A DNA stretch of 31,121 bases from a virus: positions 1 through 31,121 of the IMG/VR virus record IMGVR_UViG_3300009593_003454; one strand, 5' to 3'. How positions within the stretch are numbered: the stretch's first letter is position 1; each line of letters opens with the position of its first letter. Below are positions 1 to 31,121 of this stretch, in pieces. A program made the translations under genes and the position numbers. The notes below the pieces were generated by a model that made no database searches, was not told the origin of the DNA, and was given only the letters and a program-made list of their open reading frames with translations.

Positions 1-124
1 AATAATTATTCATGTATATATTCCAGACTACAGGCCCTATGAAAAAATCACAGAGACAAATGAAAAGATAAACAAGTCCTGCCCAATCTCTCCAATGTCT
101 GTTGATTGTTTTATTAATCTCCAT
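1..124 (-). CDS. Holin-like membrane protein (partial, C-terminus off the window)
   Basis: About 41 residues are visible, starting at ATG 124 (MEINKTINRHWRDW) and running off the left edge. A short basic, Trp-containing start (HWRDWAG) is followed by a hydrophobic stretch with an Asp and Pro (LFICLCDFFIGPVVW). This W-x-Y-x-DF-x-P layout resembles the first helix of the three-TM phage holin family (holin of 3TMs type). It follows the stop of the exported-protein gene by 4 bases, so it is the next gene of the same transcript. The ribosome binding site is weak. Identification rests on pattern resemblance only, and the rest of the protein is not visible. Confidence 0.5.
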   Translation of the reverse strand, partial: MEINKTINRHWRDWAGLVYLFICLCDFFIGPVVWNIYMNNY

Positions 125-128
125 GCAC

Positions 129-1019
129 TTATTTAGATAAAATAATCTTCAATGTCTGGCTTTCTGCACCACAACTTTTACCAACTCCTCCCCAATTCTT
201 ATTTGAAATCAATGGTCTTATTACATATCCTGCCTGTCTACATTGACAATCTCTAGTAGATACTGGGAATGCTGAGATTTCGTTACCCCAACCACATCTA
301 CCGATTGTCCAGTACATTCCATTACAAAACTTACCTTGAAATTCATAAGATGCATTGTCCATATTTTCAGATATATCACCGATTATAGTTTTATTGTCAC
401 ACCATGTCATATTGTCTGGATTGCCTATGGAAATGTTATCCCAGATGTAATGAGAAGCATTATCCCAAAAGTCTATATAGGTTTGTTTCTGAGTTTGAGT
501 AGCCGACACATTATATGTGAAATTATCAGACCATGAAAATATTGTTGTGACTGTTGTTTCTATCGTTTCATTATCAATCGTTTCAACCTCTTCAACAGGA
601 TAATCAGGATTGATAGAAACAGGAATAGTAACAGTGGTGGTTCTAGGGCTATTATGGTAAACAGTAAAAGGTGGGGAAGTTCCAGATTCATAATGTAGTT
701 GTGGATGGTCAAAAGTATAGTTTTTGTAATTTACTTCTAATTGTACATCAACTGGTGCCATTATAGTACCAGTCATGTTCTCATCAAGTTCTGTCTGATC
801 ATATACATTCTTCCGAATAAAATCCGTCAAATCTATGTGATGTTTCTGGACTAAGACAGGTCTACCTGTTCTGAAATTTGCTTCTGGATATTCTTGTTGT
901 CTGGGATGTTCATAATTTAATGTAACTTTGATATCTTTTTCTTCTTCACCTAAGCAACTGAAATTAATTATACTTATAAATGCGGTCCACAACACGAATT
1001 TTGCTAGTGCCGTGATCAT
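129..1019 (-). CDS. Exported Cys-rich protein of unknown function
   Basis: 296 aa. The N-terminus (MITALAKFVLWTAFISIINFSC) looks like a signal peptide, possibly with a lipobox-like Cys at residue 22. The mature part is acidic at first, rich in Thr/Asn and beta-prone, and the last 90 residues carry about eight Cys (WCDN, KFCNG, GRCGWG, RDCQCRQ, GKSCGA), suggesting a disulphide-stabilised exported domain. Its first 56 bases overlap the end of the Usg-like gene in another frame, a long overlap for this window. It lies just before the holin-like gene, so a role at the envelope or during lysis is possible, but I recognise no family. Confidence 0.6.
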   Translation of the reverse strand: MITALAKFVLWTAFISIINFSCLGEEEKDIKVTLNYEHPRQQEYPEANFRTGRPVLVQKHHIDLTDFIRKNVYDQTELDENMTGTIMAPVDVQLEVNYKNYTFDHPQLHYESGTSPPFTVYHNSPRTTTVTIPVSINPDYPVEEVETIDNETIETTVTTIFSWSDNFTYNVSATQTQKQTYIDFWDNASHYIWDNISIGNPDNMTWCDNKTIIGDISENMDNASYEFQGKFCNGMYWTIGRCGWGNEISAFPVSTRDCQCRQAGYVIRPLISNKNWGGVGKSCGAESQTLKIILSK

Positions 1020-1212
1020 AGATGTATGCTTCCTTCATTGGGCCATCTATGTGCTTGTCCCAATAATCTAAAAATTCTGTTATTCTTGGATAGTCAGGTA
1101 GACGATCCTCTGTTTGCCATATAAACTCGTTCACCAAACTCCAATAATCTGGAATATAATATACTACTTGTACAGATGCTATTGTCCACTTTTTGAATAT
1201 AATTTCTGTCAA
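964..1212 (-). CDS. Usg-like family protein
   Basis: 82 aa, starting at TTG 1212 after a GAAGG-type ribosome binding site. The core (YYIPDYWSLVNEFIWQ, then FLDYWDKHIDGP) follows the pattern of the Usg family: Y-x(2)-PD-x(2)-SL-x(3)-F-x-WQ, a proline-rich step, and FLD-[FY]-W-x(4)-GP. Usg proteins are small, of unknown function, and typical of alphaproteobacteria. The protein is close to the usual family length. It sits between the CCA/2H fusion gene and the exported-protein gene, whose start it overlaps. Its presence suggests gene exchange with an alphaproteobacterial host. The family match is by eye from the motif. Confidence 0.6.
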   Translation of the reverse strand: MTEIIFKKWTIASVQVVYYIPDYWSLVNEFIWQTEDRLPDYPRITEFLDYWDKHIDGPMKEAYIYDHGTSKIRVVDRIYKYN

Positions 1213-1221
1213 ACTATACCT

Positions 1222-2871
1222 TCATCTAGAACGAAACTCTAAAATCCCTTTTAGTCTAAACATCTTCTTTTCTTTGTACTCGGGATTTTTGATCATGTCG
1301 TTAGTTTGGGCAGGCATTACCCCTTTTTTATGTGATATAGTGATATGGGCTTGACCAGAATCTTGTCGTTTCAATCCTTGAATACTAACAAGTAAAGCAT
1401 CTATTTCTCTATTTGCAAGATACATGTTTGCTTGTATTGAATATTTTCTACCAATTAAACTGTCTAAAACTCCTGCAATTTGTTCTGTTGGTTGATATGC
1501 TATTGTGACATGATCTGATTCAATTTCATCATATGCGGCTAATTTCTCTACCTTTTCTTTACTACTAGGATCCAAAGTTACTGCATAATACCCATTTCTA
1601 TCTTCAACAAAGAAATCTTCTTTAATTCCATATTTTTCTTTGACTTTTCTAACCAGCGTACCTCTGTTGTTTATCTTCTCTGTTACTGCTAATTCAAGCA
1701 TATATTCAAGTGCTTCTCCAATTGCTCTTCCCTTGAATCCTTCTCTCATTAAATCACGACCATTTATACCCAACTCTTTTAAATTCGTAGGTATTTTCTC
1801 TCTCTTCAATCTATCAATCGTGTCCATAATACTTGGACCACCCCATGATTTAGAATAAGCATCCATATTGAACAGGTCTTCTTTAGTTTTGTTTTGAATA
1901 TATTTGATTGCGAACCAATCATTCTCAAACTTTCTGCGGTTCATTGCAAACTCAATAACTGATCTTGCAGATTGAGCATCAGCATTTGATGTTCTCATAA
2001 CTTGCTTTAAAACAGTATCAATTTTATACTCATAAGCCCGATTGATTATTGCTAAAAATGCAGGAAATGCTTTCTTATCAAGAGCATTAACCATTCTATG
2101 AATCTCTATTTCATTCTTTGCTTTTGGGAATATTCTCTCCATTATTCCCGTTTGATGCAGAAGTTCAACACCCGTTGATGGTGTCTCTGACTTTTCAAAT
2201 AGTTTTCTGAATTCTTCTTGAAATCGTTCTGCGGATACAGTCTTGATTGTGTCTACATTCTTCTTAATTTCTTTCATAGTTTCTGGTTCTATTGTGAACC
2301 CAAACCGTGATGCAAACTGTACTGCTCGTAACATCCTCAAAGGATCATCTTCAAATGCTTTTGGATTGATTACACTAATCTGTTTGTTGTCTATATCAAA
2401 CTGTCCTTTTCCCTTGATGTCATGCATTTCTCCAGTTTCAACATCTTTAGCAATAGCATTCATCCAGAAATCTCTGCGTAATTGATCCTGTTCTAATGAT
2501 ATATTCTTACCGAGTTTGATTTCAAAATCTTTATGCCCAGATCCTGTACTCTGAACATCTACTCTTGGAACTGAAATGTCTAAGGGTTCGCCTGTTTGAC
2601 CTGTTGGTTGGAATTTGAGTACACCGAATGATTTACCTACTGCATCAACCTTACCATGCTTTGATAGTAAAGTTTGCAATTCGTCAGTTTCGATACCTGT
2701 TATCAGAATATCTAAATCTTTGGAGACTTTACCGATAAGTTCATCACGTACTGCACCACCAATTTGATAGACCTTACCGCCATTAGATTTGAGTTCTTTT
2801 CTGAGGGAAGTGCTTAATGCAGTATTGATTTGTTGTGATGATTCATTAAAAAAAGTAGAGAATTTAAACAT
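1222..2871 (-). CDS. tRNA CCA-adding enzyme-like nucleotidyltransferase fused to a 2H phosphoesterase domain
   Basis: 549 aa. Residues 33-60 hold the class II polymerase-beta-type nucleotidyltransferase signature (GGAVRD at 38-43, DLDILI at 52-57 with two catalytic Asp). RRDFWMNAIA at 132-141 and DDPLRMLRAVQFASRFGF at 175-192 match the conserved CCA-adding/poly(A) polymerase head and neck motifs. I see no HD domain of the E. coli Cca type. The C-terminal ~135 residues instead carry two H-x-T motifs, HVTIAY (454) and HITISH (509), the hallmark of 2H phosphoesterases (LigT / 2'-5' RNA ligase-like, including the phage anti-CBASS protein Acb1). The N-terminus MFKFSTFFNE resembles the T4 capsid-targeting sequence shared by the upstream genes, so the enzyme may be packaged and injected. 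Substrate is not known. Confidence 0.85.
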   Translation of the reverse strand: MFKFSTFFNESSQQINTALSTSLRKELKSNGGKVYQIGGAVRDELIGKVSKDLDILITGIETDELQTLLSKHGKVDAVGKSFGVLKFQPTGQTGEPLDISVPRVDVQSTGSGHKDFEIKLGKNISLEQDQLRRDFWMNAIAKDVETGEMHDIKGKGQFDIDNKQISVINPKAFEDDPLRMLRAVQFASRFGFTIEPETMKEIKKNVDTIKTVSAERFQEEFRKLFEKSETPSTGVELLHQTGIMERIFPKAKNEIEIHRMVNALDKKAFPAFLAIINRAYEYKIDTVLKQVMRTSNADAQSARSVIEFAMNRRKFENDWFAIKYIQNKTKEDLFNMDAYSKSWGGPSIMDTIDRLKREKIPTNLKELGINGRDLMREGFKGRAIGEALEYMLELAVTEKINNRGTLVRKVKEKYGIKEDFFVEDRNGYYAVTLDPSSKEKVEKLAAYDEIESDHVTIAYQPTEQIAGVLDSLIGRKYSIQANMYLANREIDALLVSIQGLKRQDSGQAHITISHKKGVMPAQTNDMIKNPEYKEKKMFRLKGILEFRSR

Positions 2872-2876
2872 ACCAC

Positions 2877-3128
2877 TTATTCATCCTCTAACTGATAATT
2901 AAATGCTTTTGTATGACTTTTTGCTGGTTTAGCCATAGGTCTTAACCATACATGAATCATCATTTCTCCTGTTGGTGATGGAAACTTGAAAGTAGGTTTG
3001 CCCTGTTTCATTCTATAATCATCAGTTGCATTTACGGGAAATCTTGCAAGTTTTCTTTTCTTGATTTCATCTATAACGTATTTATCAAGTTTCTCTCTAT
3101 GACTTGTATACTCAAGAAAGGTTTTCAC
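2877..3128 (-). CDS. Small protein with capsid-targeting-like N-terminus
   Basis: 83 aa, starting at GTG 3128 (read as MKTFLEYTSHRE) with ribosome binding site AGGAAC five bases upstream. The start matches the MKTFxxFxxE pattern shared by its neighbours. The middle is basic (IDEIKKRKLARFP) and the rest contains a short beta-prone segment (GEMMIHVWLRPM). Its start overlaps the end of the 57-aa gene upstream. No family recognised. The shared N-terminus suggests delivery into the phage head. Confidence 0.65.
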   Translation of the reverse strand: MKTFLEYTSHREKLDKYVIDEIKKRKLARFPVNATDDYRMKQGKPTFKFPSPTGEMMIHVWLRPMAKPAKSHTKAFNYQLEDE

Positions 3129-3285
3129 GTAAGTTCCTTTCTAATTCACCTTCGTATTTAGGTTTTGGTGCTTCTTCTTTTAACATGCGTTTAACTGCTT
3201 TACTCCAATCATCGGCAGACATCCACATGTCACCTTGATCAAGATAAGAAAAAAGATTCATATGAGGAGGTCCAAGTCTTTTCAT
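3112..3285 (-). CDS. 57-aa hypothetical protein
   Basis: 57 aa (MKRLGPPHMNLFSYLDQGDM...). ATG 3285 overlaps the TGA stop of the upstream 297-aa gene as ATGA, with an AGGA element about 10 bases before it, so translational coupling is likely. Its 3' end overlaps the GTG start of the next gene by 17 bases. The protein is mixed-charge with a SADDWSKAVKRMLKEE helix-like stretch and no membrane segment. It lacks the MKxF-type N-terminus of its neighbours. The call rests on tight spacing and continuous coding through an otherwise empty 150-base gap. Confidence 0.6.
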   Translation of the reverse strand: MKRLGPPHMNLFSYLDQGDMWMSADDWSKAVKRMLKEEAPKPKYEGELERNLRENLS

Positions 3286-4175
3286 TTCTTTATGTCCTTT
3301 TTTACAACTTGTGCTATGTAACGAGAAAGGTCTTTAGCAGAGTCCCATCCTTGCCATGGATAACCATCTATATCATCATCACCATCAAAATCACTAGCAA
3401 ATTCTGGTCCTACATGAATCTTTATAATTTTGAAATTATTAACTACTATTTCATCCCATTCGGCAACATCACCACTATCGGGATCTGGCGTTAGATGTCT
3501 GTCTTTTGTATAATCTTGAAACAATTTTTGTAAAACTCTACCATATTTTCGCAAGACTTTTTCCATACCATCATGGTAGTCTTTGATTATCATATAGAGT
3601 GTTTGTTTGTCGTTTTTATACTCTTGACCAAGAGCAGGCCATGCTTTATTAGTGTTTGGCATAAACTTAGGATCATCAGCATAATTCATGATGATCTCTA
3701 TTAACATTTCATTGATATCGTCTTCTATACCTTTGAGTTTATTTTGTCCACCAAATCCAGCCGCATAATCAGTTGGTTCATTCAAAAGAGTTGCAAGTGA
3801 TATCCATCTCGTTCCCCCCTTATCAGGCATACTTGATATATCATCAGGTGCGGCGGCAAGAACATCTGCATCCATTTCAACAACATAACCACCAGTTGTT
3901 CTAATTCCATCATCAATATGCATTGGTCGAATGTTATAAAATGCAGAAATTGATCTCTTTCTACCTTCTAGTTTACCTAATTTTTCAACACCATCGAAAT
4001 CTGTCAAATGGAATACTCTTGAACGAACAGGTTTGGGCCACAATCTTCTAAAGATAGAAGGAGATAGTGGTATTTTTACATCTTTTATTCCTGCTCTTGG
4101 AAGATCAAACAACATGGAAGATAAACTTTCAGTCCATGCTGGTGCTTCATTAACATATCCTTTGAAAGATTTCAC
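3282..4175 (-). CDS. Putative capsid-targeted protein, 297 aa, possibly ADP-ribosyltransferase-like
   Basis: Start is GTG 4175 (read as MKSFKGYVNEAPAW) with AAGG upstream; the nearby ATG at 4179 is out of frame. The N-terminus matches the T4 capsid-targeting pattern. The N-terminal half has VFHLTDFDG (74-82) and KRSISAF (93-99), loosely recalling the H-T and S-x-S elements of ADP-ribosyltransferase folds. T4 injects such an enzyme (Alt) by the same signal. The C-terminus is acidic (DFDGDDDIDGYPW). The enzymatic guess is weak. That it is a real gene in the packaged-protein cluster is well supported by coupling to both neighbours. Confidence 0.65.
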   Translation of the reverse strand: MKSFKGYVNEAPAWTESLSSMLFDLPRAGIKDVKIPLSPSIFRRLWPKPVRSRVFHLTDFDGVEKLGKLEGRKRSISAFYNIRPMHIDDGIRTTGGYVVEMDADVLAAAPDDISSMPDKGGTRWISLATLLNEPTDYAAGFGGQNKLKGIEDDINEMLIEIIMNYADDPKFMPNTNKAWPALGQEYKNDKQTLYMIIKDYHDGMEKVLRKYGRVLQKLFQDYTKDRHLTPDPDSGDVAEWDEIVVNNFKIIKIHVGPEFASDFDGDDDIDGYPWQGWDSAKDLSRYIAQVVKKDIKK

Positions 4176-4184
4176 TCATAAACC

Positions 4185-4496
4185 TTATTCTTTTTCGTTT
4201 TTACCTGTATTACCTTTTTGACCTGCTATTCCCGTAGTCAAGTCTTTCTTGGATGGTCCTTGTTTTTTCTTTACAGGCTCTTTTTTATTTACATGTGGAT
4301 TTGCTTTCTTCCAATTTGCATGATGGTCATCACCTTTATACCAAGCATCTCTTTCTTGATCTTGATGAGATTGTCCTAAACCTGTCCATTCCTGGGTTGT
4401 TTCAGGCTCTTCATTTTGAACTTCTTGATCTTCTTCAACCGCACTTTCTTCTGGTGGAGCCTCAATATCTTTCATAAATTGTTTAAAATTTTTCAT
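4185..4496 (-). CDS. Small charged protein with capsid-targeting-like N-terminus
   Basis: 103 aa. MKNFKQFMKDIE at the start matches the shared N-terminal signal. Residues 13-37 are strongly acidic and Gln-rich (EDQEVQNEEPETTQEW), and the C-terminus is Lys/Gly-rich (KKEPVKKKQGPSKKD). It looks disordered, with a switch from acidic to basic such as phage internal head proteins that contact DNA can show. Its ATG overlaps the stop of the 136-aa gene upstream (ATATGA). No family recognised. Confidence 0.65.
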   Translation of the reverse strand: MKNFKQFMKDIEAPPEESAVEEDQEVQNEEPETTQEWTGLGQSHQDQERDAWYKGDDHHANWKKANPHVNKKEPVKKKQGPSKKDLTTGIAGQKGNTGKNEKE

Positions 4497-4903
4497 ATGT
4501 CTAACCTTTTATTAGATGTTTTGAAATCTTTTTTTCTCATGATGGTCTTAGCCACCAGATCGATTTCTCTGTTCCGATCATCATATGCTAATACAAAGGG
4601 CATATTGATATCAGTTTGCATGTCTCTTATTACTGCTTCCGCATCATCTCCCATTTTAGGGATTTGCTTTCCATGCTTCCTATACGTTTGTTTAAATAAA
4701 CGAATTAATTCTGATGTCGTAATTTCTTTTTTATTTCGTCTATCATTAACACGATCAATAAAATGTCTAGTAAATTCTACATCAATATCAACTGCCTTAA
4801 ACAGTCTATCAGCATAGGCTTCTATGTCATTTAATTGTTTTTGTGTTATATCTTCGTCTAAAACTGTTATAGTATTTGTGCAAAATTTCTTAAATGTTTT
4901 CAT
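4493..4903 (-). CDS. Capsid-targeted protein with possible RelE/BrnT/DUF4258-like fold
   Basis: 136 aa with MKTFKKFC at the start. The body reads VEFTRHFIDRVNDRR, then EITTSELIRLFKQ, and later FVLAYDDRNREIDLVAKTI. The order F-[ST]-xH-x(2)-[DE]R, a short helix, then two strands ending in a V-x-KT-I segment resembles the small RNase/toxin-like DUF4258/BrnT/RelE group. That would fit an injected effector, but the match is by general pattern and no catalytic set is certain. ATG 4903 overlaps the TGA of the 70-aa gene (ATGA), and its own stop overlaps the next gene. Confidence 0.6.
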   Translation of the reverse strand: MKTFKKFCTNTITVLDEDITQKQLNDIEAYADRLFKAVDIDVEFTRHFIDRVNDRRNKKEITTSELIRLFKQTYRKHGKQIPKMGDDAEAVIRDMQTDINMPFVLAYDDRNREIDLVAKTIMRKKDFKTSNKRLDI

Positions 4904-5112
4904 ACTGCACCAATTTCTCCACGTGCCGCGGAGTCCACCTTATCTTGACTCTTTGCCCATTTCTGTGCTTGAGTCTTGTTTTTAAATCCATTAGAAACTG
5001 GCATCCATTTGTTTCTCCCCACATGACCCATTACATACCACTTATTGTCGTGTGGATTTTGGGAAACAATATATTTAGATGCCTCTTCTAGAAACTGTGT
5101 AAATGTTTTCAT
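4900..5112 (-). CDS. 70-aa protein with the clearest capsid-targeting N-terminus
   Basis: MKTFTQFLEEASKY is nearly the T4 internal-protein signal (MKTYQEFIAEA type), which the gp21 prohead protease cuts after the Glu. The rest (KWYVMGHVGRNKWMPVSNGF, then KTQAQKWAKSQ) resembles the small DUF2188-like fold, with a strand-strand-helix layout and an aromatic KWYV-x(10)-PVS pattern. The C-terminus is polar. The gene is coupled to the next one through ATGA. Probably a small packaged protein; its job after injection is unknown. Confidence 0.65.
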   Translation of the reverse strand: MKTFTQFLEEASKYIVSQNPHDNKWYVMGHVGRNKWMPVSNGFKNKTQAQKWAKSQDKVDSAARGEIGAV

Positions 5113-5116
5113 TTAA

Positions 5117-5914
5117 CTATTTAGTTTTCTTACTGTCCAAAAACCTCTGTACTCCTGACACAAATTTCTTAGCGGCAATCACATACATTTTTGGTTTATG
5201 TTTCTTCAGTAATTGAAAGAATTTTGATTGTTCCATGTGTCTGAGGAGGTTGGGTTGATAACTTCTAGCGGCTAAGAATTCGCCTATTTCTGATCTAATT
5301 GTAGGATCAAATTCTTGTTGTGATGTAAAGTATTCTATTTCATCTTCGGGAGTCATTTGTCCTGCACCAGACATTTTCCCTTGTTTATTTTGTTTTTCGT
5401 CTTTATTTTGAAGAAATACATCCTGAACATAATGCATTAACTCATGTCTTAAATCAGCCTGTAACCGAGTTGCAGTTTGCTCTGCCGTAGATATTGCATC
5501 ATCTTCATCAAATGCTTCTCTGATTTCTCTGACATAGTTTGATACATAGAAAGTAATCGCAGGGTTGCCCGTTTTCGGGTGATCTATGTCGTAATCAGCA
5601 TTATGAATTATTTCTCTCTCATCAAACACCATAAAGAGATCAATCCTATCACTTGGATCTATCTCAAAATCTGCATAGGGTATATCAAGATGTGGTTTTT
5701 TAAACATTACAGAAGCATTAGGTACCGCTTTAACGAAACGCCTTACTCCATACTTTCTAGCAACATTTTTAACTACCTTAATAAACTCTACATCTACTTC
5801 TACTACCATATGTGAGAAAGCAAATGTGAGTAAGGCGCCTTCGAACTTTTTAAATACCTTCGGGGGTACCTGTATTAACCCTTCGGTCAATAGTAAATTT
5901 TTGAATGTCTTCAT
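5117..5914 (-). CDS. Putative capsid-targeted zinc metalloprotease (HExxH)
   Basis: 265 aa. The start MKTFKNLLLTEG fits the shared N-terminal signal and has a good AGAGG site inside the preceding gene, which fixes the start despite a 65-base overlap. HELMH at 157-161, within LRHELMHYVQD, is a standard zinc protease motif (two His ligands and the catalytic Glu). Acidic residues about 30 positions later (EDEIEYF) could give the third ligand. No signal peptide or transmembrane segment is visible, so it acts in the capsid or host cytoplasm. Family placement beyond HExxH is not possible by eye. Confidence 0.7.
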   Translation of the reverse strand: MKTFKNLLLTEGLIQVPPKVFKKFEGALLTFAFSHMVVEVDVEFIKVVKNVARKYGVRRFVKAVPNASVMFKKPHLDIPYADFEIDPSDRIDLFMVFDEREIIHNADYDIDHPKTGNPAITFYVSNYVREIREAFDEDDAISTAEQTATRLQADLRHELMHYVQDVFLQNKDEKQNKQGKMSGAGQMTPEDEIEYFTSQQEFDPTIRSEIGEFLAARSYQPNLLRHMEQSKFFQLLKKHKPKMYVIAAKKFVSGVQRFLDSKKTK

Positions 5915-6104
5915 TTTCCTCTTCCGACCATTTTTTCACAAAATGATTAGCCACTTCATGATCTTTGTCATCAAGAAGATAAATGATATCTTCTCTGTAT
6001 ATTGATACTGAGCCATCTTCGTAAAACGTGTCAGGCATAAAATCCATACAAATATCATCGTCATCATCGATAATATTTATTTCAATTTTTTTATTGTGTT
6101 TCAT
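5850..6104 (-). CDS. 84-aa acidic protein
   Basis: 84 aa, beginning MKHNKKIEINIIDDDDDICM, with a second acidic patch (KKWSEEENEDIQKF). ATG 6104 follows a strong AGGAGG site. It overlaps the end of the prohead-core-like gene by 14 bases and the start of the protease gene by 65 bases in a different frame. A small acidic product among late head genes may be a core or scaffold component, but no homology is recognised. Confidence 0.55.
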   Translation of the reverse strand: MKHNKKIEINIIDDDDDICMDFMPDTFYEDGSVSIYREDIIYLLDDKDHEVANHFVKKWSEEENEDIQKFTIDRRVNTGTPEGI

Positions 6105-6318
6105 CTTCGTCCTCCTGAGATATTTCTTTCGCTTTATCGAGGACTATTTCTGAGTGTGGTTTTTCTGATGAGGGTAATAAACTTGCGGCTACTTCTACTC
6201 TTTTTGCACCGAGTTCGGACAATACTCTATCATTCATCAATGCGGCGAACACATCTTTTGCCTGAGTATGATCTCCGTCTGTAATTTTATCTAATAAGTC
6301 ACTTGATGTATAATCCAT
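6091..6318 (-). CDS. Prohead core (T4 gp67/PIP-like) small protein
   Basis: 75 aa. The N-terminal helix pattern (LLDKITDGDHTQAKDVFAAL, then a Met-rich step and KRVEVAASLL) with an acidic tail (SQEDEDETQ) follows the layout of T4 gp67 and related prohead core proteins: L-x(3)-I-x(4)-A-x(3)-F-x(3)-M, then K-x(2)-[IV]-A, then an acidic end. Such proteins are scaffold components degraded by the gp21 protease during head maturation. A T4-type late promoter lies about 65 bases upstream and the capsid-targeted cluster follows, as expected for a late morphogenesis operon. The assignment is by layout, not alignment. Confidence 0.5.
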   Translation of the reverse strand: MDYTSSDLLDKITDGDHTQAKDVFAALMNDRVLSELGAKRVEVAASLLPSSEKPHSEIVLDKAKEISQEDEDETQ

Positions 6319-6378
6319 GTACTTTCTCCTATTTTTAGTGAGGTTCTTCGCTACTTTACAGTATATTATTTATTATTA

Positions 6379-6981
6379 TTAATATTTATAGTCTATAAAT
6401 TCATCGATATTCAGAGATTTGAACTGGTTTTTCCCGTTCAATTGGAGAAAATCTGTTATTTCAAAGGTCTCATCATCTTTATTCAACGCAATTAAGAAGT
6501 AATCCATGTTCTTATACTTCCAATCATTCTCCCGTATATGTTGTAAATGGGATGTTCTTCCTCCTTCTGAATCATATGTTTTACACTCTACAATCGAAAG
6601 AGTTGGTACGTGGAATATGTCATAATATGTATACTCCCATTCTGTAACATTTTTTTCTTCGCAATATGTCTCCCAAGTACCATTGTTTTTTCTCATCATC
6701 TCTTTGATTATTTTCCTATCCTTATTCTTCAAAAGAAACTTGCTCTTTGGTGTGTTAGAAAAATGTTTGATTGAATTTACCATGTTAATCGGTTTGAATA
6801 ACTTTGGAAACTGTTTACAAACAGACCTTTCAATCAACTCACCATCATATATTTGTTGAGCATGTTGTAGGATAGTGTGTATATGTGGATTTCTAGGTTT
6901 GGGGTACATGTACTGTGCTTTTGCTAAAGCATCTTCAAATGCATATCCGTTTGGATCGTTGTGATCTTTTTGTATTATCAT
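6379..6981 (-). CDS. Putative PD-(D/E)XK-type nuclease
   Basis: 200 aa. Residues 119-134 (YYDIFHVPTLSIVECK) place Asp121 on one strand and E132-C-K134 on the next, the D...ExK signature of PD-(D/E)XK endonucleases. A preceding Glu (GELIERS, near 48) could complete the site. The following segment (DWKYKNMDYFLIALNK) fits the usual strand after the catalytic Lys. It may act in DNA processing or host DNA breakdown. No clear ribosome binding site precedes ATG 6981, which lies 6 bases after the upstream gene. Subfamily unknown. Confidence 0.6.
   Translation of the reverse strand: MIIQKDHNDPNGYAFEDALAKAQYMYPKPRNPHIHTILQHAQQIYDGELIERSVCKQFPKLFKPINMVNSIKHFSNTPKSKFLLKNKDRKIIKEMMRKNNGTWETYCEEKNVTEWEYTYYDIFHVPTLSIVECKTYDSEGGRTSHLQHIRENDWKYKNMDYFLIALNKDDETFEITDFLQLNGKNQFKSLNIDEFIDYKY
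6383..6390 (-). promoter_or_regulatory. T4-type late promoter (TATAAATA)
   Basis: A perfect TATAAATA on the minus strand, overlapping the last codons (Tyr-Lys-Tyr) and lying next to the TAA of the nuclease gene. T4-type late promoters consist of this element alone, read by the phage gp55 sigma. It would drive the prohead-core and capsid-targeted genes downstream. Transcription start not determined. Confidence 0.6.
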
Positions 6982-6987
6982 AATATT

Positions 6988-7215
6988 TTAGTGCCATTTA
7001 ACTATTCTTATAAAATCAGTTGCAGTCTTTCTTACTGTTCTAAAGAATGCCTGTGCTTTTTTCTTATTATCAAAGTGTTTTTCGTGTCTCTCAAATCCTT
7101 CTTTCCACTTAACAACATAGTGTTGTGGTGGAATATGTGCAAAGATATCATGTTCTATAACTCCGAACTGATTAACCCAATAGTGTTTTGCTTCCCATGA
7201 TTTGCGGCGATACAT
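6988..7215 (-). CDS. 75-aa basic hypothetical protein
   Basis: 75 aa, basic and aromatic (MYRRKSWEAKHYWVNQFG..., KWKEGFERHEKHFDNKKKAQ). No membrane segment or known motif. It begins just after a stem-loop (7227-7255) and a GAGAG element that may serve as its ribosome binding site, and is followed closely by the nuclease gene. Function unknown. Confidence 0.5.
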   Translation of the reverse strand: MYRRKSWEAKHYWVNQFGVIEHDIFAHIPPQHYVVKWKEGFERHEKHFDNKKKAQAFFRTVRKTATDFIRIVKWH

Positions 7216-7226
7216 AATGCACTCTC

Positions 7227-7255
7227 AATAGTAGAAAAATTTTCCCCCTACTATT
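7227..7255 (-). repeat. Leader stem-loop before the 75-aa gene
   Basis: Inverted repeat AATAGTAG / CTACTATT (8 bp), extendable inward by G-U pairs, between the Na/Pi transporter gene and the 75-aa gene. No U-run follows on the minus strand, so it is a poor intrinsic terminator. It ends a few bases before the GAGAG ribosome binding element, so it may stabilise or control the downstream message. Confidence 0.5.
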
Positions 7256-7277
7256 AATGGTGCAATTATGATGCCAT

Positions 7278-7772
7278 TTAGAATCTAGATAGATATTTTG
7301 CGAAATAATTTACCCAAGGTAATAATGCTACCGCCATGAATAAGTTTGCTCCCGTATGTGCTATTGCTATTCTTAACGTGTCCCCTTTTGGCATACCATC
7401 AGAGACAAAAACACCTGCTAACCATATCGTTCCAGTGGTTCCGATGTTGGCTCCGAGGACTGCTCCTATGGCCGCAGGAAGCGGTAATGCTCCTGATGCA
7501 ACTAACGCAATAATTGCAGTTGTTGATAGAGATGAAGACTGCCATAACAATGTCATAACAATACCACCTAAGAACATCCAGTAAGGATTACCTAAAAAGA
7601 ATTCAAGATGCTCTAAGTTTCCCATTGATTTCATACCACCAGAAAACATTTTAAGACCAATGTAAAAAATTACCAGACCTAGTAAAGTCTGTATGATAGG
7701 ATTATTAAATTCCATAAGATTACCTTTTTTATATTTCCAATAGTTGTAAAGTTTTCTGTGTTTCTTTTTCAT
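7278..7772 (-). CDS. Half-size Na+/phosphate cotransporter (NptA/PF02690-like)
   Basis: 164 aa with about four hydrophobic segments. It carries QSSSLST (78-84) and GANIGTTGT (107-115), hallmark repeats of the Na/Pi-cotransporter II family, which takes up phosphate with sodium across the inner membrane. Bacterial members usually have two such repeats and often a PhoU-like tail; this one has a single set, so it would need to dimerise. ATG 7772 overlaps the TGA of guaC (ATGA). An internal ATG at 7715 (MEFNNPIIQ) has a better AAGG site and may be the true start. A phage copy could raise phosphate uptake during infection. Confidence 0.8.
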
Positions 7773-8755
7773 TTGCTAAAAACCTCATTTAATTGTCTGT
7801 TTACTTTGACAAATGTTGTACATTTGGGTAAATCTTTAATTGATTTTGCACCAGCATAAGTACATGCACTTCGTAATCCTCCAAGAATCTCATGTATTGT
7901 ACCATCTACTGGTCCTTTATAATCTATCATAACTGCTTTTCCCTCTGATGCTCTATGAGACTTCTTTCCACCATGATATCTGAATTGAGCATTATCAGAA
8001 GACATTCCATAAAATAACATTTTTTCACCCTGTTTTTCTCCTTCGCATTCTTCGTGACCCGCTAACATTCCACCGAGCATTACAAAGTCTGCACCAGCCC
8101 CATAACTCTTTGCGATATCCCCCACGACCGTACAACCTCCGTCTGTGATGATATGCCCTCCTAGACCGTGGGCCGCATCTGCACACTCCATTGTAGCACT
8201 TAATTGTGGATATCCAACGCCTGTTAATTTGCGAGTAGTACATACCGATCCAGGGCCGATCCCAATTTTTACAATATCTGCCCCTGCCATGATTATTTGT
8301 TCTGTTGCTTCTGGTGTGCATACGTTTCCTGCAATTATTATTTTATCTTTCGTTGCTTCATGTCTTCTCATCAATGAAACAAAATCATTAAATCTTTCTG
8401 TATAACCATTTGCTACATCAAGACAAATCCATTTAGATTCGTCATAATCAAGTTCATCTAAATTTTGATCTAATCCTATCGTTTGTATAAGATGAGACCA
8501 GTTATTATTTGGCCAAGGAACAAACTTACACAATGCAGTCAGGATTTTATGTTTAGATAATGAAACATACATGTCAATTGTACCTGTATGATCCATGTTA
8601 GCGGCAATAATAGGAATACCTTCCCATCTATGCGATGAATGCTTGAATTTGAAATTTCTTGTGAGATCGGCATCCTTACGTGATACTAAGGTTGACCTCT
8701 TAGGCTTGATCAAAACATCATTAAAATCAAGTTTAACATCTTCTTGTATTCTCAT
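7769..8755 (-). CDS. guaC: GMP reductase
   Basis: 328 aa, close to E. coli GuaC (about 347). The N-terminus ([20 protein letters not shown]) and the catalytic loop [11 protein letters not shown] with Cys172 match GMP reductase, as do [25 protein letters not shown] and [12 protein letters not shown]. There is no CBS domain, which argues against IMP dehydrogenase. It converts GMP to IMP with NADPH, letting the phage rebalance guanine toward adenine nucleotides, fitting its AT-rich DNA. It is coupled to the Na/Pi transporter gene by ATGA. Start ATG 8755. Confidence 0.93.
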
Positions 8756-9285
8756 ACGTTCTCATTAAAAAGTAATTTTGCTGGACAATTTCCATTTTTT
8801 AAAACTATCATATATTTTAACAGATTTATTGTCTTTTTGCAAGGATTGTGGGTAAAAAGTTTAGTATCTAAATCAATTTTACTCATTATAGTCATATTTT
8901 TTAGTTTTATTAATTGTTTCAAATCAGTATACATTTTATTTTCATCCATTGTTAATGGTGAAATATCAAATTGGACCGCTTTAAATCGTTTAAACTCTTC
9001 TGAAACCCACAAATCTTTTGCTTCTCTAAAAATTAATGTCACCGATTTTTTTGATTTAATAAAACCAAATAGTTCATTTAATTTTTTAACTTCTCTATTT
9101 CTTACAATAATAGAGCCTGTTTGTGGGGGAAAATTGTAAACTTCTATTTGAGTTGGTTTGACCTTGTGTGCTTTTTTTGTCGCTGGAATAGTATTGTCAA
9201 TAGTTGCTGAAGTATGAGAATATACTACAGATTGTTCAACCCATTGTTCTCTTATATTTTCATTAAAATCGATTATAAAGCCCAT
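8752..9285 (-). CDS. 177-aa hypothetical protein
   Basis: 177 aa ([18 protein letters not shown]...). Lys-rich, no signal peptide and no membrane segment. It has a Thr/Pro linker near residues 30-45 and then an alpha/beta-looking part ([33 protein letters not shown]). It follows the tRNA gene and its stop overlaps guaC by 4 bases. The ribosome binding site is weak. No family recognised. Confidence 0.6.
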
Positions 9286-9321
9286 TTTTTCACTAAATAC
9301 TTATTCATTTCAATATTCGAT

Positions 9322-9416
9322 TGGCTCTGCGGGAAGGATTCGAACCTCCATACACCCCTCTTACAAGATGCAACTAGCAAACAACTAGCCGTGTCTACCG
9401 ATTTCACCACCGCAGA
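9322..9416 (-). tRNA. Type II tRNA with GUU anticodon and encoded CCA
   Basis: A 95-base cloverleaf can be drawn: 7-bp acceptor (TCTGCGG/CCGCAGA), discriminator G73 and encoded CCA; a Leu-type D arm (GTG, AAATCGGTAGA, CAC); anticodon stem GCTAG/CTAGT with loop TTGTTTG, giving anticodon GUU (Asn); a 23-base variable region; and T arm GGAGG-TTCGAAT-CCTTC. The long variable arm and D loop look like tRNA-Leu, but the anticodon and G73 fit Asn, and base 37 is U instead of a purine. It starts 14 bases after an AsnRS/AsnA-like gene. It could be a recoding tRNA, a decayed tRNA-Leu or a non-standard tRNA-Asn. Confidence 0.75.
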
Positions 9417-9430
9417 GTCAATCGAACAAT

Positions 9431-10309
9431 TTACATCAGTCCTGCCTTTTGCATACCACTTATTAATCTTGTGATACCAATACCTCCGCCAAAACGAGGT
9501 TTAAAATCGTGTTTCAGGAACTCATCAAGTTCTGCTAATACTCGTTCTTCACCAAACAATTCATATAATAAACTAGCATATTCTCCATCAGATATAGTAT
9601 GAAACTGTTCTCTCATTTCATCAACATCGGATGCTCTTTCTGCACTACCTATAGTTTCCATTCCACCAACGATTACATCACATTTATTTGCAATAGGTTT
9701 TCCTGTTGCATCTGGTGTATCTGATACTTTCATATTCCAAAATGGTGAGGTATGGTATGGAAAACGTGTGAGAAAAAATACATCTCCATATTCTTTGTAC
9801 ATATCCATTTCGTGTTTTGCATCAAGAGTGTTATCTGGTGCAGTATATTTTGCAACCATTCCCATATAACTACCGCCAGGAAAATTAGTTTCTGTCATTG
9901 GTGCCCTACCGTGATCACATTTAAATCCTAAATGTGTAAGCAATTCATCTTCCATTTTCAATAGATCATTAAAATCTCCTGGTGCTTCAAATTCAAACAT
10001 TGGAAAGATCAATTCGTGTCTACCTTCTATAGGATTCTTTTCTTCACGATAACTTGTACTTAGACAAAAACAACCTGCAATATCTGGTCGAGTCAATAGT
10101 TCGTATTCAAGCCACATTTGTCCTGTTTGTGGTAGTGGCCAAATCTTTCCTCCATACTCATATGTTTTTACTGTAGTGGGATCTTCACAAGCGGCAAGAA
10201 TCGATAAACGATTCTGAGTATGAACTTCTACAAAATTTTTGGAAAGGAAATATTCTCTGAGGGATTGTGTTACTGTGGTGAAATCATGGGGTGATATCAA
10301 AGATGTCAT
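9431..10309 (-). CDS. AsnRS/AspRS-like class II catalytic core (asparagine synthetase A or aminoacyl-tRNA synthetase paralogue)
   Basis: 292 aa. Class II motif 2 is visible (STSYREEKNPIEGRHELIFP, followed by MFEFE) and motif 3 (GGGIGITRLISGM) near the C-terminus with the ATP-binding Arg. The sequence is closest to the Asp/Asn synthetase group but lacks the N-terminal anticodon-binding OB domain. Free-standing cores of about this length include the archaeal asparagine synthetase that makes Asn from Asp, ammonia and ATP. The neighbouring tRNA with a GUU anticodon leaves a tRNA role open. Start ATG 10309 has AAGGAG at good spacing. Substrate undecided. Confidence 0.75.
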   Translation of the reverse strand: MTSLISPHDFTTVTQSLREYFLSKNFVEVHTQNRLSILAACEDPTTVKTYEYGGKIWPLPQTGQMWLEYELLTRPDIAGCFCLSTSYREEKNPIEGRHELIFPMFEFEAPGDFNDLLKMEDELLTHLGFKCDHGRAPMTETNFPGGSYMGMVAKYTAPDNTLDAKHEMDMYKEYGDVFFLTRFPYHTSPFWNMKVSDTPDATGKPIANKCDVIVGGMETIGSAERASDVDEMREQFHTISDGEYASLLYELFGEERVLAELDEFLKHDFKPRFGGGIGITRLISGMQKAGLM

Positions 10310-10333
10310 TAAACTCCTTACTAATTTCTTTTT

Positions 10334-10341
10334 TATTTATC
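10334..10341 (-). promoter_or_regulatory. Possible late promoter variant (GATAAATA)
   Basis: GATAAATA on the minus strand, about 25 bases upstream of the class II core gene and just after the end of the phosphoribosyltransferase gene. It differs from the TATAAATA consensus at the first base. It could start a transcript for the synthetase-like gene and tRNA. Confidence 0.3.
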
Positions 10342-10352
10342 ATTTAGCAAAT

Positions 10353-10757
10353 TTAGACAGGCATTTGAAATAGAGCCTGTACCCAATCTTGCGGTTTAGT
10401 TCTAGCAAAAACGACCCAACCAAAACTTTCTTGATACAAGTGTTTTTTAAACCATTCTGCTCTAAAGTGATCCATTGATCCACCTGTTGTTAATACATCA
10501 TCAACAATCAAATAAGGATCATCATAATTTTGAGTTGAATATTCATTCAAATATTTACTCAACTCTACCCCACCTCTAGGTATTCCTACCGCAGAACAAA
10601 AAGGTCTCTCTTCATGTTCCATAATCATTCTTGCAATACACTTCCATTCGTTAGTATGCAAAGCATCCATTTCAATCTTCCAATGCAAGGTATCACCTGA
10701 GTGACCTACGAACTCTTTTTCTTGAAAAAGGTATTCTGATTTAACATGAAAACTCAT
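10353..10757 (-). CDS. Orotate phosphoribosyltransferase-like protein
   Basis: 134 aa. LIVDDVLTTGGSM is the PRPP-binding loop of type I phosphoribosyltransferases. The upstream part (SGDTLHWKIEMDAL, then AVGIPRGGVELSKYL) and the tail (GWVVFARTKPQDWVQALF) follow the short orotate phosphoribosyltransferase-like group. It would join orotate to PRPP to give OMP, the substrate of the OMP decarboxylase encoded nearby. It is shorter than classical PyrE (about 210 aa). ATG 10757 overlaps the HAD gene stop (ATGA) and has AGAGG upstream. Base specificity is inferred from motif and neighbours. Confidence 0.75.
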   Translation of the reverse strand: MSFHVKSEYLFQEKEFVGHSGDTLHWKIEMDALHTNEWKCIARMIMEHEERPFCSAVGIPRGGVELSKYLNEYSTQNYDDPYLIVDDVLTTGGSMDHFRAEWFKKHLYQESFGWVVFARTKPQDWVQALFQMPV

Positions 10758-11185
10758 GGTAATCCTCTTTCTCTATAATGAAAAAACGATTCAGAATTAT
10801 AAGACTTATCACAAATGTACATGTCAAAATGCGGTTTATTCCCCACCTGAACTGAAGTATATTTAACACCCCAATCCAGCAATTGTTTCTTCGTCAATTC
10901 TGTATAGTCTGTTTTTGAAATAGTACCTCTTGCAGTCCATATATGTATCTCATGACCTTGATCATATAATTCGTTGATATGAGCAATTCTATCTGGAAGA
11001 GGTTCTGCTTTTGAATAGTCTTGGTGTCTATCTGCAAATCCTATTTCTTCGTTATTTATCGAAATTGTACCATCTAGGTCAACATAAATTATTTTTGGTT
11101 TTTGTAATCTCATTTGTTTTTCTTCTTTCTTTCTTTCTTGTTCTGGTAAGTAATCTTTATAATACCAATCTGCGGTTGATCCCAT
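10754..11185 (-). CDS. HAD-family phosphatase
   Basis: About 143 aa from ATG 11185 (MGSTADWYY), chosen because AGGGGAG lies four bases upstream; an in-frame ATG at 11206 has no comparable site. HAD motif I is YVDLDGTI with the nucleophile Asp, motif II is IWTARG, and a later Lys/Asp pair (HFDMYICDKSYN) can supply motifs III/IV. It is compact with no cap domain, like small phage HAD phosphatases and polynucleotide-kinase-type phosphatases. It sits between PEPCK and the phosphoribosyltransferase, so a nucleotide or sugar-phosphate substrate is plausible. Substrate unknown. Confidence 0.75.
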   Translation of the reverse strand: MGSTADWYYKDYLPEQERKKEEKQMRLQKPKIIYVDLDGTISINNEEIGFADRHQDYSKAEPLPDRIAHINELYDQGHEIHIWTARGTISKTDYTELTKKQLLDWGVKYTSVQVGNKPHFDMYICDKSYNSESFFHYRERGLP

Positions 11186-11198
11186 AAACTCCCCTTGA

Positions 11199-12419
11199 TT
11201 ATGCAACTTCTTTTAAATCGATTGTACCTAATTTACATGGTTGTACTGGATTCGTCCATCTAACATTACGGGTTTTGACTTCAGAATCCAAAACTTTCTT
11301 AATTGCTTTTCTTGTTTCATTCAACGGATATCTATTTCCAGAACGATTCATACCAGTATTAACAAGCCAAACATTAGAACCAATGTGATCAATCAAATTC
11401 ATCAACATATCACTATATGTTTTTACAGGTAGTGGCATGAATGGACTACCATAACAGGGAGAATATACTTTTTGAATCTCGGTTACTCCATCTTCTGTAC
11501 CAGGCATTTTACTTGTATATCCTGTCTCAAATAACTTTCTAATAGTCTCACCTTCAATCTTACTAATACATGGCATTGAACCAGTTGCATCTAATGATAG
11601 AAAAAATATGTTTTTAGGATGATGAAATAATGATCTCTGTGTTATCTGACCTTTTACACATCTTACAGGATAACTTGCTCTTGCATTTGGTTCGCCCTTA
11701 TTTTCTTCAATCAATACTCCTTGTTGTCTTGCTTCACTCATTGCTTCAAAGATTGTAGGTTGTGTTTCGGGTTCAAGACCATCTGTTTTTGCATAACATC
11801 CTGTTTCAATATTAGTCAATCCATGCTCATCCCATGCAATTTCATCATCACCAATTAAATGATATTCTGGGTCTGCACTTAACGTAGTTTTACCAGTACC
11901 ACTTAATCCAAACATTAATGCAGTTTCATATTCATACTGAAATGCTGAACAATGCATTGGTAATATGTTTTGTTGTGGAAGTTCATATCCTGTAATAGTA
12001 AATACTCCCTTCTTAATCTCTCCGAGAAAACTCGTACCACAAATTAAAACTATTTTTTTATCTAAATGAATGTATATTCTAGGTTTAAGACCTACTTTCA
12101 TATTGTGATATATGTTCCAGTCACCTGTCATTTTTTGATTTGGTTTAAGTCTAGTTTGACCAAACATATTACCAACAAATCGATGGTGGTCTTCACTTGT
12201 AGTTGCGACACAAAAATCTATTCCACATGTACGAAATATTCCTTTGTGATCATAATATTCTGAAACTAATTCTTCATACAAAACATCAAAATCAGACTCC
12301 TTGCCAACCTGACAATCTTTTGTACGTACATGATCTATTTTTACTGCATTGTCTCCAAAGTAAAATTTACCTTTTGGACTTCTGCCTGTTGGAAATGTTT
12401 TTAAGTTTAAGTTGTTCAT
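11199..12419 (-). CDS. pckA: ATP-dependent phosphoenolpyruvate carboxykinase, compact form
   Basis: 406 aa against about 530 in bacterial PckA. The substrate Arg motif TGRSPK (11-16) lies almost at the N-terminus, so about 55-60 leading residues are missing; about 70 C-terminal residues also seem absent. Catalytic motifs remain: GEIKKGVF (133-140), HCSAF (156-160), P-loop GLSGTGKTT (171-179), IGDDE (189-193), GCYAKT, NARASYP, and GYTSKMPGTE. It converts oxaloacetate plus ATP to PEP and CO2, the entry to gluconeogenesis. ATGA overlap with the OMP decarboxylase gene places it in the nucleotide-synthesis operon. The intact frame suggests a functional, trimmed enzyme. Confidence 0.92.
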   Translation of the reverse strand: MNNLNLKTFPTGRSPKGKFYFGDNAVKIDHVRTKDCQVGKESDFDVLYEELVSEYYDHKGIFRTCGIDFCVATTSEDHHRFVGNMFGQTRLKPNQKMTGDWNIYHNMKVGLKPRIYIHLDKKIVLICGTSFLGEIKKGVFTITGYELPQQNILPMHCSAFQYEYETALMFGLSGTGKTTLSADPEYHLIGDDEIAWDEHGLTNIETGCYAKTDGLEPETQPTIFEAMSEARQQGVLIEENKGEPNARASYPVRCVKGQITQRSLFHHPKNIFFLSLDATGSMPCISKIEGETIRKLFETGYTSKMPGTEDGVTEIQKVYSPCYGSPFMPLPVKTYSDMLMNLIDHIGSNVWLVNTGMNRSGNRYPLNETRKAIKKVLDSEVKTRNVRWTNPVQPCKLGTIDLKEVA

Positions 12420-13099
12420 AATGTACCTTTAATGTTCACAAGAACATCGTTAGGATTTTCCGCTTCCGTAACGGTTCTACCAAGAACAATATAATCGGCA
12501 CCCGCCTCTTTTGCTTCTCTTGGTGTACCAGTTCTTGTTTGTCCTGAAGTTTGTTTTTCAAATACGATACCAGGACAGATATATCGAAATGAATTTGGTC
12601 CAGACAAATCAAGTGACTTGATTGTTCTCAATTCTGTAACTGGACATACGAGATCCTGAAAATTATATCGTCTAAGTTTGTTCATAGATTGTTGCCAGAC
12701 ATTATATGATACATCTCTCAATATTGCACGTTCTGCCTCATAATCCCATGATGTAAGTGATATTACACCAACTAATTTTATTTGATCTGATAATTTTTGA
12801 AGTTTTTCGAATACATCGTGGCTATTATGGGCACAAATAGAGGTCATTGTACCACCACGTTTTATGATTTTTTTGACTACAGTTTCAACTGTATTAGGTG
12901 TGTCCCAGAGTTTACAATCAAAGAAATATTCTTTCTCACGTTTAAGAGCATAACTTTCTAATCTGGCGAATTCATCAAAACGTGATGATGCAAGCCAATC
13001 CCACATTATATGATTTACTTTAAATCCATCAACATAGTCTTTAACTCTTAATGCAATTCTAAAATGCTCTGGTTTTTCTAATGATAATAAAATTTTCAT
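12416..13099 (-). CDS. pyrF: Orotidine-5'-phosphate decarboxylase
   Basis: 227 aa, usual length. The catalytic motif DCKLWDTPNTV (Asp61, Lys63, Asp66) matches the D-x-K-x(2)-D-[IT]-P-x-TV signature. The phosphate-binding end is CPGI followed by TPREAKEAGADYIVLGRTVT. It turns OMP into UMP, the last step of de novo pyrimidine synthesis, in the cytoplasm. With the OPRT-like gene and PRPP synthetase it gives orotate to UMP. It is coupled to pckA through ATGA and preceded by the SGNH-like gene. Confidence 0.92.
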   Translation of the reverse strand: MKILLSLEKPEHFRIALRVKDYVDGFKVNHIMWDWLASSRFDEFARLESYALKREKEYFFDCKLWDTPNTVETVVKKIIKRGGTMTSICAHNSHDVFEKLQKLSDQIKLVGVISLTSWDYEAERAILRDVSYNVWQQSMNKLRRYNFQDLVCPVTELRTIKSLDLSGPNSFRYICPGIVFEKQTSGQTRTGTPREAKEAGADYIVLGRTVTEAENPNDVLVNIKGTL

Positions 13100-13114
13100 T
13101 TCAGATTAATATAA

Positions 13115-13897
13115 TCATTCGTAAATAAACTTTCCTGTTTCAGGTTTTCGTTCTTGAAACTCTTCATTTTCTATATTTAGTAAATCTTTAAAAAAATGAT
13201 TCTTAATAATATTATATACAATTTTATGATCTTCAGTTGTTAAATGATTATATAAATCTTTTTTTACTGGCTCATCTACACTCGCATAATCACCAGCATA
13301 AGTTCTTAATGGCGTTGAATAAAATCTAAAATAATAATCATTTAACTTTTCTAAAGATTTAAAAAAAGGATCTGGCTCCCAACTTTCTAATCGATCAGCC
13401 ATCGGTTCTTCTTTTGTACCTATAGTAAAACTCAGAAAAACCATCGTTTTAATTTGATACAATTCGGATAAACATTTTAAAGTCATTACATTTTTATAAT
13501 TTATATGATATAACTCATCGGCATAAAAATTATAAAAAGTCTTCAATTCACTCTCACGATCACCCAATACTTCAACAAAAGGATAAGTTTGACTTCTTTT
13601 TTCACATATTGAAACCATATAATCACCCAGTTCTTTTGCATGACCTGGATTTTTTAAATAATCAAAAGATAACCTAAATGGATTTGATAATAAAAAAACA
13701 ATTTTATTATCTTTATCAGAAACAATTTCATCTTTCAATTTCCAAAAAGATTTAAAATGATCAATTGGTCCAAGACCTCCCTTACATTGATTGTTAACCT
13801 TTTCCCGAGATACTAATTTTTGTAAATATCCAACCCATGTTGGTTCTAATTCTGAGCCTTCTGATTCACCAAAACTATCACCAAAAGTATAAATCAT
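13115..13897 (-). CDS. SGNH/GDSL hydrolase-like protein
   Basis: 260 aa. The N-terminus MIYTFGDSFGESEG carries the GDSxG block I with the catalytic Ser, and the C-terminal LTTEDHKIVYNII resembles block V, with His preceded by an acidic residue. Between them lies a mixed alpha/beta sequence (NKIVFLLSNPFRLSF). No signal peptide, so it is cytoplasmic. The ATG overlaps the TAA of the GT9-like gene (TAATG), hinting at a shared pathway, perhaps acyl or glycan modification. Similar GDSF proteins are common in marine T4-like phages. Substrate unknown. Confidence 0.6.
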   Translation of the reverse strand: MIYTFGDSFGESEGSELEPTWVGYLQKLVSREKVNNQCKGGLGPIDHFKSFWKLKDEIVSDKDNKIVFLLSNPFRLSFDYLKNPGHAKELGDYMVSICEKRSQTYPFVEVLGDRESELKTFYNFYADELYHINYKNVMTLKCLSELYQIKTMVFLSFTIGTKEEPMADRLESWEPDPFFKSLEKLNDYYFRFYSTPLRTYAGDYASVDEPVKKDLYNHLTTEDHKIVYNIIKNHFFKDLLNIENEEFQERKPETGKFIYE

Positions 13898-14604
13898 TAT
13901 GAATATGTCTTATGTTTTTCAATACGTTCTATTAATTCTGTCTTTGTATGAACTATTTTTTGTATTTTTTCATCTATTAAAGTGTTTAAAAAAGAATGAA
14001 AATTAAATCTATCTTTTTTAAAAAACAATATTGTTGGAACAGACATTGATCTACTTAAATGAGCCATCCCTCCTTCAGATGTTACAAAAAGACTACATTT
14101 TTTTAAAATATTCATATTCTCTTCTAAGCATTTAAATTTATCAAGTATTATTTTTTTATGTCCTCTATAATTATCTATTGCATACAACTCTACAGTATCA
14201 TATCTTTCTTTAATATCCATAGCATCAGGAAATATTTTACAATTTGCAATTTCTAAAGATCGGCCACTGAATAGGGGACTATTCATTTCTGTATAAAAAT
14301 TAATTGCTATTTTACCAGTTACATTGGGAATCCATTCTTCTTTCGCTGGCCAATATTGATGATTACTTAATTCAAACTTAGTATTGCTTCTAAGAAAATG
14401 TTCAGACTGTGTTAGAATTTTCTTATTCTTTGACTCTTCAAAACAGAAATTTTTTAAGAAAAGAAAAGTATTAAAAACTTTTAATTTATCATGAATAAGA
14501 AATTCTACTTCATCATCTTGATATTTTCTAAATAAAAACGATAATTTATTTAAAAGATCACCAAAACCCAGAGTTCCTGAATTAAAAACTTCAATTTTTT
14601 TCAT
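13897..14604 (-). CDS. GT9/heptosyltransferase-like glycosyltransferase
   Basis: 235 aa. The C-terminal part LFVTSEGGMAHLSRSMSVPT corresponds to the GT-B donor-site motif of family 9 enzymes (G-x-MHL-A-x(3)-VPT). The N-terminus (FNSGTLGFGDLLNKLSFL) resembles the G-x-GD start of these proteins. It is shorter than typical heptosyltransferases (about 320 aa). It may decorate phage DNA, proteins or host glycans with a sugar. Coupled to the SGNH-like gene (TAATG) and separated from the PRPP synthetase gene by 3 bases. Acceptor unknown. Confidence 0.6.
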   Translation of the reverse strand: MKKIEVFNSGTLGFGDLLNKLSFLFRKYQDDEVEFLIHDKLKVFNTFLFLKNFCFEESKNKKILTQSEHFLRSNTKFELSNHQYWPAKEEWIPNVTGKIAINFYTEMNSPLFSGRSLEIANCKIFPDAMDIKERYDTVELYAIDNYRGHKKIILDKFKCLEENMNILKKCSLFVTSEGGMAHLSRSMSVPTILFFKKDRFNFHSFLNTLIDEKIQKIVHTKTELIERIEKHKTYS

Positions 14605-14607
14605 TCA

Positions 14608-15534
14608 TTAAAATAATACCGATATTGATTCGTCATGATGTACTCTACGTATTGCTTCTGCAAACAGTTTTGCCACAGATAATACACGAATACTTTGATT
14701 CTCATGTTGTGGAATACTATCAGTAATCGTTAAATATCTTATCGCCCTGGAGGAATTTATTGTTTTCATTCCCCCGTTGCTTAATACTCCGTGTGTAATA
14801 TATGCTTGAACTTCTTCTGCCCCATTTTTCAATAGGGCTTCGGCCGCTTTTACGAGTGTTCCACCCGTATCCACTATATCGTCTACTATTATACATTGCT
14901 TACCTTTTACGTTACCGATTACGTTCATTGCTTCAGACTCATTCGCTTTGTCCCTGCGTTTGTCTATAATAGCAATGTCCAAATTTAGTGACTTGGCGAG
15001 GGATCTCGCCCTAGGTACTCCGCCTGCATCAGGCGATACTATCAATGCATTACCAGAAGAAACCATTGGACTTCTTTTCATGTCTTTTACGAATAATGGT
15101 TTCGATCTCAAATCATCTACAGGAATATCAAAAAATCCTTGGATTTGTCCTGCATGTAAATCCATCGTCAACACCCTATCTGCTCCAGATGCTTGAAGCA
15201 TATTTGCGACTAATTTTGCAGAAATGGGTGTCCTCGATGATGGTTTTCTATCCTGTCTACCATAACCATAATAGGGGATTACGGCAGTAATTCTACCAGC
15301 ACTTGCTCTCTTACAAGCATCAATAACAATTAATAATTCCATAATATTGTCATTTGCAGGATTACATGTGCTTTGTATAATGAATACATCTTCTCCACGT
15401 ATATTGTCGTGGATCTCACAAAAAACTTCTCCGTCTGCAAACCGAGTAAGTTTCATTTCACTCAAACTAATACCTGCACTAATCGAAATCTTATTTGCAA
15501 GTAATTGATTAGAATTTCCGGATAATAAAATCAT
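14608..15534 (-). CDS. prs: Ribose-phosphate pyrophosphokinase (PRPP synthetase)
   Basis: 308 aa, full length for the class I enzyme. Features include FADGEVFCEI, YYGYGRQDRK (88-97), the catalytic flexible-loop region, DLHAGQIQGFF (125-135), SPDAGG with the ribose-binding loop, and the PRPP motif IIVDDIVDTGGTL (215-227). It makes PRPP from ribose-5-phosphate and ATP in the cytoplasm. PRPP feeds the OPRT-like and Gpt-like enzymes in this window. The flexible-loop residues KRRDK are kept. No strong ribosome binding site precedes ATG 15534. Confidence 0.95.
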   Translation of the reverse strand: MILLSGNSNQLLANKISISAGISLSEMKLTRFADGEVFCEIHDNIRGEDVFIIQSTCNPANDNIMELLIVIDACKRASAGRITAVIPYYGYGRQDRKPSSRTPISAKLVANMLQASGADRVLTMDLHAGQIQGFFDIPVDDLRSKPLFVKDMKRSPMVSSGNALIVSPDAGGVPRARSLAKSLNLDIAIIDKRRDKANESEAMNVIGNVKGKQCIIVDDIVDTGGTLVKAAEALLKNGAEEVQAYITHGVLSNGGMKTINSSRAIRYLTITDSIPQHENQSIRVLSVAKLFAEAIRRVHHDESISVLF

Positions 15535-15548
15535 ATTATTCTTATTAA

Positions 15549-15779
15549 TTAAAGGTTTCCAATCTCATCTTGAAGTGCCGCAATATCACTGGTCAATTCT
15601 CTTATAGCAACCTGTGACACTTCACCTGAAAGTTTATTCTGAAGAACATCTATCTCTCCTTGGATCTGCTCTTTTGTTCTGCTTGGAACTACCGGAGTTT
15701 CTACTACTGGAGGAGTTTCAAGAACTTCTATTGTTTTCTTTGTTGCTTTTTTTGTTGTTGCTTTTTTTGCTTTAGCCAC
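15549..15779 (-). CDS. Small Lys-rich, coiled-coil protein
   Basis: 76 aa from GTG 15779 with AGAAAGGAAATC upstream. The N-terminus is a KATTKKATKK repeat, like histone H1-type or phage DNA-binding tails. Then comes a Pro/Val linker (ETPPVVETPVVP) and a C-terminal coiled-coil-like helix (EIDVLQNKLSGEVSQVAIRE). It lies between PRPP synthetase and the arylsulfotransferase-like gene. A DNA or nucleoprotein binding role is a guess from composition. Confidence 0.55.
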   Translation of the reverse strand: MAKAKKATTKKATKKTIEVLETPPVVETPVVPSRTKEQIQGEIDVLQNKLSGEVSQVAIRELTSDIAALQDEIGNL

Positions 15780-15789
15780 GATTTCCTTT

Positions 15790-16875
15790 CTAATTATTAT
15801 GTAAATTTGGAATATTATGATAACGATGTGCTTTGAAGCAACTGTTATGTGATCCTGTAATAAACTTATTTAGAGGTTCAGGGTATTCTGCAAATTCAGG
15901 AATAACATATTCCCATGTAAGCATACCTTCTTCATTAACTTCAAAAATTCTCCCAAATGCACTCTCACAAATAGAATAACTTTTATTCCAGAGTTTTTCT
16001 ACACTCCCCATATAGGGAGAAAAGAATGCCGCAGGCATATCGTCTTTATATTCACGAACAAGTTCTTTTGTTTTTGGATCATACTCTACAATACGAGAAT
16101 GATGTATTGAATTGGGACGAATGTTTCCATTATCGAAACATAATACAGTCCCTTCTTCTGTCCATGTTGGATCATGTTGTTGGGCAACAAGAGGATATTC
16201 AATTTCCCATTCTATATTTTTTGTTTCTTTATTAACTGCAATAATACCACTTGTTGTTCTTAGACTCAATAAAACTAATCCATCTCCTGTATCATGTACT
16301 CCATTAACCATAGGCCAATGATCTGTATTGAAACATTCATGAGTTTTGTATATGTGAGGAAAGATATGTTCCCAGACACACCACTCCCAAACAACTTCTC
16401 CTTTACGATTTACTTCTTTTATTCTATCAGACATAACTGGTCCAATAGGGGAAACAAATGCTTCTTCTGCAACTGCATAAAGTAAATTTCCATTGTCTAA
16501 CCATTGAGCATCATGGTGATGATAAATGTCTTCGTGTTCCCAAACAATATCACCATTAGGTCTTGCTTCCATGAAATGTCCGCCATGCCAGATATCCCAT
16601 GCAGGATAAAGTTCTGCTGACTTTTTATGACTACCATTATATCCAAGATTTCCATATGGAGATACATGCATATTACTCAACAATACTGCATCTCTTCCTG
16701 GTCGAACAGGCATATTCCATTCATGAACAGTCTCACCGCTAATATCAATTAGTTTTACTAAACCATTTCCAGTCTGTGGAGCATATAAAGTATAGCACCC
16801 AGAAGACCAATCTTGATCCCAATATATTAATCCTGTTTCTCTACGTTCTACTGTTGGTTTATACCATATTTGCAT
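15790..16875 (-). CDS. Arylsulfotransferase-like beta-propeller protein
   Basis: About 361 aa from ATG 16875 (MQIWYKPTVERRETG), which overlaps the permease stop as TAATG and has GGAG upstream. Repeated W/D-type blades are visible (VKLIDISGETVHEW, ARPNGDIVWEHED, IKEVNRKGEVVWEW, FEVNEEGMLTWEY), and HHHDAQWLDNGNLLY with WPMVNGVHDTGDGLVLLS follow the arylsulfotransferase (PF14269/PF05935) pattern with conserved His. No signal peptide is visible. Placement directly after an ABC permease gene suggests work on the imported compound, but its substrate is unknown. An unusual gene for a phage. Confidence 0.7.
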   Translation of the reverse strand: MQIWYKPTVERRETGLIYWDQDWSSGCYTLYAPQTGNGLVKLIDISGETVHEWNMPVRPGRDAVLLSNMHVSPYGNLGYNGSHKKSAELYPAWDIWHGGHFMEARPNGDIVWEHEDIYHHHDAQWLDNGNLLYAVAEEAFVSPIGPVMSDRIKEVNRKGEVVWEWCVWEHIFPHIYKTHECFNTDHWPMVNGVHDTGDGLVLLSLRTTSGIIAVNKETKNIEWEIEYPLVAQQHDPTWTEEGTVLCFDNGNIRPNSIHHSRIVEYDPKTKELVREYKDDMPAAFFSPYMGSVEKLWNKSYSICESAFGRIFEVNEEGMLTWEYVIPEFAEYPEPLNKFITGSHNSCFKAHRYHNIPNLHNN

Positions 16876-17636
16876 TATGAAATCTCCGATTCGTGCCATT
16901 TGTGCATTAAAGAATAACCTATACTTGATACAATTGTAAAGAATGCAAATCCTAATAGAGTTGCAGTCAATATTAATGCCATGACCAATGGAGTTTCTAA
17001 ATCTGCTTGAGCATATATGATCATAACACCTAATCCACCACTTTCACTTCCAGAACCGATAATAAATTCTCCAACAATCGCACCAATGACAGATAGACCT
17101 GCTGATATTCTCATACCTGCAATAATGTTAGGTATAGCGGCAGGAAATCTCAACTTATAAAACTGTGTCAGTTTTGATGCTTTGTGCATATCAAATAATT
17201 CAACTAAGTTTATTGATGTTGATTTAAGACCGAGTAATGTATTATTGATTATGGGAAATAATGATATAATAAGACTAATTAATATTACAGATCGTTCTTC
17301 AAAACCAAACCATAGAACAATCAATGGTGCAACTGCAACAACTGGTACAGTTTGCAATAAAATAGCATAGGGATATAAACTACGTTCTAGTATCTTCGAC
17401 AAACTCATTGTTGTTGCTACTAAAATACCTATAACAATAGCAAGAATATATCCTGTAAATGCTTCTCTGAGAGTAGTGGTAGCACCTTCTATAACCATGT
17501 CTATATCTGTCACAAATGCTTCTGCAACTAACATTGGACCTGGTAATAGAAATGCCATATCATATATTCTAGCACCTATTGACCAAATTATCAAGAATAA
17601 GACAAGAACTAATATTGGAGGTAAAATATTTTTCAT
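16875..17636 (-). CDS. ABC transporter permease (SsuC/TauC/ThiX-like)
   Basis: About 253 aa from ATG 17636 (MKNILPPILVLV), chosen for the near-perfect GTAGGAGGTG site just upstream. It has about six membrane segments and the EAA-type loop that contacts the ATPase (ELFDMHKASKLTQFYKLRFP, then AAIPNIIAGMR). This is the BPD_transp_1 permease of nitrate/sulfonate/taurine/pyrimidine-precursor importers. It would form the inner-membrane channel with the ATPase at 18008-18724 and the NMT1-like binding protein at 18731-19663. The gene overlaps its neighbours at both ends (ATGA, TAATG). Confidence 0.9.
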   Translation of the reverse strand: MKNILPPILVLVLFLIIWSIGARIYDMAFLLPGPMLVAEAFVTDIDMVIEGATTTLREAFTGYILAIVIGILVATTMSLSKILERSLYPYAILLQTVPVVAVAPLIVLWFGFEERSVILISLIISLFPIINNTLLGLKSTSINLVELFDMHKASKLTQFYKLRFPAAIPNIIAGMRISAGLSVIGAIVGEFIIGSGSESGGLGVMIIYAQADLETPLVMALILTATLLGFAFFTIVSSIGYSLMHKWHESEIS

Positions 17637-17998
17637 TGTACACCTCCTACAAAAATTTGAAATCTTTGACCAAAAGAAAGAACACAATATGTCTTGTATG
17701 GAGGAGGATGATATTCTACGATTGTATAAGTGCCTGTTCCAGCATTAACAAACATTCTAATTTCAACACCAACAGGTTTTTTTGCAAGTCCTTGTATTGA
17801 TCTAACTTTGGTTAATTGAACCGCAGTAAAAACAAGTTCTTCTTTTTTTGCTTTGATTGCATCAAAAGTTTCTGTTTCATTTCCACACATAATTGGCTTG
17901 TCGTTCCATTCTCCTGCTTCTAATCTACAAGAATATGCTATAAACAAACCTATAATAAGAGAAAATATCCAAAGTATTATTTCATTGAAACTAAACAT
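17633..17998 (-). CDS. Exported or membrane-anchored small protein in the ABC operon
   Basis: 121 aa. The N-terminal hydrophobic segment (IILWIFSLIIGLFIAYSC) is a signal anchor or lipoprotein-like signal. The remainder has the layout C-G...(helix)...FVNAGTGTYTIVEYHPP...YCVLSFGQRF, recalling small exported proteins of marine phages and alphaproteobacteria with a GTxT...C motif near the end. It sits between the ATPase and permease genes and overlaps the permease start by ATGA, so it is co-expressed with the importer. Function unknown. Confidence 0.6.
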   Translation of the reverse strand: MFSFNEIILWIFSLIIGLFIAYSCRLEAGEWNDKPIMCGNETETFDAIKAKKEELVFTAVQLTKVRSIQGLAKKPVGVEIRMFVNAGTGTYTIVEYHPPPYKTYCVLSFGQRFQIFVGGVQ

Positions 17999-18007
17999 AA
18001 TTCTCCA

Positions 18008-18724
18008 TTATTTCCATGTTCTCAACTTGCCAGAAATATCGTTCACAAGTTTTGTAAATTGTACTTTAGTACGTAATAATTGATTTCTTTTTTTAAATGG
18101 AACATCTACTATGTGAGTTATATTTCCTGGTCTTGGAGACATAACAATTATACGATTTGATAAATAAACTGCTTCTGCTACATTATGTGTAACAAGTATT
18201 GAAGTAAACTTTTCTTTCTTCCAAAGTTCGTGTATTTCTTCTTGTAAAACTTCTCTTGTAAGTTCATCTACTGCGGATAGTGGTTCATCAAGAAGCAAAA
18301 AGTCAGGTTTAAGCACTAATGATCTTGCTAAAGACAATCTCATTTTCATGCCACCAGATAATTGATGAGGATAACTCTTCTCAAATCCAGTTAACCCGAC
18401 TTGTTCAAGTGCTTTCTCCGCTCTAATTTCACGTTCAACATTATCGATCTTCTCTAATTCCATGAGAAGTTCAACATTTTTCTGCACGTTCCTCCATGGA
18501 AGCAATGCAGAATCTTGAAAAACAAAAGCACCATTTATGTTTTGCTTATTGACAGTACCTTCTGAAGGAGCCACTAAACTCGCAATTATTCTTAATAATG
18601 TAGACTTACCACAACCAGAAGGACCTACGATTGTTATAAATTCACCTTTTTTAATTTCAAAATCAATTTTTGATAATGCTTGTATATTATCAAAATGTTT
18701 AGTAACTCCTTGTATTTTTATCAT
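18008..18724 (-). CDS. ABC transporter ATPase (SsuB/TauB/ThiZ-like)
   Basis: 238 aa. Walker A GPSGCGKST (34-42), Q-loop in VFQDSALLPW, signature LSGGM (122-126), Walker B LLLDEP (143-148), D-loop SAVD and switch His in VTHNVAEA. This is the nitrate/sulfonate/pyrimidine-precursor subgroup. It powers the importer with the permease at 16875-17636. It lies 6 bases after the binding protein gene and 9 bases before the exported small protein, so the importer genes form one operon. All catalytic motifs are intact. Confidence 0.93.
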   Translation of the reverse strand: MIKIQGVTKHFDNIQALSKIDFEIKKGEFITIVGPSGCGKSTLLRIIASLVAPSEGTVNKQNINGAFVFQDSALLPWRNVQKNVELLMELEKIDNVEREIRAEKALEQVGLTGFEKSYPHQLSGGMKMRLSLARSLVLKPDFLLLDEPLSAVDELTREVLQEEIHELWKKEKFTSILVTHNVAEAVYLSNRIIVMSPRPGNITHIVDVPFKKRNQLLRTKVQFTKLVNDISGKLRTWK

Positions 18725-18730
18725 AATATA

Positions 18731-19663
18731 TTACTTGTAACAACCTTTCTTAAATGACAAGTCATAAGAATCTGCTGGATCGAAATCTGCAGGAAGTTGA
18801 TCAATTTCTTTTAACTGTTCTGCAAGTTCAGCCCATCGTGTAGGATCTTGACATCCAATTTTACTCCAGTCTTTTGGTAGAAAGTCCGCCTTCATCAACT
18901 CAATAGCATTCATGTGAATTTCAGCATTCACCTTTTTGCTCTTTGAAAGAATGAAGTCCATAGTTGGCTTAGGATCTACTAAAGACTTATGAAACGAAAC
19001 AGACAAACGATCAACTACTGCCTGAACTAATTCAGGATTCTCTTTGATCATCTTATCACTTGTAAACAATACACTATATGGTCTGTAACCAAGACTTTCT
19101 AATGTAATCTGCTCATTAGCAATACCTTTTGCATCAAGTCTTGCTGGTAAAAAGAGGGAATATCCTTGTTGAAATTGTGTTGGAGTTCTTGCGAACAATC
19201 CAAGATCACCAGTCAACGGAAACTCTTTAGCAGTAACACCATACTTGTGCTTAACCCACTTCCAATATGTAATTCCCATTACAACTGCAAATGGTCTACC
19301 TTCTAAATCATTAACAGTTTTAATACCTTGATTGGGATGAAATACGAGAGTGTATGGTACATGATTGAGACTTACAAAGATTGCTTTAAGACCAGCACCT
19401 TTTGAGTTTGCTTTCATAACACTATCTGATCCGTTAAGACCAAACTCTACTTGACCAGAAGCAACCGCAGTTGTTGTTCTGACCTTAGGACCACCTGCTT
19501 TAATTGTGATCTTTAAATCGTCATGATGAGCATTATCAAACTGGGCCTGCCAGAATCCGCTCTGATTTCCTTGAGGAAACCAGTCCATGAGCAATGTAAC
19601 TTCTTTTGCGAAACCACTTGTTGCAAACATAAATGCAACAAGACTTAATATAATTTTTCTCAT
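18731..19663 (-). CDS. NMT1/THI5-type ABC solute-binding protein
   Basis: 310 aa with a signal peptide (MRKIILSLVAFMFATSGFA). The mature start EVTLLMDWFPQGNQSGFW matches NMT1/THI5-like (ThiY-type) binding proteins, whose DW-x-PN-x-nH region contacts a pyrimidine; GQVEFGLNGSDSVMKA and later YRPYSVLFTSDKMIKENPEL also fit. Members carry thiamine pyrimidine precursors, riboflavin or related ring compounds. With the following ATPase and permease it makes a complete importer. Note the EYFPQGN-type change compared with the classical WxPNxxH, so the ligand may differ. Start ATG 19663. Confidence 0.85.
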   Translation of the reverse strand: MRKIILSLVAFMFATSGFAKEVTLLMDWFPQGNQSGFWQAQFDNAHHDDLKITIKAGGPKVRTTTAVASGQVEFGLNGSDSVMKANSKGAGLKAIFVSLNHVPYTLVFHPNQGIKTVNDLEGRPFAVVMGITYWKWVKHKYGVTAKEFPLTGDLGLFARTPTQFQQGYSLFLPARLDAKGIANEQITLESLGYRPYSVLFTSDKMIKENPELVQAVVDRLSVSFHKSLVDPKPTMDFILSKSKKVNAEIHMNAIELMKADFLPKDWSKIGCQDPTRWAELAEQLKEIDQLPADFDPADSYDLSFKKGCYK

Positions 19664-19684
19664 TTTAATATCTCCGATATATTA

Positions 19685-20755
19685 TTAGTCTTTAACTGGA
19701 AACTGTGAACTTACGCCTTTAACAAAAAACTGCATTGTTTCAAGTTCAGGTCGTTTGATCACTCCTGCTTCGATTTTTGTACCATCTTGTTTTGTAACAC
19801 CTTCTGAAAAGGGATACCAAGTGTCAAGATCATCATTGATCCAATTCATCTTAACTGTTTCAACTCTATTGACAACTTCACCAGGTACATTTTTACCCCA
19901 TGGAGACAGACCAACACAATTCTTCTCAATTCCCCAATTCCATCTTTGGTTCATTTTGAGTTTCCCATCTTTTAATTGGTCCATAATCTCTTTATACAAT
20001 ACGTTCCAGTTAAACATCATACCTGTGATATAACTGTCTGGTCCGTATTCTCCCATTGGTGCATCATTACCCATACTCCATACTCCATCTAATTTTTGTG
20101 CAAGAGTAACAACTGATGGGGAATCAGTTGTGGTAAAGAGAATGTCATTTCCTTCATCAGCAAGAACCCTAGCGGCTTCCATATCTTTAGGTGGATCGAA
20201 CCAAGAGTTGATCCATATAATTTCTACTTCAATGTCAGGATTGACTGATTGGGCACCAAGTGTGAGTGCATTTATGTTACGAATAATTTCTGGAATAGGA
20301 TGTGAACCAACAACTCCAATCTTATTCGTTTTTGTCATCATACCAGCCGCAATACCAGTAAGATATCGTGCTTGAAATGAGTGACAGACATAATTATCAA
20401 AATTACTATCATTACCTTTATAACCAGTGGCGTGCATAAAAATAGTTTTCTTATGTTTTTGTGCGGCCTTTTCCATAGCATTCATAAAACCAAATGATGT
20501 ACCGAAAACAATATCATGTTTTCTTGCGAGTTTTTTAAATACTCTACCACTATCTGCTTCTGAAACAGATTCAACACCTTCAACTTTATAACCATGCTTT
20601 TCTAAAGATTTAAATCCTTGAGAATGTCTCATTGACCAGCCACCATCATTTGATGGCCCCACAAGAACATAACCTACTGATAAATCTTTTGCATTAATAA
20701 TAGTAGTAAATGTCATACTCAGGATGAGTACAACAATCCCTTTTAACTTGAACAT
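19685..20755 (-). CDS. BMP-family (PnrA/Med-like) ABC solute-binding protein
   Basis: 356 aa with a signal peptide (MFKLKGIVVLILSMTFTTIINA). The mature part VGYVLVGPSNDGGWSMRHSQG, with its GWS/T motif, and DIVFGTSFGFMNAMEKAA, NDNYVCHSFQARYLTGIAAG-like and IGVVGSHPIPEIIRNINA segments are those of the BMP family (PF02608), which binds purine nucleosides in characterised members. The matching BMP permeases are not in the window, so it probably works with host transporter parts or as an orphan. GGAAGGAG precedes ATG 20755; a terminator hairpin lies just upstream. Confidence 0.9.
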   Translation of the reverse strand: MFKLKGIVVLILSMTFTTIINAKDLSVGYVLVGPSNDGGWSMRHSQGFKSLEKHGYKVEGVESVSEADSGRVFKKLARKHDIVFGTSFGFMNAMEKAAQKHKKTIFMHATGYKGNDSNFDNYVCHSFQARYLTGIAAGMMTKTNKIGVVGSHPIPEIIRNINALTLGAQSVNPDIEVEIIWINSWFDPPKDMEAARVLADEGNDILFTTTDSPSVVTLAQKLDGVWSMGNDAPMGEYGPDSYITGMMFNWNVLYKEIMDQLKDGKLKMNQRWNWGIEKNCVGLSPWGKNVPGEVVNRVETVKMNWINDDLDTWYPFSEGVTKQDGTKIEAGVIKRPELETMQFFVKGVSSQFPVKD

Positions 20756-20780
20756 TTATCTCCTTCCGAGAATACAAAGA

Positions 20781-20807
20781 AAGCGGTAGGTCTTCCCCCC
20801 ACCGCTT
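20781..20807 (-). terminator. Stem-loop terminator after the 73-aa membrane protein gene
   Basis: AAGCGGT / ACCGCTT pairs over 7 bp, extended by G-U and G-C pairs around a purine-rich loop, followed on the minus strand by a short T-rich run (TTTCTTTG). It lies between the membrane protein gene and the BMP-type gene and probably ends the upstream transcript. Confidence 0.6.
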
Positions 20808-20824
20808 ATAATTTAAGTAATTAC

Positions 20825-21046
20825 TTAGGGTTTAGTATAGATACCCCAAAGTACCCATATTGCAACTAATCCAACGAGTCCTTCGCTTCCTAATTGCTTT
20901 ACAAGACCTACTACAGATCCTATCACATCTAAGCCAATAAATGGAACTGCGGCTCCGAATAAAATTTGAAGCACTACTCCGAGTGCTATAAGTCCTAGAC
21001 CAATTTCCGTGATGGATTTAATCCATCCTGAAATTTTATCTATCAT
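20825..21046 (-). CDS. Small two-helix membrane protein (holin-like)
   Basis: 73 aa (MIDKISGWIKSITEIGLG...) with two hydrophobic stretches (IGLGLIALGVVLQILFGAA and LVGLVAIWVLWGIY) separated by a short polar turn. A strong AAAAAAGGAG site precedes ATG 21046. Gly-rich helices resemble small phage membrane proteins or holins, but no family is recognised. It is followed by a terminator hairpin. Confidence 0.6.
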   Translation of the reverse strand: MIDKISGWIKSITEIGLGLIALGVVLQILFGAAVPFIGLDVIGSVVGLVKQLGSEGLVGLVAIWVLWGIYTKP

Positions 21047-21064
21047 ATTTCTCCTTTTTTAAAG

Positions 21065-21538
21065 TTAAACGGGTGCGTTCCACCATTGTTCCCATGGAAA
21101 ATGAATCCATAAATTTTTTGAATCCTTCGCAACCTCATTGACATAATAAGTTGGTTCAAAATCACACTCATTGTTCCACCAAAGACTTGCAAATCTAACA
21201 TCCACAGGAAGTTCCAGTGGCATATTTTTACGAGGCCCTCTAATGAATCCTTGCATTTTTTCAAATGTTTCTCCTGAGTCACAAATGTCATCTACAATCA
21301 AAACCCGTTCATCAGTAGGTTTTGGTAAGTAATCTTCCCATTCAGGAAAATCACGTAATGCAGATTTCACAGGCTTAAACGGTTTCTTGAACCAATGTGA
21401 TAACATCACACCAGGAGTTAATCCTCCTCGTGATAGTCCAACAATCACATTGGGATTGAATCCATCGAGACTTATATCTCTTGCAAGAACAGATACATCT
21501 CTACGCATTTCTTTCCAACTATACCATAATTTATCCAT
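21065..21538 (-). CDS. Gpt-like (xanthine/hypoxanthine-guanine) phosphoribosyltransferase
   Basis: 157 aa, same length class as E. coli Gpt (152). VIVGLSRGGLTPGVMLS matches the SRGG-x-VPG start, VLIVDDICDSGETF is the PRPP loop, and the end LWIHFPWEQWW matches the purine-binding IEQPWD-type tail. It salvages a purine base with PRPP to the nucleoside monophosphate. Start ATG 21538 lies just 4 bases upstream of the peroxiredoxin stop. It uses PRPP made by Prs and can feed GMP reductase. Exact base specificity unknown. Confidence 0.85.
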   Translation of the reverse strand: MDKLWYSWKEMRRDVSVLARDISLDGFNPNVIVGLSRGGLTPGVMLSHWFKKPFKPVKSALRDFPEWEDYLPKPTDERVLIVDDICDSGETFEKMQGFIRGPRKNMPLELPVDVRFASLWWNNECDFEPTYYVNEVAKDSKNLWIHFPWEQWWNAPV

Positions 21539-21541
21539 AAA

Positions 21542-22039
21542 TCATTTCCTTAAATACTCTAACATAGTTTCTGGACCAGATACTACATAAGGATCAACCT
21601 GTACATTATCTTCAAATCCAGGTTCTTCGAATATTTGTAATATCTCTCCATCTTCAACATACATAGAATATCTCCAGGATCTTTCTCCAAAACCCTGAGG
21701 TTTCTTCTCTACAAGATATCCCATTTTTCTTGTGAATTCACCATTTCCATCTGGTATGAATTTCACATTGTCAATGCTCAATGATTGCTTCCATTCATTC
21801 ATTACAAATGCATCATTGACAGACAAACAGTAAACTTCGTCAACTCCTTCTGACTGAAACTCTTCGTATGCCCACTCAAACTGAGGGACTTGCTGAGTGC
21901 TTCATATAGGTGTGAAAGCACCAGGAAGACTAAAAACAACTACTTTCTTTCCTTTAAAATACTCATCAGTTGTCACATTCACCCAAGTATCATCTACTCT
22001 ATTTTTAAATGTCACTTGAGGAACAAATAAGTTTGTCAT
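21542..22039 (-). CDS. Prx5/AhpC-TSA-type peroxiredoxin with in-frame TGA at the peroxidatic Cys (candidate selenoprotein)
   Basis: 165 codons from ATG 22039 with a strong GAAGGAG site. The sequence [13 protein letters not shown]-[TGA]-STQQ is the family motif PGAFTP-x-C-S-x-Q, with TGA (21902-21904) replacing the catalytic Cys at codon 46. The frame continues without another stop through the conserved [16 protein letters not shown] and [13 protein letters not shown] segments to a normal TGA stop. This fits selenocysteine at the peroxidatic position, as in known selenoperoxiredoxins. A nonsense mutation or read error is the alternative. A 6-bp hairpin lies just after the TGA. A late promoter lies 30 bases upstream. 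It would reduce peroxides with a thiol donor. Confidence 0.8.
21873..21899 (-). promoter_or_regulatory. Possible SECIS-like hairpin after the in-frame TGA
   Basis: CACTCA / TGAGTG form a 6-bp stem (one more G-U pair inside) around a loop of about 13-15 bases beginning with G, starting two bases after the TGA. The bacterial SECIS model expects an apical loop starting with G but located 16-37 bases from the UGA; here the loop begins about 9 bases after it. So the element is suggestive only. Confidence 0.3.
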
Positions 22040-22069
22040 ATCACTCCTTCAATAATTGTCTAATTCAAG

Positions 22070-22077
22070 TATTTATA
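22070..22077 (-). promoter_or_regulatory. T4-type late promoter (TATAAATA)
   Basis: Perfect TATAAATA on the minus strand overlapping the TAA stop of the Pycsar-like gene, about 30 bases before the peroxiredoxin start. It would give late expression of the peroxiredoxin, Gpt-like and small membrane protein genes up to the terminator near 20790. Confidence 0.6.
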
Positions 22078-22756
22078 TACCACCGTTTCTACATATGGCC
22101 GACATTTGACATGCCAGTTCTCTCATTCCATCCAGCGTAAAAGCCAGTTCTCCTAATATTATATCTTTTGTATACACTAACCCTTTAAGAGCATAAAGAC
22201 CTAAAGGACCTTGTAATATAAAAACTGCAATCGCACCACACATTCCTAAAAGAAAACTCATGTAAGACCATTTAAGATACTTATATTTTTTAAGAGCAAG
22301 AACTTTTCCTTGTCCATATATGTCTCCTGCTAATGCATCATATACAGAATCATCAGTCATCAATTTTTCTGCATAATCTGCTTTGTATTCGTCTACTGGA
22401 AGTTGTGCAAAGTGCCCAAAAAATAAAGGATTAAAAAATGGCGAATTGCGATCTATTTCATGTGTTCCTTTAATCTTTGGATAATCTGTTTTTGGTATAA
22501 TTGCAAATATTGCAAAAAGTAAAGAAAGAAAACACCCAAATGCAAATGTTAATAGTGGCCATTTCATTAAGGCATTGTCTAGATTTGCAATCGTTACAGA
22601 AAATACAATAGATGCAACAGTAATCATAATATTTGCTTTAGCATCAGCCATCAGACCTAATCTCATCTGATTACCGTGGTTGATTCTAAGAATATTGTCT
22701 ACTGCCGTTCGATCTTCAGGTACTTTCGAAAAATGATTTTTTTCTTCCTCTTCCAC
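22073..22756 (-). CDS. Pycsar-effector-like (DUF5706) membrane protein
   Basis: 227 aa. RINHGNQMRLGLMADAKANI, followed by MITVASIVFSVTIANL, matches the start of the DUF5706/Pycsar effector transmembrane family: H-x(5)-L-x(2)-[MI]-AD-x-KAN-[IM]-[ML]. At least three membrane segments are visible (about 41-58, 66-87, 163-182), with an acidic soluble loop (residues 95-150) between them. In Pycsar defence such proteins disrupt the membrane on sensing cyclic pyrimidine nucleotides. No cyclase gene lies in the window, so it may be an effector mimic, a superinfection factor or simply a membrane protein of that fold. Spaced 6 bases from the binding protein gene. Confidence 0.65.
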   Translation of the reverse strand: MEEEEKNHFSKVPEDRTAVDNILRINHGNQMRLGLMADAKANIMITVASIVFSVTIANLDNALMKWPLLTFAFGCFLSLLFAIFAIIPKTDYPKIKGTHEIDRNSPFFNPLFFGHFAQLPVDEYKADYAEKLMTDDSVYDALAGDIYGQGKVLALKKYKYLKWSYMSFLLGMCGAIAVFILQGPLGLYALKGLVYTKDIILGELAFTLDGMRELACQMSAICRNGGI

Positions 22757-22762
22757 ACCGAC

Positions 22763-23929
22763 CTACTTTAATGGTGGGGCGTACAGTAATCCTCCATCTC
22801 TATATAATTTATTCAAACCACGTTTCAATCCAAGTGGAGTATTTACTCCTACATTTCTCTCATATATTTCTTTATAATTTCCAACATTTTTAATTATATT
22901 CAAAGACCAGGATGCATCCAGCCCGAGTTTAGATCCAAGATGAGGGTGGTCCTTTCCATTTAATTCCCCCATAAATCTTTGTATTTTTGGATCTCTATTA
23001 TTTACAAATCTTTCAACATTAACAGAATTTATGCCCAATTCTTCAGCAATAAAAAGTACAAATACTGTCCAACGAACAATGTCCGACCATTGTTGATCTC
23101 CATACTTTACAACTGGACCAAGTGGTTCTTTCGATATTATTTCTGGAAGAATGATGTGCCATTCTGGGTCTTTAAACCCCAATCTATTTGAAGCAAGACC
23201 AGATCGATCTGTTCCATACATATCACATTTACCTTCTATGTATAAATCTTTCGGTCTACTTCCTGTTCCAACTTCTACAGGAACATATGTAATAAAATGT
23301 TGTTTAAAAAAATCTTTTATATTTTTTGCGGCAGTTCCTGTTGAACTAAAACATATTCTTGCACCATACATTTGTTTTGCTGAAGACACACCAAGAGTTT
23401 TTCTTACCATAAACCCTTGACCATCGTAAAATGTAGTTGGAAGAAACTCTAATTTTTTTGAAACATTTCTTGTAAATGTATAAGTTGTTGCGGCAGAAAG
23501 CATATCGATTGATCCATCGATGAGATAGGAAAATCTTGTCTTACCATCTACTACTGTATATTCTATTGAATCAGAATCACCAAATACTGCGGATGCCACT
23601 GCTTTACAAATTTCTACATCAAAACCTATCCACGTTTCACCAGTTTCTTCGTCCCAAATTTCTTGAGAAAATCCAGGAAAATCATCTTTCGTTCCACATA
23701 TAAGAAATCCTCTTTCTTTCACTCTTTTAAATGTAGAACCATATGTGGGAAGATATTCTGGTTTAGGTTTGTTTTCATCATCTTTCCACATTTTCTTTAC
23801 TGCTTCTTTTTCTTCTGTAGTCATCTTACTATGATCATGGTCCATCATCTTCTTCTGTTGCCCATCAGCAACAGATAACGCCATAATCCAAAACATAGTT
23901 ACAATAGCAAAGAATAATTTATGTTTCAT
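22763..23929 (-). CDS. Amino-acid-type ABC solute-binding protein (AapJ-like)
   Basis: 388 aa with a signal peptide (MKHKLFFAIVTMFWIMALSV). After a Met/His-rich stretch (KKMMDHDHSKM), the core VKERGFLICGTKDDFPGFS, GFDVEICKAVASAVFG and ATTYTFTRNV follow the general amino-acid binding protein AapJ/family 3 pattern; TGTAAKNIKDFF and GKCDMYGTDRSGLAS are also typical. No cognate permease or ATPase is nearby, so it may use host transporters. The His/Met insert could bind a metal. ATG 23929 overlaps the stop of the cytochrome gene (ATGA), so the two are co-translated. Confidence 0.85.
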   Translation of the reverse strand: MKHKLFFAIVTMFWIMALSVADGQQKKMMDHDHSKMTTEEKEAVKKMWKDDENKPKPEYLPTYGSTFKRVKERGFLICGTKDDFPGFSQEIWDEETGETWIGFDVEICKAVASAVFGDSDSIEYTVVDGKTRFSYLIDGSIDMLSAATTYTFTRNVSKKLEFLPTTFYDGQGFMVRKTLGVSSAKQMYGARICFSSTGTAAKNIKDFFKQHFITYVPVEVGTGSRPKDLYIEGKCDMYGTDRSGLASNRLGFKDPEWHIILPEIISKEPLGPVVKYGDQQWSDIVRWTVFVLFIAEELGINSVNVERFVNNRDPKIQRFMGELNGKDHPHLGSKLGLDASWSLNIIKNVGNYKEIYERNVGVNTPLGLKRGLNKLYRDGGLLYAPPLK

Positions 23930-24375
23930 TGGAGGGCCCGATAAATCTCTAATAATTCTTCATCGGGTATGGGAGTTGTCATAGTATAATATCGTTGATG
24001 ACCTACTAACATGTATGATTTAATATCAGAAAAACTAGGATATTTGGTGAGTAGGTTGTGGAGTAAATAATCGGGACTCAAGTGACAAGATGCACATTGA
24101 TTGTCTTTTGCAAAAACTCTTGTACCCTTTTTAAATCTTTCTGACTGAACTAATACTGAATTGAGGTCTTTTTCCATCCATGTGACTTTTTCATTTATGT
24201 CTGGAATAACCATGAAAATTAAATATGCTAATAAAGCCATAACAATGTATATGTGCAATTTACTAGATACAACCAGATCCTTCGTTTCTATTTCGATCTG
24301 TTTGACTGGCTCCAGTTCCATAACCTCTACTTTTTCATCTGCCTCTTTCTTCGTTGCTTTTTTTTGTTCAGCCAT
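23926..24375 (-). CDS. Membrane-anchored mono-haem cytochrome c
   Basis: 149 aa. A charged cytoplasmic tail (about 38 residues) precedes one membrane segment (HIYIVMALLAYLIFMVI, 41-57). The periplasmic domain carries CASCH (C94, C97, H98) for covalent haem binding, and Met132 (YYTMTTPIP) is a likely second axial ligand, followed by the usual C-terminal helix (EELLEIYRAL). It would pass electrons at the inner membrane, perhaps to a host oxidase. Haem attachment would use host Ccm machinery. It is coupled to the AapJ-like gene and preceded closely by a three-helix membrane protein. A rare gene class for a phage. Confidence 0.85.
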   Translation of the reverse strand: MAEQKKATKKEADEKVEVMELEPVKQIEIETKDLVVSSKLHIYIVMALLAYLIFMVIPDINEKVTWMEKDLNSVLVQSERFKKGTRVFAKDNQCASCHLSPDYLLHNLLTKYPSFSDIKSYMLVGHQRYYTMTTPIPDEELLEIYRALQ

Positions 24376-24387
24376 TATTTACCTCAT

Positions 24388-24732
24388 TTAACTTTTTTTG
24401 CTTGCTTCGTTTAATTTTTTAGTTATTTGTTGTTGAAACCATTTAAGAACAATTGGTATGCTCACGTTTGATGTCAATCCAAAAAGATATCCAATAGGAT
24501 ACCTGTAACTTTCATAAGCCGCAAGTTGAGGTACATTTTTAAACACAACTGTTATTAGCATATAACCCGTTATTGACATTCCCATGTTAATGAAAAGGTC
24601 TAATAGAATTAACCACTTATTATTGTACTTGTCTTTATTATCTGTGCGATAATTGAATAAAAATATAAAAAATGATGAAAATAAAACTAATCCCATCATT
24701 ATTAATTCAGACATGTTAAACATATCGTCCAT
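24388..24732 (-). CDS. Three-helix membrane protein (holin-like)
   Basis: 114 aa with three hydrophobic segments (ELIMMGLVLFSSFFIFLF, LILLDLFINMGMSITGYMLI, and IGYLFGLTSNVSIPIVL) and a charged end (KKLNEASKKS). The layout fits a phage holin, but the location before the cytochrome gene also allows a role in anchoring it. GTAGGAGAGC precedes ATG 24732. No family firmly recognised. Confidence 0.6.
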   Translation of the reverse strand: MDDMFNMSELIMMGLVLFSSFFIFLFNYRTDNKDKYNNKWLILLDLFINMGMSITGYMLITVVFKNVPQLAAYESYRYPIGYLFGLTSNVSIPIVLKWFQQQITKKLNEASKKS

Positions 24733-24790
24733 TGCTCTCCTACCTATGTTTGAGTGCCCAGATCATCAATGAATAGGGTCGTATGCTCTT

Positions 24791-24798
24791 GTATTTAG
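24791..24798 (-). promoter_or_regulatory. Possible late promoter variant (CTAAATAC)
   Basis: ACTAAATAC on the minus strand in the 77-base gap between the bS21 gene and the three-helix membrane protein gene. It keeps the AAATA core of the T4-type late element but lacks the TAT start. It is the only promoter-like string in this gap. Confidence 0.25.
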
Positions 24799-24809
24799 TC
24801 TAAATGACC

Positions 24810-25055
24810 TTAAAAAAAGATGTCATCTTGATTTTTTAATATGTTTTTTATTTCTTTGTTAAAGTCTTTTGCTCGTTGTCGTTCGGCATTTTCTCTTTTC
24901 AAGACTTTAGCAACTGAGGGTTTTACATAATATTCTTTTTTCTTTAAATCTTGTAAAATCCCTTCTTCATTAACTTTGTTTTTAAATACTTGCAAAGTTC
25001 TAAAGTTATTGTTATTCCGATTAACTACTCGTATTCTAGTCACATTCTTTGACAT
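24810..25055 (-). CDS. rpsU: Ribosomal protein bS21
   Basis: 81 aa. The pattern FRTLQVFKNKVNEEGILQDL, KKKEYYVKPS and the basic helix (KRENAERQRAKDFNKEIKN) match bS21: RFK-x(3)-GIL-x(2)-[LV]-K[KR]-[RK]-E-[FY]-Y-x-KPS. bS21 is the last protein to join the 30S subunit and acts near the mRNA 3' anti-Shine-Dalgarno site. Phage copies can replace the host one and bias initiation. The strong AGGAG sites in this window would be the targets. Start ATG 25055. Confidence 0.85.
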   Translation of the reverse strand: MSKNVTRIRVVNRNNNNFRTLQVFKNKVNEEGILQDLKKKEYYVKPSVAKVLKRENAERQRAKDFNKEIKNILKNQDDIFF

Positions 25056-25061
25056 AATTTA

Positions 25062-25238
25062 TTATCCATTAAGTTGTTGTTGTTGCTTTTCTGTTATTGC
25101 TTTATCAACGAGCAATAACTGCTGATTGGTGCTTCCTCTATCAGTAGATAGTTCTTCTGTATTTCTTGAATCAAGAAGAAATTGTTTAAGATTTACAAGT
25201 TCCTCAAGAGCCATTTCATGAAAATTATAAGTCTCCAT
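25062..25238 (-). CDS. 58-aa hypothetical protein
   Basis: 58 aa from ATG 25238 (METYNFHEMALEELVNLKQF), chosen for the AGGAGTGATATA site; a longer frame from 25265 has no such site. It is mostly helical and Gln/Leu-rich at the end (KAITEKQQQQLNG), like a small coiled-coil protein. It directly precedes bS21 (6 bases), so both are likely translated together. Function unknown. Confidence 0.55.
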   Translation of the reverse strand: METYNFHEMALEELVNLKQFLLDSRNTEELSTDRGSTNQQLLLVDKAITEKQQQQLNG

Positions 25239-25261
25239 TATATCACTCCTGTTTATGATTG

Positions 25262-25439
25262 TCAATATTCTTACAATAAACTATTACTTTTGTATTTTCG
25301 TATTCAATGACTTTCATAATATATTTTTGTTTAGCCTGTGAGTATTCTTCACAGGCAGGTACTCTGTTCTGAGAGACCAATACGATCCCATAGACTCCTT
25401 AAATATCCCATGTGTCTCCTTCTTTACTCGTTATCCAAG
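25262..25439 (-). other. Short region with hairpin and non-ATG open frame
   Basis: About 180 bases between two clear genes. It holds a perfect 8-bp hairpin (GCCTGTGA / TCACAGGC, 25332-25354) without a U-run, an AAGGAGACACATG-driven 20-codon ORF, and a 49-codon open frame without ATG start (VSQNRVPACEEYSQAKQKYI...). The last contains a CEEY motif but no recognisable family. Coding status unresolved. Confidence 0.35.
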
Positions 25440-25447
25440 TATTTATG
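25440..25447 (-). promoter_or_regulatory. Late promoter-like element (CATAAATA)
   Basis: CATAAATA on the minus strand overlaps the TAA of the 102-aa gene. It would serve the small-ORF region, the 58-aa gene and bS21. It differs from TATAAATA only at the first base. Confidence 0.45.
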
Positions 25448-25751
25448 AGACAATAGAAATATCTTTTGTATTCGGATCAAATCGAATTGTGATTGTTTTC
25501 TCTATGGCTAGAAAGGCTCCATCTTTAGTAGCAATAGGTAATTTCCCTTCGATGGCTCCTGCAAGTGCATCTTTTGCACTTTCAAAAGGATGCTCGGGAT
25601 CATCCGCAATAATTTTATCTAACTCTTCTTTTGCTTCTTCTGGAAGCAAATTATCCAACATATCCTCAACGTGGTCTTTAGCCAAACTTTGTGCTTTATC
25701 CATGACCAACCCAGAGACTACATTAAATAACATTCCTGCTAAAGGTAACAT
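25443..25751 (-). CDS. 102-aa hypothetical protein
   Basis: 102 aa. The start (MLPLAGMLFNVVSGLVMDKA) is moderately hydrophobic. An acidic helix (EDMLDNLLPEEAKEELDKII) and a beta end (FLAIEKTITIRFDPNTKDIS) follow. ATAGGAG precedes ATG 25751. It may be membrane-associated or structural, but no family is recognised. It ends within a late promoter-like element. Confidence 0.6.
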   Translation of the reverse strand: MLPLAGMLFNVVSGLVMDKAQSLAKDHVEDMLDNLLPEEAKEELDKIIADDPEHPFESAKDALAGAIEGKLPIATKDGAFLAIEKTITIRFDPNTKDISIVS

Positions 25752-25759
25752 AATAACTC

Positions 25760-26062
25760 CTATACATCATTTGAATCATTTTGAAAACTATCTGTTAAAT
25801 TTTTTAGTTTCCCATATGCTTGTTTAATTTTATTTTCTTCATCACTAACTCCTTCAATATAAGCAGAAGGATCTACTTCAAAACTCATTAAATTTCTTTT
25901 AATGGGGGTATCTGGGTTCACTTGCCTCTCATTTTGAGACATATAAACCCAAATATTTGCTTGGTGTGTATTATCCGTCAAATGCGATACATCATGAATT
26001 TTATAATATGCGTTACTTAGAGTCCATCCTTCAGTGGTCATTAACGATTTTTCAACCGCCAT
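25760..26062 (-). CDS. 100-aa hypothetical protein
   Basis: 100 aa from ATG 26062 (MAVEKSLMTTEGWTLSNAYY), which overlaps the stop region of the upstream membrane protein and has GGAAGT upstream; a longer frame starts 21 bases earlier. Aromatic and beta-prone (YYKIHDVSHL, ANIWVYMSQNERQ), with an acidic C-terminus. Similar short proteins occur among phage structural or assembly genes, but no motif is recognised. Confidence 0.6.
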   Translation of the reverse strand: MAVEKSLMTTEGWTLSNAYYKIHDVSHLTDNTHQANIWVYMSQNERQVNPDTPIKRNLMSFEVDPSAYIEGVSDEENKIKQAYGKLKNLTDSFQNDSNDV

Positions 26063-26345
26063 ATTGACTACTTCCATCTCCATCAGGCTTCAATGCTTCT
26101 GAAGTTTCTTTGTGTTCTGGATCGTCTTTTTCTTTAAACCAATAATCAGTTGTTTTGGCCAATACCGCCACATAGGCTCCCACCATGATATTGATGAGGT
26201 CCCTTGAGGCCTGCGGCAATTCTATAAAAAATAACAACCAAATTAAAAACAGAAAAGTCATAACAATACTCATTGTTATAATAAACCTCGCACCGAAGTT
26301 CATCTTTTTTCTAGTTTCAATAGACTGCACTACTTTCTCCTGCAT
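26052..26345 (-). CDS. 97-aa membrane protein (holin-like)
   Basis: 97 aa with two membrane segments: FIITMSIVMTFLFLIWLLFF and INIMVGAYVAVLAKTTDYWF. A basic N-terminus (ETRKKMNFGAR) and a hydrophilic C-terminus (KEKDDPEHKETSEALKPD) complete the layout, which is that of a small class II holin or spanin-like partner. GGAGAATA precedes ATG 26345. It overlaps the next gene by 11 bases. Confidence 0.6.
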   Translation of the reverse strand: MQEKVVQSIETRKKMNFGARFIITMSIVMTFLFLIWLLFFIELPQASRDLINIMVGAYVAVLAKTTDYWFKEKDDPEHKETSEALKPDGDGSSQYGG

Positions 26346-26371
26346 TATTCTCCATTATGTTTAATGATCAC

Positions 26372-26794
26372 TTAATTACTGGATTGATCTCCTGCTTCAG
26401 CGGCACGTATCTTAGTGGCACTATCATAGGCTTGATCTAAAATATCAGTATTCATATACTTGACATTTGTAGGATCATATCCGAATTTAACCAGATAGTC
26501 TTGTTTTTCTGCTACAGTTGTTTCTCCTGGAGCATCTTGAGCAGGTGGATTAGCATCAAAGACATTTTCTTCAGGTGGTGCAACCGCTACCTGTTCGTCT
26601 TCAACAACAACTTCTTCCTTAACATCTTCTGCTTTAACTTCTAAAACCTCAGCATTCGCAAACTCCTGTTCGTCCTGCTTAGGTTCTTCTGAAATTTCAT
26701 CATTCTTTTCTTCAACATCAGAAAGAAGTAATTTCCTTAATTCCTCCTTTTCGTCATCTGTCAAATTCTCATAAATCTTGTTTACATCTAACAT
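26372..26794 (-). CDS. 140-aa very acidic protein
   Basis: 140 aa, Glu/Val/Asp-rich and low complexity from about residue 30 to 100 (EEVVVEDEQVAVAPPEENVF). The N-terminus (YENLTDDEKEELRKLLL) is helical and the C-terminus (YLVKFGYDPTNVKYMNTDIL) looks folded. It may be a scaffold or nucleic-acid mimic by composition. No family recognised. AAGGAAAAAA precedes ATG 26794. Confidence 0.6.
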   Translation of the reverse strand: MLDVNKIYENLTDDEKEELRKLLLSDVEEKNDEISEEPKQDEQEFANAEVLEVKAEDVKEEVVVEDEQVAVAPPEENVFDANPPAQDAPGETTVAEKQDYLVKFGYDPTNVKYMNTDILDQAYDSATKIRAAEAGDQSSN

Positions 26795-26803
26795 TTTTTT
26801 CCT

Positions 26804-26911
26804 TTAGACTGGTGCAACTTGTTCGTCATCACAACCACATGGATTATCCTTGGTGCATTCACAAGGGTCACAAGTGCAATTTTTGCATTCGCATTCTGGA
26901 TTATTACACAT
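26804..26911 (-). CDS. Metallothionein-like Cys-rich small protein
   Basis: 35 aa, nine Cys, in CEC, CTC, CEC and CGC arrangements (MCNNPECECKNCTCDPCECT...). The CxC pattern with several acidic residues is that of metallothionein-like metal binders. TTGGAGAAAAAA precedes ATG 26911 and a strong stem-loop lies just upstream. It could buffer Zn, Cu or Fe in the host, beside the Fe-S assembly genes. Too short for family placement; the start is clear from the ribosome binding site. Confidence 0.75.
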   Translation of the reverse strand: MCNNPECECKNCTCDPCECTKDNPCGCDDEQVAPV

Positions 26912-26925
26912 TTTTTTCTCCAATA

Positions 26926-26955
26926 GAGGTGGGAAACAATCCCACCTCTATATTT
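26926..26955 (-). repeat. Strong leader stem-loop before the metallothionein-like gene
   Basis: ATAGAGGTGGG / CCCACCTCTAT pair perfectly over about 11 bp around a 7-base loop, between phoH and the 35-aa gene. On the minus strand the stem is followed by TTGGAGAAAAAA (the ribosome binding site), with no U-run. It is better read as a leader hairpin that protects the message than as a terminator. Confidence 0.6.
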
Positions 26956-26958
26956 ATG
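26951..26958 (-). promoter_or_regulatory. Late promoter-like element (CATAAATA)
   Basis: CATAAATA on the minus strand just after the phoH stop and touching the leader stem-loop. A transcript starting a few bases downstream would begin almost with the hairpin. It would drive the metallothionein-like and acidic protein genes. Confidence 0.45.
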
Positions 26959-26959
26959 T

Positions 26960-27718
26960 TTATAGAAAATTAAGATTTTCCTTAGTAATTATATAGTCCT
27001 TCACCAACTCTGAACGTACAATATCTTCTTGTTTGAAATTGATACGTTCAAAATTCTTCATTCCACTTAAAATCTCCATAAAATTATGAAGACCTTGTTT
27101 TTCATGCATGGATTTTAAATCAGATTGTTTAAAATCGCCGCAAAATATAATTTTACAATTATCTCCAACTCTAGTCATAATAGTATCTAACTCATGAAAA
27201 GACAAATTTTGTATTTCATCTACTATAATAATGGAATTTTCAAATGTAATTCCTCTTATAAAAGAAGTAGATAAAAATTGAAGTTTTCTTTTCTTTTTTA
27301 ATATTTCATAAGCATCACCTCTTCCCAATAAAACAGTAACAATCTGTTTATAAGGAAGTTCGTAAATTTCTATTTTTTTATCCAGATCGCCTGGTAAATG
27401 TCCCACTTCCCTAGTAGGAACCACACTTCTAACAACTGCAACATCATTATATCTTGATTTACCTAGTACAGAAAATAAGGACAAATACATTGAAATAAAT
27501 GTTTTTCCTGTTCCTGCAGATCCATGTAATAGAAGGTTTTTGTCTTTGTAGTAAGCATCAAAAGTTCTAGACTGATTATGTGTTTTAGCCTCTATTTCTT
27601 TTAATTTGAAATTGTGCAACTTCGTTATTTTGTCTATATTTTTGTATACTTTTAGGGGGGTGTTATATGAATCATCAATATAATTATTCAAGTGGAGATT
27701 TCGTTTTTTTCTTGCCAT
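26960..27718 (-). CDS. phoH: PhoH-like ATPase
   Basis: About 252 aa from ATG 27718 (MARKKRNL), preferred over ATG 27724 because a GGAT element is better spaced. Walker A is GSAGTGKT, Walker B is IIIVDEIQN, followed by the sensor region KIIFCGDFKQSD and a C-terminal RSELVKDYI Arg motif. PhoH is a nucleotide-binding protein very common in marine phages, often used as a phage marker, with a role in RNA or phosphate metabolism that is not settled. It follows the 2OG oxygenase gene and ends before the metallothionein-like gene. Confidence 0.92.
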   Translation of the reverse strand: MARKKRNLHLNNYIDDSYNTPLKVYKNIDKITKLHNFKLKEIEAKTHNQSRTFDAYYKDKNLLLHGSAGTGKTFISMYLSLFSVLGKSRYNDVAVVRSVVPTREVGHLPGDLDKKIEIYELPYKQIVTVLLGRGDAYEILKKKRKLQFLSTSFIRGITFENSIIIVDEIQNLSFHELDTIMTRVGDNCKIIFCGDFKQSDLKSMHEKQGLHNFMEILSGMKNFERINFKQEDIVRSELVKDYIITKENLNFL

Positions 27719-27782
27719 GCACATCCATCGATAAGGTTAAGGGTTAACAATTTATGACACGATTATTTTTACTCCTTTCTTG

Positions 27783-28400
27783 CTAAGTGTTATTCCTCCT
27801 GGGAGGATCATCTATATTATATATTGAAAATGCTGATTGTAATGTATACCAAATTGTCATAGTATATCTTGCTCCCATTTCAATCGGAGTTACAGAATGA
27901 GCATAATTTTTACCATCCAATCTTATTGTTCTTCCCAATTTAGGAGTACATTGTATCATCACATTACCATCTTCTAAAACAATTTGTTTACCCCCTATAT
28001 AATTATCATTTAAAAATGTAACAGAAGTATAATCGGTATTAGGTCTTGCATTATCCCAATGAAAAACCTGTCTTGAATCTGTAGGCCAATAAGACAAAAT
28101 AGCACGATCTATATAATGTTTTCTATTCGTTAATTCATTAGTTCTTCTAATAATATTATTAAATTGTGTTTCACAAAAAGATAGATCATAATCACTTAAA
28201 TAATGATTATAAGAATAATCTAAAACATGTAATCCGTACATATCTCTATGTGGTTTATCTTTTTTTTGTTCGTGATATTTTTTACAAATTTCTATCAATT
28301 GTTCAGCATCAGATTCGTTTATAGAATCTTCTTCAATTGATATTAATTTTGATCTTAGATTTCTTCTTGCATCTTGTGGGGCTGATGTCGTATTGATCAT
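27783..28400 (-). CDS. 2-oxoglutarate/Fe(II)-dependent dioxygenase
   Basis: 205 aa. Iron ligands are HWD (His114, Asp116) and His168 (YAHSVTPI), and Arg178 (GARYTMTIWYT) binds 2-oxoglutarate. The beta core (YTSVTFLNDNYIGG, KQIVLED) fits prolyl-4-hydroxylase-like oxygenases common in cyanophages and other marine T4-like phages. It hydroxylates an unknown substrate, perhaps protein or modified DNA. Its start overlaps the end of the second IscA-like gene by 4 bases, so it is expressed with the Fe-S assembly genes. Confidence 0.88.
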   Translation of the reverse strand: MINTTSAPQDARRNLRSKLISIEEDSINESDAEQLIEICKKYHEQKKDKPHRDMYGLHVLDYSYNHYLSDYDLSFCETQFNNIIRRTNELTNRKHYIDRAILSYWPTDSRQVFHWDNARPNTDYTSVTFLNDNYIGGKQIVLEDGNVMIQCTPKLGRTIRLDGKNYAHSVTPIEMGARYTMTIWYTLQSAFSIYNIDDPPRRNNT

Positions 28401-28729
28401 TTACTAAATTTATAATTTGTATTAATTGGAGTAAAAGATTCTCCGCATCCACATTGTCCTGTATTTGATATAAAAATAAATCCCTGTTCAACTAAGTTAT
28501 CATCTTTATAATCAATTGTAATGGATCCGATAACATTATTTAATAATTCTTTATCAACAATAATTCTTCCATTTTCAAATGTCGCATCACTTAATTTTAA
28601 TTCATCAGTAGATTCTAAAGTCCATTTCCATCCAGAACAACCTCCTGGATCAGCATTTACTCTAATAAATTTTTCAGTTGCTTCTGAGAAAATATTTTTT
28701 GCTTTGTCTGTGATTTGTATTTCGTACAT
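28397..28729 (-). CDS. A-type Fe-S carrier (IscA/ErpA-like) 2
   Basis: About 110 aa from ATG 28729 (MYEIQITDKAKNIF), which overlaps the stop of the first IscA-like gene (TAATG); a TTG three codons earlier is unlikely. The three Cys are in GGCSGWKW (C31) and QCGCGESF (C93, C95), the full ligand set of A-type carriers. It receives an Fe-S cluster from the IscU scaffold and passes it to target enzymes. It diverges from its neighbour, so the pair is not a recent duplication. Confidence 0.85.
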   Translation of the reverse strand: MYEIQITDKAKNIFSEATEKFIRVNADPGGCSGWKWTLESTDELKLSDATFENGRIIVDKELLNNVIGSITIDYKDDNLVEQGFIFISNTGQCGCGESFTPINTNYKFSK

Positions 28730-29094
28730 TACATCCAACTCGGTGAGTTTTGGGTTTCATCTCCTCTGTCTATCATAAAAGAGGTCTTGCATCCACAACT
28801 AGATTTTGCTTTAGGATTATTGAAAACAAATCCTCTATTCATTAAATCATCATTCCAATCAAGTATTAATCCTTTAATATAAAGCAAACTCTTTTTATCG
28901 CATAATATTCCAACACCAAAAGATTCAAAAAACTTATCAAATTTGGTTGGTCTTGAATCTAAGTCAAGAACATAAGTAAAACCCGAACAACCGCCTGCTT
29001 TAATACCAACACGCAATGAAACATCTTCTGTAACACCTTGTTCGGATAATACTTCTCTTATTTTATTAGCACTTTTTTCAGTTAATTCTATCAC
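28729..29094 (-). CDS. A-type Fe-S carrier (IscA/ErpA-like) 1
   Basis: 121 aa. Cys36 (AGGCSGFTY) and the SCGC pair (C100, C102) give the three Fe-S ligands. The rest (EKSANKIREVLSEQ, ILDWNDDLMNRGFVFNNP) follows the HesB/IscA fold. It acts after IscU in cluster delivery. It overlaps iscU by 4 bases and its own stop overlaps the second carrier. A short C-terminal extension (RGDETQNSPSWM) is unusual for IscA. Confidence 0.88.
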   Translation of the reverse strand: MIELTEKSANKIREVLSEQGVTEDVSLRVGIKAGGCSGFTYVLDLDSRPTKFDKFFESFGVGILCDKKSLLYIKGLILDWNDDLMNRGFVFNNPKAKSSCGCKTSFMIDRGDETQNSPSWM

Positions 29095-29474
29095 GCCGAT
29101 TGTTTTGCTTTATAATCCTTTATAGCCGCCTTAATTGCATCTTCTGCTAAAACAGAACAATGAATTTTTACTGGTGGTAATGATAATTGCTCTACTATTT
29201 CTGTATTTTGAACGGTCATTGCATCATCAATGCTCATATCTTTTACCCATTCAGTTGCTAAAGAAGATGCCGCTATTGCAGATCCACATCCAAATGTTTT
29301 GAATTTAGCATCTACAATTTTATCACCTTCACCAACTTTAATTTGCAATTTCATTACATCACCACACTCAGGCGCTCCCACAAGACCAGTGCCAATGTTA
29401 GTATCAGTGGAATCAAAACTACCCACATTCCGTGGTTTTTCATAGTGGTCTATTACCTCTTTTGAATATGCCAT
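29091..29474 (-). CDS. iscU: Fe-S cluster scaffold IscU
   Basis: 127 aa, the normal length. The three cluster Cys sit at the canonical positions: C37 (APECGD), C63 (FGCGSA) and C106 (KIHCSV), with Asp39. The LPPVK motif (99-103) recognised by the HscA chaperone is intact. No cysteine desulfurase or ferredoxin gene is in the window, so the phage scaffold must use host IscS or SufS. It heads the iscU-iscA-iscA operon, after a strong stem-loop. Clients in the window could be the host or phage Fe-S enzymes. Confidence 0.93.
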   Translation of the reverse strand: MAYSKEVIDHYEKPRNVGSFDSTDTNIGTGLVGAPECGDVMKLQIKVGEGDKIVDAKFKTFGCGSAIAASSLATEWVKDMSIDDAMTVQNTEIVEQLSLPPVKIHCSVLAEDAIKAAIKDYKAKQSA

Positions 29475-29500
29475 ATGTTTCTTTCTTTATCAAAATATGA

Positions 29501-29530
29501 CTGGGCAATTTCTTATAAGAAATCACCCAG
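29501..29530 (-). terminator. Stem-loop, probable terminator, before iscU
   Basis: A perfect 15-bp inverted repeat with two wobble pairs (CTGGG... and ...CCCAG around ATTTCTTATAAGAAAT) in the gap between the 75-aa gene and iscU. On the minus strand it is followed by TCATATTTTG, a weak T-rich run. It probably ends the tmRNA-75-aa transcript or acts as an attenuator for iscU. Confidence 0.55.
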
Positions 29531-29541
29531 AAGGATTGTCC

Positions 29542-29769
29542 TTACTTCTTCTCTACAAACTCATAAAGTTCAGAAGCCTTTTTCTTAATATCATCTATAG
29601 AATAAGTTTCTGGTTGAAGCCTTTTCCATAACTCCATATTAGCATCACCAGTTTCTTTTGCGTGTTCCCATGCCTGAAACATCATATTTTCAGACCTAGC
29701 AACCTGATCAGCAAGATAACCTTGAGCCATTTCAAGAATTTTAAATCTAAGTTCGTATGGATTTGACAT
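29542..29769 (-). CDS. 75-aa conserved phage-type protein
   Basis: 75 aa from ATG 29769 (MSNPYELRFKILEMAQGYLA), fixed by GAGGAG five bases upstream. An open frame extends further upstream into the tmRNA 3' region but has no ribosome binding site. It is all-helical, and the MSNPYELRF start recalls a small conserved protein of marine T4-like phages. It follows the tmRNA coding piece, so it may be read from the same promoter. Function unknown. Confidence 0.65.
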   Translation of the reverse strand: MSNPYELRFKILEMAQGYLADQVARSENMMFQAWEHAKETGDANMELWKRLQPETYSIDDIKKKASELYEFVEKK

Positions 29770-29852
29770 AATTTCTCCTCGTGTGTGTGTTATTGTGTGT
29801 GTTAAGTTAATGGGTTGATTCTGTTCCAAGGCCAACCCAAACCCGTCAGCAA

Positions 29853-29900
29853 TTAAGCGGCAAGAGCCACTTGTGCTGGAGTATAATCAGCATTATTTGC
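29853..29900 (-). other. tmRNA tag peptide frame
   Basis: Reads ANNADYTPAQVALAA then TAA. The GCA resume codon follows AATC, as in known tmRNAs, and the ALAA end is a protease degron (ClpXP type). It lies inside the tmRNA coding piece. Confidence 0.9.
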
Positions 29901-29991
29901 GATTAAGTTTAAATGACATTTTACATCTGTCAAGATGGTCTCCTCTGCATAATCACATCCAATCGAATTCCTAAAACACCCCCAACACGGG

Positions 29992-30081
29992 TCACAATAA
30001 TATTGCTTCAAGTAAAAAATAACCACCAATCACGCAAGTTAAAAGGAGAACCCACATGATCATATTTTGTGTATCGTTCAT
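29992..30081 (-). CDS. 29-aa membrane peptide between the tmRNA pieces
   Basis: ATG 30081 with AGGAG four bases upstream, partly overlapping the tmRNA CCA end. The product has a short polar start (MNDTQNMI) and one membrane segment (MWVLLLTCVIGGYFLLEAIL). It lies wholly in the segment normally cut out of permuted tmRNA transcripts. It may be a real micropeptide or a chance ORF; the good ribosome binding site and clean hydrophobic helix favour the first. Confidence 0.45.
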   Translation of the reverse strand: MNDTQNMIMWVLLLTCVIGGYFLLEAILL

Positions 30082-30153
30082 GTGACTCCTGGTGGAGGTG
30101 GGCGGAATCGAACCGCCGTCTTAAATGCTACTCTACAGTATCATCAACTAAAA

Positions 30154-30525
30154 CTATTTAGATAAATCTTGTGTAACATCCTTTATTTTGTTAATTTGTT
30201 TTGTAATTATTTCTTCACGATTTGGCCAATATATGTAGTCTTTTTCTGGGTTTTTCATTAAATTATACAAGACAGGTAGAACTAATTTTTCTACTTCCTG
30301 CATGTCTTTCACATATTTTTCTTCAAGATAATCTTTTTTATAACCAATTTCTTTTATAGCAGAATCTATTTTCTTTTCTAAATTTGAAAAGTCTTGTGAT
30401 TCCGCTTGTTTTGTTACTTGTTCAATTTTTTGATCTAAGTCTGTGGTTTTTGATTTATATTCTTCATCATCTACTGCCGAAAAACCAAAATCAAAATTAG
30501 CATATTCTTCAGGTATTTGTGCCAT
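30154..30525 (-). CDS. 123-aa coiled-coil hypothetical protein
   Basis: About 123 aa from ATG 30525 (MAQIPEEYANFDFGFSAVDD); a longer frame starts 36 bases upstream. The middle is a long charged helix (KTTDLDQKIEQVTKQAESQD, KKIDSAIKEIGYKKDYLEEK), probably coiled coil, and the end is polar. It overlaps the resolvase gene by 17 bases and precedes the tmRNA. No family recognised. Confidence 0.6.
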   Translation of the reverse strand: MAQIPEEYANFDFGFSAVDDEEYKSKTTDLDQKIEQVTKQAESQDFSNLEKKIDSAIKEIGYKKDYLEEKYVKDMQEVEKLVLPVLYNLMKNPEKDYIYWPNREEIITKQINKIKDVTQDLSK

Positions 30526-31087
30526 GTTCGTATCCGTATTTGCAAACCCAATAAGAGTCAACTATGTCTGAAACAGGATTTTTGTCGTGTTTGGTTTGAA
30601 ATTCTTCTGAGAGATTTCGTCTTGTATCAGACATGAAAGAATCGTGCATTAATTCTTTGTTTGCGTTTCCCTTACCAGATGCGTATTTTTTGATTACTGT
30701 TGGAGGTACCATCTGATAACGTATCCCCCAATCTGTTAAAAAGTATTTTAATATTGCCATATTCTCACCAATGGTAAAAACTCTTCCAGTGGCGGCGTAG
30801 GCGTAATCTTCTATAAAAACTGTTTTAGGTCTATTGTTAAATTTTACAATGCTATTTACTGTCCAATCTGCTAACTGACAATATCTTTGCATCTCTGTAT
30901 TATATTTAGGATATTTTGAAACTCGTATATTAGGAGCAGAATGCCATTTTTCTAATTGTTTATCTGTTTGTACTATACAATAATGCTTAACATTTTCGTA
31001 TTTCCATTCACCTAAACATTCTGTTATTGCTGGACTTGTTAATGAATAATCTATTCCTACATGTAATTCAGGTGTCCCAGTTGTCAT
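30509..31087 (-). CDS. RuvC-like Holliday junction resolvase
   Basis: 192 aa. The acidic residues of the RNase H-like fold are in place: Asp13 (VGIDYSLTSPA), Glu93 (VFIEDYAYAA), and Asp174/Asp177 (PVSDIVDSYW). The region VPPTVIKKYASGKGNANKE matches RuvC-type enzymes of T4-like marine phages (P-x(2)-VK-x(4)-G-x-[GA]-x-K). It would resolve branched DNA before packaging. GAGGACG precedes ATG 31087, which overlaps the previous gene by 20 bases. Confidence 0.8.
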   Translation of the reverse strand: MTTGTPELHVGIDYSLTSPAITECLGEWKYENVKHYCIVQTDKQLEKWHSAPNIRVSKYPKYNTEMQRYCQLADWTVNSIVKFNNRPKTVFIEDYAYAATGRVFTIGENMAILKYFLTDWGIRYQMVPPTVIKKYASGKGNANKELMHDSFMSDTRRNLSEEFQTKHDKNPVSDIVDSYWVCKYGYEHGTNT

Positions 31088-31121
31088 CGTCCTCTTCAGA
31101 CAGTTCTATAATCTCACCGCA
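31068..31121 (-). CDS. C-terminal end of an unknown gene (partial)
   Basis: Only the last 17 codons are visible: GEIIELSEEDDDNWDT then TGA. An acidic C-terminal tail of this kind occurs in phage DNA-binding and replication proteins, but too little is present to name it. It overlaps the resolvase gene start. Confidence 0.5.
   Translation of the reverse strand, partial: CGEIIELSEEDDDNWDT

Follow-up and report, generated by a model that had tools for sequence, protein, structure and literature searches.

The occurrence of two-piece tmRNAs in marine phages was reported along with the phage Melnitz, in a study where 53 of 133 unique phage tmRNA structures are of the two-piece form (PMC9004378). 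The 2025 tmRNA database holds 79 phage sequences (PMC11915505). Phage-borne permuted tmRNAs with their own tag are found in the Methylophilales phage Melnitz (MZ577097) and in the Pelagibacter phages Mosig (MT647606) and HTVC008M (NC_020484), which are marine T4-like phages (PMC9004378). The locus reported here is like them in this respect. It lies in a marine phage whose virus record comprises 31,121 bases; the whole record was analyzed and is called the window below. Like the window, Melnitz has a long spacer between the two tmRNA pieces, with a Shine-Dalgarno sequence and an unannotated reading frame through the spacer; unlike the ORF of the window, the Melnitz frame is non-membrane and continues into the coding piece. 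The Melnitz tmRNA scores 106.7 bits with the alphaproteobacterial model RF01849 and has an adjacent glutamine riboswitch. Neither applies to the window, where a glutamine riboswitch was looked for next to the tmRNA and none was found. No spacer gene is described in the accessible part of PMC9004378. A literature search, for which subscription papers were mostly out of reach, found no published description of a gene in a tmRNA spacer.

Type I toxin peptides and small protease modulators are examples of small hydrophobic membrane peptides in bacteria and phages. The peptide predicted from the spacer of the window has in common with such peptides, as generally known, a length of about 30 residues, one hydrophobic helix and a ribosome-binding site held in RNA structure. 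It differs from them in showing no sequence relation (no Pfam and no phage match) and in being encoded within a tmRNA precursor. Judged from sequence, the tmRNA adds one more example to a type of RNA already published, and the nested peptide gene, which has good sequence support, is the new part.

Features of the tmRNA locus

A summary of the locus is shown in Table 1. ARAGORN called a permuted tmRNA at c29762-30182 with the tag ANNADYTPAQVALAA and a stop codon. RF04321 (tmRNA_permuted), whose model holds tRNA-domain pairs only (PMC11915505), matched 29853-30151 on the minus strand over the full model (1-213) with an E-value of 4.7e-16 and 88.9 bits, against a gathering threshold of 47. The acceptor piece with its CCA precedes the coding piece, which is the order of a permuted gene. 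A sequence-only reading of this DNA had proposed a phage-encoded, circularly permuted tmRNA in two pieces with the acceptor piece in front, and both predictions support that form. The limits of the pieces are predicted ones: the 5' limit of the acceptor piece is the start of the RF04321 match, with the ARAGORN start at 30182, and the 3' end of the coding piece is approximate, the beta_tmRNA model ending at 29803 and ARAGORN at 29762.

Table 1. Features of the permuted tmRNA locus and its neighbors in the window
Feature	Position	Strand	Basis or remarks
NifU/IscU-like Fe-S scaffold protein, syntenic neighbor	29091..29474	-	phrog_8429; synteny
Conserved downstream 75-aa ORF (MSNPYELRFK...), syntenic neighbor	29542..29769	-	Synteny
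tmRNA coding piece: acceptor 5' strand, D-loop, tag frame, downstream part	29803..29983	-	Starts GGGGGUG at 29983
Tag reading frame ANNADYTPAQVALAA and stop	29853..29900	-	ARAGORN and anatomy
Spacer between the tmRNA pieces, 106 nt	29984..30089	-	Ends pair, GGAGUCACA with UGUGACCC, lengthening the acceptor stem
Micro-ORF MNDTQNMIMWVLLLTCVIGGYFLLEAILL and stop, 29 aa, single predicted transmembrane helix	29992..30081	-	ORF, selection, recurrence
Shine-Dalgarno-like GGAG	30086..30089	-	Directly after CCA, 4 nt ahead of ATG; largely base-paired in the predicted fold of the precursor
tmRNA acceptor piece: T-arm, acceptor 3' strand, encoded CCA	30090..30151	-	RF04321 start 30151, CCA end 30090
Conserved upstream 123-aa ORF, syntenic neighbor	30154..30525	-	Synteny
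RuvC-like Holliday junction resolvase, syntenic neighbor	30509..31087	-	phrog_159, E 6.7e-25; synteny

The 7-bp acceptor stem with a G3-U70 pair that the same reading had described is present: GGGGGUG/CACCUCC pairs at 7 of 7 positions, G3-U70 among them, and together with the CCA these are the sequence features of alanine identity. G3-U70 is kept in 160 of 163 unique spacer-defined candidates, which were extracted by our own finder from fetched loci, are nearly all viral and include a few tRNA-array artefacts. The other acceptor pairs vary on both strands in these candidates (GGGGGTG/CACCTCC, GGGGATG/CATCTCC, GGGGCTG/CAGCTCC, GGGACGG/CCGTTCC and GGGGCCA/TGGCTCC). The 5-pair outer helix of RF04321 is partly unpaired in the window. 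The degradation tag is the one previously read; it starts with alanine and ends in a hydrophobic tail of the -LAA type, as is characteristic of tmRNA tags, and an alanine-ended tag frame is retained in the relatives. A nucleotide search of known phages with the tmRNA region as query gave no match, and promoter and terminator scans stayed close to chance level. Apparent tRNAs nested in the spacers of L278 and L445 were rejected as tRNA arrays mispaired by the finder. The record of HTVC008M (NC_020484) holds an unannotated permuted tmRNA at 145161-145370 with the tag ANFNEYALAA.

The reading frame in the spacer

The spacer opens with GGAG and has an ATG at its ninth base, and the MNDTQNMIMWVLLLTCVIGGYFLLEAILL frame, overlooked in the sequence-only reading, occupies most of its 106 nt. 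A spanning frame was defined as an ATG frame covering at least 60% of the spacer, with its stop inside the spacer or at most 12 nt past its end. Such a frame was found in 41 of 118 unique viral spacers of 75-130 nt, and in 40 of the 41 the encoded product is a hydrophobic helix. When this set, the only one for which the shuffle null was computed, was dinucleotide-shuffled, the means were 11.5 spanning frames and 0.8 hydrophobic ones (maximum 4 in 100 rounds). Because a search pattern with an obligatory ATG had supplied part of the 118 spacers, the unbiased subset from ORF-independent scans is given separately: a terminated spanning ORF is present in 31 of 97 long viral spacers, and all 31 are hydrophobic and predicted to be transmembrane. 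A search with a peptide pattern returned 7 loci, 5 of them on contigs already known for such a spacer and one (L510) on the contig of L039. The remaining locus, L511, is an added member with the peptide MNDTSNIVMWCLILACIIGGYYILSAILM within a tmRNA that carries the tag ANNNDYTPAQMALAA.

The ORF is not universal among the relatives. Its terminated form is absent from the short-spacer relatives L050, L054, L066 and L076 and is thus dispensable in some lineages. The permuted tmRNAs of HTVC008M and Mosig are compact, and many other viral spacers of like length are structured and have no spanning ORF. No stand-alone homologues of the peptide were found by tblastn in phages, nor was there a match of the peptide to Pfam.

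An ORF of this type is missing from all 46 bacterial permuted-tmRNA spacers, in a sample that is mostly of the alpha type, the window being nearest to the beta model. A search for CCA followed by a Shine-Dalgarno sequence and ATG across 84,980 bacterial and archaeal species gave 3 places, of which only L193 lies in a permuted tmRNA; it was rejected as a bacterial case, as the viral contig L130 has an identical spacer. L192 and L194, the remaining places, are not tmRNA. In 398 Pseudomonadota genomes the pattern of the viral contigs had one match, whose sequence is not tmRNA-like. The beta-type bacterial control, taken by the order of G280, yielded just one permuted tmRNA above the cut-off. As far as sampled, the spacer membrane ORF is phage-associated.

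Other contents were noticed in viral spacers. L306, L310 and L373 share a conserved non-membrane frame, M..WD.YFPPLNLWNYS..WQW, with changes biased to third codon positions; it has no stop in the spacer and continues into the tmRNA coding piece. In Melnitz (L465, MZ577097) an unannotated frame led by a Shine-Dalgarno sequence, MFKWLSKTRLVVITRDYFRERNRKADAKIPKYLSGTRSVYDGGELGSTGRNRKV, at 46096-46260 starts within the spacer of the tmRNA and finishes inside the coding piece. The spacer of L261 has a frame, MKYNCTAQCPNCFFRFNWTKGYGLTKHKCVFD..., whose cysteines and histidine are placed as in a small zinc-binding peptide, in a single example. The spacers of L222, L223, L256, L285 and L301 are structured, with a T-arm-like motif of the GGTTCGAATCC type between long paired ends, and these motifs drew no tRNA call from ARAGORN or Rfam.

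Selection on the spacer frame

In the spacer frame, the window and L016 differ with a dS of 1.77 and a dN of 0.18. Pooled over pairs from different families (11 listed pairs, one of which has a one-residue length difference and was compared ungapped), and with the stem positions left unmasked, pN/pS is 0.38 in frame with a synonymous excess at p = 2e-8, against 1.26 and 1.43 in the two alternative frames. Differences at codon positions 1, 2 and 3 number 43, 27 and 76 in the pooled pairs. Two pairs, L281/L289 and L004/L023, are without constraint, so the pooled ratio conceals variation. With stem positions included in the test, it is still unlikely that base pairing alone produced the codon-position pattern. 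On the evidence of these substitutions, the spacer ORF is under frame-specific purifying selection at the protein level.

The terminal stem of the spacer

The two ends of the spacer pair in nearly all spacers, coding and non-coding alike. In the coding set the mean duplex energy was -10.2 kcal/mol for the spacers' own ends and only -5.6 kcal/mol once 5' and 3' ends had been swapped between spacers; the corresponding values for the ORF-less set were -13.1 and -5.9 kcal/mol, and the permutation p was about 2e-4 for each set. In these duplex predictions the terminal stem covaries between families. The ribosome-binding site lies within the stem and is mostly paired in predicted precursors. Since the ends are paired with or without an ORF, and the ribosome-binding site is inside the stem, the stem probably serves tmRNA maturation first, and the occlusion of translation would be either a consequence of this or a selected trait. 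With the Shine-Dalgarno sequence largely paired, there could be little or no translation of the spacer ORF.

Genome context

The window carries PhoH-like, RuvC-like, NifU-like and other phage-type genes. The NifU/IscU-like gene was used as a handle for finding relatives. The gene order RuvC-like, 123-aa ORF, tmRNA, 75-aa ORF, IscU-like is kept fully or partly in L002, L016, L028, L030, L033, L034 and L044. Its recurrence in independent viral contigs argues against a chimeric assembly, so that the segment is unlikely to be misjoined host DNA, a prospect the sequence-only reading had raised, and the tmRNA stands as phage-encoded. A PHROGs search of the 75-aa and 123-aa ORFs gave no match for either.

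Elsewhere in the window a tRNA called as Asn (anticodon GTT; 95 nt, 9322-9416, minus strand) has a long, class-II-like variable arm. It adjoins a class II tRNA-synthetase-like gene (PF00152, 292 aa, 9431-10309, minus strand), an odd pair; L043 likewise has a tRNA-Asn (GTT), of 97 nt. A phage-encoded protein of the CCA-adding enzyme / poly(A) polymerase family (PF01743, PF12627) at 1222-2871 (minus strand) is of interest alongside a phage tmRNA and tRNA. Metabolic-type genes are present at 11199-12419, 15790-16899 and 18731-20755 (minus strand), the set comprising PEPCK (PF01293), an arylsulfotransferase-like protein (PF05935), and NMT1/THI5-like and PnrA-like ABC substrate-binding proteins.

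Proposed function of the locus

The tmRNA and the ORF in its spacer, which recurs at the same site in many environmental phages and under purifying selection, are read here with good confidence as a single phage locus that yields two products: a two-piece tmRNA of permuted form, equipped with a tag of its own, and a 29-residue, single-helix membrane peptide made from the spacer. In a single precursor transcript the two ends of the spacer would pair on folding and extend the acceptor stem, and the extended stem would serve end processing and mask the ribosome-binding site at once. The precursor would most likely be cut into the two tmRNA pieces, and translation of the peptide may be weak or regulated, with either the uncut precursor or the released spacer as its template. 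The least certain steps are the action of the tmRNA in infected cells, where it would rescue stalled ribosomes and tag nascent chains, and that of the peptide, which would be a takeover factor in the host membrane, with a membrane protease or the integrity of the membrane as examples of what it might affect. The single helix of the peptide suggests a membrane role, for which membrane-protease modulation, a holin-like or toxin-like effect and superinfection exclusion are candidates. The roles proposed in the sequence-only reading, rescue during mRNA decay and a phage-chosen degron, are reasonable proposals, and similar ones had already been made (PMC9004378).

A wider proposal, on which we lean slightly to doubt, is that phages employ the spacer within the precursor of a permuted tmRNA as a regulated cargo site, in which maturation of the rescue RNA and expression of a nested micropeptide share a transcript and a stem, as a dual-function RNA that would couple translation quality control to membrane takeover. 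The same slot holds other, non-membrane frames in related phages (L306, L310 and L373; Melnitz).

Alternative explanations

The sequence-only reading derived the tmRNA from an alphaproteobacterial lineage; SAR11 is an example of a host that could have supplied it. Alpha-type permuted tmRNAs do occur in marine phages, as the 106.7 bits of Melnitz on RF01849 and the alpha-like T-loop of the unannotated HTVC008M tmRNA indicate, and permutation is not specific to Alphaproteobacteria (PMC11915505, PMC9004378). On the window tmRNA, however, the covariance search with RF01849 that had been suggested as a check gave 21.7 bits, below the gathering threshold of 50. The beta model RF01850 scored far higher and best among the clade models, at 60.9 bits, itself below its threshold of 84, and the cyanobacterial model RF01851 reached 35.1 bits with a threshold of 70. 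The T-loop, TTCGATT, is of a type common to the window and the betaproteobacterial permuted tmRNA and is non-alpha, against GGCGGTA or GGCAGTA in 42 of 46 bacterial permuted tmRNAs, a sample mostly of the alpha type; the tag ANNADYTPAQVALAA is unlike ANDERFALAA of the sole beta-like bacterial example (L319). An alphaproteobacterial origin is disfavoured by these comparisons and is considered improbable, and the tmRNA is placed nearest to the beta model, with no closer assignment.

The locus might also be an ordinary phage permuted tmRNA with a non-coding spacer, the ORF being a chance product of an AU-rich hairpin. The many structured viral spacers of similar length without a spanning ORF, and end pairing that is common to coding and non-coding spacers, are in keeping with this. 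It is nevertheless very improbable, as each of the 31 terminated spanning ORFs is hydrophobic, a kind of ORF of which shuffling the 118-spacer set yields about 0.8, and the synonymous excess is gone in the other frames. Least probable among the readings is the converse, in which selection acts on the spacer ORF and the surrounding tmRNA is decaying, or is only a carrier or a decoy that, for example, titrates SmpB. A tmRNA-like decoy is known in phage DS6A (PMC4131195, PMC11915505), and the partly unpaired outer helix in the window would fit one; against it, the acceptor stem covaries with G3-U70 kept almost throughout the candidates, and the relatives keep an alanine-ended tag frame, which a decoy does not need.

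Implications

If the two-product reading is true, the spacer of two-piece tmRNAs, usually seen as discarded RNA, would be a coding site in phages, which would give a possible reason for phages to retain the permuted form. Small membrane proteins that ordinary gene calling overlooks would be uncovered in this way. It would then become testable whether phages keep their tmRNAs because of ribosome rescue, because of the nested peptide or because of the two together.
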